Shown here piece by piece: positions 1 to 64,000 of a DNA stretch of 64,000 nucleotides. Source of the stretch: an uncultured Cryomorphaceae bacterium (GTDB taxonomy: Bacteria > Bacteroidota > Bacteroidia > Flavobacteriales > Schleiferiaceae); the NCBI GenBank assembly GCA_902614915.1, contig CACMMX010000002.1, positions 1-64,000 of the forward strand, read 5' to 3'. The notes under the pieces were generated by a model. That model did no database searches and had not been told where the DNA came from. It saw nothing but the letters and a program-made list of their open reading frames with translations. The position numbers and the translations under genes are program-made. Each line of letters starts with the position of its first letter. The first letter of the stretch is position 1.

Positions 1-76
1 GGGTGAAAGACGGGGTTCGAACCCGCGACCTCCGGAACCACAATCCGGCGCTCTAACCAGCTGAGCTACAATCACC
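1..76 (-). tRNA. tRNA-His (anticodon GTG)
   Basis: Reverse complement GGTGATTGTAGCTCAGCTGGTTAGAGCGCCGGATTGTGGTTCCGGAGGTCGCGGGTTCGAACCCCGTCTTTCACCC. D-arm, anticodon arm CCGGA-TTGTGGT-TCCGG, T-arm GCGGG-TTCGAAC-CCCGT, extra G-1 facing C73 as expected for tRNA-His. Acceptor positions 5:68 and 6:67 read T:T. Confidence 0.93.
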
Positions 77-139
77 ATTATAGGGCGTCAAATATACTTG
101 CATTGTATCTACATCTGCAACCCTTTTTTTCTACTTTTT

Positions 140-1738
140 TTACAAGACAACCCAAAGGGTAACAACGCAGAGAATCAAGATAAAAGTAAGTAACCTTGTT
201 CTGCTGCTCATAGGAACGGCATTGGCCTTGTTCCATACTAAGGATTTATCGTCATAACTTTCAGCCTTCGTTATAGCCAGTGATACTGCAACAAGGACAA
301 CTGAACAAATAGCGAACAGCAATAAGGCAAAGTGCAAGAAGTTCATACCGACGTACCAATCTAATAATCCAGTAAAGTGACCACCGTAAATTTCCATACC
401 AAGGCGAGCTACACCTAAGGCGGCTCCAATTATTAGAGCCCATTTAGCTCCTGCAGAATTAATTTTTTTAAAAAAGATTCCAAGTAAAAAAGCTGCTGCA
501 ATAGGTGGAGAAATATACGCTTGAATAGACTGGAGTTTCTGAAATAATCCTCCCTCTATCATTTGCATCATTGGAATCCAAGCAATTCCAAAGGCGACCA
601 AAATCACAGTTGATATTCTCCCCGCTCTAACCAATTCTTTATCATTGGCCAGAGGGCGGTATTTTTTATATACATCAAAGGTAATTAGCGTTGAACAACT
701 GTTGAAGACAGAACTCAATGAACTCATCAAAGCTGCAAGCAGCCCCGCAACTACCAAACCTCGTAGACCTGCCGGTAATATAGATTTTACCATTAAGGGT
801 AAAGCCGCATCATAACCTGAGTCTGCAAAAGAAATGAGTTCAGGAGTCTTCTGGGCCAAAGCATAAGCAACCACTCCGGGCATCATAAAAATAAATAGTG
901 GTAAAAGCTTCATGTACCCTCCAAATAAGGCACCTTTTCTTGCGGTATCTATGTCTTTGGCAGCAAGAACGCGCTGAACTATGAACTGATCAGTACACCA
1001 ATACCATATACCTAAAATCGGGGCACCAAATATAATACCTGTCCAAGGGTAATTGGTATCAGAAATCGAACGCCACAAACTCCAATGATTAGGAGTAGTG
1101 TGAGTGACCAATTCGTCCAATCCGCCCAATTCATTTAACCCAAATACGGTAAGAATGATTGATCCTCCTACAAGGACAAACATCTGCATCAAATCGGTGT
1201 AGACTACGGCTTTAAACCCACCAAAGACTGTGTAAATACCTGTAGCCAAAACAATAATAATAGCACCCGTCCAAAAATTAATACCCAAAAGCGCTGTAAA
1301 TACAATGGCGCCGGCAAAAATCGTCACAGATATTTTAGTGAGAACATAGGCAACAATACTTACATAAGAGAGGTATGATCTAGCCCAACCGTTGTAACGT
1401 TTTTCTAAAAACTCTGGCATAGTATATACACCAGATTTTAAATAGAAAGGCACAAATACCCATCCGAGTAAAATTAGTATTAAAGAAGCTAATAATTCAA
1501 ATTGACCTGCTACAAGGTCTCCAGAGGCGCCTTGACCCGCAAGCCCCACCAGATGCTCCGAACCAATATTAGAAGCAAATAAGGATGCCCCGATGACAAA
1601 CCAACCTAAATTCCGGCCCCCAAGGAAATAATCTGCGGCTTGGCCGTTTTCGCCTTTTTTGGAGCCACTTAAAAAAGCGATAACAAAGACTGCCAAAAAG
1701 TAGAGCCCAATTATGAGGAAATCAGTATTGTTTAACAT
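140..1738 (-). CDS. Sodium:solute symporter (SSS/SLC5 family, SGLT-like)
   Basis: ORF 140..1783; likely start is the internal Met (MLNNTDFLIIGLYFLAV). SSS motifs ADYFLGGRNLGWFVIGASLFASNIGSEHLVGLAG and many TM segments. Confidence 0.9.
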   Translation of the reverse strand: MLNNTDFLIIGLYFLAVFVIAFLSGSKKGENGQAADYFLGGRNLGWFVIGASLFASNIGSEHLVGLAGQGASGDLVAGQFELLASLILILLGWVFVPFYLKSGVYTMPEFLEKRYNGWARSYLSYVSIVAYVLTKISVTIFAGAIVFTALLGINFWTGAIIIVLATGIYTVFGGFKAVVYTDLMQMFVLVGGSIILTVFGLNELGGLDELVTHTTPNHWSLWRSISDTNYPWTGIIFGAPILGIWYWCTDQFIVQRVLAAKDIDTARKGALFGGYMKLLPLFIFMMPGVVAYALAQKTPELISFADSGYDAALPLMVKSILPAGLRGLVVAGLLAALMSSLSSVFNSCSTLITFDVYKKYRPLANDKELVRAGRISTVILVAFGIAWIPMMQMIEGGLFQKLQSIQAYISPPIAAAFLLGIFFKKINSAGAKWALIIGAALGVARLGMEIYGGHFTGLLDWYVGMNFLHFALLLFAICSVVLVAVSLAITKAESYDDKSLVWNKANAVPMSSRTRLLTFILILCVVTLWVVL

Positions 1739-1845
1739 GCCGATTGTATTTTGATGCGGTTGAAGATAGTATACATTGTACAATTCTAATTAACGACTTT
1801 AAAAAGAAGTTTTGAAGTTCAGCGGCGAACAGACTAACTTGTGCA

Positions 1846-2877
1846 ATGATGGAACATCGCGTATTACATGTAGTGAAATGGTATCCTAATCAAATGGATG
1901 CTCAAAATGGAATATTTATTAAAAAACATATTGAATCAGTTGGGAAAAACCCATACGTATTAGGATTCATAAATGAAGATTTTTCCTGTGAAGTAGACGG
2001 TAATACAGTTCTTTATGGCAATCAACAAATTAACCTAAGAAAAAAAGTTAGCATTTTTTTAAATAAAATGGAGAAATTAAAACCCAACTTAATTCATTTC
2101 CATTGCTACAGTAAAGATTTATGGGTCTTGCTTCGTGTAGCCTTATTTAAAGGTATTCGATGTATTCATACTGAACACTGGTCGGGATTATTAACTATAA
2201 ACCACTCTAGAATCAACACTTTTAACCGCTGGCTCATTCGAGATTACTTTAAAAATATTCATTTGATTTTACCCGTAAGTAAAGTGCTTGATAAAGGAAT
2301 AAAAGAAATACTTCCAACTGCCAAAACTAGGGTTGTTCCAAATATAGTTGATGATATAGATTTTAGTAATCAAGAGGATAACAATACCGTGCGTTTTTGC
2401 GTAGTCGGCGATATTGTTTTTAAAGTAAAGCGGCAAGATTTGATTCTGAAGGCATTCAGCTCACTGTCCTGCTCATCTTGTGAATTGCACTTTTTCGGAG
2501 GTGGACCAGATTTAGATGCATTGAAGAAGCTCTGCAAAAAATCAAAAAAAATTTTTGTTCATGGAAGAACAACAAATCAAGAAATCTTGCGGCTATTACC
2601 AAATTATCATGCACATATCCAGTTTAGTGCCTTTGAAACCTTTGGAATTGCTACTCTTGAAGCCCGCAAAGCAGGAATATGGGCAATCTCAAGAGTATCC
2701 TTTGGTTGCAGCGATTACGCAGATAATGGAGTTTTAATGGCTGAAAGTGTCGAAGAACTAACCCAAAAGTTAAAAGAAGTGACAACACTTAGTAAGCCCG
2801 ACATCAATAAGTTAGAGGCCTTGAGTAAGGACGAAATAGGTCGTAAAATTCAAATGTGTTACGAGAAAGGAAATTAG
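1846..2877 (+). CDS. Glycosyltransferase family 4 protein
   Basis: N-terminal VLHVVKWYPNQMDAQNGIFIKKHIES, later FHGRTTNQEILRLLPNYHAHIQFSAFETFGIATLEARKAG GT4 donor-site pattern. Confidence 0.85.
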   Translation: MMEHRVLHVVKWYPNQMDAQNGIFIKKHIESVGKNPYVLGFINEDFSCEVDGNTVLYGNQQINLRKKVSIFLNKMEKLKPNLIHFHCYSKDLWVLLRVALFKGIRCIHTEHWSGLLTINHSRINTFNRWLIRDYFKNIHLILPVSKVLDKGIKEILPTAKTRVVPNIVDDIDFSNQEDNNTVRFCVVGDIVFKVKRQDLILKAFSSLSCSSCELHFFGGGPDLDALKKLCKKSKKIFVHGRTTNQEILRLLPNYHAHIQFSAFETFGIATLEARKAGIWAISRVSFGCSDYADNGVLMAESVEELTQKLKEVTTLSKPDINKLEALSKDEIGRKIQMCYEKGN

Positions 2878-2917
2878 CAACTTTTCTATTATCTTAGGGA
2901 TCATAAATTTTAGTACT

Positions 2918-4816
2918 ATGAAAAAACTTTTACTAGCATTTGCTGGATTAAGCCTTTTAAGTGTAACCGCTCAGGAAGTTAGACTGGACCTAGGTCGCAG
3001 CTCGGCAATGTACATAGCCTCACATGCTGATGGAACACCATTAAACACATCATCAAACAAATCTGCAGCGGCTGTAATGATAGGTTCTGCTCCAAATGTT
3101 TATGGTGCAGGGTTTGGACCCAAAACCAACTTAGTTGCTAACGAGAGCCTCAATACTGTAGCTTTTATTCATCGTTCTGATTTTACATCTAACGGAGACT
3201 TAAGTTCTGGAGCATTACGTTTCGATTACTCTTTTGATGGTGGAGCAACTTGGACATCTAATTCTGGACCGGTTTGGAATCCAGATTCAACTGTTGGTCA
3301 ATATCCTGGGCCAGCCCGCTATCCTCACATAGGAATTTTAAACAACCCAAGTAACACAAACCCATTAAATGCATCTATCAGCGTATGGGCTCCTACCCTT
3401 GCAGGTGGAAATGATTCATGGGGCGGTGCGTTAGTAGGATCTCACAAAATGGATAATACTGTAACTGACATGACAGTTGATACTACAAGTGGTCACTTAA
3501 CTTTGGAAGAATCTTTTACACAAGACGGAACCTTTTGGGGTATAAGTCTTGATCATCCGAACTATCAAAACGAAGAATACACGGATACGGCCGTAATTTG
3601 GAAAGGTGATATGGATTTCAACACAGATTCAATGAATTTGAATAAAATCAAGGCCTATTTACCTGTAACTGATGATCCAACCGAAGGAAAGATCTATGGT
3701 GATGCGCGCATTTCATTTGATCCTCCAGGAGTAACTGGATACATTTCTTTAGAAGGGCACTACGAAATGATTGTTCCAAGCAAAGTAATACACCCTTATT
3801 TAATTAAAACAGATGATGGTGGTATGTCATGGAGTGCACCCTTTGGTCCTAACTTAAATAATCTTGTTGACCAGCGTTCTGGAGATAGCCTAGTTACCAT
3901 TTTTGAAAACATTACTGGTGGCTGGTCAATAGGGAGTCTTACCTCATCTACCCGAGGTCACGATATGACTGTTGACGCGAATGGTAATGTTCATTTATTT
4001 GTGCATGTTTTCCCAGGATTTGAGACTACACCGACTGGAGGTACTATGGCAGCAGAATTTAACTATTTCCCAGCTATGAATCTATTAGTAGACATCTACT
4101 CAACTGATCAAGGAATCACTTGGGTATGTAATGTTATCAGTCAAGTGTTTACTTGGGATTATGAATTTGACCCAGTCAACGGACCAGTAACCGAAGCAAC
4201 TCGTCCTCATATTTCTATGAGTACGGATCGTTCTAAATTATTCTTCTCTTGGTTTGAAAGTGATACCTTGTTTGCCACAGGAACAGAAAATAACTTCCCA
4301 GATTGGAAATGTCGCAGTTACAATGTTTTTGGTGACTCTTTGGATGGAGAAGTAACAGTAATGGGAACTTTCGGTGATGCAACCTGGGGTAATGTTGCTG
4401 ACTATGCGTTTGATAATGGTGATGGAACCCACCAATTGCATATGACGTATGCACCAATTGAGGATTTTGGAACTTTCTCAGTACTGAATCCAATTGACTT
4501 TTACTATTTAGGGAGGCCTTACCCAGACTTCACTAGTATTGAAGAGATGGATGTACAAAACTTTACTGTTAGTCAAAATTATCCAAACCCTACCAGCGAC
4601 TTGACAAAATTGGCTATTGAAACTGTTGAAGCTGCCAAATTCACTTTGAATATTACAGATATCACAGGTCGTACAATTGAAATGCGCAACTTGGGACGCC
4701 TAGATGCTGGTCGTCATATTGAAGAAATTAACGCAGCAGGATTTGCTCCAGGCGTATATTTCTTCACAGTTGCTTCTGCAGGACATAAGAGTACTAAGAA
4801 ATTTATTGTAGAGTAA
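2918..4816 (+). CDS. Secreted protein with type IX secretion (Por) C-terminal sorting domain; sialidase/BNR-like repeats
   Basis: Signal peptide MKKLLLAFAGLSLLSVTAQ; Asp-box-like SDGGATW/DDGGMSWSAP motifs; C-terminal SQNYPNPTSDLTKLAI...APGVYFFTVASAGHKSTKKFIVE. Confidence 0.85.
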   Translation: MKKLLLAFAGLSLLSVTAQEVRLDLGRSSAMYIASHADGTPLNTSSNKSAAAVMIGSAPNVYGAGFGPKTNLVANESLNTVAFIHRSDFTSNGDLSSGALRFDYSFDGGATWTSNSGPVWNPDSTVGQYPGPARYPHIGILNNPSNTNPLNASISVWAPTLAGGNDSWGGALVGSHKMDNTVTDMTVDTTSGHLTLEESFTQDGTFWGISLDHPNYQNEEYTDTAVIWKGDMDFNTDSMNLNKIKAYLPVTDDPTEGKIYGDARISFDPPGVTGYISLEGHYEMIVPSKVIHPYLIKTDDGGMSWSAPFGPNLNNLVDQRSGDSLVTIFENITGGWSIGSLTSSTRGHDMTVDANGNVHLFVHVFPGFETTPTGGTMAAEFNYFPAMNLLVDIYSTDQGITWVCNVISQVFTWDYEFDPVNGPVTEATRPHISMSTDRSKLFFSWFESDTLFATGTENNFPDWKCRSYNVFGDSLDGEVTVMGTFGDATWGNVADYAFDNGDGTHQLHMTYAPIEDFGTFSVLNPIDFYYLGRPYPDFTSIEEMDVQNFTVSQNYPNPTSDLTKLAIETVEAAKFTLNITDITGRTIEMRNLGRLDAGRHIEEINAAGFAPGVYFFTVASAGHKSTKKFIVE

Positions 4817-4838
4817 TTTTATAGATAATTCGAAAAAT

Positions 4839-4870
4839 AAAGCCCCGTGTGCACAGCGTATGGGGCTTTT
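4839..4870. terminator. Rho-independent terminator between convergent genes
   Basis: AAAGCCCC-GTGTGCACAGCGTAT-GGGGCTTTTT hairpin with T tract. Confidence 0.85.
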
Positions 4871-4890
4871 TATTTGGAATTCTGTTGGAT

Positions 4891-6837
4891 TTAATAGTTC
4901 AAGATTTTCTCTACCGCTTCTTCAAGTTTTGATTTAGCTAAAAACCCTTCTTCTAAGTCTGCTGAAAAAGGAACTGGTGTAGGATCAGAACTAACCAATC
5001 CAACAGGAGCATCTAATAACTCGAAACAATCACGCGCAATTCTTGATGCAATATGTTCCCCGTATCCGCCTACAGCAATATCCTCCTGTAATACCACCAC
5101 TAAAGATGTCTTTGCGATACTATTCCTAATCGATTCAAAATCTAAAGGAACCAAAGTTCTAAGATTTATAACTTCAATAGCATAGGAAGACTTTTCCGCT
5201 AATTCTAGTGCCCAATGAACACCTAATCCATAAGTTACAATGGTAAGGTCACTTCCACCCTGCTGCACCTTGGCTTTTCCTATGTCTATAAAATATTCGC
5301 CCATTGGAACTTGTTCTTTCACCGTTCTGTAAAGGGCCTTATGTTCGTAAAACATTACAGGATTTGGATCATTGAAACTCGATAGTAAAAGTGCCTTAGC
5401 TTCTGCAGGAAATGCAGGATATACCACTTTTAGACCAGGCACATGAGTAAACCAAGCCTCCGTACTTTGACTATGAAAAGGTCCGGCGGCCACCCCAGCG
5501 CCTGTGGGCATGCGTATGACTACATCAACAGATTGCCCCCAGCGCCAATGCAATTTTGCTAGGTTATTTACAATCTGATTGAATCCGGTGCTCACAAAAT
5601 CTGCAAACTGCATCTCCATCATAGACTTTCCGCCAGAAATGGCATAACCCATCGCGGAACCTACAATAGCACTTTCACATAACGGTGTGTTTCGCACTCT
5701 TCCCTCTCCATATTTCTCAAGCATATTCTCAGTAGCCTTAAAAACGCCACCATAATCTGCTATGTCTTGTCCCATTAAAACGAGTTCTGGCCATTTTTCC
5801 ATGGCTACATCAATCGCCTGATGAATAGCATCAATAAAACGTAATTCTGCAGTTGAGCCAGTTTTATCTTTGGTTGGAATAGATGCTGCAAAGACATCAT
5901 TAAGACTTTCCGTTCTGTTGTAACTTAGTTTTGGTAAAGCCATCGCCTCATGAAATGCATCATCCACTAGCTTTTTTGATTCCTCTAATTTCTCATCAAT
6001 CCAGGTTCCCGTTATTCCATAAGGCTTTGTATTAGCCCGCAGTAGTGCCATAGGCTCTTTTTTTGTATGCTCTGCAATCATTCCTTCTGGGTAATATTTA
6101 GTTCCGCTGGCTTCTTCATGACCTCTCAACCTAAACGTATTGGCTTCAACCAATATGGGCTTACCTTTTTTACGCGCATAATCCGCAGCTTTATTGAACT
6201 TGGCAGAAGCTTCAAGCATATCATTCGCATTGAAACTCATTGTTTTCATGCCATAAGCAGGACCCTTTTGTTTAAAGGAATCAAAAACAAACTGTTGGTG
6301 CTCCGGTGTACTGAGTCCCCAATAATTTCGTTCTACAACAAAAACCACCGGTAAATCCCAAACAGCTGCAACGTTAAGGGCTTCATGAAAATCACCTTGA
6401 GAGGTTGCACCGTCACCGGTAAATGCAAGAACACATTTGCCTGTATTTTGTAGTTTTTCCCTCAAGGCTAATCCGCAAGCGAGTCCCAATTGAGCACCTA
6501 AATGAGAGATCATTCCGACCAAATGATGTTCCATGGAACCAAAGTGAAAACTACGGTCGCGACCTTTTGTAAACCCGTCAGCCTTTCCTTGAAACTGGGC
6601 AAATAGTCTTTTTAAAGGGACTTCTCTTGAAACAAAAACTCCTAAATTTCTATGCATGGTACAGATGTATTCATCTTGTGTCAATGCATGTGTGGCAGCT
6701 ACGGATAGGGCTTCTTGGCCGTAAGATGCAAACCATTTAGAAATCTTTCCTTGTCGCAAATAGATAAGCATCTTCTCTTCTATTGCTCTTGTAAGAATAA
6801 AGTCCTCTAATAGTTGCCTAGAGTGGGCATCGTTCAT
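4891..6837 (-). CDS. Fused 2-oxoacid dehydrogenase E1 (alpha+beta; branched-chain/pyruvate type)
   Basis: E1-alpha TPP motif GDGATSQGDFHEALNVAAVWDLPVVFVVERN followed by E1-beta MGQDIADYGGVFKAT...RVRNTPLCESAIVGSAMGYA in one 648-aa ORF. Confidence 0.92.
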   Translation of the reverse strand: MNDAHSRQLLEDFILTRAIEEKMLIYLRQGKISKWFASYGQEALSVAATHALTQDEYICTMHRNLGVFVSREVPLKRLFAQFQGKADGFTKGRDRSFHFGSMEHHLVGMISHLGAQLGLACGLALREKLQNTGKCVLAFTGDGATSQGDFHEALNVAAVWDLPVVFVVERNYWGLSTPEHQQFVFDSFKQKGPAYGMKTMSFNANDMLEASAKFNKAADYARKKGKPILVEANTFRLRGHEEASGTKYYPEGMIAEHTKKEPMALLRANTKPYGITGTWIDEKLEESKKLVDDAFHEAMALPKLSYNRTESLNDVFAASIPTKDKTGSTAELRFIDAIHQAIDVAMEKWPELVLMGQDIADYGGVFKATENMLEKYGEGRVRNTPLCESAIVGSAMGYAISGGKSMMEMQFADFVSTGFNQIVNNLAKLHWRWGQSVDVVIRMPTGAGVAAGPFHSQSTEAWFTHVPGLKVVYPAFPAEAKALLLSSFNDPNPVMFYEHKALYRTVKEQVPMGEYFIDIGKAKVQQGGSDLTIVTYGLGVHWALELAEKSSYAIEVINLRTLVPLDFESIRNSIAKTSLVVVLQEDIAVGGYGEHIASRIARDCFELLDAPVGLVSSDPTPVPFSADLEEGFLAKSKLEEAVEKILNY

Positions 6838-6920
6838 AACTTCTGCTTGTTGGGTCTAGCGAATGAAAATAGCTTAAAAAAGGGAGTTATTTTTGTTATA
6901 CAGAACCTAAAGTTTTAAAT

Positions 6921-7862
6921 ATGGCTTCCATTCCAAATTTAAATTTCGCAAAATGGTCTCAAGGGACTGAAAATGAAAAAGCTGAGTTCGTGAAAGAACT
7001 AGGTGCAGCCTATACAGATATCGGGTTTATAACTATCCGAAACCACGGATTTGGTGAAGAGGTACAAGATAAATTGTACGACAAAGCATCTGAATTCTTC
7101 GGATTAGAGAAATCAATTAAAGCTTCATACGAAATTGAAGGGCTCGCAGGTCAACGCGGCTATACTTCCTTTGGTAAAGAACATGCAAAAGGGAATGATG
7201 CTGCAGACCTCAAAGAGTTCTGGCAGGTGGGACAACCAAACCCTGCTTATGAAGGTCCTGAATACCATAATAACGTGAGCGTAGACGAATTACCTGAATT
7301 CGCTCCATCTTTTAAATTGGCATATCAACAGCTAGAAGGTATTGGCAGAGAATTACTAAAAGCTATAGCCGTCTATTTAAAATTAGATATCAATTATTTT
7401 GAGTCTTGGGTTCAAGGAGGAAATTCCATTTTGAGGGCTATACACTATCCCCCAATCACACTAGACCCAGGTAATAGCGTTCGTGCAGGTCAACATGAAG
7501 ACATCAACCTCATCACTCTGTTGATGGGCGCAAGCGCTGAAGGGCTTCAAGTACTCAACAAGAATAATGAATGGATTGGTATAACAGCAATTCCAGGCTC
7601 ACTTGTAGTTAACGTGGGCGACATGTTGCAGCGTTTGACCAACGGCGTTATGAAATCCACCACACACCGAGTAGTGAACCCACCCCGTGAAAAATGGGGT
7701 ACGTCAAGGTATTCAATTCCATTCTTTTTACATCCAATAGGTAAAATGCCTTTAAATGCTCTAAGCAATTGTATTTCAAATGAACGCCCCAAAGCATTTG
7801 AGGATATCACCGCAGGAAATTATTTAGAACAACGACTGGTAGAAATAGGCTTGAAGAAGTAA
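6921..7862 (+). CDS. Isopenicillin N synthase-like 2OG/Fe(II) dioxygenase
   Basis: HxD...H motif (AGQHEDINLITLLMG...STTHRVVNPP) and DIGFITIRNHG N-terminal DIOX_N pattern. Confidence 0.88.
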   Translation: MASIPNLNFAKWSQGTENEKAEFVKELGAAYTDIGFITIRNHGFGEEVQDKLYDKASEFFGLEKSIKASYEIEGLAGQRGYTSFGKEHAKGNDAADLKEFWQVGQPNPAYEGPEYHNNVSVDELPEFAPSFKLAYQQLEGIGRELLKAIAVYLKLDINYFESWVQGGNSILRAIHYPPITLDPGNSVRAGQHEDINLITLLMGASAEGLQVLNKNNEWIGITAIPGSLVVNVGDMLQRLTNGVMKSTTHRVVNPPREKWGTSRYSIPFFLHPIGKMPLNALSNCISNERPKAFEDITAGNYLEQRLVEIGLKK

Positions 7863-8542
7863 TGATGCGCATTGATATTATTACTGTACTTCCCGAACTG
7901 CTCGAAGGGCCATTTTCCCACAGTATTCTAAAGCGTGCTACTGATAAAGGACTCGCAGAAGTGCACTTACATCAATTGCGCAATTACGGTACAGGTAAAC
8001 ACCAACAAGTTGACGATTACCAATACGGTGGTGGTGCAGGTATGGTCATGCAGTGCGGTCCATTAGTGGACTGTGTTGAAGATTTACAAAAAGACCGTGA
8101 ATATGATGCAATCCTATACATGACACCAGACGGTAAGCATTACAATCAAGGTGATGCCAATCATTTGAGCATGTTTAAAGCTATTATGATCATTTGTGGT
8201 CATTATAAAGGTATAGACCAACGTGTAAGAGATCATTGGGTTACCCATGAATTCAGTATCGGTGATTTTGTTTTAAGTGGCGGAGAATTGGCGGCTGCGG
8301 CTATTAGCGACTCTATTATTAGATTAATTCCAGGCGTACTAAATGACGAGACCTCCGCATTAACGGATAGTTTTCAAGACAACCTTCTTGCCCCACCAGT
8401 GTACACACGACCAGAAGAATTTAGAGGACATAAAGTGCCAGAAATACTCACAAGTGGCAATACAAAAGCAATAGAAATTTGGCGTGAGGAACAGGCCTAC
8501 GAAAGGACAAAAAACAGGCGTCCAGATTTATTGAAAGACTAA
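7862..8542 (+). CDS. trmD: tRNA (guanosine(37)-N1)-methyltransferase TrmD
   Basis: MRIDIITVLPELLEGPFSHSILKRA, YGGGAGMVM, ICGHYKGIDQRV, EFSIGDFVLSGGELAA. Confidence 0.97.
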   Translation: MMRIDIITVLPELLEGPFSHSILKRATDKGLAEVHLHQLRNYGTGKHQQVDDYQYGGGAGMVMQCGPLVDCVEDLQKDREYDAILYMTPDGKHYNQGDANHLSMFKAIMIICGHYKGIDQRVRDHWVTHEFSIGDFVLSGGELAAAAISDSIIRLIPGVLNDETSALTDSFQDNLLAPPVYTRPEEFRGHKVPEILTSGNTKAIEIWREEQAYERTKNRRPDLLKD

Positions 8543-8853
8543 AATATTTGGACATCTTTTATAGCATCTTGTCCAAGATGTTCGTTTATTGATGAAATAA
8601 TCTTTCCCTTCATCATGAGCAATTCTTTGCGAACAACAGCACTGTCCAGTTGAATTACTAATGTTCCATTTTCAACTTTCTTACGTGATGTTTGACGAGC
8701 TACCGAAGGTCCCATAATTTCATCCCAAGCTTGCAGAACTCTGCTATTGTCAGTTCCTTGTCTGAGTCTATATCGATCAAGCCACTGACTCAAAGCGTCA
8801 CCCATATTTTGCTCGTTAGAGCGTTTGAATTGAGCCATCGTCTGTAATTTCAA
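8539..8853 (-). CDS. DUF721 (DciA-like) domain protein
   Basis: 104-aa protein: MGDALSQWLDRYRLRQGTDNSRVLQAWDEIMGPSVARQTSRKKVENGTLVIQLDSAVVRKELLMMK, DUF721 pattern, directly downstream of recF. Confidence 0.85.
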   Translation of the reverse strand: MKLQTMAQFKRSNEQNMGDALSQWLDRYRLRQGTDNSRVLQAWDEIMGPSVARQTSRKKVENGTLVIQLDSAVVRKELLMMKGKIISSINEHLGQDAIKDVQIF

Positions 8854-9931
8854 AGGTTGTGTGCTGCAGCTGTAACGTATCGCTTAATTGTTGCATACGC
8901 TCAGAATGCGTGTCAGTAATAAAAATTTGGCCGAAATCTTCCGTATTGACCAATTGAAGAAGGTTAGCCACCCTTCCTTCGTCTAATTTATCAAAAATAT
9001 CATCTAGCAATAGCAGTGGCGCCATTCCCAAATGTTTGCGTCCAATTTCAAATTGAGCCAATTTAAGTGCTATTAAAAAGCTTTTTTGTTGTCCTTGTGA
9101 CCCTACTCTTTTGATGGGATAACCTCCTAATTCAAAAACCAAATCATCGCGATGAGTTCCAACTGAAGTATATTGTAAAACTTTATCCTTGTCTAGCCTA
9201 GAGGTTAGTAACTCTCGCATTCCAAAATCATGTAAAGTACTTTTATAGGTAATAGATACTTGTTCTTTACCTCCGCTGAGCACCTCATAATAGCGTTGAA
9301 GAATGGGCTGAATCTCTTGAGCAAATTCTCTTCTCTTTGAATAGATTTCGGCGCCTTCCCTCACCAATATATCGTCATACAATTCAAGAAGTGAAGCATC
9401 AAAAGTCCTATTGGAAGCAAAGTATTTTAGCGTTGTGTTGCGTTGTCCCAATGCCTTGTTATAGTTGATTAAGGCACTTAAATACTTTCTGCTATTTTGA
9501 CTAATTGTTGCATCCACTAACCTCCTTCTTGTCTCCGCAGCATCAAGTATAAGATCTCTATCCATCGGAGATATCATAACCACCGGTAAGTAGCCAATAT
9601 GTTCTGCTAATTTTTCAACTTCCTTACCATCTACCCTGATTTTCTTTTTTTGACCTTTCTTCAATCCTACATCCAATGAATGAGAAGTGCCCTTACGCTC
9701 CAAGTTGGCCTTGATCAATGCCATATTTTCTCCGTGGGTGATATTCTGACCGTCCGTTGAACCTAAATAGGACTTTGTAAGGCTGAGGTAGTACAAAGCA
9801 TCTAAAACATTTGTTTTTCCATTACCGTTATTTCCAGTAATAATATTAACCTTTTCATTGAAATACCACCGAGTTGAGTGATGATTTTTAAAATGGGTTA
9901 ATTCTAATGCGACAATGAAGAGCTTATCCAT
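8816..9931 (-). CDS. recF: DNA replication/repair protein RecF
   Basis: LELTHFKNHHSTRWYFNEKVNIITGNNGNGKTNVLDALYYLSLTKSYLG (Walker A), VGSQGQQKSFLIALKLAQ signature, LLLLDDIFDKLDEGR (Walker B). Start chosen at MDKLFIVALEL. Confidence 0.95.
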   Translation of the reverse strand: MDKLFIVALELTHFKNHHSTRWYFNEKVNIITGNNGNGKTNVLDALYYLSLTKSYLGSTDGQNITHGENMALIKANLERKGTSHSLDVGLKKGQKKKIRVDGKEVEKLAEHIGYLPVVMISPMDRDLILDAAETRRRLVDATISQNSRKYLSALINYNKALGQRNTTLKYFASNRTFDASLLELYDDILVREGAEIYSKRREFAQEIQPILQRYYEVLSGGKEQVSITYKSTLHDFGMRELLTSRLDKDKVLQYTSVGTHRDDLVFELGGYPIKRVGSQGQQKSFLIALKLAQFEIGRKHLGMAPLLLLDDIFDKLDEGRVANLLQLVNTEDFGQIFITDTHSERMQQLSDTLQLQHTTFEITDDGSIQTL

Positions 9932-10001
9932 AGTCACAAAAATAGGCTTCTCGGAGTCAAAATTTATACTATTTTTGGCGGACTCAATATTTAAATGACC
10001 T

Positions 10002-10685
10002 ATGGCTAAGAAAAAAGCACCTGAAGAGGAGGATAACTTAGGATTTGATAGTGTAGAACAGACATTAACCAAAACAGAGCAATTCCTAGAGAATTATGCC
10101 AAACAGATTGGCATTGCCGTTGGAATAATCGTTGCCATTGTACTTGGTTTCTTTTCCTATAACAATTACGTACTTGCGCCAAAATCAGCAGAAGCAGCAC
10201 GTGAAATGGCGAAAGCCGTTAAATGGTTTGAATCTGATTCTATGGATTTAGCCTTAAACGGCAATGGAGCGAATTATGGTTTTTTAGACATTATTGACGA
10301 ATATGGAAGTACCCCAATGGGAAACAGTGCGCACTATTATGCCGGTTTAGCCTACTACAGCAAAGGAGATTATGAAAATGCTATTGTAGAACTTGATGGA
10401 TATTCTGCCTCCAACACGGCTACTTCCGCAATGGCCAAAGGTGTAATTGGCGATGCTTTCGCTGAGTTGGGCCAAATGGATGATGCAGCGGACTTCTACC
10501 AGCAAGCGGCCAAAGCAACCGATAATAATTTCACTACTCCACTTTTTTTGTGGAAAGCAGGATTAGCGCTTGAAGCGGAAGGGAAATCGGATAAAGCCGT
10601 TAAACTTTACGAAAAGATTGCCAATGATTACCCGGATTCGCGTCAAGCTGCTGGAATTGAAGGTGTGATTGCTGCTCTGAAATAA
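10002..10685 (+). CDS. Single-TM tetratricopeptide repeat protein (YfgM-like)
   Basis: One TM segment IGIAVGIIVAIVLGFFSYN then TPR-like repeats (GLAYYSKGDYENAIVELDGYS, ALEAEGKSDKAVKLYEKIANDYPDS). Confidence 0.8.
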   Translation: MAKKKAPEEEDNLGFDSVEQTLTKTEQFLENYAKQIGIAVGIIVAIVLGFFSYNNYVLAPKSAEAAREMAKAVKWFESDSMDLALNGNGANYGFLDIIDEYGSTPMGNSAHYYAGLAYYSKGDYENAIVELDGYSASNTATSAMAKGVIGDAFAELGQMDDAADFYQQAAKATDNNFTTPLFLWKAGLALEAEGKSDKAVKLYEKIANDYPDSRQAAGIEGVIAALK

Positions 10686-10686
10686 C

Positions 10687-11163
10687 ATGGCAACGTCCAA
10701 TCAGCATTTAGATAATACCAATAATCACAATGTTCCCTCCGGCGAAGGAAAATTGGTAGCCATTGTGCGGGCCGAATGGAATCACGAGATAACCTCGAGC
10801 CTTGCAGAAGGGGCAAAAAACACCCTAATAGAACACGGCGTAAATCCTGAAGGAATTATTGAATTGGATGTACCGGGAGCAGTAGAACTTACTTTTGGAG
10901 CAAAATCTTTGCATGAGGATCACGAACCTGATGCCGTAATAGTCATTGGATGCGTAATTCAAGGAGAAACGAAACACTTCGATTACGTCTGCCAAAGCGT
11001 GACCTACGGCATAACCGAACTCAATCTAAGTTATGATGCCCCCACTATATTTTGTGTTTTAACTGACAACATATTAGAACAGAGTATAGCACGTAGTAGA
11101 GGTAAACACGGAAACAAGGGGGTTGAAGCCGCTATCGCTGCATTAAAAATGATGGCGATATAA
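10687..11163 (+). CDS. ribH: 6,7-dimethyl-8-ribityllumazine synthase
   Basis: VPGAVELTFGAKSL, VIGCVIQGETKHFDYVCQSVTYGI, GNKGVEAAIAALKM. Confidence 0.96.
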   Translation: MATSNQHLDNTNNHNVPSGEGKLVAIVRAEWNHEITSSLAEGAKNTLIEHGVNPEGIIELDVPGAVELTFGAKSLHEDHEPDAVIVIGCVIQGETKHFDYVCQSVTYGITELNLSYDAPTIFCVLTDNILEQSIARSRGKHGNKGVEAAIAALKMMAI

Positions 11164-11223
11164 GTGAACTTTTGACCCAACTTTTTACTTAAATCCACGT
11201 TAACCCAATAAAAAATTAAGAAC

Positions 11224-12033
11224 ATGAAAAAAATACTTTTAGGTGCCGTTACCCTTTGTTTGTGGTTAGATGCCGTTGCCCAAGAATTACCACAACCTTC
11301 ACCATCTGCATCCGTTAGCCAAAGAATTGGACTTACCGATTTTAAAGTGGAATACAGCCGTCCTGCTGTTAGAGGACGCAGTATTTTTGGAGATTTAGTA
11401 CCATTCAATCAAGTTTGGAGAACAGGAGCAAACGCAGCCGTTCAATTCAATGCCTCAACAGATTTCATCTTTGGAGGAGAAGCTGTTAAGGCGGGTAATT
11501 ATGCACTATTCACCATCCCAAATGAAAATACTTGGACCATCATTCTCTCAAATCAAACAGATCTTTGGGGAAACAGCGGATATACAAAAGAACGTGACGT
11601 AGCGCGAATAGAAGCTACTCCTTCTTCAAGTACCTTTACAGAAAGTTTTTCTATTGGTTTTGGTGACTTAAGCACCTCTGGTGGAAATCTTGTACTCGAA
11701 TGGGCTGATGTCGCAGTAAGTGTTGCTATTGGTGTTGATGCTGATGCCGCAAGCAGTAAAAATATTGAAACTGCTCTGAGTCAAGCAAAACGTGCGTATC
11801 GCAATGCTGCCGATTTCTATAGTAAACAAGGTAATCACGAAAAAGCAATCGCTGCTATTGAAACAGCCCTAATGCTTGATCCTGATTATTGGTATACGAA
11901 CTGGATAAAGGCTAAAATTCTTTTCGCAGCAGGGAATAGTAAAGCTGCGCTAAAGCAAGGTAAGAAAGCTATGGATATGGGAGCACCTGATTCCTACAGA
12001 GCTCGCTACGAAAAAGAAATGAAAGGCTGGTAA
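11224..12033 (+). CDS. DUF2911 domain-containing protein with C-terminal TPR
   Basis: Signal peptide; PSPSASVSQRIGLTDFKVEYSRPAVRGRSIFGDLVPFNQVWRTGANAAVQF is the DUF2911 pattern. Confidence 0.88.
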   Translation: MKKILLGAVTLCLWLDAVAQELPQPSPSASVSQRIGLTDFKVEYSRPAVRGRSIFGDLVPFNQVWRTGANAAVQFNASTDFIFGGEAVKAGNYALFTIPNENTWTIILSNQTDLWGNSGYTKERDVARIEATPSSSTFTESFSIGFGDLSTSGGNLVLEWADVAVSVAIGVDADAASSKNIETALSQAKRAYRNAADFYSKQGNHEKAIAAIETALMLDPDYWYTNWIKAKILFAAGNSKAALKQGKKAMDMGAPDSYRARYEKEMKGW

Positions 12034-12057
12034 TAATGCCCTCTTCAACTCAAAAAA

Positions 12058-12088
12058 GAAACCCCGCCTCGATCGGGGTTTTTTTATT
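12058..12088. terminator. Rho-independent terminator
   Basis: AACCCCG-CCTCGAT-CGGGGTTTTTTTATT hairpin with T tract. Confidence 0.88.
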
Positions 12089-12134
12089 ATGCCTAAAAAA
12101 TTTATTATATACATCGACGCTTATGCCAACCTTC

Positions 12135-13379
12135 TTATACCGCTAGATATAATAAGTATTGTGATACCATTTGCTTGTAGATATACAACTCTTCGTGATA
12201 GGATTTGAACCAATCCTCGGCGCTCATACCAGATTCCAAGGCTTGCTGCAGTTCATTTGAACCGGCTAATTTTTTAAAGAACGTATTGAAGAATTCTGGC
12301 GCCTCGGCTGGAGCATTTTTTTCCCAATACGCATAAGCGTCAAATAGGTGTTTCCAATCGATTTCCTTAGGGGCGGTGCTTATATCCTGGGCCAATTGGA
12401 TTCCACCGCATTCCTTTCCTTGAAACTTTGGAAACTTAGATCCCTGATTTGGAGCAGGTATGAATCGATGATCGTACCCTTCCTCATCAAGCCAGGGAGC
12501 ACCATAGCAGGTAAATGGCTCATTGGTGCCTCGTCCACAAGAAATAGATGTGCCCTCAAAATAACACAAGCTTGGGTAATACCAGATGGCCTCGATGGAA
12601 CGCAGATTGGGCGACGGAGGTACTTGGAATTCTCTGAAGACCTTATTGTGAGAATACCCTTTGCATCGAATAACTTCTATACCCCCCTTCTTTTCAAAGG
12701 CAGTACGCCAATCTTCATTTTTTGTCTTAGGCATCCAATGCTCACCATAGACCATGGAAGCATACTCCCCCATAGTTAAGCCATGGACTACCGGTATTGG
12801 GTGTAAGCCTACCATACTCTCAAAGCCTGGTTTTAATATGGGACCGTCAATGTAATGACCGTTTGGATTACCCCGATCCATGATCATTAGCGGGACACCG
12901 GCTTCCACGCAGGCATCAATCACGTAGCTCAAAGTAGTGCTGTAGGTATAGAAACGAACCCCTACATCCTGAATGTCATAGATAACCCAATCTAAGCCCG
13001 CCAACCAATCCGTGGGTGGACGCTTAGTTTTGCCATACAAACTTTTAATAGGTATACCTGTTTTAAAATCGCGATCGTCCTCTACACTCTCACCCGCTTC
13101 TGCTTCGCCTCTAAAGCCGTGCTCCGGTGCCCAAACTTGTTGCACATCCACACTGAGCGAAATCAAATGGTCCACGGTATGGGTACCGTTGGGTAATAAT
13201 GATGTCGCATTGGCCACCACGGCCACAGATTTTTCGGTCAGCTTCGTGTAGTACTCGCCAGGTTGTGCAATACCCGGAGCATATGCCTCTTGAGCTTGAA
13301 GAGAAAAGGTTAATTTCAAGACTAAAAATAAAGCAAGAGTTATTCTAACTTGCACGAATATGAAAGAGGCTTTTTCCAT
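12135..13379 (-). CDS. DUF1343 family (NamZ-type exo-beta-N-acetylmuramidase-like) secreted protein
   Basis: VAVVANATSLLPNGTHTVDHL, VWAPEHGFRGEAEAGESVEDDRDFKTGIPIKSLYGKTKRPP, GVRFYTYSTTLSYVIDAC, SCGRGTNEPFTCYGAPW. Start is ATG at 13379 or GTG at 13355. Confidence 0.9.
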   Translation of the reverse strand: MEKASFIFVQVRITLALFLVLKLTFSLQAQEAYAPGIAQPGEYYTKLTEKSVAVVANATSLLPNGTHTVDHLISLSVDVQQVWAPEHGFRGEAEAGESVEDDRDFKTGIPIKSLYGKTKRPPTDWLAGLDWVIYDIQDVGVRFYTYSTTLSYVIDACVEAGVPLMIMDRGNPNGHYIDGPILKPGFESMVGLHPIPVVHGLTMGEYASMVYGEHWMPKTKNEDWRTAFEKKGGIEVIRCKGYSHNKVFREFQVPPSPNLRSIEAIWYYPSLCYFEGTSISCGRGTNEPFTCYGAPWLDEEGYDHRFIPAPNQGSKFPKFQGKECGGIQLAQDISTAPKEIDWKHLFDAYAYWEKNAPAEAPEFFNTFFKKLAGSNELQQALESGMSAEDWFKSYHEELYIYKQMVSQYLLYLAV

Positions 13380-14577
13380 AGCACAAAAGATACGAAAGTC
13401 AGGCGGTCCGTCTGTTATCAATCCGCTACTTAGACTGAGTACTTATGCAACGGCCTTAGGAATGGCACTCGTTATTTTATCTATTACTTCGGGAAAAGGC
13501 CTTCAAAAAGCAATTTACGACCAATTCCGGTCATTAGAGGGAGACATCAACATAAGTGAATATTCTGTTAGACGCACCGGAGATAATGGCGCCATTCTTC
13601 TGAGCGACTCGTTAAAAACAGTTTTCCTTGAAGATGATTTAGTCAAAGATATTTATGGTGAAATCAGAAAAGCATCATTGGTGATTAATCCACATTTAGA
13701 CGCCTTTGAAGGCATTGAAATCATTGGTTACGATAGTTTAAAACTGCATTCGTTCCTTAGAGATTTTTCAACTAATTCTACACTTGACTATTCCAGATAT
13801 GGCATCTATGCCTCCTCCACCCTTCTTTCTAAGTTGGCACTTTCTGTAGGAGATACCGCTGTTTTGGTTGCCATTAAAGACCAACGAAGTGCCCCACGAT
13901 TAAGGGACGCTGTTGTGCTTGGTGCTTTTGAAACAGGTTTAGAAGAATTCAATACCAATCACCTGATAATGAATATTAGCGATGTGCGGAGGTTAAATGG
14001 TTGGCGTAACGACAGTGTAACGCATTATAGCATACTGCTTCAAGACATCGAAAATAGGACTACAATAGCTGCTTATTGGAACGCCGTGGTTCCGTATAAT
14101 TTGCATGTGCAGAGTTTAGAATTTAAGCACCCAGCCATTTTTGGTTGGCTAGAACTTTTTGATACCAATATTCTGCTTGTATTGAGTATTGTGCTCATTG
14201 TCGCAATTGCCAATCTATGTATTGCACTTTTAGTCTTAATTATTGACAGGACTAGAATGATAGGTACATTGAAAGCTATAGGTGCCGCGGATTCATTGAT
14301 CCTTCAAATATTTATGTGGCTGAGCATTCGGATTCTCATTCAAGGATTACTCTTGGGCAACCTCATAGGTCTAGGAGCGAGCCTTATTCAGAGGCATTTT
14401 GGTCTCATTAAACTTGATGCTGCCACCTATTACATTGCAACTGCTCCGATTTACTTCGACTATTTCTGGATCATCTTAGCAAATTTAGCATTCCTCATAG
14501 TTGCCTTTATAGTTTTGCGCTTCCCTGTTAGATGGATTTCTCGATTAGATCCTATCAAGAGTATTCGATTCTCTTAA
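13360..14577 (+). CDS. ABC transporter permease (FtsX/LolC-E-like)
   Basis: FISIAQKIRKS-type N-terminus and FtsX C-terminal TM block (VAIANLCIALLVLIIDRTRMIGTLKAIGAADSLILQIFMW). Confidence 0.87.
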   Translation: MKEAFSIAQKIRKSGGPSVINPLLRLSTYATALGMALVILSITSGKGLQKAIYDQFRSLEGDINISEYSVRRTGDNGAILLSDSLKTVFLEDDLVKDIYGEIRKASLVINPHLDAFEGIEIIGYDSLKLHSFLRDFSTNSTLDYSRYGIYASSTLLSKLALSVGDTAVLVAIKDQRSAPRLRDAVVLGAFETGLEEFNTNHLIMNISDVRRLNGWRNDSVTHYSILLQDIENRTTIAAYWNAVVPYNLHVQSLEFKHPAIFGWLELFDTNILLVLSIVLIVAIANLCIALLVLIIDRTRMIGTLKAIGAADSLILQIFMWLSIRILIQGLLLGNLIGLGASLIQRHFGLIKLDAATYYIATAPIYFDYFWIILANLAFLIVAFIVLRFPVRWISRLDPIKSIRFS

Positions 14578-14634
14578 ATCATCCCTGTTCATAAAGAGAC
14601 TTGCGTATCTTAGAGGCAACACAAAAACTAATTT

Positions 14635-15993
14635 ATGCGTCCTATTTACGACAGCATCCTAGAGACTATTGGCGACACGCCAATGATTAAATTGAATAAA
14701 ATCGCAGCTGACTTTCCCTGTCCAGTATATGCCAAAGTAGAATACTTTAACCCTGGTCATAGTGTCAAGGATAGAATGGCGCTCAAAATGGTTGAAGATG
14801 CTGAAAAAAGAGGTGACCTAAAACCAGGCGGTACCATAATAGAATGTACTTCAGGTAATACAGGTATGGGATTGGCATTAGCTGCAATCGTCAAAGGATA
14901 CAAACTCATTTGTACCCTAAGTGATAAGCAGAGTAAAGAAAAGATGGATATACTCAGAGCCATGGGCGCTGAAGTCATTGTCTGTCCAACCAATGTAGCC
15001 CCTGAACATCCAGACAGCTATTATAGCGTAGCGGATAGGCTTAATAAGGAAATTCCAAATTCATTTTATCCCTATCAGTATGATAATTTAGGAAATCGTC
15101 AAGCTCATTACGAAAGTACTGGACCAGAAATTTGGGAACAGACCAACGGAAAAGTTACACACTTTGTCGTGGGCGTTGGAACAGGCGGTACCATATCCGG
15201 TGTAGGTAAATACCTAAAGGAGCAAAATCCAAATATTAAAATTTGGGGAATCGATACGTACGGTTCGGTATTCAAAAAATATCACGAAACTGGAGAGTTT
15301 GATGAAAAAGAGATTTACAGCTATATCACAGAAGGTATTGGTGAAGATATCTTACCTAAAAATGTTGACTTTGAAGTAATTGATTACTTTGAAAAAGTCA
15401 CTGACAAAGACGGCGCATTAGCAACGAGAGAACTAGCCAAAAAGGAAGGTCTTTTCTTAGGTTATAGTTGTGGTTCTGCATTCCAGGGTCTTCGCCAATT
15501 GAAGGAAAAACTATCGCCCAAAGATGTGGTAGTAATACTTTTCCATGACCATGGGTCACGCTACGTTGGTAAAGTATACAATGATGATTGGATGAGAGAT
15601 CGTGGTTTCATAGCGCCAACCAATAAATTAGCTAAAGACCTTATTGACGGTCACAGTCACCTCCCGTTAGTTACCGTTGCTCCTACTGCACCGTTGAGTA
15701 ACGCTGCTTCATTAATGAAGACTCATGATATTACTCAAATACCAGTAATTGAAGGAGGAAAAGTTGTTGGATCTATTGATGATCAGTGCATCTTAAATTG
15801 TATGCTAGATAATCCAAATTCAAATACACTTATTGGTGAGGTGATGAATGAAGCATATCCAGTAGTCGATATTACTACAAGTATTGAAGATGTAGCAAGA
15901 ATGGTAAAAGAAGGTCATAGATCAGTTTTAGTTCAACTTGAAGGCGGTTATCACATCATTACTAAACAAGATATCATTACTGCGATGAGCTAA
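14635..15993 (+). CDS. Cystathionine beta-synthase-like PLP enzyme with C-terminal CBS domains
   Basis: YDSILETIGDTPMIKLNKI, PGHSVKDRMA, IECTSGNTGMGLAL, VGTGGTISGVGKYLKE, plus CBS domains near C-terminus. Confidence 0.92.
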   Translation: MRPIYDSILETIGDTPMIKLNKIAADFPCPVYAKVEYFNPGHSVKDRMALKMVEDAEKRGDLKPGGTIIECTSGNTGMGLALAAIVKGYKLICTLSDKQSKEKMDILRAMGAEVIVCPTNVAPEHPDSYYSVADRLNKEIPNSFYPYQYDNLGNRQAHYESTGPEIWEQTNGKVTHFVVGVGTGGTISGVGKYLKEQNPNIKIWGIDTYGSVFKKYHETGEFDEKEIYSYITEGIGEDILPKNVDFEVIDYFEKVTDKDGALATRELAKKEGLFLGYSCGSAFQGLRQLKEKLSPKDVVVILFHDHGSRYVGKVYNDDWMRDRGFIAPTNKLAKDLIDGHSHLPLVTVAPTAPLSNAASLMKTHDITQIPVIEGGKVVGSIDDQCILNCMLDNPNSNTLIGEVMNEAYPVVDITTSIEDVARMVKEGHRSVLVQLEGGYHIITKQDIITAMS

Positions 15994-16018
15994 GCTGCTT
16001 TTAAAGAGTATATCCATC

Positions 16019-17452
16019 ATGAATACACAGAAGAATTCCTACCAACTACTTCTAGCTTTAAGTCCATTACTTATTCTTATGCTGCTGTTGTGTTTTAATG
16101 TAGGATATGTTTATGGAGATGACGCTTTATCTGGCTCAAACCAAGTCATTCTTCTGCTGTCTGCACTTGTCACAGGGGCCATTGGTGTGATTAATGGTAC
16201 AAAATCGAAAGATATCTTTGATAAGATTAAAGCGAACGTTAAGGACACTTCCAACGCCATTTATATTCTCATTTTAATTGGTGGATTAGCGGGGACGTGG
16301 CTTATTGGAGGAATTGTTCCTGCAATGATTTATTATGGATTAGAACTGATTAACGCCACTTTCTTTCTACCCACGGCAGTCGTTATTGCCGCATTGGTAA
16401 GTTTAAGCACGGGCTCCTCCTGGAGCACTACTGCCACCGTAGGAATTGCATTGATGGGAATAGGACAAACCATGGGAATTCCTGTCGCTATTGTAGCGGG
16501 TGCAGTAATCTCAGGTGCCTATTTTGGGGATAAATTGAGTCCGCTCAGTGATACGACTAATCTTGCGCCAGCTATGGCCGGAACGGATTTATTTACGCAT
16601 ATCCGTTACATGCTTTACACTACTGTTCCTAGCCTACTTATTTCATTAATTCTTTTTACGATAATTGGATTAAAGTATGCAGAAGGAGCACTTAATGCTG
16701 AAGAAATAGCAACCGTTCAAAATTTAATACAAGAAACAATCAATATCACACCTTGGGTTTTTGCAGTACCAATTGGCGTAATTATTCTCATTTCTCGAAA
16801 AACAGATGCCTTAGTAGCTATAGCTATTGGTACTATAGGCGGCTTAATTATGGCTTTACTCTTTCAACGTGAATTGATGACTATTCTTGGAAACGGAGAA
16901 TTTCCGTGGTACGAAACTGCCCTACGTAGCGTCTATGGCGAGATTGCTATTCCAAGTGAAAATGGAATTCTTTCCGATCTTCTGAGTAGTTCAGGAATGT
17001 CTGGGATGATGGGAACCGTATGGCTTGTATTAAGTGCAATGGCCTTTGGCGGTGCAATGGAGGCTTGTGGGTTTCTTAAAACTATTACAAACGCAATTGT
17101 GGGTTTAGCAAAAAATACGGCATCATTAATTACGAGTACTTTAATAGCCTGTGGTGTATTCAATGTAACCGCTTCAGATCAGTATCTTGCGATTGTAGTT
17201 CCTGGTAGGATGTTCAAAGACGTTTACAAAAAAAGAGGGTTAGCTCCTGAAAATTTAAGCCGAACATTAGAGGACAGCGGAACAGTAACCTCCGTTCTTA
17301 TACCTTGGAATACCTGTGGGGCATACCAAAGTTCCGTATTGGGCGTAGCAACTGGCGATTACTTTGTTTATGCCTTCTTCAATTTGATTTCACCCATCAT
17401 GACCTTGATTTACGCTTGGGTTGGAATTAAAATTCAAAAAATTGAAAAATAA
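16019..17452 (+). CDS. Na+/H+ antiporter, NhaC family
   Basis: STGSSWSTTATVGIALMGIGQTMGIPVAIVAGAVISGAYFGDKLSPLSDTTNLAPAMAGTDLFTHIRYMLYTT. Confidence 0.93.
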   Translation: MNTQKNSYQLLLALSPLLILMLLLCFNVGYVYGDDALSGSNQVILLLSALVTGAIGVINGTKSKDIFDKIKANVKDTSNAIYILILIGGLAGTWLIGGIVPAMIYYGLELINATFFLPTAVVIAALVSLSTGSSWSTTATVGIALMGIGQTMGIPVAIVAGAVISGAYFGDKLSPLSDTTNLAPAMAGTDLFTHIRYMLYTTVPSLLISLILFTIIGLKYAEGALNAEEIATVQNLIQETINITPWVFAVPIGVIILISRKTDALVAIAIGTIGGLIMALLFQRELMTILGNGEFPWYETALRSVYGEIAIPSENGILSDLLSSSGMSGMMGTVWLVLSAMAFGGAMEACGFLKTITNAIVGLAKNTASLITSTLIACGVFNVTASDQYLAIVVPGRMFKDVYKKRGLAPENLSRTLEDSGTVTSVLIPWNTCGAYQSSVLGVATGDYFVYAFFNLISPIMTLIYAWVGIKIQKIEK

Positions 17453-18635
17453 ACAGCTTGGCTTAAAAGAAAATTGGTCCCTCTTTACTCTTTTAGTCCT
17501 CATGAGTGCATTCGTAGGATCAATGGTAGGTTTTGAGCGAAGCCTTCTCCCTGTAATAACGTCAAACTGGAGCCTTCCTGAAGTTCAATCCTCCTTGGTA
17601 ATGGTGGCAACCTTTGGAATTTCCAAGGCCATAGCCAATCTCTTTACAGGCAGCCTACTCATTAGTTTGGGTAGGAAATGGACGCTTACTTCAGGATGGC
17701 TCATTGCCGCTCTTGTCCCTTATTTATTGCTTACAATGAATGCCTCTTGGATGGCGGTTGTAGCAAATATAGCGCTTGGTTTAAGCCAAGGAATCACTTG
17801 GTCTACCACTGTAATCATGAAAATAGATATTGTGGGTAAAAAGCTAAGAGGTACTGCAATGGGACTTAATGAAAGTGCCGGATATTTCGCTATTGGCATG
17901 GTATCAGCTCTTGCAGCATTCTTTATGGATGCCGATGGTGATTTTCGGTTCATTCTATTTGCTAGCGGTCTTATTGTAATTATTGCTTTAGTATTATGTC
18001 TACTCTTCCTTCCGGATACCAAATCATGGGCCTTGATAGAATCTGAAGAATATGAATTTATAACCGAAGTACCTACAAATACATTCATGTACACTACTAT
18101 AGAAAACCGTGACTTAAGAAAGATTAGTTTTGGCGGTATTGTAAATAATGCAAATGATGGAATTCTCTGGGCCATGCTCCCCGTTATTCTTCTTTCCTTA
18201 AATGCTTCTTACACCACAATAGGATATCTTACTGGTATTCATGCCGCTTCTTGGGGAATTGGTCAATTATTTACTGGGCCACTTTCAAATAATGGAAACA
18301 TACATAAGCTTTGTGGCTATGGGATGTTACTTCAGACAGCAGGATTTTTCTTACTCCCTATACTTACCCTTCAAATATTACCATACCTACTCATAGGCAT
18401 AGGTACTGCTATGGTATATCCTACATTCCTCGTAGGTATTAGTAACTTTAGTCATCCTTCTTGGCGACCAAAAGCACTTGCTGCCTATAGATTCTCGAGA
18501 GATATAGGCTACTTATTAGGTGCTTTAGCAGGTTTTTTTGCGACCTGGTCAAATTCAAAGTGGACGGCTTTCATTGCCATTGGAATACTAACCATGGTCA
18601 GCGGGTTTTCTTTTTTACTTTCAAAAACAAATTAG
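17421..18635 (+). CDS. Major facilitator superfamily transporter
   Basis: 12-TM protein with MFS patterns (LLISLGRKWTLTSGWLIAALVPYLLL, GLNESAGYFAIG). Exact start uncertain; the ORF start is a TTG inside the upstream gene. Confidence 0.85.
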   Translation: MELKFKKLKNKQLGLKENWSLFTLLVLMSAFVGSMVGFERSLLPVITSNWSLPEVQSSLVMVATFGISKAIANLFTGSLLISLGRKWTLTSGWLIAALVPYLLLTMNASWMAVVANIALGLSQGITWSTTVIMKIDIVGKKLRGTAMGLNESAGYFAIGMVSALAAFFMDADGDFRFILFASGLIVIIALVLCLLFLPDTKSWALIESEEYEFITEVPTNTFMYTTIENRDLRKISFGGIVNNANDGILWAMLPVILLSLNASYTTIGYLTGIHAASWGIGQLFTGPLSNNGNIHKLCGYGMLLQTAGFFLLPILTLQILPYLLIGIGTAMVYPTFLVGISNFSHPSWRPKALAAYRFSRDIGYLLGALAGFFATWSNSKWTAFIAIGILTMVSGFSFLLSKTN

Positions 18636-18645
18636 AGCTGCATAA

Positions 18646-18676
18646 AAAAGGCCGCTCTATACGAGCGGCTTTTTCT
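18646..18676. terminator. Rho-independent (bidirectional) terminator
   Basis: AAAAAAGGCCGCTCTATACGAGCGGCTTTTTC hairpin between convergent genes. Confidence 0.88.
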
Positions 18677-18693
18677 TTCTGAATTTGCAATGA

Positions 18694-21600
18694 TTACTTT
18701 ATTATCTGAATTCTTTGTTGGAATAAATCTCCATTATTCAATACAGTAAGCACATATAAACCAGCACTTAAATGGCTGACGTTAATTGTTTGATTGTTTC
18801 GACCATTCGCATTGAACTCGACTGCAGTTCGACCTAAAGCGTCTATTAATGAAATAATTCCTCGTAAGCCCGCTTCGCTCTCCAATGTAATAAATCTACG
18901 CGCTGGATTCGGGTATATTTTAACGTTTGAATGAATTAACTCATCAAGGCCGATGGCGGCTTTTAGAGAACTTGTATATGTATTCGAATCACCACAACTA
19001 TTAAATACAGTTAAACTCACTAAATACGAAGTTGAATTTACAGCATAAGTATGCAGAGGATAATTGGTTGTAGAGTTTGTATTTCCATCACCAAAATTCC
19101 ATAAATAGCTGCTTCCCCCAATGGAATTAGTTCCGTCAAATTGTACTTGCATACCACTCGCACTCGCACTCAAAATCTGCGCTGAGAAGGCAGCCATAGG
19201 CTGGACACAAACAAACAATGTATCCTTAAAATCTATACTTTGATTACAAGAGTCTGTTGCGGTTAGCGTTACAAAATAAGTACCAGCGGCTGCATAAACA
19301 TGAGTCGGTGTAGCACCTATACCATTATTTCCATCACCAAAATCCCAAGAATATGTCAATAAAGTCCCTGTAGATAAAGACCCATCGAAATTGACGCTCA
19401 AGAAATTCTTCGTAAAGGTGAATACAGAGGTAGGGGCTGGACAAGGTGTAGTACAATTAGCCAAACCTTGGAACTGGACTCCTGAATTCAAATTCCCTGC
19501 ACTCACACTTGAAACTATAGTACCAGTAAAATCTCTGAGGATATATCCACATTCATTATTCCATTGACCATTATCAACAAAGACTAGAGAAAGTGTGTCA
19601 CCGTCGCAAATATTCAACGTGAAAGTTTCGCTATTTCCCAATGCTCCGCTACTATTACTCATGGTATAGTTGGTAATTAAACCTCCAGTTGTGACTACGA
19701 TTTGATGAAACTGGGTATTTTGACCGTTTGCTGCCCAGCCGTCACCATAGGTGTCCGTCAATTCAAGCGTATATGAACAACCGCCAAAACAATTTAAAGT
19801 AGCTGCTGAAGCAGGACCCACCCATTCGCTTACATCTCGAGGACCACAAGAGTCTCTAACATAAAAGTCATAAGATGTCCCTTGTGCAAGCCCTGAAATT
19901 ATGTAAGGATTGGTTGTTGCATTAACAATGGTTCCCGTTCCAGGTGCAAATCCTGGTGTGCCATATTCAACTTGCCAAGATGTTGCTCCACCTGTGGTCC
20001 AGGCCAAAGATATATCGGTTGTGGATACAGCAGTTGCCGTTAACAGAGATGGGTCAGGACAGGTTGGAGACTCATCAATACTCATATCATCTATAGCAAT
20101 ATCTCCATATTGCGGATTATTACCACTGGACTTTTTTGATGTGAATCGAATTTGTATGGTTTTATTTGCAAAAGCATTCAAATCTTCAACGACCTCAATC
20201 CAATTATTTCCTTGATTACCTGAAATCGAATCTAAATTAATCCAAGTACCAACAGCAACATCTTTTACAGCCCAAACAAGTGTACCTTGCGTTCCACCAC
20301 CTTGAGACCACATGTGGTACCAAAATCTCAATTCAGGGCTATTCAGTGCGTTAAGAACTATACTCGGTGAAGTCAGAGTTGCTGAAGGTGCACCGCTAGA
20401 AAAGCTAGCTTCTGTGTAAACATAACTACCAAAACCAGTGGTATGATCACCTGAGGGACCTGTAGGGCCTGTCGCTGTTCCACCATTACGCCCTCCCCAT
20501 CTATAATTGGTATCGGTATCTGTTCTTGTCCAACAAGGACTAATTGTAGCACCAATATTATGCCCTTGACCATTATCAATACCCCCCACAAAGCCGTTTT
20601 CAAAATCTTCCACGTATGGAGCTACAGCAATTCCACAAGAAGTTGAGGAGGCGAAAGGACCCGCCCAATCACTCAAGTCATTTGCACTACATGAATCACG
20701 AATCCAAAATTCATAGAAAGAAGATGGACTTAGTCCTGTAACAGTAAAAGGATTGGATGATGCATTTATAATTGTACCTGTACCCATTGTAAAACCGGGT
20801 GCACCGTATTCAATTTGCCAATTCGAAGCTCCACCGGTAATCCAATTTAATGTAATAGATGTAGTTGTACTTGCTGCACTAGTAATAGCAGTTGGTTTGA
20901 AACAAGTTGGGGCATTGTCAATTGCTATGTCATCTATGGCCCAATCGGATTGTGTAGAATTGAAACCGGAGGCTGTTACTCTTGAAGCGGTAAATCTTAA
21001 TTTTATAGTATCGCCAATATAGTTTATCAAGTCTACTACTGCTTCTTTCCAAGGATCCCCTGGAGTGGATTGAAGGGTGTTGTTATTATTGTTTATAGTT
21101 AACTCTTGATTCCAAGATCTACCGTCAAATATATCTACGGTAAGTTCGTCTATATTGCTACCTGCAGCATGCCACCAGAAAGAAAGTTCAGGAATACTTA
21201 GTGTATCCAAGTCAATTTCCATAGTAACCATTTCAGCTTCTAGGTCACCATTGAAATTAAAATCTACTTCAGTATAACCGTACTTTCCAGAACCAGTGGT
21301 ATGATCTCTTGTTGGACCAGAATTCCCAGTAGGTGTAGTGCCCTGTCCAGTTTGCCAGAAATACGTTGCTGAACCTCCTATGGTGTAACATGGGTCAAAA
21401 TCACCCGAAACGGCATCAAATCCTACACCTTCAAAATCTTCTGTCCAAGGAGCAGTTTCCATACTGCATAGGGTTGATATGGTTATAGGTCCTAGCCATG
21501 GACTAACATCTCCCGGGCCACAAGAATCTCTTACCCAGATATCATAAGAATTAGTCGGCGTTAGCCCCGTGAGTGTATAAGGGTTACTACCTGCTGGAAT

Positions 21601-24600
21601 TATAGTTCCTGGAGTATACTTTATCAACCAGTTTGAGGCACCACCGGTGGTCCAACTAAGGTCAACAGAAGAACTTGTAACATTGGACGCCACCAATAAT
21701 GAAGGTTTTGGACAAGTAGGTTGTTCATGAATATCTACGTCGTCTATACTAATATCTACTTGATTGTTAGAACCTTGGTAACGGTGCGCAATAAATTTGA
21801 TTTGAATGGTATCTCCCGCATATGCGCTGATATCAACAATGTTTTCTTGCCATGGATCGTTAGAGGCGCTCTGTTGAGCACCCAAAATAGTTTGCAACGT
21901 ATTCCAGTTGCCTCCTAAAGAACGAACTTGTACAACCAGTTTATTGATTAATGAGCCGTACATATGATAATAAAATGATAATTCTGGAACAGTCAATAAA
22001 CTTACATCTACAAATGGAGATTCAATTTCTGAGGTGAACACATTGTTACCGACCCCTGTATTAGCCTCGGTAAAAATATAACCACCGCTACCAGAAGTAT
22101 GATCTCCTGATGGGCCTGAATTATTCGTATGGACAACAGGAGGACCGGCCTTCCAAAAATACTCCAGTGTATCTTTACGTTGCCAACATCCGTCAATCTG
22201 ACCAAGAGTTTGATTAGCTCCCGTTACCCAAGAAGTAGAATCAAAATTCTCAATGTATGGAGCGGTATATGGATTACAAAGCGTATTAAATGTGATTGGG
22301 CCAATCCACAGAGAAGCTCCAAGAACTCCACAAGTATCGCGAACATATGCATCATAAGTTGTTCCCGGTAGAAGCCCAGTAGAAACGCCCGTGGTGGCGA
22401 TTAAATTAGTCAGGCCGCTAGACGAAGGTGAGAAGCCTGTTGTTCCCACTGCCAAATTCCAAGTTGTAGAACCACCAGTAGTCCAAGTAAATTTGGCGGT
22501 TGTTGATGTTACATCCGTCAAAACAAAGTTGGATGGGTCTGGACATAGCGGCTGATTGTCCACTACTACCTCATCAATTGCGATATCGCCTTGTGAACCG
22601 TTACCCTTAGTTGCAGACCAACGCAAAACAATGGTATCTCCCGCAAAACCACTTAAATCAATTTCTTGGAAATTCCATTGATTTCCTTGATTACCTGTTT
22701 TAGTAAAGTAAGTATTCCAAGTTTGTGTTGAATCCACCCATACTTGAAGTTTCAAAGTGTTTACAGACAATCCACGCATGTGATAAAAAAAACTAATACG
22801 AGGTTTCACAAGTGAAGTCAAATCAATTAATGGACTTTCAATAAAAGCTTCTTGATAAGGCGCACCAGACGAAGCCTCTGCATAGATGTAATTACCTAAT
22901 CCACTTACATCAGCAGAAGGACCTGTTTGTCCGGTGGTTGTGGTGCCATTTCGAACACCCCATGAGAATGGTGAAGAAGGTAGTGTGTCTTTTTCCGGGG
23001 TTCGCACCCAACACGGCTCTAAAGCGTCAAAGGTATTATATACGCCACTACCGGATACCCAATTCGTGGAATCAAAATTTTCACTCCAAGGAGCAGATAA
23101 TGGAACACAATGAGTAGTACCAATTATCGGGCCAATCCAACCCGATTTGTCTGTAAGCCCGCATACTTCTCTAACCCAAAATTGATAGGTCGTCCCACTG
23201 ATTAAACCAGTGACTTTTTTAGGATTTGTAGTAGATGATATCGTTGAATTTGAAGGCGCGCCCAAAAATGAACCCGGTAACCCGTACTGAATATCCCATG
23301 ATGTGGCATTAACCGCTGACCAACCTAAAGTTATGCTTGTAAGAGATCTACTTAATACTGAGAGGTTTGATGCATTTGGACAAGTAGGCGCTTCTTCAAA
23401 ACTAAAGTCATCAATAGCAATATCTGACTGATTTGACTGGCCAAAACCACGAGAGGCAGAAAGACGCACCAAAATGGTATCATTAGCAAATTGACTTAAC
23501 GTATACGACTGAAGCAAAAAGGAATCTGTTAAAACCATCTGTTGTGGTCCATTTATAGTACCAACATTAATCCATCCAGTTGATTTTGACCAAACCTCAG
23601 TCTTCAATTCATTTACCTGCGCACCGCGCATGTGATAATAAAAATTTAACTCTGGCGTGGTTAGGCTACTCAAGTCGATTAAAGGCGATGTAATCTGTGC
23701 AATACTTTGATTCTGAGCACCTGATGCTTCAGCATAAAGATACTGACCAGAGCCTCCCCTACCTGAAATTGGTCCAGTACCAGGAGTAGCTGTACTATCA
23801 TCTGCAACGCCCCACCCATAACCTTGTCCACCATTTGGACTCGTAGGATTCCGTAACCAACAATTCGGAATAATGGAACTATCGTTATTAAAACCAGATC
23901 CTGGAATCCAAGTTCTAGCATCGTTAAAATCCTCTAGGTAGTTGCTTGTAAAACTTATTGGAGTACAAAGTGTAGAATCAATGGTACCTATCGACCATAA
24001 ACTCAAATTATTTATTCCACATGAATCACGTACAATAAACTCATAAGCAGTTGATGTACTTAATCCTTTAAGTATAAATGGATTTGAAAAGGCAGAAACT
24101 CTGGTTCCGGAGCCCGGAGCAAATCCAGGAGTACCGTATTCAACCTCCCATGAATTCGATCCTCCCGATAACCACGAGAGCTGAACTTGATTACTTACTT
24201 TCCAGTCAACAGTCAGATTTGTAGGTTGAAAACAAGTGGGTGCCGGATAATGATTGACTATAATCCTAAAAGTGCTATCGATTAATTTCGCTTGATTTGT
24301 GTCACAAATAGCATTAAAGCCTTGTCTTAAAGGATGTAGCTTAAAAATTAAAAAAGTATCTGTTACTGCACCGTTAAAATCATTAACCATTCTTGTTAAA
24401 GATTCAGTATCACCATCGATATTTGAATTCCCATAGGTGACAGCAAATTCTTTAGACGATTCACTGACTAATTCTAAATAAGTACCGACATCACTAGGTG
24501 AAACACCACCAAATGCTCCGCCTTGCGTCTGAAGCTCGTATGATATTTCTAAAGAGGCGATCCAATGTCCCGAGGGTATAGATATACCAATCGTATCAGT

Positions 24601-24747
24601 GCACGAAGACTGCGAATTTGTATTTATCGGGGAAATCGATTGAACACCTAATGAACCTCGGTTATAGGTTACGGTATCACTACTAATCTGAGCATTAGCT
24701 GTTATGGCTCCAAAGCTCATAAAAGCAAAGAGTAAAAGTTTTTTCAT
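18694..24747 (-). CDS. Giant secreted T9SS-sorted protein: six Fn3-like repeats, five MAM/jelly-roll-like modules, a DTYGDGW module, two PKD domains
   Basis: Repeating units TCPDPSLLTATAVSTTDISLAWTTGGATSWQVEYGTPGFAPGTG / YDFYVRDSCG alternating with APYVEDFENG...SPSIVLNALNSPELRFWYHMW...DIAIDDMSIDE; PKD YSWDFGDGNNGIGATPTHVY and YLWNFGDGNTNSTTNYPLHTY; C-terminal SNVKIYPNPARRFITL...LSAGLYVLTVLNNGDLFQQRIQIIK. Confidence 0.9.
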   Translation of the reverse strand: MKKLLLFAFMSFGAITANAQISSDTVTYNRGSLGVQSISPINTNSQSSCTDTIGISIPSGHWIASLEISYELQTQGGAFGGVSPSDVGTYLELVSESSKEFAVTYGNSNIDGDTESLTRMVNDFNGAVTDTFLIFKLHPLRQGFNAICDTNQAKLIDSTFRIIVNHYPAPTCFQPTNLTVDWKVSNQVQLSWLSGGSNSWEVEYGTPGFAPGSGTRVSAFSNPFILKGLSTSTAYEFIVRDSCGINNLSLWSIGTIDSTLCTPISFTSNYLEDFNDARTWIPGSGFNNDSSIIPNCWLRNPTSPNGGQGYGWGVADDSTATPGTGPISGRGGSGQYLYAEASGAQNQSIAQITSPLIDLSSLTTPELNFYYHMRGAQVNELKTEVWSKSTGWINVGTINGPQQMVLTDSFLLQSYTLSQFANDTILVRLSASRGFGQSNQSDIAIDDFSFEEAPTCPNASNLSVLSRSLTSITLGWSAVNATSWDIQYGLPGSFLGAPSNSTISSTTNPKKVTGLISGTTYQFWVREVCGLTDKSGWIGPIIGTTHCVPLSAPWSENFDSTNWVSGSGVYNTFDALEPCWVRTPEKDTLPSSPFSWGVRNGTTTTGQTGPSADVSGLGNYIYAEASSGAPYQEAFIESPLIDLTSLVKPRISFFYHMRGLSVNTLKLQVWVDSTQTWNTYFTKTGNQGNQWNFQEIDLSGFAGDTIVLRWSATKGNGSQGDIAIDEVVVDNQPLCPDPSNFVLTDVTSTTAKFTWTTGGSTTWNLAVGTTGFSPSSSGLTNLIATTGVSTGLLPGTTYDAYVRDTCGVLGASLWIGPITFNTLCNPYTAPYIENFDSTSWVTGANQTLGQIDGCWQRKDTLEYFWKAGPPVVHTNNSGPSGDHTSGSGGYIFTEANTGVGNNVFTSEIESPFVDVSLLTVPELSFYYHMYGSLINKLVVQVRSLGGNWNTLQTILGAQQSASNDPWQENIVDISAYAGDTIQIKFIAHRYQGSNNQVDISIDDVDIHEQPTCPKPSLLVASNVTSSSVDLSWTTGGASNWLIKYTPGTIIPAGSNPYTLTGLTPTNSYDIWVRDSCGPGDVSPWLGPITISTLCSMETAPWTEDFEGVGFDAVSGDFDPCYTIGGSATYFWQTGQGTTPTGNSGPTRDHTTGSGKYGYTEVDFNFNGDLEAEMVTMEIDLDTLSIPELSFWWHAAGSNIDELTVDIFDGRSWNQELTINNNNNTLQSTPGDPWKEAVVDLINYIGDTIKLRFTASRVTASGFNSTQSDWAIDDIAIDNAPTCFKPTAITSAASTTTSITLNWITGGASNWQIEYGAPGFTMGTGTIINASSNPFTVTGLSPSSFYEFWIRDSCSANDLSDWAGPFASSTSCGIAVAPYVEDFENGFVGGIDNGQGHNIGATISPCWTRTDTDTNYRWGGRNGGTATGPTGPSGDHTTGFGSYVYTEASFSSGAPSATLTSPSIVLNALNSPELRFWYHMWSQGGGTQGTLVWAVKDVAVGTWINLDSISGNQGNNWIEVVEDLNAFANKTIQIRFTSKKSSGNNPQYGDIAIDDMSIDESPTCPDPSLLTATAVSTTDISLAWTTGGATSWQVEYGTPGFAPGTGTIVNATTNPYIISGLAQGTSYDFYVRDSCGPRDVSEWVGPASAATLNCFGGCSYTLELTDTYGDGWAANGQNTQFHQIVVTTGGLITNYTMSNSSGALGNSETFTLNICDGDTLSLVFVDNGQWNNECGYILRDFTGTIVSSVSAGNLNSGVQFQGLANCTTPCPAPTSVFTFTKNFLSVNFDGSLSTGTLLTYSWDFGDGNNGIGATPTHVYAAAGTYFVTLTATDSCNQSIDFKDTLFVCVQPMAAFSAQILSASASGMQVQFDGTNSIGGSSYLWNFGDGNTNSTTNYPLHTYAVNSTSYLVSLTVFNSCGDSNTYTSSLKAAIGLDELIHSNVKIYPNPARRFITLESEAGLRGIISLIDALGRTAVEFNANGRNNQTINVSHLSAGLYVLTVLNNGDLFQQRIQIIK

Positions 24748-24831
24748 CGAGGACAAATATAATGCTTACAATATTGGCATCACACTACCATTAGGCTGCT
24801 TCAAATCCTCCAGGTTTAATGTCATTATGCA

Positions 24832-26517
24832 TTAAATGTCTTCGTTAAACTCTTTTTTTATAAAATTTTGATATTCCACCATAATATTTTTCATATCCTT
24901 TCTAAGCAAGAAAATACCAATCAAGTTGGGTATAGTCATCAATGCGATAGCAATACCCGCAAAAGTCCAAACAATAGTAGTATCAATTATTGCAGCTAAA
25001 AAGAACCCTATTACATAAAGTACTCGATAATAATTCACATATTTCACTCCGAACAAATAGGTCACACTTCTACCGCCGTAATAACTCCATGAAATAGCGG
25101 TGGAAAAAGCAAACAACAATAAACCAATAGCTACGATATATTGACCAAAATCACCAAAAAGACCTTTATTAAAAGCTATGGCTGTAAGCGGTGCACTATG
25201 TACAAGAGATTTTCCAGAAAAGGTATATCCTTTTAGGTCTTGAAGACGACCTTCACTAATCTCAATAAATCCAGTAAATAATTGCTCGCCCTTAAATATT
25301 TGAACATCTTCTGCAATCGAGCGTGCATGCAAAACCGTGGCGTCAGATGCGATGACTCCGTCTGCGACCTTGAGCATTCCTGTGAACTCATTTATTGGTA
25401 TAACGTCCAAACCCGTTTTAGATTCATTAAAGTATTCATATAAGGCTGATCCATGAACCTCTTTACTTACTTCACCTTCCATGATAATCATATCTGAATA
25501 GCTAAAGTCAATTTGATGTTTTACATTCCAAACCCCTGAGCTTAATAAGGTTAGTCCTGTAATCGAACAGATAACTACAGTGTCTATGAAAGGCTCCAAA
25601 ATAGCAACTATTCCTTCACTCATGGGGTGTTCTGCTTTCGCGGCCGCATGAGCAATAGGCGCAGAACCCTGACCTGCCTCATTAGAAAATAAACCGCGGT
25701 TTACCCCTCTATTAAAAGCATATGCTATGGTGGCTCCCAAGAATCCCCCAGCTGCAGAGGAACCAGTGAAAATATCCGAAAAAATGCTTACGAAAGAAGG
25801 TATAATGTTTTCGTAATTCACAACAATAACAGAAAAGGCGCCTAAAACATAAATTACAGCCATTATTGGAACCAATTTTTCCGTAACTGCTGCAATCCTC
25901 TTGATTCCCCCCAAAATAATAAGACCAAGTAAAACAGATAAAACAGCTCCTGTTATCATCTCTTTAATGCCAAAAGTCGCTTTTAAAGACGCAGCGATAC
26001 TGTTTACTTGGGGCATATTTCCAGTACCAAATGAACTAATTATTGTAGCAATAGCAAAGAGAGCGGCCATCCACTTCATGTTTAATTTGTTTTTCATGTA
26101 GTACATCGGTCCACCTGCTGCGGAGCCGTCTTGAGCAAACTCTCGATACTTATGGCTTAATGTTACTTCCACAAATTTTGTTGTCATTCCTAGGGCTGCG
26201 GTTACCAACATCCAGAAAAGAGCGGCTGGTCCACCGAGATGAATCGCAAATGCAACACCTGCAATATTTCCTGTTCCAACGGTTCCAGAAAGTGCTGTCG
26301 CCAATGATTGAAAATGTGAAGTATCTCCTTTGGCTCCTTTTTTATCATATTTTCCCCGCACTACGTCTATAGCGTGTTTGAAAAATCTAATTTGAGGAAA
26401 CTTCAAATAAAAAGTAAAAAAAAGTCCTGTGCCTAAAAGTGCAAAAACGAACCAGCTTGATCCGCCGATGTACCGATCGATTAATTTGAGTATATCATTG
26501 AGTGAAGCTAGGTCCAT
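24832..26517 (-). CDS. Alanine/glycine:cation symporter (AGCS) family with extra internal domain
   Basis: [107 protein letters not shown]. About 110 aa inserted before the last TM bundle. Confidence 0.93.
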
Positions 26518-26553
26518 ACATAAATAGATTTTTTCGAGTGAGCCCAAGATAAC

Positions 26554-26585
26554 AAAAAGCCCCGGTGCCAATGGCGCTGGGGCTT
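26554..26585 (-). terminator. Rho-independent terminator downstream of dnaK
   Basis: Minus strand: AAGCCCCAGCGCCATTGGCACCGGGGCTTTTTG. Confidence 0.85.
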
Positions 26586-26606
26586 AGAATTAAATGTAGA
26601 AGTTTA

Positions 26607-28511
26607 TTATTCAACCTCTTCAAAATCAACATCAGTAACATCATCCGCAGTACCGGCAGCACCACCTGCATCTGGACTTTGGTCATCGTCGCCAGCTTTA
26701 TTATTTCCTTGCATCGCTGCTTGAATTTCCGCAGAAGCCGCTTGTAAGGCTGCATTCAATTTCTCTTGAGCAGCATCACAAGCTCCTATATCTTTAGCCG
26801 CATGGGCTGCTTTAAGTTCTGCAAGCGCAGTATCTATCGGAGCTTTCTTTTCCTCTGCTAGCTTACCTTCCAATTCCTTCATTTGTTTTTCAACTTGGAA
26901 GACCGTACTATCTGCAGCATTGAGCTTATCAATTTCATCTTTGGCTTTTTTATCCGCATCTGCATTGGCTTCTGCCTCCTGCTTCATGCGGTCAATTTCT
27001 TCTTGACTCAATCCAGAAGAAGCCTCAATACGAATGTTTTGCTCTTTACCCGTATTCTTATCTTTTGCACTCACATTAAGTATACCGTTAGAATCAATAT
27101 CAAACGTAACCTCAATCTGAGGGACACCTCGCGGCGCAGCGGGTATACCATCTAAATGGAATCGGCCAATTGTTTTATTATCGTTGGCCATCGGACGCTC
27201 ACCTTGCAGAATATGAATCTCTACCGAAGGTTGATTATCCGCTGCTGTAGAGAAAGTCTCTGATTTCTTCGTTGGAATAGTAGTATTTGACTCAATCAGT
27301 TTAGTCATCACACCACCCATAGTTTCAATACCTAAAGATAAAGGGGTGACATCCAAAAGAAGTACATCTTTTACATCTCCTGCGAGTACACCACCTTGAA
27401 TAGATGCACCAATTGCAACTACCTCATCTGGATTCACGCCTTTTGATGGATCTTTTCCAAAAAAAGCTTTTACTGCTTCTTGGATTGCTGGGATACGAGT
27501 AGTACCTCCTACTAGAATCACTTCATCAATCTCTGAGGTAGAATATCCTGCATTTTGAAGTGCTGATTTTGCTGGAGCTATAGTACGCTCAATCAATGAT
27601 GCTGCTAGTTGCTCAAATTTTGCGCGACTAAGCGAACGTACCAAGTGCTTCGGCCCAGATGCCGTTGCAGTAATATACGGAAGGTTAATTTCCGTTGCTG
27701 TTGAGGAGGATAATTCAATTTTTGCTTTCTCAGCAGCCTCTTTTAAACGCTGAAGGGCCATGTTATCTTTACGAAGATCAATAGACTCTTCCCCTTTAAA
27801 TTCTTCCGCCAACCAATCTATAATTACTTGATCAAAATCATCTCCACCTAGATGAGTATCTCCATCCGTAGATTTAACTTCAAATACACCATCACCTAAT
27901 TCCAATACAGATACGTCATGGGTACCTCCACCGCAATCAAATACAGCAATTTTCTGATCAAGTCCCTTTTTATCCAAACCGTAAGCTAACGCAGCCGCAG
28001 TTGGTTCGTTAATGATTCGACGAACGTTTAAACCGGCAATTTCTCCAGCCTCTTTGGTAGCTTGTCTTTGTGCATCGTCAAAGTATGCAGGCACTGTAAT
28101 TACAGCCTCCGTAACATCACTACCTAAATAGTCCTCTGCCGTCTTCTTCATTTTCTGAAGTATCATAGCTGAAATTTCTTGCGGTGTGTATTGACGACCG
28201 TCTATGTTAATGCGCGGTGTGTCATTATCTCCGGCCTCCACCTTATAAGGTACCCGACTCGTCTCATTTTTAACACTAGAAAATTTCTCGCCCATGAAAC
28301 GCTTCACGGAGTATACAGTCTTCTCTGGATTTGTGATAGCTTGACGCTTTGCAGGATCACCCACTTTGCGTTCTCCACCTTCTACAAATCCAACAATTGA
28401 AGGGGTAGTTCTTTTACCTTCACTATTTGGAATTACAACTGGTTCGTTCCCTTCCATAACGGAAACGCAAGAGTTAGTTGTTCCTAGGTCAATTCCTATG
28501 ATTTTACCCAT
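26607..28511 (-). CDS. dnaK: Molecular chaperone DnaK (Hsp70)
   Basis: [56 protein letters not shown]-terminal [11 protein letters not shown]. Confidence 0.99.
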
Positions 28512-28671
28512 TTTTATTTAATTAAGGTTATCAATTCAAATTTGTAAAGGGTTATAAACAATGGTTGTGCCATATAAAATTCAGCCTCTAATCACAAACA
28601 ATGTGTCAGCATTTGGCTCCTATTCATGCCAAAAAGAAGATACCTCACTGCCAAAAGGTCATAGATGTGAT

Positions 28672-29718
28672 TCAAAAGCAGACTTTGTCGCCGTCAACAC
28701 ATTCGCAAGAGTCGATCCCTTGAAAATCTATCCAGCCCATATCACAGGTCAATACTCCCTTCCACAAGCTGTCCATAGCTGAAGTGCTTAATTTGACATC
28801 CTTTTTAACACCTTTCACACGAGAAGAAAATAGCCCCAGACAATCCTCTCCATTATCTGGATTGTAAACATTCGTGAACAGTGGTTTTTCCTGGACTATC
28901 CCTTGTGAAGGTTGATTCACATTTATAAAGGTAGCATAATCATCCGCAGCCGCCCATAACTCCACATCAATACTGCGAAATACCCGGACATATTCTGAAG
29001 ATAAACCAATATTGTTCCTTAAATACCTAAAGTAAGTACTATACGTTACTTCAGAAACAAAATTTTCGCTTCCGTCTAATCTATACCCTGTTCGTACTGG
29101 AAAGGCATAAGTTAATATCTTGATAACACTATCGCTAGGATTATTTCTTGGGGCTTCTTTGTATTTGAAGTGTAAATATCCTTGATAAAGACGAGCATTC
29201 TTCGCGCCATTCCATTTAAATTCAGCGCTATTCAAACCAAATGTAATTTTCTGATTATTTCTAGGTTTGGTTATTTCTACATTTCCAACTATTGGAGTAA
29301 TAGCTTCAAAATTATTATTACCAGGAATGAACCCTTTTAAACGGTAATCATACTGAGGGTCAATTGGTGCATTTGTCCAGTATAATCTATAATTATCCGT
29401 AGTGAAAATTCCAGGATCAAGAATATTGGTGTCTTTCCGAAAAAGCTCATAGGTATTGACGATTCCACCGCCATTATTTAATTGGGTTAAATACAAGGCG
29501 GCGGTATCAAAATATAGACTGTCGCTGTAAACTGCACCTGCTAATAATCCGTCTTCACCAAGATAAGTTCTGTGTAAACGAACCCATTGGGTATCAAGAT
29601 CTTTATCCAAAAGACTATAGACGACATTTTCTACATCATAGTCTGCATTAATTTCTATCGTGTTGTCGCAGGAAATGACAATAATTAACGTAAATAGGGT
29701 CAGAATGCAATTTTTCAT
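28672..29718 (-). CDS. DUF4249-like outer-membrane-associated lipoprotein
   Basis: Lipobox-like MKNCILTLFTLIIVISCDNTIEI; overall composition resembles DUF4249 lipoproteins. Confidence 0.6.
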   Translation of the reverse strand: MKNCILTLFTLIIVISCDNTIEINADYDVENVVYSLLDKDLDTQWVRLHRTYLGEDGLLAGAVYSDSLYFDTAALYLTQLNNGGGIVNTYELFRKDTNILDPGIFTTDNYRLYWTNAPIDPQYDYRLKGFIPGNNNFEAITPIVGNVEITKPRNNQKITFGLNSAEFKWNGAKNARLYQGYLHFKYKEAPRNNPSDSVIKILTYAFPVRTGYRLDGSENFVSEVTYSTYFRYLRNNIGLSSEYVRVFRSIDVELWAAADDYATFINVNQPSQGIVQEKPLFTNVYNPDNGEDCLGLFSSRVKGVKKDVKLSTSAMDSLWKGVLTCDMGWIDFQGIDSCECVDGDKVCF

Positions 29719-29789
29719 ATGTGACAAAAGTACAACCTATGCTTTGAGTTCTTTTCTTTGTAACACATAAAAATGTAAATAGTGCTACC

Positions 29790-30614
29790 ATGAGCCTTGC
29801 AAAAAAAGAATTTAAAAAGGTGACTACCCATAGTCTGCAGCAAATGAAAGACCAAGGGGAAAAAATATCCATGTTAACGGCCTACGACTACACTATGGCC
29901 AAAATGGTTGATGCCGCTGGAGTTGACTGTATTCTCGTTGGGGATAGTGCTTCGAACGTTATGGCCGGCCACGAAACTACCCTTCCCATCACTTTAGATC
30001 AAATGATTTATCATGCCTCAAGTGTCATTCGTGCTGTAGACAGAGCCTTAGTAGTGGTAGATTTACCTTTTGGTTCTTATCAAGGTAATTCAAAAGAAGC
30101 CTTGACCTCAGCAATTCGGGTCATGAAAGAATCTGGAGGTCACGCAGTTAAATTAGAAGGTGGTATAGAAATCATCGAGGGTATTGAGCGCATACTTACT
30201 GCTGGTATACCAGTGATGGGGCACCTCGGTTTAACCCCTCAATCCATTTATAAATTTGGAACTTATTCCGTCCGAGCAAAGGAAGAAGCCGAAGCTACCA
30301 AACTTAAAGAGGATGCTCTTGCGTTGCAAGAAGCTGGTTGCTTTGGTATTGTGTTGGAAAAAGTCCCTGCGCCTCTTGCAAAAGAGGTAGCAAAAATTCT
30401 ATCCATACCCGTCATTGGAATTGGTGCAGGAGCTGAAGTAGACGGTCAAGTACTCGTTTTTCACGATTTGGTTGGTATGACTCATCAATTCAATCCAAGA
30501 TTCCTTCGCCGCTATTTGAATCTTTATGATGAAATTACTACTGCAATAGAGAGTTACGTCAAAGACGTTAAGGATATCGACTTTCCTAATGAAAGCGAGA
30601 GCTACACTAGCTAA
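29790..30614 (+). CDS. panB: 3-methyl-2-oxobutanoate hydroxymethyltransferase
   Basis: [91 protein letters not shown]. Confidence 0.97.
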
Positions 30615-30617
30615 AAT

Positions 30618-31286
30618 TTGACTATTAATTTAAATATTATTTACGAAGACAATCACCTTATTGCGGTTAACAAGCGTGCAGGTGACCTAGTCCAACGAGA
30701 CAATACAGGTGATTTAACTCTACCCGATTACATCAAAGACTATCTGAAAAACAGGTACCGTAAGCCTGGAAATGTCTTTTGTGGCGTTATTCACAGACTA
30801 GATCGACCAACCACAGGGGTCGTACTATTTGCTCGTACATCCAAAGGATTAGAGCGCATGAATAAGGCATTCAAAGAGCGTCAAATCAAAAAAACGTATT
30901 GGGCGCTTGTAGAAGGTCGCCTAGAAGGTAAAGATTCGTTAAGACACTATCTTAGGAAGAATAGTAAAAACAATAAATCAACCGTCTTCAAAAAAGCAGA
31001 AGTCGGTACTAAAGAGGCACGATTGAGCTACCAAGTAATTAAAACTGGGAATAATTATTCATTGCTAGAAGTTGAACTGGATACCGGAAGACATCATCAA
31101 ATTAGGGCACAATTTGCCGCCATAGGACATGCTATCAAGGGTGATGTGAAATATGGTGCTAGAAGAGCAGAACGGGACAAGGGTATTTGTTTACACGCAA
31201 AAACGCTTGTTTTTATACATCCTGTAAATGGAGAAAAAATAGAAATTGACGCTAGCTCCCCCAAAAGTTTCAAGCCATTTACCTAA
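30618..31286 (+). CDS. RluA family pseudouridine synthase
   Basis: HRLDRPTTGVVLFARTSKGLERMNKAF, LDTGRHHQIRAQFAAIGHAIKGDVKYGA. TTG start. Confidence 0.93.
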   Translation: MTINLNIIYEDNHLIAVNKRAGDLVQRDNTGDLTLPDYIKDYLKNRYRKPGNVFCGVIHRLDRPTTGVVLFARTSKGLERMNKAFKERQIKKTYWALVEGRLEGKDSLRHYLRKNSKNNKSTVFKKAEVGTKEARLSYQVIKTGNNYSLLEVELDTGRHHQIRAQFAAIGHAIKGDVKYGARRAERDKGICLHAKTLVFIHPVNGEKIEIDASSPKSFKPFT

Positions 31287-33712
31287 GCATTGGGATCTAC
31301 ATCATAAATCACCTTGACGCGATGAAACTCAGGACTCATTAAAACTTCCTGGTGGGCTTTTGTAATACGATCACGAACCTTTATTCCAACGCTATTTTTG
31401 TCCACCTTGATAATAATTTGCATTTGGTACAAATTCTTCAATCTGGCAATAGGAGCATATTCCGGACCTAGAAACCGGTCTCCAATTTTACCTCTTAAGG
31501 AACGTGCGAATTCTGAAGCAGCACGCTCAAGCAACCTGTGATCTTTGTGTTTCATGGTGATGGTAATGAGCCGGAGATAAGGAGGATATCCATACTCCTT
31601 CCTTACAAACAGCTCTCTTTGTAGCATCCCTTCGTAATCATGATTTATGGCCATCTGAATGATGGCGTGTCTAGGCTTCATACTTTGGATAATAATTTTT
31701 CCTTTTGAGGTTCTCCGCCCAGTACGACCGCTTACTTGTTCAATTAATTGAAAGGCTCTTTCATTTGCCCTAAAGTCCGGATAACTCAACAAATTATCTG
31801 CAGACATAATTCCAACAAGCCCTACTCGATCAAAATCTAATCCCTTAGTTACCATTTGTGTACCTACTAAAATATCAACTTCACCTTCTTCAACGCTCCT
31901 TATTAAATCGCCAAAAGCATGCTTTCCTCTAGTGGTATCTAAATCCATTCGTTTGACTCTTGCTTTTGGAAAGAGCTCAGATGCTTCTTCTGCAATTTGC
32001 TCTGTACCAAAACCCCTATGTAATACGCTATTACCGCCGCAAGAAGAACATTTCATCACAGGCGGTACTTGATACCCACAATAGTGACACTTTAATTGAT
32101 TTGACGCTTTATGATATGTCAATGAAATATCACACCTTGTGCATTCCTCAACATGGCCGCAAGTTTGACATTGTTGAAACGTACTAAACCCTCGCCTATT
32201 TTGAAAAAGAATAATGCTCTCCCCTTTTTGCAGCGTTTGGCGCATTGCATCTACGAGCTCAATAGAGAAATTTCCCTTGACCTCATGTCGCTCCTTGGCG
32301 CCCGCCATATCTACTACTTCAAGGTCCGGAAGCGGGGCAGTATGAAAACGATCAAACAACTGCACCAGAGAATAGCGTCCAGATTTTGCATTGTACATAC
32401 TGTCTAAGGATGGTGTGGCAGAACCCAAGAGTATGGAACATCCGCGCTGTTGAGCCATCCATACTGCAGTATCTCTAGCTTGGTACCTTGGAGAAGGTTC
32501 AAATTGTTTAAAACTACCTTCATGCTCTTCGTCCACAATGATTAGGCCAAGGTCTGGCATAGGCATAAATACAGCAGATCGTGCCCCAAGTATTAATAAA
32601 GGCTCCTGATTCTCAAGAGATTCTCGCCATGCGGCTAATCTTTCTGCAGGAGTGAATCTACTATGAGTGACTGCAACGGTAAAATGCACCCTCAACCGAT
32701 TAATAAGTTGAGTGGTCAGGGCAATCTCTGGCAGCAGATAAAGAGCACGCTTATGTGTTTTTAATGCATTTTTTATGAGCTCTATGTAAATCTCTGTTTT
32801 ACCCGAAGCGGTCACACCGTGGAGTAAAGTAGGCTTGCCCTCTTTGAAGCCTTGTTTTATACGCTCGAATGCCTGGGTTTGGTGGGCGCTAAGCGATATT
32901 ATGGAATCTGGTGCCGATGCCGCCGTTGTCCCATCGACTTCCTCAATTTCTTGAATCAAGGCCTTCTTTTTTAGAGCGATAATCGGTGGACTTTGAATTT
33001 TATTTTTTTTTCGAAACGTACTTGAATCTATCCACTTATTTTCGCTTCCACAGGCAGTAACTAAACTCAAGAGGGCCTCCGTTTGCTTCTCGCTTCTTGC
33101 AGTTGCAGAAAATGCATCGTCCAATCGACTTAGAACTTCAGGTGAAATTCTGAGTAGTTTACGTCTCTTGGCACGAGCAACCTTCTTTAACTCCTCTTCT
33201 AAAATTGCCCAACCTTGTTCTAAAGCTCTTTGAACCAAAGGCATAGGATTTTTGATTTGAGTAATTGCCCTTACCTCATCTAGAGTAAGCTTTTCGTTGG
33301 ACTTTAATCCCTCATAAAGTAAGGATAAGGAATCCGATAATTCCGATTCGTTGGGAATCACACTAGGATCCATCACCAAAATACTCTGAGAGCTCAGTTT
33401 CAAACCTGGCGGTAAAGCGGCATTCATCACATCTCCGATTGGCGCCAAATAATAACTGGCCATCCACTTCCATTGCAAAAGTTGATGTTCTAGGACTACT
33501 GGATGCTCATCCAATACACTAATAAGAAATTTTAGTGAGAGATCTTCTTCTATCTCCAAGATGCGCACAATAAGTGCAGCATATTCTTTCCGCTTTCCAA
33601 ATTGCACCAAGACGCGCATCCCAGAAACCAATTGACCATTGTATTGACTAGGCACAGCATAATGGAAAGTTTTGTCTAAGGGTAAGGGAAGAATGACCTC
33701 TACTACGAGCAT
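31283..33712 (-). CDS. priA: Primosomal protein N' (PriA helicase)
   Basis: LLHGVTASGKTEIYIELI, VDEEHEGSFKQFEPSPRYQARDTAVWMA, zinc-binding CQTCGHVEECTRCDISLTYHKASNQLKCHYCGY, GTQMVTKGLDFDRVGLVGI. Confidence 0.97.
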   Translation of the reverse strand: MLVVEVILPLPLDKTFHYAVPSQYNGQLVSGMRVLVQFGKRKEYAALIVRILEIEEDLSLKFLISVLDEHPVVLEHQLLQWKWMASYYLAPIGDVMNAALPPGLKLSSQSILVMDPSVIPNESELSDSLSLLYEGLKSNEKLTLDEVRAITQIKNPMPLVQRALEQGWAILEEELKKVARAKRRKLLRISPEVLSRLDDAFSATARSEKQTEALLSLVTACGSENKWIDSSTFRKKNKIQSPPIIALKKKALIQEIEEVDGTTAASAPDSIISLSAHQTQAFERIKQGFKEGKPTLLHGVTASGKTEIYIELIKNALKTHKRALYLLPEIALTTQLINRLRVHFTVAVTHSRFTPAERLAAWRESLENQEPLLILGARSAVFMPMPDLGLIIVDEEHEGSFKQFEPSPRYQARDTAVWMAQQRGCSILLGSATPSLDSMYNAKSGRYSLVQLFDRFHTAPLPDLEVVDMAGAKERHEVKGNFSIELVDAMRQTLQKGESIILFQNRRGFSTFQQCQTCGHVEECTRCDISLTYHKASNQLKCHYCGYQVPPVMKCSSCGGNSVLHRGFGTEQIAEEASELFPKARVKRMDLDTTRGKHAFGDLIRSVEEGEVDILVGTQMVTKGLDFDRVGLVGIMSADNLLSYPDFRANERAFQLIEQVSGRTGRRTSKGKIIIQSMKPRHAIIQMAINHDYEGMLQRELFVRKEYGYPPYLRLITITMKHKDHRLLERAASEFARSLRGKIGDRFLGPEYAPIARLKNLYQMQIIIKVDKNSVGIKVRDRITKAHQEVLMSPEFHRVKVIYDVDPNA

Positions 33713-34612
33713 TTATTTTTTGGGTGGTTTAGGTAAGTTCTTTTTAACAAATCTAGCTTCACGCTTGGCTAATAGACGCCTCTCATTATCGAAAAAACTA
33801 AGTGTTTTTCGCGCGGAAGATTCTGTTGAAGTTGCAATTGATTTAAATTCAATAAGATCGTATTTCATTTTTGTTAAATCCGCCAATAAATCTGCTGTTG
33901 TTAGCTCCAAAAGCTCAATATAATATTTCTGATAAGCTTCGTATAAATCTGTTTGGCCATTGTAAAACAGTTCATTTCCGTAGTCCCTTATGTGCTTGCT
34001 GAGCGCTTTTATAAGTAATTTTTGTGTGAGATACAATTTGTCTAGATTCGTTGTACCCAACTCACGTTGCACAAAAGAAACCAAACTATCTACCTCTGAT
34101 GCGCCAGACTTCATCTCCTTGGTATAGGCAACCAATTCCATCTGTGCGCTAAATCGCTTTACAATTTGACTTTCTCTAATATTGATATCGTAGAGATCCG
34201 CATACATTTCCATTTCCTTTGAAACTTTTGCAAATAAAATCTCAATCTGACTTACATAGGTATGACCGTATCCGTAGCGCGCACCTCCATTTAACCAATT
34301 GTGGAGATTAGACGAAGTTAATTCAATAATTTCACCAAGGCTTTCAGTTACCACTTGCACAAGTTGCTGTTCTTCCGGTTTATCAAGGCGAGAAAATGAA
34401 CGATTCGACTTTCTCCAAATATTAAATTGTTCTTCAATTAATGGCGTGATTTTCTTTTCCTTTTCATAAGTCATCACACCGTCAATGATGTCCGAAGTTA
34501 TAGACATGGTTTTTTCTACTTCACGGGAAACTCTTCTGAGATTACTGCTCGTGCCTTGTGCAATTCCAAAAGTGAATGAGAGCACAGCGAATGCAGTTAA
34601 TAGTTTTTTCAT
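33713..34612 (-). CDS. Uncharacterised exported protein
   Basis: 299-aa ORF with signal peptide MKKLLTAFAVLSFTFGIAQ; helical remainder; no family recognised. Confidence 0.7.
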   Translation of the reverse strand: MKKLLTAFAVLSFTFGIAQGTSSNLRRVSREVEKTMSITSDIIDGVMTYEKEKKITPLIEEQFNIWRKSNRSFSRLDKPEEQQLVQVVTESLGEIIELTSSNLHNWLNGGARYGYGHTYVSQIEILFAKVSKEMEMYADLYDINIRESQIVKRFSAQMELVAYTKEMKSGASEVDSLVSFVQRELGTTNLDKLYLTQKLLIKALSKHIRDYGNELFYNGQTDLYEAYQKYYIELLELTTADLLADLTKMKYDLIEFKSIATSTESSARKTLSFFDNERRLLAKREARFVKKNLPKPPKK

Positions 34613-34629
34613 TGGTTCATCATTTTATC

Positions 34630-35784
34630 TCAATTTATGTATCTTTTTGTGCCAGCATACATATCAAACTGAAGCAATTTACATTCCAATTTACCATTAT
34701 ATAGATTCCATTTCCGTGATGGGCGCAATCCAATGCTTTTAATTGCCTCCATATCCGACGTGATCCACATCACGGTCCAGCCGACATATTTTTGCTTTAA
34801 TACGTTACCCATATCACGATAAAACTGATGCGTTTTGGCCGCGATTCGAACATTGTAAGGGGGATTTACAAGCAATAAACCTTTCTCACCAGGTGCGTCA
34901 GATTCGAAAAAATCTGCTCGTTTCAACCGAATAATGTCATCAAACATAGAGCGCTGAATATTATTCGCGGCCACATCCAATGCATAGGTATCTATATCAC
35001 GACCAAAAAACTTACCCTCATATTCCTTGGCACGACCAAGAAATCCGCTTTTTATCTTTTCAAATAAGTCGTGATCATATCCCTTCCAAAAACTGAATCC
35101 AAAATCTCTTCTGTAGATGTTTGGAGGCATATTATGCGCTATCAATGCCGCTTCAACTAAAAAAGTTCCAGAACCGCACATGGGGTCCAAAACCGGCATA
35201 CCCCCATTCCATTTACTGTGCATAATAATACCGGCTGCGAGAACTTCATTCAGCGGCGCATACGCTGATTCCAGCCTGTAGCCGCGTTTATGCAACGAGT
35301 TGCCTGAAGTATCTAGGTACACCCGAACCGTATTTTGATAAATATGAATATGAACAGGAATTTCGGGATTGTTTCGCTCCACCGTAGGACGCTCACCGAG
35401 CTTATCTCGGAATCGATCGACTATAGCATCCTTAGCTTTTAAACCACTAAAGCTACTGTGATTTAGCAATTCATTACGGCCTACTACATTCACTGCAAAG
35501 GTAGTTTGAACTTCAAAATGTTCTTCCCAAGCAATGGCAAGCAGTTCGTCATAATAATGCTCCACATTCTCCATTTCAAATTTTGCTAACGGCAGTAGTA
35601 CCCGTAACCCTGTTCTTAAACCAAGATTAATTTTATAGACAAAACCAAGGTCTCCAATTACAGAAACAGCTCTATTTAGCTTTTTAATTTCACGCCCACC
35701 AAGAGCTAGTAATTCCTTACTCAAAATCTCTTCTAATCCGAAGAGCGTTTTTACTACCAATCGGTAATCTTTATTTTCCGGCAC
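34630..35784 (-). CDS. THUMP-domain class I SAM-dependent RNA methyltransferase (RlmL N-terminal-like)
   Basis: THUMP-like N-terminus, YLDTSGNSLHKRGYR, DPMCGSGTFLVEAALIA, LLLVNPPYNVRI. Confidence 0.92.
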   Translation of the reverse strand: MPENKDYRLVVKTLFGLEEILSKELLALGGREIKKLNRAVSVIGDLGFVYKINLGLRTGLRVLLPLAKFEMENVEHYYDELLAIAWEEHFEVQTTFAVNVVGRNELLNHSSFSGLKAKDAIVDRFRDKLGERPTVERNNPEIPVHIHIYQNTVRVYLDTSGNSLHKRGYRLESAYAPLNEVLAAGIIMHSKWNGGMPVLDPMCGSGTFLVEAALIAHNMPPNIYRRDFGFSFWKGYDHDLFEKIKSGFLGRAKEYEGKFFGRDIDTYALDVAANNIQRSMFDDIIRLKRADFFESDAPGEKGLLLVNPPYNVRIAAKTHQFYRDMGNVLKQKYVGWTVMWITSDMEAIKSIGLRPSRKWNLYNGKLECKLLQFDMYAGTKRYIN

Positions 35785-35828
35785 CCTTTTGCGTTTTAAT
35801 GCTACAAATGTAAGCTAACTTTATACCC

Positions 35829-36611
35829 ATGATAGAATGGTACGAATTAATTGTGTTGGTCTTTGGTGGTTTTTTAGCTGGTTTGATTAACGTTGTTGCT
35901 GGTAACGGTTCCGCAATCACTCTACCTCTTTTAATGTGGCTGGGCTTGGATGCCAATACTGCAAATGCAACAAACCGCGTTGGCGGCATATTTCAAACTA
36001 CTAGTGCTATCATTGCATTAAATAAAACGAAACGGGTTAAGTACATGATCCGTCAGAGCTATTTTATCGTACCCCCAATACTAATAGGTGCCATCATAGG
36101 AGCCAATTTAGCCGTTGATATTCCAGAAAGTATTTTAAGTGTTTGCATTGGAACTGTAATGATTGGTTTGCTCATTACTATACTTTCCAATCCAAAAAAA
36201 TGGTTGATACCAACATACAGAGCTAACAAAAAGAAAACACCCAAAATTTGGATCGCTTACTTTGGTTTAGGCTTATACGGAGGATTTATTCAAATGGGAT
36301 TTGGTATTTTTTTCCTATCAATCAGTGTTCTCATGGCGAAATATGCACTTAAAGACGGAAACATCATGAAGCTTTTCACAGCGTTCCTTATGACCATTCC
36401 TTCCTTTATTATTTTCGCTCTTAGCGATTCTATTGATTGGGTTTACGGATTAACGTTAGCGATAGGGACTGCATCAGGAGCCCGATTTGGAGCAAAAAAA
36501 GTGGTCCACCATCCAAAAGCCAGTGCCATTACTAGAAAAGTATTAATTGCCGTAATTTTGGTGGCAATCATTAAAATGTATCAACCCCTAGTGCTTGAAT
36601 TAACACGCTGA
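35829..36611 (+). CDS. Sulfite exporter TauE/SafE family protein
   Basis: FLAGLINVVAGNGSAITLPLLMWLGLDANTANATNRVGGIFQT, TM-rich. Confidence 0.9.
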   Translation: MIEWYELIVLVFGGFLAGLINVVAGNGSAITLPLLMWLGLDANTANATNRVGGIFQTTSAIIALNKTKRVKYMIRQSYFIVPPILIGAIIGANLAVDIPESILSVCIGTVMIGLLITILSNPKKWLIPTYRANKKKTPKIWIAYFGLGLYGGFIQMGFGIFFLSISVLMAKYALKDGNIMKLFTAFLMTIPSFIIFALSDSIDWVYGLTLAIGTASGARFGAKKVVHHPKASAITRKVLIAVILVAIIKMYQPLVLELTR

Positions 36612-37348
36612 TGTCTACTCCCTGGTATGCCGAATGGTTTAATACAACTTTTTATTATGATTTATACCAATATAGAGACGATCGTGAAGCGTCGCGATTT
36701 ATAGAAGAGCTGTGTACTAAACTTAAAATAAAGAATGGCGAGAGCGCGCTAGACATTGCCTGTGGACGCGGACGTCATGCAAAAGTTCTTTCAGAACAAG
36801 GATTAAAAACTTTGGGTATCGATCTGAGCCAAGAAAGCATTGAATTTGCACGTCAATATGAACACAAGGATTTACATTTTGAAGTCGGTAATATGCTAGA
36901 GGAATTGCCTTTTGGCTCATTTGATTGGGTAATGAACCTGTTCACCAGTTTTGGTTATTTTGAAAATGACAACTTACATGAATTGGCTCTAAAAAATATG
37001 GCGAAGACTCTAAAACCAAAAGGCAGATTGGTCATTGATTTTATGAATAGCGGCAAAATCGCCGGGAATCTTATCCCTGAAAATATTGTTCAGACAGATA
37101 TGGCAACGTATGAAATAACCAGAAAGGAGGAAAAAGGATATATTGTTAAAAATATACAAGTCAACCATGGCAATTCAATTTTAAATTTCGAGGAGCGTGT
37201 CAGAGCATTTAGTGTTGATGACTTTAAAAAAATGTTGAATAAAGCAAGATTAGAAGTTGTCGAAATTGCAGGCGATTATGACCTTAGTTTTTACTCTGAA
37301 AAAAACAGTAATCGAATGATAATTATAGCCCAAAAAGAAACGAAATGA
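36611..37348 (+). CDS. Class I SAM-dependent methyltransferase
   Basis: ALDIACGRGRHAKVLSEQGLKTLGIDLSQESIEFAR, WVMNLFTSFGYF. Confidence 0.9.
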   Translation: MSTPWYAEWFNTTFYYDLYQYRDDREASRFIEELCTKLKIKNGESALDIACGRGRHAKVLSEQGLKTLGIDLSQESIEFARQYEHKDLHFEVGNMLEELPFGSFDWVMNLFTSFGYFENDNLHELALKNMAKTLKPKGRLVIDFMNSGKIAGNLIPENIVQTDMATYEITRKEEKGYIVKNIQVNHGNSILNFEERVRAFSVDDFKKMLNKARLEVVEIAGDYDLSFYSEKNSNRMIIIAQKETK

Positions 37349-38034
37349 TTTCGTTGGTACTTTTTATGGCTGTACTCCTGGGAGGATTAGCTTCATTCAT
37401 TATTCAAACGCAAAGTTCTTTATATAAACTAAGTCTCGCGTTTTCAGGCGCATTCCTATTTGGGACTATATTAACTCATCTTTTGCCCGAGGTTTTTACT
37501 AATCCATACGGTAGCTATTGGGTACTTTTGGGTTTTGGTATTCAATTAGTTCTTGACTTCATTAGCAAGGGCCTTGAACACGGCCATTTACACATCCAAA
37601 GAAATAAAATCCCATTACTCCCGCTGGTGGGTTTATTTATTCACGCTTTTATAGAGGGAATGTCGCTTGGACTAGACGGGGAATATCATAAGTACGATAA
37701 ACATCATGGTGACGGCCTATTTTGGTCTATTGCCATACATAAATTACCAATAGCACTTCTTGTTGCAACAGCCTTAAGGTCAGCAAGGCTATCAAGTTGG
37801 AAGGTAATAAGTGGAATTTTAATATTTGCAATATGCTCTCCATTGGGAAATACCTATGCAATTAATACTAATTTTAATCATAGCTTTTTTTTACCGCTTC
37901 TCGGAATTGCTGCAGGATTATTACTTCATGTGAGTACCACTATTCTTTTTGAAAGTGCCTCTAATCATCAATTTAATGCTGTTAAGATGGTAGTAATAGC
38001 CGTAGGCATTTCATTAAGCCTCTTCTTTTCTTAA
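37345..38034 (+). CDS. ZIP family metal transporter
   Basis: LAFSGAFLFGTILTHLLPEVF, GLFIHAFIEGMSLG, IAIHKLPIALLVATAL. Confidence 0.85.
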   Translation: MISLVLFMAVLLGGLASFIIQTQSSLYKLSLAFSGAFLFGTILTHLLPEVFTNPYGSYWVLLGFGIQLVLDFISKGLEHGHLHIQRNKIPLLPLVGLFIHAFIEGMSLGLDGEYHKYDKHHGDGLFWSIAIHKLPIALLVATALRSARLSSWKVISGILIFAICSPLGNTYAINTNFNHSFFLPLLGIAAGLLLHVSTTILFESASNHQFNAVKMVVIAVGISLSLFFS

Positions 38035-38150
38035 GCCACAAGCCTCATATAGTCTTAAAAAAGGCTTTTGATAGGTAAAACTTAACTCAATTTTCACCGA
38101 GTTAGTCTATCTCTATCGTATTTTTACCGAACAATTATAAAAACGAAAAT

Positions 38151-38780
38151 ATGGCTGTACTAGTTGGCAAAAAAGCGCCAGATTTCACTGCGTCTGCGGT
38201 AATCAATGGAGAGGAAATTATTGATGACTTTAAATTATCTGACTACTCCGGTAAATATGTAATCTTATTCTTTTATCCAAAAGACTTTACTTTTGTTTGT
38301 CCAACAGAATTGCATGCATTTCAAGCACGTAAATCTGAATTTGAATCTAAAGGTGTTGAACTCATTGCAGTAAGCACGGATACTGAGCAAAGTCATTGGG
38401 GTTGGTTGCAAATGAATAAAAACCATGGCGGTATTCAAGGAATCACATATCCTATTGTAGCAGACACGAGTAAAACAATTTCACACAATTACGATGTTCT
38501 TGACGGAGAATGGACATACGATGAGTATGGAAATCTGGTAGCGTCAGGAGAAATGATTGCTTACAGAGGACTATTTTTGATTGATAAGGAGGGTACCGTA
38601 ATGCATCAACTAGTTAATTTCTTTCCATTAGGTCGCTCAGTTGATGAAGCAATGCGCATGGTTGATGCACTCCAATATTTTGAAGAAAAAGGGGAAGTAT
38701 GTCCCGCAAATTGGATACCGGGTAAAGAGGCAATGAGAGAAACGCATGAAGGGGTTGCTGATTATTTAAGTAAAAATTAA
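38151..38780 (+). CDS. Peroxiredoxin (2-Cys Prx, AhpC type)
   Basis: FFYPKDFTFVCPTELHAFQ peroxidatic site and GEVCPANWIPG resolving cysteine. Confidence 0.96.
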   Translation: MAVLVGKKAPDFTASAVINGEEIIDDFKLSDYSGKYVILFFYPKDFTFVCPTELHAFQARKSEFESKGVELIAVSTDTEQSHWGWLQMNKNHGGIQGITYPIVADTSKTISHNYDVLDGEWTYDEYGNLVASGEMIAYRGLFLIDKEGTVMHQLVNFFPLGRSVDEAMRMVDALQYFEEKGEVCPANWIPGKEAMRETHEGVADYLSKN

Positions 38781-38959
38781 AAAAATCCGATCTATTTTGA
38801 AACCGTTTGTCGAAAAACAAGCGCTTTTTCTAGAATACAAACAAAAAATTCTTTGATATAGAATAAATCTATATCGTCACTAATTCTCGGGAACACCAGT
38901 AAAAACGCGGATTTATAAAGTAGAAAATTTTTATAAAAAAAAAGTATTCTTTTTTTAGC

Positions 38960-39077
38960 AACTATTGTGAACCTACTCCCTACAACTAGGTTACTTATTT
39001 TATGGAACATTCTGCGGAAGCAGATTTTCATGGCGGTTTAGGTAGAAAGGGGTCTTGGCGGGCCCCTTTCGTTTTTA
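38960..39077 (+). ncRNA. Candidate small structured RNA ending in a terminator
   Basis: Hairpin GTgAACCTA-CTCCCTACAAC-TAGGTTAC, perfect TCTGC-GGAA-GCAGA tetraloop hairpin, then GAAAGGGG...CCCCTTTC-GTTTTT terminator; no ORF of note. 5' end not defined. Confidence 0.4.
39045..39077 (+). terminator. Rho-independent terminator
   Basis: GAAAGGGGTCTTGGCGGGCCCCTTTCGTTTTT. Confidence 0.8.
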
Positions 39078-39087
39078 GAATGTTTCC

Positions 39088-39230
39088 GTATGTATAAAAT
39101 TAGAAAAATGGAGCGAGTTCTTTAGTAAAGAACGCTCATCATGCGGCCCAAAGGAGCACAAAAAAAGTAAGGAAGTCTTTGTAGTGCGGCAAAGACGGAA
39201 AATCCTCATCAGCAATTCTAATTTATATAC
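39088..39230. repeat. Long-range inverted repeat enclosing two internal hairpins (structured RNA or MITE-like element)
   Basis: Left arm GTA[TG]TATAAA[A]TTAGAA (39088-39105) is complementary to right arm TTCTAATTTATATAC (39216-39230). Inside: GAGCGAGTTCTTTA-G-TAAAGAACGCTC (39111-39137) and GTCTTTG-TAGTGCGG-CAAAGAC (39175-39196). Confidence 0.6.
39104..39137 (-). terminator. Terminator-like hairpin, minus strand
   Basis: Minus strand GAGCGTTCTTTACTAAAGAACTCGCTCCATTTTT. Confidence 0.5.
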
Positions 39231-39328
39231 CTCGAGAATTTCAGATTGACTAAATTTCATAACTCCCTATTATCATCGTATAAAGCCCAAAGAAATACTA
39301 GAAATTTTAGTTGAGATTTTATTGCGCA

Positions 39329-39646
39329 TTAGACAGTAAGCTCAATAAGCTTTCGTAAATATTCTTCTTTGCTTGCCGCTGAACCTTCCGCTAAAACTCC
39401 ATCTTTAAAAGAAGCAAGGAAAGGAAGATTATCCACGCCTCCAGACTTTCTAGCATTTGGGCTGTGTTCAGCATTTACTTCTAGAAATACTACATCTTGA
39501 TAAGCTTCTTCGTTACTTACTCTTTTATATTTTGGTGCAAACATTTTACACGCACCACACCAATCGGCAAAATATTTCACCACGACGCGGTCGTTGTTTT
39601 TTATTATCTGAGAGAAGTCCTTATCTGTTGCTAATTGTACTGCCAT
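39329..39646 (-). CDS. Thioredoxin family protein
   Basis: RVVVKYFADWCGACKMFAPKYKRVSNE with WCGAC active site. Confidence 0.92.
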   Translation of the reverse strand: MAVQLATDKDFSQIIKNNDRVVVKYFADWCGACKMFAPKYKRVSNEEAYQDVVFLEVNAEHSPNARKSGGVDNLPFLASFKDGVLAEGSAASKEEYLRKLIELTV

Positions 39647-39775
39647 AATAAAAGAGAAATTTTAACAAAAATATAGTGTCTCTGTATTTTATTCATCCAT
39701 ATTTGATTGACCTTTTCTATAACTTAATAGCCTCCCTATAAGCCCAAGGTTTTAAAATTAAAGAAAGTCAACTAA

Positions 39776-40681
39776 CTATTGTTCTATCTCGGAACGATAC
39801 TCTCTTTGATACATATCGCGAATAAGACCGTCACTCACTCCCATTTTAGGCACATAAATACGAGAGCAACCAGACCACTTCATTACTTTTAGATAAATAT
39901 CTAAACCATAAGTAATTACATCTGCCCGATCAAAATTCAATCCAATTTCGGTGATACGGCGTTCAACATCGAGAGATTGGAAAAACATGCGCTGTCTTTC
40001 AATATAATCGTAGCTCAGGGCCTCTACAACCGGCTGCAGACTGATTTTATGAAGCTCATTGATATTGCCTCCGGCACCTATGGCAGCTTTTTCGGAAATC
40101 GATGTGGCATACTTTTCTAACCAGGTTTGCATCTTATTCCATTCTTCTGCATCAACGAGTTCGTTCATTAAGCGAACACCTCCTATTTTGAAGCTTTTAG
40201 ATCGTAAAACCTTCTTATCCTTGATAATAGAAATTTCCGTTGAACCGCCACCTACATCAATATACACAAAGTTGCTTTCATTAGTATTAATGGCGTCATA
40301 GAATTTGCTTGAGAAAACCAATCTAGCTTCTTCCTTGCCATCAATAACTTCAATATTAATACCAGTTTTACGTCTAACACGCTGAACCACTTGCTTGCTA
40401 TTTGCTGCCTCGCGCATCGCAGAGGTTGCTACTGCGCGAAAATTTTCGACGCCATGCACAGAAAAAAAATGGACATAGGCTTTCATTCCTTCCAAAAATC
40501 GGTCAGACGTTATTTTCCGAATCTTACCGTATTGAAACACATCTTGACCTAAACGAATTGGCAGACGTATCTTACTTGCTTTTTTGTAAAACGTATGACC
40601 TTCTCTATAAATTACATTAACTATTAAACATCGTACCGAGTTAGATCCTATGTCAATAGCCCCGAGTTTTGTTATTTTCAT
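39776..40681 (-). CDS. ppx: Ppx/GppA phosphatase (exopolyphosphatase)
   Basis: LGAIDIGSNSVRCLIVN, ATSAMREAANSKQVVQRV, FVYIDVGGGSTEISII. Confidence 0.93.
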   Translation of the reverse strand: MKITKLGAIDIGSNSVRCLIVNVIYREGHTFYKKASKIRLPIRLGQDVFQYGKIRKITSDRFLEGMKAYVHFFSVHGVENFRAVATSAMREAANSKQVVQRVRRKTGINIEVIDGKEEARLVFSSKFYDAINTNESNFVYIDVGGGSTEISIIKDKKVLRSKSFKIGGVRLMNELVDAEEWNKMQTWLEKYATSISEKAAIGAGGNINELHKISLQPVVEALSYDYIERQRMFFQSLDVERRITEIGLNFDRADVITYGLDIYLKVMKWSGCSRIYVPKMGVSDGLIRDMYQREYRSEIEQ

Positions 40682-40683
40682 AT

Positions 40684-42735
40684 CTAGCCTTTGCCTAGTA
40701 GTTTTCTAACATATTCATACAGCTCTTCTTGACCATTAATTTTTGGTCCTTGCTGAACCTTGTAATCATTCTTTTGATTGGCGTCTAAATGTCGAGATTT
40801 TAAATTGTCCTTCCATAAGATTTCAAAATGATCTCTTATTTCACGTTGTATGGATTCATCATAAATGGGTGCGGTAACTTCCACTCTTCTATTCAAATTT
40901 CTTCCCATCCAATCCGCTGAAGAGATGTAATATTCTGGCTTTCCTGCATTATGGAAACAAAATGCACGCGTGTGTTCCAAGAATCGGCCCACTATACTAA
41001 TAGCAGTAATATTATGTGCTTTTGAGTTATTTATATCTAGACAGAAAATACCGCGTACAATCATGCGGATTTTAACCCCTGCATCACTTGCCTCGTATAA
41101 TTTATCAATCATACTATGATCAGATATAGAATTAATTTTCACCCAAAACTTAGCCTCTTTGCCTTCTCTAGCATGATCAATTTCACGATCAATCAATCTC
41201 TCAATATTTAATCGGGTAGTATTTGGACTTACAAAAAGGTGTTTAAAATTATATTGTTTGTACGGCGATTCAATAAACTGGAATACCTTGCGCGCTTCTT
41301 TAGCTAAACGTCTATCTGAGGTCATCAAATGATAGTCGGTATAAATCTTAGCTGTACCCTCATGATAATTACCTGTACCTATGATACAATAATCAACCAG
41401 TTTTTCTTTACCCTCGTACCGTCTTATTAGGGTTAATTTTGAATGTACTTTTAACCCTTGAACACCACTTACCACCTTTATTCCTTCGCTTCTTAGCCGG
41501 TTCGTCCATTTAATATTATTGGCTTCATCAAACCTAGCTTGTAACTCAATGAAGACGGTTACATTCTTCCCATTTTTGGCCGCATTAATTAGGGCAGAAA
41601 TAATTTGACTCTCGTCTGAAAGGCGGTACAACGTCACCTTTAATTCTTTGACCTTTTCGTCAATGGCAGCCTCTCTGAGCAGCCTAATTATTGTCCCAAA
41701 GTCATGGTATGGGGTAAATAGCATAATATCCTGACGTTTGAGTGCCTTAATTATACTTCTATCCACATCAATCCTTGGATGAGGAATGTGCTCATGCTTA
41801 TTATATTCCAATTCAGGGTTTTCCATATTTGGAAATTGCATTAAATCTTTTTTATTGTGGTATCGACCACCAGGGATAAGCGTGTCCAAAGCACTAACCT
41901 CAAGACCATCTGCTAATTTCTTGAGGGTTGAATCCGAAATGTTTTTATCATAAACAAACCGTACCAAATCACCTACTCGGCGATTTCTCAATCCAAGCTG
42001 TATTTTCTCCATAAACGACCTGCTGACATCATCGTCTAAGGATAATTCTGCATCCCTTGTTATTTTCAACGTATGTGCTTCAATGTGATCGTATTTAATC
42101 GTGTAAAAAATGCGATCAAGATTATGCCTTAATACATCATCCATGTACATGACATATTGTTTACCGTATTTAGGTAATCGAACAAAACGACCCGAGACAG
42201 AATAGGGAACTTCTATTATTGAGTGCTGCTGGTTTTCACCTTTTGTCAATTTTACGGCGAGATAAATGCTTTTGTCACGTAAAAAAGGAAACGACTTGGT
42301 TTGATTGATCATTAAATTCGTGAGCGCTGGACTAATCTTATCTCTATACAAATATCTAACAAACTCAGCTTGTTTGGCTGTCAACTGCTTTTCATTGATG
42401 ATTTCAATGTTGAACTCTTCTAAGGCATTTTTCAGATCGTCGTAAATATTTTGTGATCGCTGTTGCTGGTCGGTAACAATCTTACTTAACGTTGATAGTA
42501 ATTCTCCAGGTGAATACCCCTCCAAATCATCATCTAAACCTTCATCTTTGCTCAGCCTTAATCGACGTATATAGGAATAGCGAACCCTAAAAAATTCGTC
42601 CATATTGTTCGAGTGTATACCTAAAAACCGAAGTCGCTCAATTAAAGGATTTGAAGTATCCTCGGCCTCCTGAAGAACACGCTCATTGAAGCTTAGCCAG
42701 CTTACATCCCTATTAAAATATGAATTATTTGACAC
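40684..42735 (-). CDS. ppk1: Polyphosphate kinase 1
   Basis: YFNRDVSWLSFNERVLQEAED, FLGIHSNNMDEFFRVR, LMQFPNMENPELEY, VHSKLTLIRRYEG, GTGNYHEGTAKIYTDYHLMTSD. Confidence 0.97.
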   Translation of the reverse strand: MSNNSYFNRDVSWLSFNERVLQEAEDTSNPLIERLRFLGIHSNNMDEFFRVRYSYIRRLRLSKDEGLDDDLEGYSPGELLSTLSKIVTDQQQRSQNIYDDLKNALEEFNIEIINEKQLTAKQAEFVRYLYRDKISPALTNLMINQTKSFPFLRDKSIYLAVKLTKGENQQHSIIEVPYSVSGRFVRLPKYGKQYVMYMDDVLRHNLDRIFYTIKYDHIEAHTLKITRDAELSLDDDVSRSFMEKIQLGLRNRRVGDLVRFVYDKNISDSTLKKLADGLEVSALDTLIPGGRYHNKKDLMQFPNMENPELEYNKHEHIPHPRIDVDRSIIKALKRQDIMLFTPYHDFGTIIRLLREAAIDEKVKELKVTLYRLSDESQIISALINAAKNGKNVTVFIELQARFDEANNIKWTNRLRSEGIKVVSGVQGLKVHSKLTLIRRYEGKEKLVDYCIIGTGNYHEGTAKIYTDYHLMTSDRRLAKEARKVFQFIESPYKQYNFKHLFVSPNTTRLNIERLIDREIDHAREGKEAKFWVKINSISDHSMIDKLYEASDAGVKIRMIVRGIFCLDINNSKAHNITAISIVGRFLEHTRAFCFHNAGKPEYYISSADWMGRNLNRRVEVTAPIYDESIQREIRDHFEILWKDNLKSRHLDANQKNDYKVQQGPKINGQEELYEYVRKLLGKG

Positions 42736-42738
42736 TAT

Positions 42739-43239
42739 CTAACGCTTTAATCCTTTTGGGTATTGAAATTGAATCAATTCGGCGCCCGCTCCTGCGTGCT
42801 CCCATTTTTCACAGTCAAAACGAATACTCACCAATCCTGTAGTTGGAACATTATTAATACTCGCTTTGGTAATTTGATTAACAACCTCTGTAAGTGCAGG
42901 ATTATGAGCGAAAAAAATGGCCGAATCATAATGCTCTGGTACTGCCTGTATAAAACGAAGAATGTGCTCGGCATTGACATGATACAAGGATTTATCGATA
43001 ATTATATTTTTCTCTTTTACTTCCATGTTTCGAGCAAATACGTGAGCCGTGTGAACCGCTCTTATTGCATTAGAAGAATACCAAATAAGTTCATTGGGAT
43101 TTGCAATTTCATTTTTGAAAAATTGACTCACTAAGTGAGCATCGCGTATACCTCTTCCTTTTAAAGGTCGGTCGTAATCATTAAGGCCATCAATAGACCA
43201 AGAACTTTTAGAATGGCGAATTAAATGAACTGTTTTCAT
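42739..43239 (-). CDS. SixA-type histidine phosphatase
   Basis: MKTVHLIRHSKSSWSIDGLNDYDRPLKGRGIRDAHLV, FFAHNPALTEVVNQI. Confidence 0.92.
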   Translation of the reverse strand: MKTVHLIRHSKSSWSIDGLNDYDRPLKGRGIRDAHLVSQFFKNEIANPNELIWYSSNAIRAVHTAHVFARNMEVKEKNIIIDKSLYHVNAEHILRFIQAVPEHYDSAIFFAHNPALTEVVNQITKASINNVPTTGLVSIRFDCEKWEHAGAGAELIQFQYPKGLKR

Positions 43240-43323
43240 AGTGTTAAGTTACACTATTTCAATTAATTAAGTAAAGCTATACCCTTACTTTTTTATTAAA
43301 ATTTATTATTCAAAGTACCATCC

Positions 43324-44109
43324 TCAGTCTTTAGAAATGGTTTTAGCCTCTACCCATAGCTTTTCCATCGCCTCTAAACTCATACTAGACAGACTATTAC
43401 CGCTCTCTACAGCCCTTTGCTCCATATATGAAAATCTGAAAATAAATTTTTTATTCGTACGCTCTAGTGCTAGTTCTGGATCAATTTCACTTAAACGAGC
43501 AAAGTTGATTAAAGAAAACAGTAAATCTCCAAACTCTCCTTCTATATCTTTTTGATTTTGAGACAATTGACTTTCTTCAAACTCTGCTAATTCTTCTTTT
43601 ATTTTACTCCAAACGTCCTCTGGTTTGTCCCAATCAAAACCGGCTCCACGAGCTTTATCACCTATGCGAATAGCTTTTACCAATGCTGGTAATCCCCTTG
43701 GTACACCTTGAAGGATACTAGACGTTCCTTTTTCTTTCAACTTAATGGCCTCCCAGTTAGCCTTAACCTCTTCTTCAGTATTGGCCTCAACATCACCATA
43801 AATATGTGGATGACGGTGGATTAATTTCTCACATACGGTGTTCAACACATCTGCTGCATCAAAAGCGCCTTTTTCACTACCAATCTTTGAATAAAACACC
43901 ATGTGCAACATCAAATCCCCCAGTTCCTTTTTAATTTCTTGCAAATCATTTCCTTCAATAGCATCTGCAAGTTCATAAGTTTCCTCAATGGTCAGATGTC
44001 GCAATGTCTCTAGAGTTTGTTTACGATCCCAAGGACACTTTTCTCTCAAAGTATCCATGATATCTAACAACCTACCGAAGGCCTCTAATTTGGCTTCTCT
44101 AGAATTCAT
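43324..44109 (-). CDS. mazG: Nucleoside triphosphate pyrophosphohydrolase MazG
   Basis: LREKCPWDRKQTLETLRHLTIEETYELADAIE, ELGDLMLHMVFYSKIG, EFGDLLFSLINFAR. Confidence 0.96.
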   Translation of the reverse strand: MNSREAKLEAFGRLLDIMDTLREKCPWDRKQTLETLRHLTIEETYELADAIEGNDLQEIKKELGDLMLHMVFYSKIGSEKGAFDAADVLNTVCEKLIHRHPHIYGDVEANTEEEVKANWEAIKLKEKGTSSILQGVPRGLPALVKAIRIGDKARGAGFDWDKPEDVWSKIKEELAEFEESQLSQNQKDIEGEFGDLLFSLINFARLSEIDPELALERTNKKFIFRFSYMEQRAVESGNSLSSMSLEAMEKLWVEAKTISKD

Positions 44110-44112
44110 ATT

Positions 44113-44529
44113 TTAGTCCTCTGAATTTTTATCTTCGTTTTCCTCTAGAACATCCAATAAATCATTTTTCACAAGTATATTATACCATTGTACGATTTTT
44201 TTGATATCTGACGCATATACACGCTCTTGATCAAATTTTGGAAGCACCTCTCCAAAAAAATCTTCCAGTTCATCTTTTGAACTTTTATGACTTAGGGCTT
44301 CTTTAGAGTTTGTTCTCTCCGCCATTTTGACGAAAACATCTCTTAGCGGAACCTCCTCATCATAAGTGTAAATAGCAATATCACCCAATGAACTTACGTT
44401 TGCAGATGAAGAAATGGCAGTTCGCTTACCGTCTAACAAGCTCTCTACCACCACACCACTTTTCTGGTGTGATATTAACTTAAAAAGACCCGGCTTACCT
44501 GAAACCGATAGAACTGTTCTTAAATCCAT
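44113..44529 (-). CDS. DUF5606-like conserved Bacteroidota protein
   Basis: MDLRTVLSVSGKPGLFKLISHQKSGVVVESLLDGKRTAISSSANVSSLGDIAIYT. Confidence 0.8.
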   Translation of the reverse strand: MDLRTVLSVSGKPGLFKLISHQKSGVVVESLLDGKRTAISSSANVSSLGDIAIYTYDEEVPLRDVFVKMAERTNSKEALSHKSSKDELEDFFGEVLPKFDQERVYASDIKKIVQWYNILVKNDLLDVLEENEDKNSED

Positions 44530-45039
44530 TTATTCTTTGTTTAACCAATTTTGTATTGTTTTGTATTGTTCGTCTCCACTCAACTTCAAAAGCGTTTCGG
44601 CTTGCACAGCCAGTTTATGTTCGGGATACCTCTCTATGATTGCACGGAGATATATTTGTGAACGATCCAAGTCGCCAAATCTATTTTCAAAGAATAATGC
44701 TAGTTGCATCAACGCTTCTGGTGCAAAAGGATGACCGGGATACTTTTTTGTTAATTTAATTAAATAATTCACACCATAGAGGTAGTTTTCACTGCCAGTA
44801 ATTAATACCAAACCAGCCTGCATTAATCTTTTAGCATCGCTGACCACCAAACTATCTTCCTCAATAAAATATTTCCTTGCCACTTCTAACTCATTAAAGG
44901 TTGCAATACCAGAATCAATTCTATTAAAAAAATACAAGGCTGAATCCTTACTTTCAGATGCGATTAAATCATCGTTATGCTCGTCAAGCGGGACAGAGCA
45001 GGCATATATGACGAAGAAAATGGCAATGGCAATTCTCAT
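44530..45039 (-). CDS. Tetratricopeptide repeat lipoprotein-like protein
   Basis: Signal/lipobox-like MRIAIAIFFVIYACSVP; TPR-like AMLQLALFFENRFGDLDRSQIYLRAIIERYPEHKLAVQAE. Confidence 0.7.
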   Translation of the reverse strand: MRIAIAIFFVIYACSVPLDEHNDDLIASESKDSALYFFNRIDSGIATFNELEVARKYFIEEDSLVVSDAKRLMQAGLVLITGSENYLYGVNYLIKLTKKYPGHPFAPEALMQLALFFENRFGDLDRSQIYLRAIIERYPEHKLAVQAETLLKLSGDEQYKTIQNWLNKE

Positions 45040-45608
45040 CTCCGTTTTGGGAATTTCATAGGGTAACCCACACTTACATCGCCTCGCTCAATGGAGCCCA
45101 ATTTACCCTTGATTAGTCTTTTACGTAACGGCTTTAAATAATCTGTAAACAAGATACCTTCAATATGATCGTATTCATGCTGAATTATCCGTGCAGCCAT
45201 ACCCGTGTAGGTTTCCTCTACCAATTCCCAATCCTCATTGTAATATTCAATAATTAATTTTTCCTTTCTGCTTACGATTTCTCGAACTTCTGGAATACTA
45301 AGACAGCCCTCTTCCATGCCCCACTGCTCCCCGTCCTCTTCAATAATTATGGGATTTATAAATGTCTTTTTGAACGACTTGAGCATTTGGTAATCTTCCT
45401 GATCCTCCTGAGCAAATGGACTTGCGTCAATTACAAACAATCTAATGCCGCGTCCAACCTGAGGGGCTGCTAAACCAACACCTTGTGCATTGTACATGGT
45501 TTCGTACATATTGGCAATCAAAGGTTTTAATCCAGGATAATTGTAATCTATTTCCTCAGCCACTTTAGTTAAGACTGGATCGCCGTAGGCAACTACCGGT
45601 AAAATCAT
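45036..45608 (-). CDS. def: Peptide deformylase
   Basis: GVGLAAPQVGRGIRLFVID, MEEGCLSIPEV, IIQHEYDHIEGILF. Confidence 0.97.
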   Translation of the reverse strand: MILPVVAYGDPVLTKVAEEIDYNYPGLKPLIANMYETMYNAQGVGLAAPQVGRGIRLFVIDASPFAQEDQEDYQMLKSFKKTFINPIIIEEDGEQWGMEEGCLSIPEVREIVSRKEKLIIEYYNEDWELVEETYTGMAARIIQHEYDHIEGILFTDYLKPLRKRLIKGKLGSIERGDVSVGYPMKFPKRR

Positions 45609-45637
45609 AATTGAGCTTCTTTCAGTGACAAAGATAG

Positions 45638-46048
45638 TCAGTGCATAGCTAAATAACGTTCTAAAATCAACGAGGCAGCGACTTTATCGAGAGTGCCCTT
45701 TTCTCTGCGCTTAGACTTTCGCACTCCCCCCTTTATTAACAGTTGCGAGGCCTCTGTAGATGTGAAATCTTCATCTACAAAAACAATTTCCATCAAAGGC
45801 CATCTAACATGAATCATTTCTGCCCATAACTCTATGATTTCTGTGCTATTTGTTTGTTCTTTTCTAAGCATCGCTGGCTTTCCAATAACTATTGTCTTTG
45901 GATGCTCTAAGAGAATATATGCTTCAAGCGCTTCCATCAATTCACCGGTGGGCACAGTTTTGAGAGGAAATGCCATCATTTGAAGTGGATCGCTTTCCGC
46001 TAATCCCGTTCGCTGACCTCCTATGTCCAATGCTAATACTTTCGCCAT
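45638..46048 (-). CDS. ruvX: Holliday junction resolvase RuvX/YqgF
   Basis: MAKVLALDIGGQRTGLAESD, VIGKPAMLRKEQT, VDEDFTSTEASQLL, KVAASLILERYL. Confidence 0.94.
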   Translation of the reverse strand: MAKVLALDIGGQRTGLAESDPLQMMAFPLKTVPTGELMEALEAYILLEHPKTIVIGKPAMLRKEQTNSTEIIELWAEMIHVRWPLMEIVFVDEDFTSTEASQLLIKGGVRKSKRREKGTLDKVAASLILERYLAMH

Positions 46049-46101
46049 ATATCAAAGGTAGTCTTTCCCAAGGAAGCATTAAATTCGTAACTCATTAGAG
46101 A

Positions 46102-46926
46102 ATGAAAAGCATGAAAGAATTAAAAGCCGTTGTTGAAAAAGCTTGGGATAATCGGGAATTACTGAAGTTACGAGAAACACAAGATGCAATACGGTCCGTT
46201 ATTGCTGCTTTGGATTTGGGAACCTTGAGGGTGGCGCAACCTTCCGATAGTGGCTGGAAAGTAAACGAATGGGTCAAAAAAGCAGTAGTTCTTTACTTTC
46301 CAATTCAAGAAATGAAAACCATTGAAGTTGGCCCATTTGAGTTTCATGATAAAATTCCCTTGAAAAAAGATTTTGCCGAAAAAGGAATTCGTGTTGTTCC
46401 TCATGCTGTTGCACGGCATGGAGCCTTTATTGAATGCGGTGTTGTAATGATGCCTTCCTATGTAAACATAGGTGCTTATGTAGAACGCGGAACAATGGTA
46501 GATACCTGGGCAACTGTTGGCTCATGCGCTCAGATAGGGAAAAATGTTCATTTAAGCGGTGGTGCAGGAATTGGCGGGGTTCTTGAACCTTTACAAGCTG
46601 CTCCTGTGATCATTGAAGACAACTGTTTTATTGGCTCCAGATGTATAGTTGTAGAAGGTGTTCATATAGAGAAAGAGGCTGTTTTAGGAGCAAACGTTGT
46701 ACTAACTGGCTCTACAAAAATTATTGATGTAAGCGGACAAAAGGCCAAAGAATATCGCGGGCGAATACCCGCACGAAGTGTTGTTGTTCCGGGCACCATA
46801 CCAAAGACCTTTGCCGCGGGCACTTACAATGTGCCCTGTGCACTAATCATTGGTCAAAGGAAAGAAAGTACTGACAAAAAAACTTCATTGAATCAGGCCC
46901 TGCGCACACACAACGTTGCTGTATAA
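46102..46926 (+). CDS. dapD: 2,3,4,5-tetrahydropyridine-2,6-dicarboxylate N-succinyltransferase
   Basis: VVPHAVARHGAFIECGVVMMPSYVNIGAYVERGTMVDTWATVGSCAQIGKNVHLSGGAGIGGVLEPLQAAP. Confidence 0.97.
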   Translation: MKSMKELKAVVEKAWDNRELLKLRETQDAIRSVIAALDLGTLRVAQPSDSGWKVNEWVKKAVVLYFPIQEMKTIEVGPFEFHDKIPLKKDFAEKGIRVVPHAVARHGAFIECGVVMMPSYVNIGAYVERGTMVDTWATVGSCAQIGKNVHLSGGAGIGGVLEPLQAAPVIIEDNCFIGSRCIVVEGVHIEKEAVLGANVVLTGSTKIIDVSGQKAKEYRGRIPARSVVVPGTIPKTFAAGTYNVPCALIIGQRKESTDKKTSLNQALRTHNVAV

Positions 46927-47672
46927 TGAGTACTTCTCTTAGCGTATTATACCTCAGTTTTAATGAGCAAGATGTCATTGAGAAATCGCTAGAGAGCGTT
47001 CGTTCAATTGCAGATGAAATTGTAGTAATTGACTCCGGCTCCACCGATTCAACGTTGGAGATTGCTAAGGATACAGGAGCAAAAGTGTTTCATCGTAAAT
47101 TAAATAATTGGGGAGCTCAGCGAAACTGGGGTATGAATCAATGCCAGCATCCGTGGGTATTGGTTGTAGACTGTGATGAAATCTTAAGTGCTGGATTATT
47201 GGAATCTTTGGCGGAATGGAAAAAATCAAAATTCAAAGGAAACGTACCCTATTCCTTTAGGAGAGTTCATTTTTTTCTAGGAAGAAAAATGAGATTTAGC
47301 GGTTTGCAGAACGATTTCGTGGTTCGGCTTTTACCTAAGGAAACGCGTTTTGAAGAGCTCTATGTGCATGAAAAAGTAAAGGCTAAATCCAAACGTTTAA
47401 AAGGGAATTTGTATCATCACACCTACAAAGGCAAGGAACATTGGGAGCAAAAAATGAGGGATTATGCCGTAAGACAGGCTAAAGATTATGAAAGTCAAGT
47501 GGACAAAATCGGGAGGTTCCATTTAATAGTGAAACCTTCATGGAGATTTTTTAAGCACTACATTATAAAAGGAGGTATTTTTGACGGCAAACAAGGTTTG
47601 TTCTATAGCTTGTGGATGTTTCGTGCTGTAAAGTGGCGGTACATTGAAGTCAAAAAATTGCGTTTAAAATGA
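46926..47672 (+). CDS. Glycosyltransferase family 2 (WaaE/KdtX-like)
   Basis: SLSVLYLSFNEQDVIEKSLESVRSIADEIVVIDSGSTDSTLEIAKDTGAKVFHRKLNNWGAQRNWG. Confidence 0.92.
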   Translation: MSTSLSVLYLSFNEQDVIEKSLESVRSIADEIVVIDSGSTDSTLEIAKDTGAKVFHRKLNNWGAQRNWGMNQCQHPWVLVVDCDEILSAGLLESLAEWKKSKFKGNVPYSFRRVHFFLGRKMRFSGLQNDFVVRLLPKETRFEELYVHEKVKAKSKRLKGNLYHHTYKGKEHWEQKMRDYAVRQAKDYESQVDKIGRFHLIVKPSWRFFKHYIIKGGIFDGKQGLFYSLWMFRAVKWRYIEVKKLRLK

Positions 47673-48019
47673 CCTATAGTCAAAGCATACAATTCATCTT
47701 GACAGCACTATTTCTTTTAGCTGTGTATAGTTTTAAGTGGTCTCTTCATTTTCAATACTTAAGGGTAAAAAATAATAAGAAAGCCGGGAGTTGGATTGAT
47801 TTTTATAAAAGGAATTTTAACCATAAGAATGACCAGAATTGGTGGAAAGAAAGCTTTATGATTTTTCCATTGCTCTATCCAATTGTGATGACTGGCAAGG
47901 ATAAAGAAGACCTTTGGTTAACGAAGATAAAAAAGACGAATCTTTTGATGTATTTCTTATTAATCGTTTTACTTCTTTCAGGTATCTATTTTTCGAAACT
48001 TTCTGAGCGACCTTTCTAA
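47669..48019 (+). CDS. Small uncharacterised membrane protein
   Basis: 116-aa ORF in tight overlap with both neighbours; N- and C-terminal TM segments. Confidence 0.65.
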   Translation: MTYSQSIQFILTALFLLAVYSFKWSLHFQYLRVKNNKKAGSWIDFYKRNFNHKNDQNWWKESFMIFPLLYPIVMTGKDKEDLWLTKIKKTNLLMYFLLIVLLLSGIYFSKLSERPF

Positions 48020-49434
48020 TGGGCAGTTATGTTGACTTTTTAGACAAACCGATATTTAAAATAGTCGGAGAATCTGCAGACCGACTCGGAATGGAGTGCT
48101 ATGTTGTAGGGGGATATGTACGCGATAGGTTGATGAATCGACCCGTTAAAATGGATCTTGATTTTATCACCATCGGTAGTGGAATCGCCTTAGCGAAAGA
48201 GGTTCGGAAAAACTTCAAAAATAAACCTAAGCTCAATGTATTTAAAAGCTTTGGAACAGCACATATGAATGTGCTAGGTGTTGACTTAGAATTTGTTGGG
48301 GCTCGTAAAGAGAGTTACAACAGGAGCAGCCGGAATCCTACAGTAGAAAACGGTACTTTGGAAGACGATCAAAACCGTAGAGATTTTACCATAAATGCAA
48401 TGGCTATTTGCTTGAATAAAACTAGATGGGGTGAGTTAATTGACCCGTTTAATGGCAAGAAAGATTTAGAGAATAAAAACATTCAAACCCCATTAAATCC
48501 AAATCAAACGTTTGACGACGATCCATTACGAATGATGAGAGGAATACGTTTTGCAGCCGAACTTGACTTTAGAATTGAAGCTGGTACTTTAAAAAGCATC
48601 CGAGATTACTCCACGAGAATAGATATTGTAGCTCCTGAAAGAATTGTACAAGAATTAAATAAATTAATGAGCGTAGAGAAACCCTCCTATGGACTAGGAT
48701 TATTATTCACCAGTGGATTAATGAATGAAATTCTCCCTGAAATCTGCGCACTACGGGGTGTAGAAGAGATTGAAGGACACCTGCATAAAGATAACTTTTA
48801 CCATACTTTAGAAGTAGTAGATAATGTATCCATGACTTCAGAAAATCTATGGCTGAGATGGGCTGCTCTCTTACATGACATTGGAAAACCAAAAACAAAG
48901 AAATTCATTAAACCTCAAGGTTGGACTTTCCGAGGTCATGAATTTGTCGGCAGTAAGATGATTCCTAAATTATTTAAGCGGCTTCATTTACCAAGAGATG
49001 GAAGAATGAAATATGTACAAAAGATGGTCATGATGAGTTCGCGTCCAGCTTCACTCGTAGATGATTCTGTTACAGACTCGGCAGTTCGAAGATTGTTATT
49101 TGATGCAGGAGATGATGTAGAAGACTTAATGTTACTTTGTGAAGCGGACTTAACCACAAAAAACGAAAAGAAAAAAAGACGGTATTTGAATAATTTTAAG
49201 GAGGTGCGCCTGAAGTTTAAAGAGGTTGAAGAACGTGACCAAATTAGAAACTTTCAACCGCCTGTGAGTGGAGAAGAAATTATGGAACAATTTGGAATTG
49301 GCCCTTCGCCTGTAATTGGAGAGATTAAAGAGGCTATAAAAGAAGCAATACTCGAAGGACAAATTCCCAATGAAAAAGAGGCAGCCAAAATAAAAATGGA
49401 AGAGGTTGCAAAACAATTAGGATTGATACAATAA
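48019..49434 (+). CDS. cca: CCA tRNA nucleotidyltransferase with HD domain
   Basis: CYVVGGYVRDRLMNRPVKMDLDFITIG, RRDFTINAMAI, DDPLRMMRGIRFAAEL, LRWAALLHDIGKPKT. Confidence 0.95.
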   Translation: MGSYVDFLDKPIFKIVGESADRLGMECYVVGGYVRDRLMNRPVKMDLDFITIGSGIALAKEVRKNFKNKPKLNVFKSFGTAHMNVLGVDLEFVGARKESYNRSSRNPTVENGTLEDDQNRRDFTINAMAICLNKTRWGELIDPFNGKKDLENKNIQTPLNPNQTFDDDPLRMMRGIRFAAELDFRIEAGTLKSIRDYSTRIDIVAPERIVQELNKLMSVEKPSYGLGLLFTSGLMNEILPEICALRGVEEIEGHLHKDNFYHTLEVVDNVSMTSENLWLRWAALLHDIGKPKTKKFIKPQGWTFRGHEFVGSKMIPKLFKRLHLPRDGRMKYVQKMVMMSSRPASLVDDSVTDSAVRRLLFDAGDDVEDLMLLCEADLTTKNEKKKRRYLNNFKEVRLKFKEVEERDQIRNFQPPVSGEEIMEQFGIGPSPVIGEIKEAIKEAILEGQIPNEKEAAKIKMEEVAKQLGLIQ

Positions 49435-49436
49435 CT

Positions 49437-49964
49437 ATGGAATTTTTCTTGCGCGTAATTGCTGATACGGAAAATACGGTCATAAAAGAGGTGCGCATCA
49501 AAGGAGGTGCGACAATGATGACATTGCACGAACACATTTATACCCACTTTGGATTACAACCCGGAGAAATGGCAAGCTTTTATTACAGCAATGCGAATTG
49601 GGATCAAGGAAATGAATTACCCATGTTTGCAATGAATGACAATATGCCAACCATGGAGGCTCAGACGGTCAAGCAGTTTTTTGAAGCTAGCACAAATGGG
49701 TTGTATGTTTACAACTTCCTAGATATGAACATCTTTTACCTAGAAGTGGTAAAAACAGAGGAGGAAGAGGGCTTTGAGGATTTCGTAGTACTCTCGAGTG
49801 TAGGAGAATTACCCAAAAAGAAAGACTCCGAATTTACTTCAAAAGACTCTGGTGAATTATCTGAGGACGAACTCAATAATTTATACAGTTTAGACGATTT
49901 AAATAGCGGTACTCTTCCAAAAGAAAAAGACCAAGAAGAAGATACTCTAGGTTACGATTACTAA
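49437..49964 (+). CDS. pRiA4b ORF-3 / IS1096 passenger-like family protein
   Basis: FFLRVIADTENTVIKEVRIKGGATMMTLHEHIYTHFGLQPGEMASFYYSNANWDQGNELPMF; acidic C-terminal tail. Confidence 0.75.
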   Translation: MEFFLRVIADTENTVIKEVRIKGGATMMTLHEHIYTHFGLQPGEMASFYYSNANWDQGNELPMFAMNDNMPTMEAQTVKQFFEASTNGLYVYNFLDMNIFYLEVVKTEEEEGFEDFVVLSSVGELPKKKDSEFTSKDSGELSEDELNNLYSLDDLNSGTLPKEKDQEEDTLGYDY

Positions 49965-50188
49965 AATTCCACAACCAGTATTCGCTCAACAGGTAGACGA
50001 ACATCATTCTTTAGAAAAATGTAATTTCCATAGGTCGACCAAATAATGGAATACACCTAATAAATATTTGATCCTATATCAAATGAAATAACAACTTTTT
50101 GATGCTTAAGATTGTCTAAAGAGACAGCCTTATGTATGGCTTCAAAACGCCTGCAAACTGCAGCTTGATGTATAAAATCTCCCAGATG
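49961..50188 (-). pseudogene. Decayed small conserved-hypothetical gene
   Basis: Minus-strand reading HLGDFIHQAAVCRRFEAIHKAVSLDNLKHQKVVISFDIGSNIY*VYSIIWSTYGNYIFLKNDVRLPVERILVVEF* with one in-frame TAG (50057-50059) and no usable start. Confidence 0.45.
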
Positions 50189-50304
50189 TCAATATGTAAC
50201 TGAGCAGTTTCTTTACGTAATATTTTAAATGATTTTCCATGGATGGCAGAATTAAGCGGTTTAATCAAATTACGTATTTTCAACTTAAATTCTACGACTG
50301 TTAA

Positions 50305-51210
50305 ATGTCTAAAAAGTTTCTCCTAAATATTTGCGGACCTACATCAGTAGGAAAAACTGAAGTTGCTTTGTATTGGGCAGATAGGTTGGACTGTCCCATC
50401 TTATCTACAGATAGCCGCCAGTGCTATAAGGAATTGGCCATTGGAAGCGCACCTCCTTCAAGCGAGGAACTTCATCGGGTACAACATTACTTTATAGCCG
50501 ACCGAAGCATTCAACATCCAGTCACTGCAGGCGAATTTGAAAAGTTTGCACTACAAACCCTTGATAAATTATTCAAAAGACAAGATATCGTAATCGCTGT
50601 GGGAGGCTCTGGTATGTACATTCACGCCCTTCTTCATGGCCTAGATGCCTTACCCTCTAATGCAAGAATTAAGGTAGATTTAGAGAATCAATTAAAAAGG
50701 GATGGCTTAGCGCTATTGGTTTCAAAACTTGAGGAATTAGATCCGGAATACACGAAAATAGTGGACCTAAATAACCCTAGAAGGGTAATCAGAGCATTAG
50801 AGGTTATTATGGCTACGGGTAAAAAGTATTCTGAACAACTGAACAATAGTCCCAAAGAAAGGCCATTTGAAATAGTGAATTGGGTATTGAATATGGATAG
50901 AAATCAGTTGTATGACCGCATTAATTTACGTGTACATCTAATGATTGAAGAAGGTCTAGAAGCTGAAGCGCGGTCGCTTAAGTTCCACGCTAACCTTCCC
51001 AGCCTTCAAACCGTAGGTTATCGAGAATGGTGGCCTTTTTTTAATGGAGAATATGATCGCGAACGCACAATAGAACTAATCAAGCAATGCAGCCGCCGCT
51101 ATGCCAAAAGACAATTGACTTATTTCAAGCGCTTTGAAAGCGCCTTATGGCTCGACCCAAACGATATTAACAGCCAAGAAGAATCTTTGCGTAAAGCGGG
51201 AGTGTTGTGA
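50305..51210 (+). CDS. miaA: tRNA dimethylallyltransferase
   Basis: NICGPTSVGKTEVALYWADRLDCPILSTDSRQCYKELAIGSAPPS, AVGGSGMYIHALLHGLD. Confidence 0.96.
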   Translation: MSKKFLLNICGPTSVGKTEVALYWADRLDCPILSTDSRQCYKELAIGSAPPSSEELHRVQHYFIADRSIQHPVTAGEFEKFALQTLDKLFKRQDIVIAVGGSGMYIHALLHGLDALPSNARIKVDLENQLKRDGLALLVSKLEELDPEYTKIVDLNNPRRVIRALEVIMATGKKYSEQLNNSPKERPFEIVNWVLNMDRNQLYDRINLRVHLMIEEGLEAEARSLKFHANLPSLQTVGYREWWPFFNGEYDRERTIELIKQCSRRYAKRQLTYFKRFESALWLDPNDINSQEESLRKAGVL

Positions 51211-52199
51211 AAAAGCGCTTTTATTCAAGTTTTTATGGAGGTCGACAGCTCCAAAATACATACCGATTAATTCAAGAACTAGACGAACTCTTAAGGTCTA
51301 GAAAAGCAAAATATGTAGCGCATCCAACCATTTGCGTGGGTAATTTTCAAGCAGGTGGCACAGGGAAAACACCAGCCACGTTGTGGCTAGCACAGGAGTT
51401 AAAAAAACGTGGTTACGCCCCCAGTATTATACTCCGCGGTCACAAAGGACGGAGGAAAAAAGCCCATTATGTGAAGAGAACTGACCATCCTAACTTGGTT
51501 GGTGATGAGGCTCTTATCCACACTTTACATTTCCCTACCTATATCGGAAGAAATCGAACAGCTGTATGCGAGCTTGCTATTGACATGAATGAACAGCTCA
51601 ATCATATTTTAATTCTTGACGATGGCCTTCAACATTACCCACTTCGAACAGACATTAAGCTTGTCTGTACAAAGGGTCGTGGTTTTTGGAATGATCAATT
51701 CCTTCCTTTCGGAAGATTACGTCAATTGCCTCACAACCATATAGATGCCATTCTACTGGTCGGTGGAGACGAAAACTACAGAAATTGGGAAGGAGTACCT
51801 ATATACCACTTTAAGCACTTCCCCACTCTAGTTTCTGGCAAAAAAGAACCAGGATTGATGGTCAGCGGTATTGCTGACCCACAAAAGTTTTACAATGACA
51901 TTTTCCCTCTTATCGGGAATAATACTTTTGATAGTTGGCCCTTTCCTGATCATCACAAATTTAATGCTGCAAATCTGAGAAGGATAGAGTCAAAGTCCAC
52001 CATCTACAATTACCGTGTGCACTGCACCGCTAAAGATGCTGTAAAGTTAATACCTCTTATTGAAGCTGAAATCAGCCCTATTAAACTCAGTGTTTGGGAT
52101 CTTGAAATTCAGCCTGTTGGTGATGTTCAGCCGCTCCTTGATGTTATAGTAGCGAAGATGGAAGAAGTGTTTGATAATCGGACAAGTAAACAGGTCTAA
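51207..52199 (+). CDS. lpxK: Tetraacyldisaccharide 4'-kinase
   Basis: CVGNFQAGGTGKTPATLWLAQELKKRGYAPSIILRGHKGR, VGDEALIH, LILDDGLQHYPLRTDIKLV. Confidence 0.95.
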   Translation: MKKRFYSSFYGGRQLQNTYRLIQELDELLRSRKAKYVAHPTICVGNFQAGGTGKTPATLWLAQELKKRGYAPSIILRGHKGRRKKAHYVKRTDHPNLVGDEALIHTLHFPTYIGRNRTAVCELAIDMNEQLNHILILDDGLQHYPLRTDIKLVCTKGRGFWNDQFLPFGRLRQLPHNHIDAILLVGGDENYRNWEGVPIYHFKHFPTLVSGKKEPGLMVSGIADPQKFYNDIFPLIGNNTFDSWPFPDHHKFNAANLRRIESKSTIYNYRVHCTAKDAVKLIPLIEAEISPIKLSVWDLEIQPVGDVQPLLDVIVAKMEEVFDNRTSKQV

Positions 52200-52232
52200 A
52201 AAGTGTAAATTAGCGCTCTAATTCCTCCTTGG

Positions 52233-53687
52233 ATGTCCAATATTTACGATACATACGAACCGGTAATCGGTATTGAAGTTCACGTTCAGCTAAGCACGCA
52301 GAGCAAGGCATACTGTGGAGATGCTACCACCTATGGTGCCAATCCAAATACGCAGGTGAGCCCAATCAGCTTAGGCCATCCAGGCACCCTTCCTCTTTTC
52401 AACAAAACAGTGATGAACTATGCTGTGAAGTTAGGTATTGCTTGCGAGTCTAACATTCGTGAGCGTAACGAATTTGCACGTAAGAACTACTTCTATGCGG
52501 ATTTACCAAAAGGATATCAGATTACTCAGGATACTACACCTATCTGTACCGAAGGATTCGTGCGTATCAAAGATGCCAAGGGTAATGACAAGAAAATAAA
52601 CCTGACCCGTATCCACATGGAAGAGGATTCTGGTAAGAGTGTACACGATATTGACCCGTTCAATACATTGGTGGATTTAAATCGTGCAGGAATTCCACTT
52701 CTGGAGATTGTATCGGAACCGGACATAAAAAATGGTGAGGAGGCATACAGCTACTTAAGTGAAATCAGAAAATTGGTACGCTACCTAGAAATTTCTGACG
52801 GTAACATGGAGGAAGGTTCTCTGCGTGCAGATTTGAACATCTCTGTTCGCAAGAAAGGAGCGACCAAATTTGGGACAAAGGTGGAAGTCAAAAACATGAA
52901 TTCGTTCCGTAACGTACAGAAAGCGATTGATTTTGAAATTATTCGTCAGATTGACATGATTGAGGCGGGCGAAGAAATACACCAAGAGACACGTACTTAC
53001 GACGCTGCAAAAAATATCACCGTAGGACTTCGCTCCAAAGAAGATGCACATGACTACCGCTACTTCCCGGAGCCTGATTTAGTACCTGTGATTGTGCCTA
53101 AAAGCTATGTGGACAGTGTACGCGAGAACATGCCACCGCTTCCCTACGAATTGTTTTTGAAATACACGAAAGAATTAGCCTTAAGCGAATACGATGCTTT
53201 TGTACTCACGGATAGTAAGGCCTTTGCACTATATTTTGAAGAGGTTATTAAATATACTTCAAATTATAAAGGCGCCACTAACCTATTGATTGGCCCTGTC
53301 AAATCATGGTTAAACGAGCAGAGTGTTGAAATTGAGGAATTCCCTATATCACCTGAGGCCTTGGCAGGGATTCAAACGCTTGTGGATGATGACAAGATTT
53401 CCATTTCTACCGCTACACAAAAGTTATTCCCTGCCCTATTGGAAGATCCATTTGCTAATTCTGCTGCGCTTTGTGAGCAAAACGGCTGGATACAACAGGG
53501 CGATAGCGACCAACTGCAAGCTTGGGTCGACCAAGCATTGGCTGCTTACCCAGAAAAGATTGAGGAGTACCGCTCCGGCAAGAAAGGACTCATCGGGCTC
53601 TTTATGGGCGAGGTGATGAAGTACAGCCGTGGAAGCGCAGATCCTAAAAAAGCAAGCGCATTGTTGCGCGAGAAATTAGATGCGTAA
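52233..53687 (+). CDS. gatB: Asp-tRNA(Asn)/Glu-tRNA(Gln) amidotransferase subunit B
   Basis: YEPVIGIEVHVQLSTQSKAYCGD, HPGTLPLFNKTVMNYAVKLG, FARKNYFYADLPKGYQITQ, SLRADLNISVR. Confidence 0.98.
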   Translation: MSNIYDTYEPVIGIEVHVQLSTQSKAYCGDATTYGANPNTQVSPISLGHPGTLPLFNKTVMNYAVKLGIACESNIRERNEFARKNYFYADLPKGYQITQDTTPICTEGFVRIKDAKGNDKKINLTRIHMEEDSGKSVHDIDPFNTLVDLNRAGIPLLEIVSEPDIKNGEEAYSYLSEIRKLVRYLEISDGNMEEGSLRADLNISVRKKGATKFGTKVEVKNMNSFRNVQKAIDFEIIRQIDMIEAGEEIHQETRTYDAAKNITVGLRSKEDAHDYRYFPEPDLVPVIVPKSYVDSVRENMPPLPYELFLKYTKELALSEYDAFVLTDSKAFALYFEEVIKYTSNYKGATNLLIGPVKSWLNEQSVEIEEFPISPEALAGIQTLVDDDKISISTATQKLFPALLEDPFANSAALCEQNGWIQQGDSDQLQAWVDQALAAYPEKIEEYRSGKKGLIGLFMGEVMKYSRGSADPKKASALLREKLDA

Positions 53688-54795
53688 AATCGTTTCCCTT
53701 CTTGCATTAATTATCTTAATGTCTTGTTCACAGGAGCAGCCTACCCTGATTAAGTTTGAGCTAGATAAAAAAGGTTCTTATGCCATTCAATACAGGGAGG
53801 CTGATGGAATATTTACTGTCATGGATAGTCTTGAAATCCTTGGAGGTGATGTTTTCGAAGTATCCTTAGACACCCTTCAAATGATTAGTTTCCTGCCTAT
53901 TCAAGGAGATTTACCTGTAGTTCACGCCGTAATAGGACCAAATACAAGAGAATTAATTGTGGATTCACAAGGGTTTATTTCAGGGGATGAAGAAAATAAT
54001 TGGCTCGGCGTTCAACGAAGAATGCAAATAGACTTAATCAATCTAATCGACAGTCTTGATATCATAAAGAATACCTACGCGGACAGTTCAACTTTTAAAG
54101 GACTACCTGTTTTAGATAGTATTTTTTTCAATTATGCAAATGCATACAGGGCACGTATTCTAGATAGTTTAGAAAGCGCCCCCGGAAGATTATCCAATAT
54201 CATGACTGTATATCATAGAATAGGCCAAAAACCTGTTCTTGATTACACAGTCGACCGCAGCGTTCTACGAAAAATGAATACTGAACTAATGCGGCTAGCG
54301 CCAAACTCCAAAGATGCCATAGCTTTCAAAATATGGATTGAAGAATTCGAAGAATCCTATATTTTTACGAAGACCGTAGAAGAAAATGCTAATAAGTTTG
54401 TGCCGGGCAATCCGTTTCCTGAATTTTCTCTTGAAAGTCCCCAAGGAGAAAGCATACGATTAAAACGAATGTCTTTGGATAATCATGTGATTGCAATTTG
54501 GGCCTCATGGTGCACAGAATGTAGAAATGATCTACGCAGTGTGGCCAAAAGCCAAAATATGGACAATTGGATTCTACTCTCCCTTGATGGTATTCCACAG
54601 CAACGAAACCCCATTCGAGAGTGGTATTTAGCCATAACCCAAGACTCACTTGGCGGAAATCACCTCAGTGATTTGAAAGGTGGACGCAGTGTTATCACCG
54701 AAAGACTCGGCGTACAAGAGATGCCACTGTATTTTAAGGTTGAATACGGTCTGATAACTGTGCGTTCAAACCAGATTTTAGCGGTTCTAGATTAA
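53680..54795 (+). CDS. TlpA-like thioredoxin-fold lipoprotein
   Basis: Lipobox LALIILMSCSQE; C-terminal NPFPEFSLESPQGESIRLKRMSLDNHVIAIWASWCTECRNDLRSVAK with WCTEC motif. Confidence 0.83.
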   Translation: MRKIVSLLALIILMSCSQEQPTLIKFELDKKGSYAIQYREADGIFTVMDSLEILGGDVFEVSLDTLQMISFLPIQGDLPVVHAVIGPNTRELIVDSQGFISGDEENNWLGVQRRMQIDLINLIDSLDIIKNTYADSSTFKGLPVLDSIFFNYANAYRARILDSLESAPGRLSNIMTVYHRIGQKPVLDYTVDRSVLRKMNTELMRLAPNSKDAIAFKIWIEEFEESYIFTKTVEENANKFVPGNPFPEFSLESPQGESIRLKRMSLDNHVIAIWASWCTECRNDLRSVAKSQNMDNWILLSLDGIPQQRNPIREWYLAITQDSLGGNHLSDLKGGRSVITERLGVQEMPLYFKVEYGLITVRSNQILAVLD

Positions 54796-54800
54796 ATCCA

Positions 54801-55325
54801 CTACTTCTCTATTACTAAGCGGATATGCGCCAAATGGTGCTGGCAATGCCATGCATACATCTGTACGCTTTCCTTCATGGTGTATTCCTTAGACTCGCCT
54901 AAATCTAAATACGACTTTTTCCATCCAGTTTTTGTTATTCCATTCAAAAAAGAAACCCATTTCTCGTGAAGACTTGCAAGTAAAATGATACTCAAAAATG
55001 GATCAGAGGTATAATCCGGCAATACGGCAAAAAGTGTTTGTGGATATCCGTTTACTTGCGGTATTTTATGAGAAGTGACAGCTAATCGTTGCCTATTGAA
55101 TCCATTCATGTGAGAATCTGCAAGATGGTGAACCACTTGACGAATTGTCCAACCACCAGGACGGTATACGGTATCCCATTGCTCTTCTGTAAGTACTTTT
55201 GCAAATTCCATGAGCTGCTTTGGCATTCTACTAATAACTGCAATACAACCTTCTATGCGTTCCAAAGGCGGTTCACTTTGAATAGAAGGCTTTCCAATTG
55301 GATATTTCAAAAATTCTAAATCCAT
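54801..55325 (-). CDS. YfiT/BstA-type DinB-fold putative bacillithiol transferase / metal-dependent hydrolase
   Basis: YRPGGWTIRQVVHHLADSHMNGFNRQRLAVT and MYAWHCQHHLAHIRLVI metal-binding His pattern. Confidence 0.88.
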   Translation of the reverse strand: MDLEFLKYPIGKPSIQSEPPLERIEGCIAVISRMPKQLMEFAKVLTEEQWDTVYRPGGWTIRQVVHHLADSHMNGFNRQRLAVTSHKIPQVNGYPQTLFAVLPDYTSDPFLSIILLASLHEKWVSFLNGITKTGWKKSYLDLGESKEYTMKESVQMYAWHCQHHLAHIRLVIEK

Positions 55326-55351
55326 GGCTGCAAAGATATCTGTATAGAATA

Positions 55352-55384
55352 AAAAAGCCCTGCCAAACGGCAGGGCTTATTATT
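55352..55384 (-). terminator. Rho-independent terminator
   Basis: AAAAAGCCCTGCC-AAAC-GGCAGGGCTTATTATTT; minus-strand T tract after the stem. Confidence 0.88.
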
Positions 55385-55400
55385 TATTCTAATTGTTTCA

Positions 55401-58400
55401 TTAGCGTGCAACCATTAATCGTGTATAAGAATCGGCTTTGCCTTGAATGCCAATTATGTACATTCCATTGCTCAACTCACTAATGTTTATTGTAAATAGA
55501 TTCTTACCTGATTCTTTTGCTTCACATTTTTGAGACAAAACAGTTTTTCCGTTTAGGTTCACTACCTCTATCTGATAGCTACCCTCCGATAAATCTATTT
55601 CTATCGTTGTTTTCTCTTTTGCAGGATTTGGGAATAAACGAATTGTTGAAGAAGGCTTTTCAATATCTTCGTTCTCCGCAATGGATACAGGTCGAGTATT
55701 CATTAAAGTTGTTGTCTGGAAGGTACCTCTCCCATACGTACCTGCAAAAATATCACCTTCCATCACATCGCTATCAGTAGAACTGCTCTTATCTGTTCTA
55801 TATTGCTTTAAGGTAAATACAGGAACTCGAGCCAATCCAGAATTATCCGCACCCCAGGTAGGAGCTGATGAATTGATGTTGGTCGTTGAGAAGATTCCAT
55901 ATTCAGTACCAATAATTGCGTACGCTGAATTCCCCTTATCAAATGTTGCCGAATATACCGGGAAATTGCCCAAATTTCCATCCTTCACTGAGAAGTTTGG
56001 ATTGGGTGAAGTTGCGTTGGAACTATAATATACGAAGTTTTGATTGCCATAATTTCCCATGGTAACCAATAATCTATCGTTATTATTTGGATCGACAGCA
56101 ATGCTCGTAATATTTCTTCCCGAGACAGAATATACGAGATCAACATCCAATGCTGTCTGTCCAGAATCTAAATCGGCAGTTTTGTAACTTCTAGCATCTT
56201 GAAGACCAGTAATACGATAGATTCTGCCATTATTAGTACCGATCCATGCGTAATTACCATCTTCACTAACTTCAACCGCTTGGGCCGTTCCTGTAATACT
56301 TGCGAGTTTATACCAATTAGGAGTATCCATAAAGTCTAGGGCTCCTCTCGTCATCCATACGGAACCACTGAAACCTACAATGAACATGCTACTCACTGGA
56401 TCTTGTACAATGATACTATCTCCCATTCCAAGATCGTTTGGCAACACATAGTTAAACGGAAGTCCATTAGTATTAGATCCAAGAGTTACTATGGACCCAG
56501 CCGTGTAACTAACATCAACGCTAGCTATAATTTCAGCCGCGGGAATAGAAGAGAACACTACTGAAAAATCACCCGTAGAGGCATCAAAATTACCAGTACC
56601 GTCACCTGTTATATTTCCAGAAGAATCAACACGAATTACTAGTGAACCACTTTTTACTTGAAAAGTAGAGGGATCCATGATAGCGCTCTCTTGAATAGGT
56701 TTAATATTGCCAACGAAGGAATCCTGACCGGCATTGGCAAATCCAAGTGAGCGGATTGCTTCTCTTACTTTAAACTGAACAGAATCTTCACTCATCAAAT
56801 CGGAACTATTTTCGTAAAGATAAAATGGTGTCATCCAAGAACCAACAGCTTCGGATGAACGACTATCCCAAAACGAATTAAAACTTTGTCCTCTATTTTC
56901 ACTTCGTCCAATTCGACCGCCTTGATACTCCGTAAAATAAACTTTGGGCACTAGCCAAGAAATGGCTGAATAACCTCCATCACCAGAAAAATTATCAACT
57001 GCTCCCAAGGAGCGTCCTGTGTTTGGTGTATTGCCGGAACCATCCATAACCCAACTTCCATTATCTTGAGTTCCACCTACAACATATCTATCAGACGATA
57101 TCCCAATGTTATAAAATTGAGTCGTTATATAATTCTTATTCAATGTCTGCCACGTACTACCAAAGTTTTTTGAGTAATAGATACCTCCATCATTCACCAT
57201 ATAAACTTTTGAACTGTCTTTGGGATGCCAGACCACATCATGATTATCAGCATGGATATTATATGGACCAAAACCATTTACCTGATTCCATCCTTGTCCT
57301 AGTTGCCAGCTCCATACAGATATTCCACCCACAATGATTCTATCTTTGTCGGAGGCATCTACACCAATTGCAAGATCATATTCACCTTGACATTGAGAAG
57401 AACGACAGAACGGGTCGAAATAAGTTGACTTTTGACCTATTTTGGACCAATTTGTTCCACCATCAGTTGTTCTATAGACACCTGATAATGCATTCCCAGA
57501 TGTGATATGTACCGTGTAAACTGTGTTCGGGTCATTTTTTGCCGAAGCAAACATGATTCGACCAGCACTTCTAGGAAGTCCTGTTGAACCTGCACTTGAC
57601 TTACTTATTTCGATAAATGTGGACCCACCATCCGTAGATTTCATGGTTCGACCTCCTAAAGTTCCCCAAATATTGCCACCTGCATCCATATGAATATCCC
57701 AACATGCGGCCTGAGCACCGATACCTGTTATGGGATTACTCCATGATGCTCCAGCATTTGTTGATATTCGGATTCCAGCATTGGTTGCCATAAAAACTTT
57801 ATTATTATCTCCTGGATCCGTCACTATTGCACCAATTGAAGCATAATTTGTAGAGTTACTCAGTTGAGTGAATTGGGTCTCATTAGCGCCTTTCTTAAAC
57901 ACTCCAGCACCTGGAAATCCGGATGAAGTTGAAGCACCAAATCCACTCGTCCACGTATTGTAAAGACCTTCTCCTGTGCCGTAATAGACATCACCGTCTT
58001 TGGAATAAGCTATGGACATTACAGATAAATTCTCCTGCTCTGGATTAACCTCTGACCAACTCAAACCGGCATTATTACTGAAGTACAACCCACCACTGAC
58101 ACTACCAGCATACATCTCAGTCGGGTTTTGGGGATTAATTGCAAAACCACGTGTTCTACCCCCTCTATTGTCTGGACCACGTTCATCCCAAGTCAAACCT
58201 ATACTGCTTTCGGGCATATTCTCAAGGCTTTGAATGGCACGACTAATATCTTCTTGATCTATTTTACCAGTAATCTGATTTGCCCTTAAGGAATGCAAGT
58301 ACGCAGCCGCTCCTGCTGCTCCCTGTTCGCTCTGAGTACGCGGTTTATAATCATCGCTACTAAGTGTTAAAGTTGTAATGGCGGCGGTTAAGACTGTGCC

Positions 58401-58430
58401 TGCTAAGGCGAATCGTAATCCTTTTTTCAT
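55401..58430 (-). CDS. Secreted VPS10/sortilin-like BNR-repeat protein with T9SS sorting domain
   Basis: SNNAGLSWSEV, STDGGSTFIEI, TTDGGTNWSKIG, SKNFGSTWQTL Asp-box motifs; C-terminal IRLFPNPAKEKTTIEIDLSEGSYQIEVVNLNGKTV...LSNGMYIIGI. Confidence 0.9.
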   Translation of the reverse strand: MKKGLRFALAGTVLTAAITTLTLSSDDYKPRTQSEQGAAGAAAYLHSLRANQITGKIDQEDISRAIQSLENMPESSIGLTWDERGPDNRGGRTRGFAINPQNPTEMYAGSVSGGLYFSNNAGLSWSEVNPEQENLSVMSIAYSKDGDVYYGTGEGLYNTWTSGFGASTSSGFPGAGVFKKGANETQFTQLSNSTNYASIGAIVTDPGDNNKVFMATNAGIRISTNAGASWSNPITGIGAQAACWDIHMDAGGNIWGTLGGRTMKSTDGGSTFIEISKSSAGSTGLPRSAGRIMFASAKNDPNTVYTVHITSGNALSGVYRTTDGGTNWSKIGQKSTYFDPFCRSSQCQGEYDLAIGVDASDKDRIIVGGISVWSWQLGQGWNQVNGFGPYNIHADNHDVVWHPKDSSKVYMVNDGGIYYSKNFGSTWQTLNKNYITTQFYNIGISSDRYVVGGTQDNGSWVMDGSGNTPNTGRSLGAVDNFSGDGGYSAISWLVPKVYFTEYQGGRIGRSENRGQSFNSFWDSRSSEAVGSWMTPFYLYENSSDLMSEDSVQFKVREAIRSLGFANAGQDSFVGNIKPIQESAIMDPSTFQVKSGSLVIRVDSSGNITGDGTGNFDASTGDFSVVFSSIPAAEIIASVDVSYTAGSIVTLGSNTNGLPFNYVLPNDLGMGDSIIVQDPVSSMFIVGFSGSVWMTRGALDFMDTPNWYKLASITGTAQAVEVSEDGNYAWIGTNNGRIYRITGLQDARSYKTADLDSGQTALDVDLVYSVSGRNITSIAVDPNNNDRLLVTMGNYGNQNFVYYSSNATSPNPNFSVKDGNLGNFPVYSATFDKGNSAYAIIGTEYGIFSTTNINSSAPTWGADNSGLARVPVFTLKQYRTDKSSSTDSDVMEGDIFAGTYGRGTFQTTTLMNTRPVSIAENEDIEKPSSTIRLFPNPAKEKTTIEIDLSEGSYQIEVVNLNGKTVLSQKCEAKESGKNLFTINISELSNGMYIIGIQGKADSYTRLMVAR

Positions 58431-58454
58431 GTAAAATTCTATTTCTAAACATTA

Positions 58455-58477
58455 AAAATAAGGCTTGTACCTTATTA
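58455..58477 (-). terminator. Hairpin overlapping the lipA stop codon, terminator-like
   Basis: Minus strand AATAAGG-TACAAG-CCTTATT-TTTAATG; the stem includes the TAA stop of lipA. Confidence 0.5.
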
Positions 58478-59362
58478 TACCAAGTGCTTTTCAGCATGAT
58501 ATGAACTACGGACCAATGGTCCGCTTTCTACATATCTAAAGCCCATTTCTAGACCAATCTCTTTTAATTCTTCAAAAACTTCGGGTTTAATAAACTCAAA
58601 CACAGGTAAATGCTTGGTTGTAGGCTGTAGGTATTGTCCTAAGGTCAGAATATCGACATCTACCTCACGTAACTCCTGCATGGCTTCGATAACTTCATCC
58701 TTAGTTTCACTAAGACCTAACATGATTCCGCTTTTGGTCCTATGAATACCATTTTCTTTGAGATACTTCAAAACCATCAGGGAACGATCAAATTGCGCTT
58801 GAATACGCACTTTCCTCGTTAAACGACGGACTGTTTCCATGTTGTGACTTACAATTTCAGGATTCGCCTCGATAATACGATCAACGTTATGCAGCTCACC
58901 CTTAAAGTCAGGAATCAGTGTCTCCATAGTTGTATTCGGGCTAATTCTTCTGATAGCTCTAACTGTCTCCGCCCAGATAATTGAACCCCCGTCGGCTAAA
59001 TCGTCTCTATCCACCGACGTAAGAACGGCATGTTTTACTTTCATTAACTTAACACTACGTGCTACTTTTTCAGGTTCTTCCCAATCAACGGTTTCTGGAC
59101 GACCTGTAGCAACATTGCAAAAACCGCAAGAACGAGTACATATATTTCCTAATATCATAAATGTAGCTGTGCCTGCACCCCAACATTCACCCATATTTGG
59201 ACAATGACCCGATTCACAGATAGTGTGTAATTTATACTTATCTACAAGTCCGCGAACATTCTTGTAGTTTTCACCAGTAGGAAGTTTTACGCGCAACCAC
59301 GATGGTTTCTTAGCACGTTGCGTTGCTTTTTTCGTTACTCCAATGTTGGGTTGATCTACCAT
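58475..59362 (-). CDS. lipA: Lipoyl synthase
   Basis: [41 protein letters not shown], both 4Fe-4S cysteine motifs. Confidence 0.98.
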
Positions 59363-59418
59363 ACTGATTAAACCATTAAATACAATTCTTGTTCAACAAA
59401 ATGATGTGCTTTTCTCCA

Positions 59419-59751
59419 CTAATTTATCATTTCTTCGTTTACTTTATCGTGAGAAGCATGAGCTGCCATCTAATCATTATTCCAAAGTATTAATTAAGGA
59501 CTTTCATATCTAGTCTGCGTAGTTTCTTCCAAAGCCAAAGTTAAAGAATGCCAGGATGTAACATCTACATGAGCCCAAGTTTCAATTGGGTTAAGCTTAA
59601 TCCCATTCAAACGCTTCATTACAAATAAACTAGTGCTACATCGTGGGTTATGTGTATAAAAGAAAACCGGAGTCTTTAAAGTTAGAAAACCCGAAATATC
59701 TTTTATTAATTCCGGATGCTCAAACTGATTTTTTTCGTTGAATAGGGCGAA
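59419..59751 (-). pseudogene. Decayed YtxJ/BrxC-like monothiol bacilliredoxin (DUF2847) gene
   Basis: In one minus-strand frame: FALFNEKNQFEHPELIKDISGFLTLKTPVFFYTHNPRCSTSLFVMKRLNGIKLNPIETWAHVDVTSWHSLTLALEETTQTRYESP*LILWNND*MAAHASHDKVNEEMIN*. YtxJ-like RCS motif, ESP(Q) and ASH motifs; stops at 59494-59496 and 59470-59472; no start codon. Confidence 0.7.
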
Positions 59752-59871
59752 TTAACCTTGTTGTTCAGAAATTTCAACATGCGAGTATGAAGGACATTTT
59801 TCTACTGTTCCACATGATGATAATGCGAGAACTGCAGTAATCACGAAAGCTGCGCCAAGTATCTTTTTCAT
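59752..59871 (-). CDS. Small lipoprotein (39 aa), absent from the supplied ORF track
   Basis: MKKILGAAFVITAVLALSSCGTVEKCPSYSHVEISEQQG*; signal sequence plus lipobox LSSC-G. Confidence 0.65.
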   Translation of the reverse strand: MKKILGAAFVITAVLALSSCGTVEKCPSYSHVEISEQQG

Positions 59872-59942
59872 CTTTATAAAATCTAGTATTCGCTACATTG
59901 CGAAGGATAAAAATAACGCATACAAGCCAAAATTCATCTTTA

Positions 59943-60662
59943 ATGGTCAACTTCCTTTCAACAATGATTCCTAAAGACTGGTTATTATTTTGGAAAGAAG
60001 AAGAAAATAAACTTTACTTAAGGAACCTTTTAGCTTTTCTTGAGCAAGAGTATTCGGAGCAAGTGTGTTACCCAGCAAAACATGATATTTTTAAGGCGCT
60101 AGAGGGGCTCCGACCTGTAGGTGTCAAGTGCATCTTACTTGGACAAGACCCTTATCATGGGTTTCAGCAAGCAAACGGGCTTGCCTTCTCCGTCTCAAAC
60201 GGTGTCAAACCCCCTCCTTCACTGCGCAACATCTTCAAAGAATACGAAGAAGATTTATGCTTACCTCAACCCCTCAGCGGCGATTTAAATGCGTGGAGAA
60301 AAGAAGGTGTGCTTCTGTTGAACACGGCTTTAAGCGTTCGTGGAGGAAAACCAGGTTCGCATAAAAATAAAGGCTGGGAAATTTTTACATTAAACCTGAT
60401 TACCTATGTATTGACTAAATCAGATAATGCCGGTTTCATTTGCTTTGGTAAGCAAGCGCACAAACTCGCTATAAGAGTTACGGAAGGATTTAATAAAAAA
60501 GATGTGACAATTGTTTACTCACCTCACCCGTCACCATTAAGTGCTTATAGAGGTTTTTTTGGTTCAAAACCTTTTACAACATTTAATAACATTCAAAGTA
60601 AAAAAGGCAAGGAAATCGTAAATTGGGAACTGCCTTCAAATGGCCAAAAATCACTTTTTTAA
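59943..60662 (+). CDS. ung: Uracil-DNA glycosylase
   Basis: CILLGQDPYHGFQQANGLAFSVSNGVKPPPSLRNIFKE, VLLLNTALSVRGGKPGSHKNKGWE, SPHPSPLSAYRGFFGSKPF. Confidence 0.97.
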   Translation: MVNFLSTMIPKDWLLFWKEEENKLYLRNLLAFLEQEYSEQVCYPAKHDIFKALEGLRPVGVKCILLGQDPYHGFQQANGLAFSVSNGVKPPPSLRNIFKEYEEDLCLPQPLSGDLNAWRKEGVLLLNTALSVRGGKPGSHKNKGWEIFTLNLITYVLTKSDNAGFICFGKQAHKLAIRVTEGFNKKDVTIVYSPHPSPLSAYRGFFGSKPFTTFNNIQSKKGKEIVNWELPSNGQKSLF

Positions 60663-60682
60663 AGGCTTATCACAATTACAGA

Positions 60683-62062
60683 ATGGACACTACATCAATC
60701 GTTTTCGCAGTAATTAACCTCATTTTAGTAGTTCTTCTCTTTTTAAAGTTTAGATCCACAGGCAACGCCTCTCTCGAATCCTCTAGCGAAGTACCCGAAT
60801 GGGCGCAAGCCCAAATCAAGGAACTTAAATCTGAAGCAGTGAATACCTCCGAATCGCTAAAAGAAGCACTAGAAGCTTTATCTGAAGAGCAAGTCATAAG
60901 TGCCCAAACAATTAGTTCCCTCCAAGCTAAACTAGAGGCAGCACAAGAAAAAATTAAAGAACAGCAAGAAAACTTTGCTGCTCAAAGAGAGCAAGCAAAA
61001 GCAGACAAGGAATCCATGGCCAATGAATTTAAGGTATTGGCAGAAAAAGTTCTCGATGAGAAAACAAAGCAGTTTAAGACCACAAATAGTGAAGAGCTAG
61101 ACAAGTTGCTTGCCCCGTTTAAGCAGAAATTAACGGACTTTGAAACAACGGTTAAAGAAAATCACAAGGAAGAACTTAAGAATTCGGGTGCTTTAATGGA
61201 AAATATCAAAGCCCTGAAAAACATGAATGACCAGCTTACCGCCGAGGCAAGTGGTCTAGTTAAGGCCTTGAGAGGTGATACCAAAAAACAGGGGAATTGG
61301 GGTGAATTCGTTTTAGAACGCGCTTTGGAAATGAGCGGTTTAACAAAAAATCAAGAATTCTTTGTTCAAAACAGTGAAACTACGGTAGATGGACGCAGAC
61401 TTCAACCCGATGTTATCATACAATTGCCTGAAGACAAAAAAATCATAGTAGATTCAAAGGTATCGCTGGTATCATGGGAGGCGTATGTAAATGCTGAGGA
61501 AGAGGATTCAAAAAAGCACATGAAATCACTCATTGCCAGTATTCAAACGCACATTAAACAGCTCAGTGAGAAAGACTATCCGCAACTTTATGATGGAGCT
61601 ACTCCTGAATTTGTGCTTCTTTTTATACCAATAGAAGCAGCTTTTATGGAAGCTACTAAATTTGATGGTACGTTATACGAATTGGCATTTTCAAAAAAGA
61701 TTATTTTAGTATCTACTTCAACTCTTCTAGCCACGTTAAAGACGATTGCAATGGCTTGGAGGCAGGAAAAGCAAACAAGAAATGTCATAGAAATTGCGGA
61801 TGCCGGCGGTAAACTTTACGATAAGTTTGTTGGATTAAGTGAGGATTTGTTAAAACTAGGCGACCAATTCAATACGGCCCAAAAGACCTACGAAAGCTCT
61901 ATGAATAAAATGGTTGATGGGCGAGGAAACTTGATTACTCAAGTTGAACGTTTAAAAAAACTCGGAAGTAAAACCAAAAAAGAATTGGATAGTAGAATGA
62001 TAGAACGAGCCAATCTTGGAGAGTTTTCTAATGAATCGTCCACAAAACCAATTGAAGAATAA
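60683..62062 (+). CDS. rmuC: DNA recombination protein RmuC homologue
   Basis: N-terminal TM then coiled coil; ALRGDTKKQGNWGEFVLERALEMSGL, QPDVIIQLPEDKKIIVDSKVSLVSWEAYVNAEEE. Confidence 0.94.
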   Translation: MDTTSIVFAVINLILVVLLFLKFRSTGNASLESSSEVPEWAQAQIKELKSEAVNTSESLKEALEALSEEQVISAQTISSLQAKLEAAQEKIKEQQENFAAQREQAKADKESMANEFKVLAEKVLDEKTKQFKTTNSEELDKLLAPFKQKLTDFETTVKENHKEELKNSGALMENIKALKNMNDQLTAEASGLVKALRGDTKKQGNWGEFVLERALEMSGLTKNQEFFVQNSETTVDGRRLQPDVIIQLPEDKKIIVDSKVSLVSWEAYVNAEEEDSKKHMKSLIASIQTHIKQLSEKDYPQLYDGATPEFVLLFIPIEAAFMEATKFDGTLYELAFSKKIILVSTSTLLATLKTIAMAWRQEKQTRNVIEIADAGGKLYDKFVGLSEDLLKLGDQFNTAQKTYESSMNKMVDGRGNLITQVERLKKLGSKTKKELDSRMIERANLGEFSNESSTKPIEE

Positions 62063-62796
62063 TGGCGAACAAGCAACTAATATATGGACTCAGACCTATC
62101 CTGCAAGCCACTCAAGATGGACAAACTATTGATAAGGTGTTCCTTCAAAAAGAACTTGGAGGCGCACTTTATTCTCAATTGGAAGGAACATTACGAGATC
62201 AAGGCATAGCCCCTAAATATGTCCCTGTTGAAAAACTCAACCGTCTGACTAGAGGAAATCATCAAGGTGCCGTGGCATTTTTGAGTCCTGTTGATTTCTA
62301 CGATTTAGAAGAAGTCATTACCAAAATTGTGGACTCGGGTGAGAAACCACTTATACTTGCTCTGGATCGCATTACAGATGTGCGAAACTTTGGAGCTATT
62401 GCACGATCAGCAGAATGCTCTGGGGTTCATGCGATTGTTCTACCAAAAAATGATAGCGCTCCGGTGAGTGCAGATGCTATTCGCACCTCAACCGGGGCCT
62501 TATTAGAAATACCAATTTGCAAGGTAAATCATATAAAAGATGCGATTTTTTTAGCCCAAAGTCTAGGGTTGAAAATCATAGCAGGTACAGAAAAATCAGA
62601 AACATCCATGTATGAGGCTCCTTTTGAAGATTCGTGCATGCTAATTATGGGTAATGAAGAAAATGGCGTGCATAAAAGTTTGATTAAATTGGCAGACGCA
62701 GAGGCGCTCATTCCCATGAAAGGACACATTAATTCTCTTAACGTAAGTGTAGCAACGGGTGTTCTACTATATGAAGCCGTAAGACAAAGAGGTTAA
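62062..62796 (+). CDS. rlmB: SpoU family 23S rRNA (guanosine-2'-O)-methyltransferase RlmB
   Basis: LIYGLRPILQATQDGQTIDKVFLQ, LALDRITDVRNFGAIARSAECSGVHAIVLP, NSLNVSVATGVLLYEAVRQR. Confidence 0.95.
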   Translation: MANKQLIYGLRPILQATQDGQTIDKVFLQKELGGALYSQLEGTLRDQGIAPKYVPVEKLNRLTRGNHQGAVAFLSPVDFYDLEEVITKIVDSGEKPLILALDRITDVRNFGAIARSAECSGVHAIVLPKNDSAPVSADAIRTSTGALLEIPICKVNHIKDAIFLAQSLGLKIIAGTEKSETSMYEAPFEDSCMLIMGNEENGVHKSLIKLADAEALIPMKGHINSLNVSVATGVLLYEAVRQRG

Positions 62797-62797
62797 A

Positions 62798-64000
62798 ATG
62801 AAGCATATCACATACATTCTTTTCCTTGCTATTGGTGGGAATTTGACCGCACAGTTCAATTGCCAAAGCACAAAAAGTCTAAGTATCAAACAAAACAATG
62901 CACCTATTAACTACAATTCACGGTCTGATACTGCGGACCTGCAGAAGCTCCAACTAACTATAGACAGCCGTGATTTTGGCAACGGGCAAATGGATGGAAT
63001 AGCAAAATACCAACTGTACTCTAAGATTGCATTCAATTCATTGCGCTTTGACCTGTTGGGCTTTACAGTAGATAGTGTCCTGTCCTCAAGCGGATCATTA
63101 AATTTCATGCAGAACGGTGAACATTTAGTAATTTATTCTACAGTCTCTGCAGGTCAGACATTAAATTGGGACATTTTCTACCATGGAGCCACTACTAAAG
63201 ATGCGAGCGGCTGGGGCGGTATTCATTTAGACGGTGCCTATCAATACAACTTAGGAGTAGGATTTGCAGCAAATCCTCACGTTTACGGGCGAAGTCTTTT
63301 TCCTTGTTTTGACAATTTTGTTGAGAAATTCATTTTAGAAGAAATGAATATTATCACGGCGCCAAATAAAGTTGGTGTAAGTAACGGTATACTCTCAAAA
63401 GTAGACACTTTAGGAAACGGAGATTTGGCTTGGAAATGGGAAGGCCAAGCTCTTATCCCCTCTTACCTGGTTAGTATGGCTGTTTCGGATTATTTCAAAC
63501 AGAGCTGGACGCACAACGGGAAATCTTTTGAAATCTATGGTAGAGCCCAAGACACGAGCAACATTAGAGCAGGATTTGTACATCTTACTGAAATATATGA
63601 TGCCTTTGTCAAAGAATTTGGCCCTTATCTTTTTGAAAAGGTCGGCTATGCACTAACAATTACTGGGGCCATGGAACATGCTGGAATGGTTCACCTACCC
63701 CGAAATCTAGCTAATACCAATTTAACAGGTGAAGACATCATTGCACATGAATTAGCTCACATGTGGTTTGGCAACGGTATAACTACTCAAACGGCAGAGG
63801 ATATGTGGATTAATGAAGGGTTCGCAGAGTTTGGTTCACACCTTTACGAGGAGTCCGTTTATGGCCCCTCCACATATGTAGAAACAGTACAGAATAATCA
63901 AAGCTTGGTCTTAAAACAAGCCTACGCCAATGACGGAAGTCACTTAGCCCTTAGCGGCGTAAATCAAGAGCAAACCTATGGCACACATACCTATCAAAAA
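62798..64000 (+). CDS. M1 family metallopeptidase (truncated by window end)
   Basis: Open frame from ATG 62798 to the window edge: MKHITYILFLAIGGNLTAQFNCQ...GAMEHAGMVHLP...IIAHELAHMWFGNGITTQTAEDMWINEGFAEF, with the HExxH-18-E zinc motif. Confidence 0.92.
   Translation, partial: MKHITYILFLAIGGNLTAQFNCQSTKSLSIKQNNAPINYNSRSDTADLQKLQLTIDSRDFGNGQMDGIAKYQLYSKIAFNSLRFDLLGFTVDSVLSSSGSLNFMQNGEHLVIYSTVSAGQTLNWDIFYHGATTKDASGWGGIHLDGAYQYNLGVGFAANPHVYGRSLFPCFDNFVEKFILEEMNIITAPNKVGVSNGILSKVDTLGNGDLAWKWEGQALIPSYLVSMAVSDYFKQSWTHNGKSFEIYGRAQDTSNIRAGFVHLTEIYDAFVKEFGPYLFEKVGYALTITGAMEHAGMVHLPRNLANTNLTGEDIIAHELAHMWFGNGITTQTAEDMWINEGFAEFGSHLYEESVYGPSTYVETVQNNQSLVLKQAYANDGSHLALSGVNQEQTYGTHTYQK

Follow-up and report, generated by a model that had tools for sequence, protein, structure and literature searches.

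The 548-bp gap between a plus-strand AhpC/TSA peroxiredoxin gene and a minus-strand thioredoxin gene of an uncultured Schleiferiaceae bacterium encodes, as judged from comparative sequence analysis, one real and lineage-specific small RNA gene, which represents a family absent from Rfam but a kind of RNA that is already known. We give a probability of roughly 60% to the reading that this is a single independent plus-strand gene, confined to one genus in the searches described here, whose product acts in trans by pairing. The gap is part of the analysed window, a stretch of 64,000 nucleotides, and its outer neighbours are a ZIP transporter gene upstream and a Ppx/GppA phosphatase gene past the thioredoxin gene. 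The short repeats and hairpins that a first-pass annotation had listed for this gap are all present in its sequence (Table 1), and a terminator scan of the surrounding 2 kb (38000-40000) returned 7 terminator-like sites compared to 1.2 expected from shuffles. For the gap as a whole, the predicted fold of the plus strand is better than that of shuffled sequences (z -2.97, 1 of 100 shuffles being equally good), and the minus strand displays a weaker folding excess (z -2.04). Folding by itself is weak evidence; conservation is decisive.

Table 1. Features of the peroxiredoxin-thioredoxin gap and of the sister-genus element (positions of the window unless preceded by a locus handle).
Feature	Position	Strand	Basis or remark
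Peroxiredoxin gene (AhpC/TSA)	38151-38780	+
Gap	38781-39328
Probable peroxiredoxin terminator	38804-38830	+	terminator scan; sets the RNA gene apart from peroxiredoxin
Inverted repeat GATATAG-AATAAAT-CTATATC	38855-38875		seen in sequence
Promoter-like TATTC-TTTTTTT	38945-38956	+	upstream alignments
Small RNA gene	38960-39077	+	covariance model, conservation, pair counts
5' arm UGAACC (UGAAC invariant)	38968-38973	+	pairs with GGUUUA 39035-39040 or local GGUU ~38989-38992
Hairpin GTGAACCTA/TAGGTTAC	in gap		seen in sequence
Hairpin AUGGAACAUUCUGC-GGAA-GCAGAUUUUCAU	39002-39031	+	alignment; double changes at two upper-stem pairs
Tetraloop hairpin TCTGC-GGAA-GCAGA	39011-39024		seen in sequence
Linker GGCGGUUUAGGUAG, 14 nt, proposed pairing region	39032-39045	+	invariant in all aligned genomes
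Intrinsic terminator, invariant CUUGGCGG apex and U tail	39045-39077	+	terminator scan; two pairs with double changes
Probable thioredoxin terminator, stem then U run	39104-39137	-	sequence not conserved
Hairpin GTCTTTG/CAAAGAC	in gap		seen in sequence
Thioredoxin gene	39329-39646	-
Sister-genus element	L129:1323-1445		tadA-MBL gap
Sister-genus element	L133:2351-2473		tadA-MBL gap
Sister-genus element	L136:1371-1493		tadA-MBL gap
Sister-genus element	L147:2357-2479		tadA-MBL gap

With the whole gap as query, 20 other genomes among 60 related ones were matched, all belonging to the same Schleiferiaceae genus. The homologous span extends at most over ca. 38858-39076, in the closest genome, and usually over 38930-39076, while the thioredoxin-side half of the gap (39078-39328) was matched by none of the 60 genomes. 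A covariance model built from 19 sequences detected one copy each in 21 of the 25 genomes of the window's genus, the copy of G003 being cut by a contig end, and in the genomes carrying the RNA it adjoins the peroxiredoxin gene. The four remaining genomes likewise lack a peroxiredoxin match at the applied cut-off; as the genus genomes are drafts of 72-93% estimated completeness, loss of the RNA and an assembly gap are indistinguishable in these four. The loci that were read share the order ZIP, peroxiredoxin and RNA, followed in most of them by thioredoxin and Ppx on the opposite strand. In a subgroup consisting of L006, L007, L011, L012 and L014 no thioredoxin match is found at the locus, and the RNA is still located beside peroxiredoxin. 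The peroxiredoxin alignment of this subgroup ends at residue 184, which suggests a shorter or different C-terminal end.

Comparison between genomes gives 94% identity for the 3' module of the RNA (74 nt; minimum 82%), whereas the neighbouring peroxiredoxin gene retains 46% identity at 4-fold degenerate sites and 55% at all third positions. An invariant core next to silent sites that are less than half identical implies that the RNA must matter to these small-genome bacteria. Within the RNA, the 27-mer UUUUCAUGGCGGUUUAGGUAGAAAGGG is invariant in the aligned genomes; scanned against one genome per species of 84,980 species, it occurred in 20 contigs labelled Flavobacteriales, Cryomorphaceae, Schleiferiaceae or Bacteroidetes. 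Among 398 genomes of the order, strong matches were restricted to the window's genus, and outside it there was one weak hit (E 7e-5). The other genera of the family yielded weak matches only, four of which were viewed as alignments: two seemed to share merely the shape of the terminator, and those of G094 and G090 correspond to a sister-genus element with GTTTAGGTTG (see below), as does G108, which was read as sequence.

The proposed fold of the RNA comprises 28 base pairs, and all 560 cells are occupied by standard pairs in 20 of 20 full-length copies; when the partner columns were displaced by one to three positions, the pairing fell to 33-57%. Double changes at four pairs account for 19 cells compared to 7.0 in shuffles, and none of 500 shuffles scored as high on double-change cells and on the covariation score. 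The exchanges include G-C/A-U and U-G/G-C in the terminator as well as C-G/U-A and U-A/C-G in the hairpin at 39002-39031, the loop of which is of the GNRA type in 19 of 20 genomes. The covariation check on homologous gaps proposed in the first-pass annotation thus came out in favour of the RNA, its hairpins being alignable among relatives with four covarying pairs, and the covariation rests on few columns because most pairs are invariable. The more 5' hairpin formed by GTGAACCTA and TAGGTTAC, likewise claimed at first pass, does exist, but it is outdone in conservation by a long-range pairing of its 5' strand: the helix UGAAC(C/U)-GGUUUA is 100% paired in 20 genomes, with no double changes, and the local 5' hairpin is paired in 88.6% of cells in 19 genomes. 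Predicted pairing probabilities of the UGAACC alternatives differ by genome, and in several genomes the predicted fold has part of the linker paired. A switch between the two pairings of UGAACC is possible since their partners are largely invariant.

If the gap contained nothing but back-to-back terminators and no separate RNA were produced, the terminator-like stems present for both neighbouring genes would be accounted for. However, the invariant 14-nt linker, the 5' UGAAC and the covarying GNRA hairpin would be left unexplained, and conservation far exceeds that of silent sites, which renders this arrangement highly improbable. Of the one or two small RNA genes initially envisaged, the plus-strand one, with its aligned and covarying hairpins, stood up to the comparison, and a second, minus-strand RNA was rejected, as this half of the gap is unconserved and terminator-like. 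The idea of a tail-to-tail arrangement was also given up because the minus-strand stem is most simply the terminator of thioredoxin; where the window has this stem (39137-39104), relatives carry other terminator-like sequences 3' of thioredoxin.

Assignment to a described family was attempted with 4227 Rfam families at gathering and relaxed thresholds, and no family fits; neither 6S-Flavo, Bacteroidales-1, bacterial SRP and Flavo-1, which had been singled out for checking, nor any of the rest reaches the gathering score, whether in the window or in the ten related loci searched. The earlier guess of a 6S-like RNA found no backing in the same window and loci, which lack a 6S-Flavo match. A whole-genome search for 6S-Flavo found no match either, but the control genomes gave none, so that absence of this RNA from the genome is not established. 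6S RNAs adopt the shape of a long stem with a central bubble. 6S-Flavo (RF01685) resembles the window RNA in being a standalone Bacteroidota RNA of similar length (108 model positions), and differs from it in forming a single long stem with central bubble instead of separate short hairpins. A cis-regulatory leader or riboswitch was rejected because the gene that follows is encoded on the other strand and a terminator closes the RNA. Read as a brief mRNA, the locus would specify a conserved small protein (MEHSA.ADFHGGLGRKG.WR.PFVF), and an ATG-started, indel-free frame does traverse the conserved module in 20 of 20 aligned copies. We nevertheless rejected a small-protein gene as extremely unlikely, since amino-acid replacements fall in nine variable codon columns against one that is silent, and the frame lacks a common stop and reads through the terminator. 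The locus carries a distinct and conserved RNA gene that ends at a terminator of its own and is not a message, as is characteristic of intergenic trans-acting sRNAs.

The RNA gene is about 110 bases long, its 3' end being set by the terminator and its 5' end being approximate (38960-38968). A T run, preceded by TA in most genomes, lies 11-12 nt ahead of UGAAC, a nearly constant distance, and this spacing suggests a promoter for the RNA. The element appears compatible in sequence with a box of the TAnnTTTG type, the -7 element of flavobacteria (PMC9723704). Further upstream, the TATAG-AATAAAT-CTATA repeat of the window is found again, similarly placed, in the nearest relatives L002, L004, L009, L010 and L017 and may, on account of this recurrence, be a regulator binding site. 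Alternatively, the RNA might stem from the 3' end of the peroxiredoxin mRNA, freed by processing or made from an internal promoter, so that its level would track that of peroxiredoxin. In line with this origin, the RNA is always found on the same strand downstream of peroxiredoxin, and in the subgroup specified above its core starts 107 nt past the aligned peroxiredoxin end with no intervening terminator seen by eye; transcriptional read-through from peroxiredoxin is possible there. The separate stem-loop with a T run just after peroxiredoxin in the window and several relatives, together with the promoter-like T run before the RNA, argues against a 3'UTR origin, which we regard as unlikely but worth keeping in mind.

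For the preferred reading of an independent trans-acting RNA we propose the following scenario: The RNA would have a promoter of its own beyond the peroxiredoxin terminator, with transcription ending at 39077, and would act in trans via the linker GGCGGUUUAGGUAG. Opening of the hairpin foot UUUUCAU would extend the pairing of the linker, and the extended linker might then pair with ACCUAAACCGCC-AUGAA-type start regions, to which linker and hairpin foot are complementary, and block their translation. In the idle RNA, the 5' UGAACC may mask the linker. Repression as the outcome, and any link to oxidative stress, we infer.

The start region of an ABC exporter ATPase gene is the best target candidate on the basis of predicted complementarity. 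In G018 it offers a perfect complement of 17 nt including the start codon (-32.5 kcal/mol), and in G007 strong complementarity is kept (-28.6 kcal/mol); the other eight exporter genomes are divided into four at -20 to -23 and four weak ones at -10 to -18 kcal/mol. At the cut-off used, the exporter gene was detected in 10 of the 25 genomes, the window's own genome not being among them. When 407 start regions from the loci examined were ranked, the exporters of G018 and G007 came first and second, a rank that is indicative only because the set includes regions chosen for complementarity. Complements of the 14-nt linker with at most 1 mismatch are roughly as frequent outside the RNA gene itself as in the control, and ACCTAAAC shows no genus-wide enrichment close to ATG, its count lying below the control. 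That the genomes contain no enriched complement would suit a structured decoy that binds a protein or the ribosome and pairs with no message, as would the GNRA hairpin and the joint invariance of linker and terminator apex. The 17-nt match across the start codon in G018, partly retained in G007, speaks against such a decoy, and we judge it to be rather improbable.

The assumed pairing of the window RNA with messages has counterparts in the phylum. GibS, a Bacteroides sRNA of 145 nt, pairs over the start codons of its targets and shares with the window RNA an intergenic location in Bacteroidota, a similar length, conservation within the genus, and hairpins with a Rho-independent terminator (PMC7366714). 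Compared by description, GibS carries a conserved single-stranded seed at its 5' end, whereas the invariant linker of the window RNA is inserted between hairpin and terminator (PMC7366714). Rfp18 of Flavobacterium is similarly a structured and genus-conserved RNA of the Flavobacteriales, which acts in trans and has a predicted pairing region common to its targets; in contrast to the window RNA, again compared by description, this region is located in the third stem-loop, and the targets are metalloproteases (PMC9723704). The pairing mechanism proposed here stays tentative because it draws on one good case and on the analogy to GibS and Rfp18. Characterised sRNAs of Bacteroidota are few, and a search of the open-access literature brought up no paper that connects Schleiferiaceae to small RNAs. 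In Bacteroides, no obvious Hfq or ProQ has been found according to the GibS report (PMC7366714). The present analysis provides a defined sequence, a covariance model and a first testable target candidate.

A secreted-protein gene with a conserved ACCTAAACCCC before its start was also considered and rejected as target evidence, because its whole leader is equally conserved and is present also in genomes where the RNA was not found. In L241-L249 this leader, GTAGACTAACTTATTAAGGAGCAGTTTT...TAACCTAAACCCCTT, is far better conserved between species than the secreted-protein start that follows it, and the gene is divergent from a gene with a RNIAIIAHVDHGKTT motif.

A different RNA-like element resides in the gap between tadA and a metallo-beta-lactamase-fold gene in about half of the genomes of a sister genus of the family. 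It consists of a hairpin followed by an almost invariant GUUUAGGUU and then a terminator, with a sigma54-like TGGCA-N-TTTTG element ahead; in L129, L133, L136 and L147 the order is a sigma54-like TGGCAC-N5-TTG, a hairpin, a near-invariant GTTTAGGTT and a terminator. Like the window RNA, it presents a hairpin and then GUUUAGGUWG directly ahead of the terminator; unlike it, it has another gene address, another hairpin and a sigma54-like promoter element, and the likeness is by shared motif only. A more far-reaching proposal would be a two-state regulator, in which local pairing of UGAACC exposes a GGUUUAGG seed and pairing with the seed hides it, and in which the module of GUUUAGGU plus terminator defines a wider Schleiferiaceae sRNA family that has moved between addresses as well as promoters, the sister genus having a sigma54-like one; we consider this proposal doubtful. 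The sister-genus element folds with z values of -3.4 to -4.9, and the stem of its terminator is wholly different in one genome.
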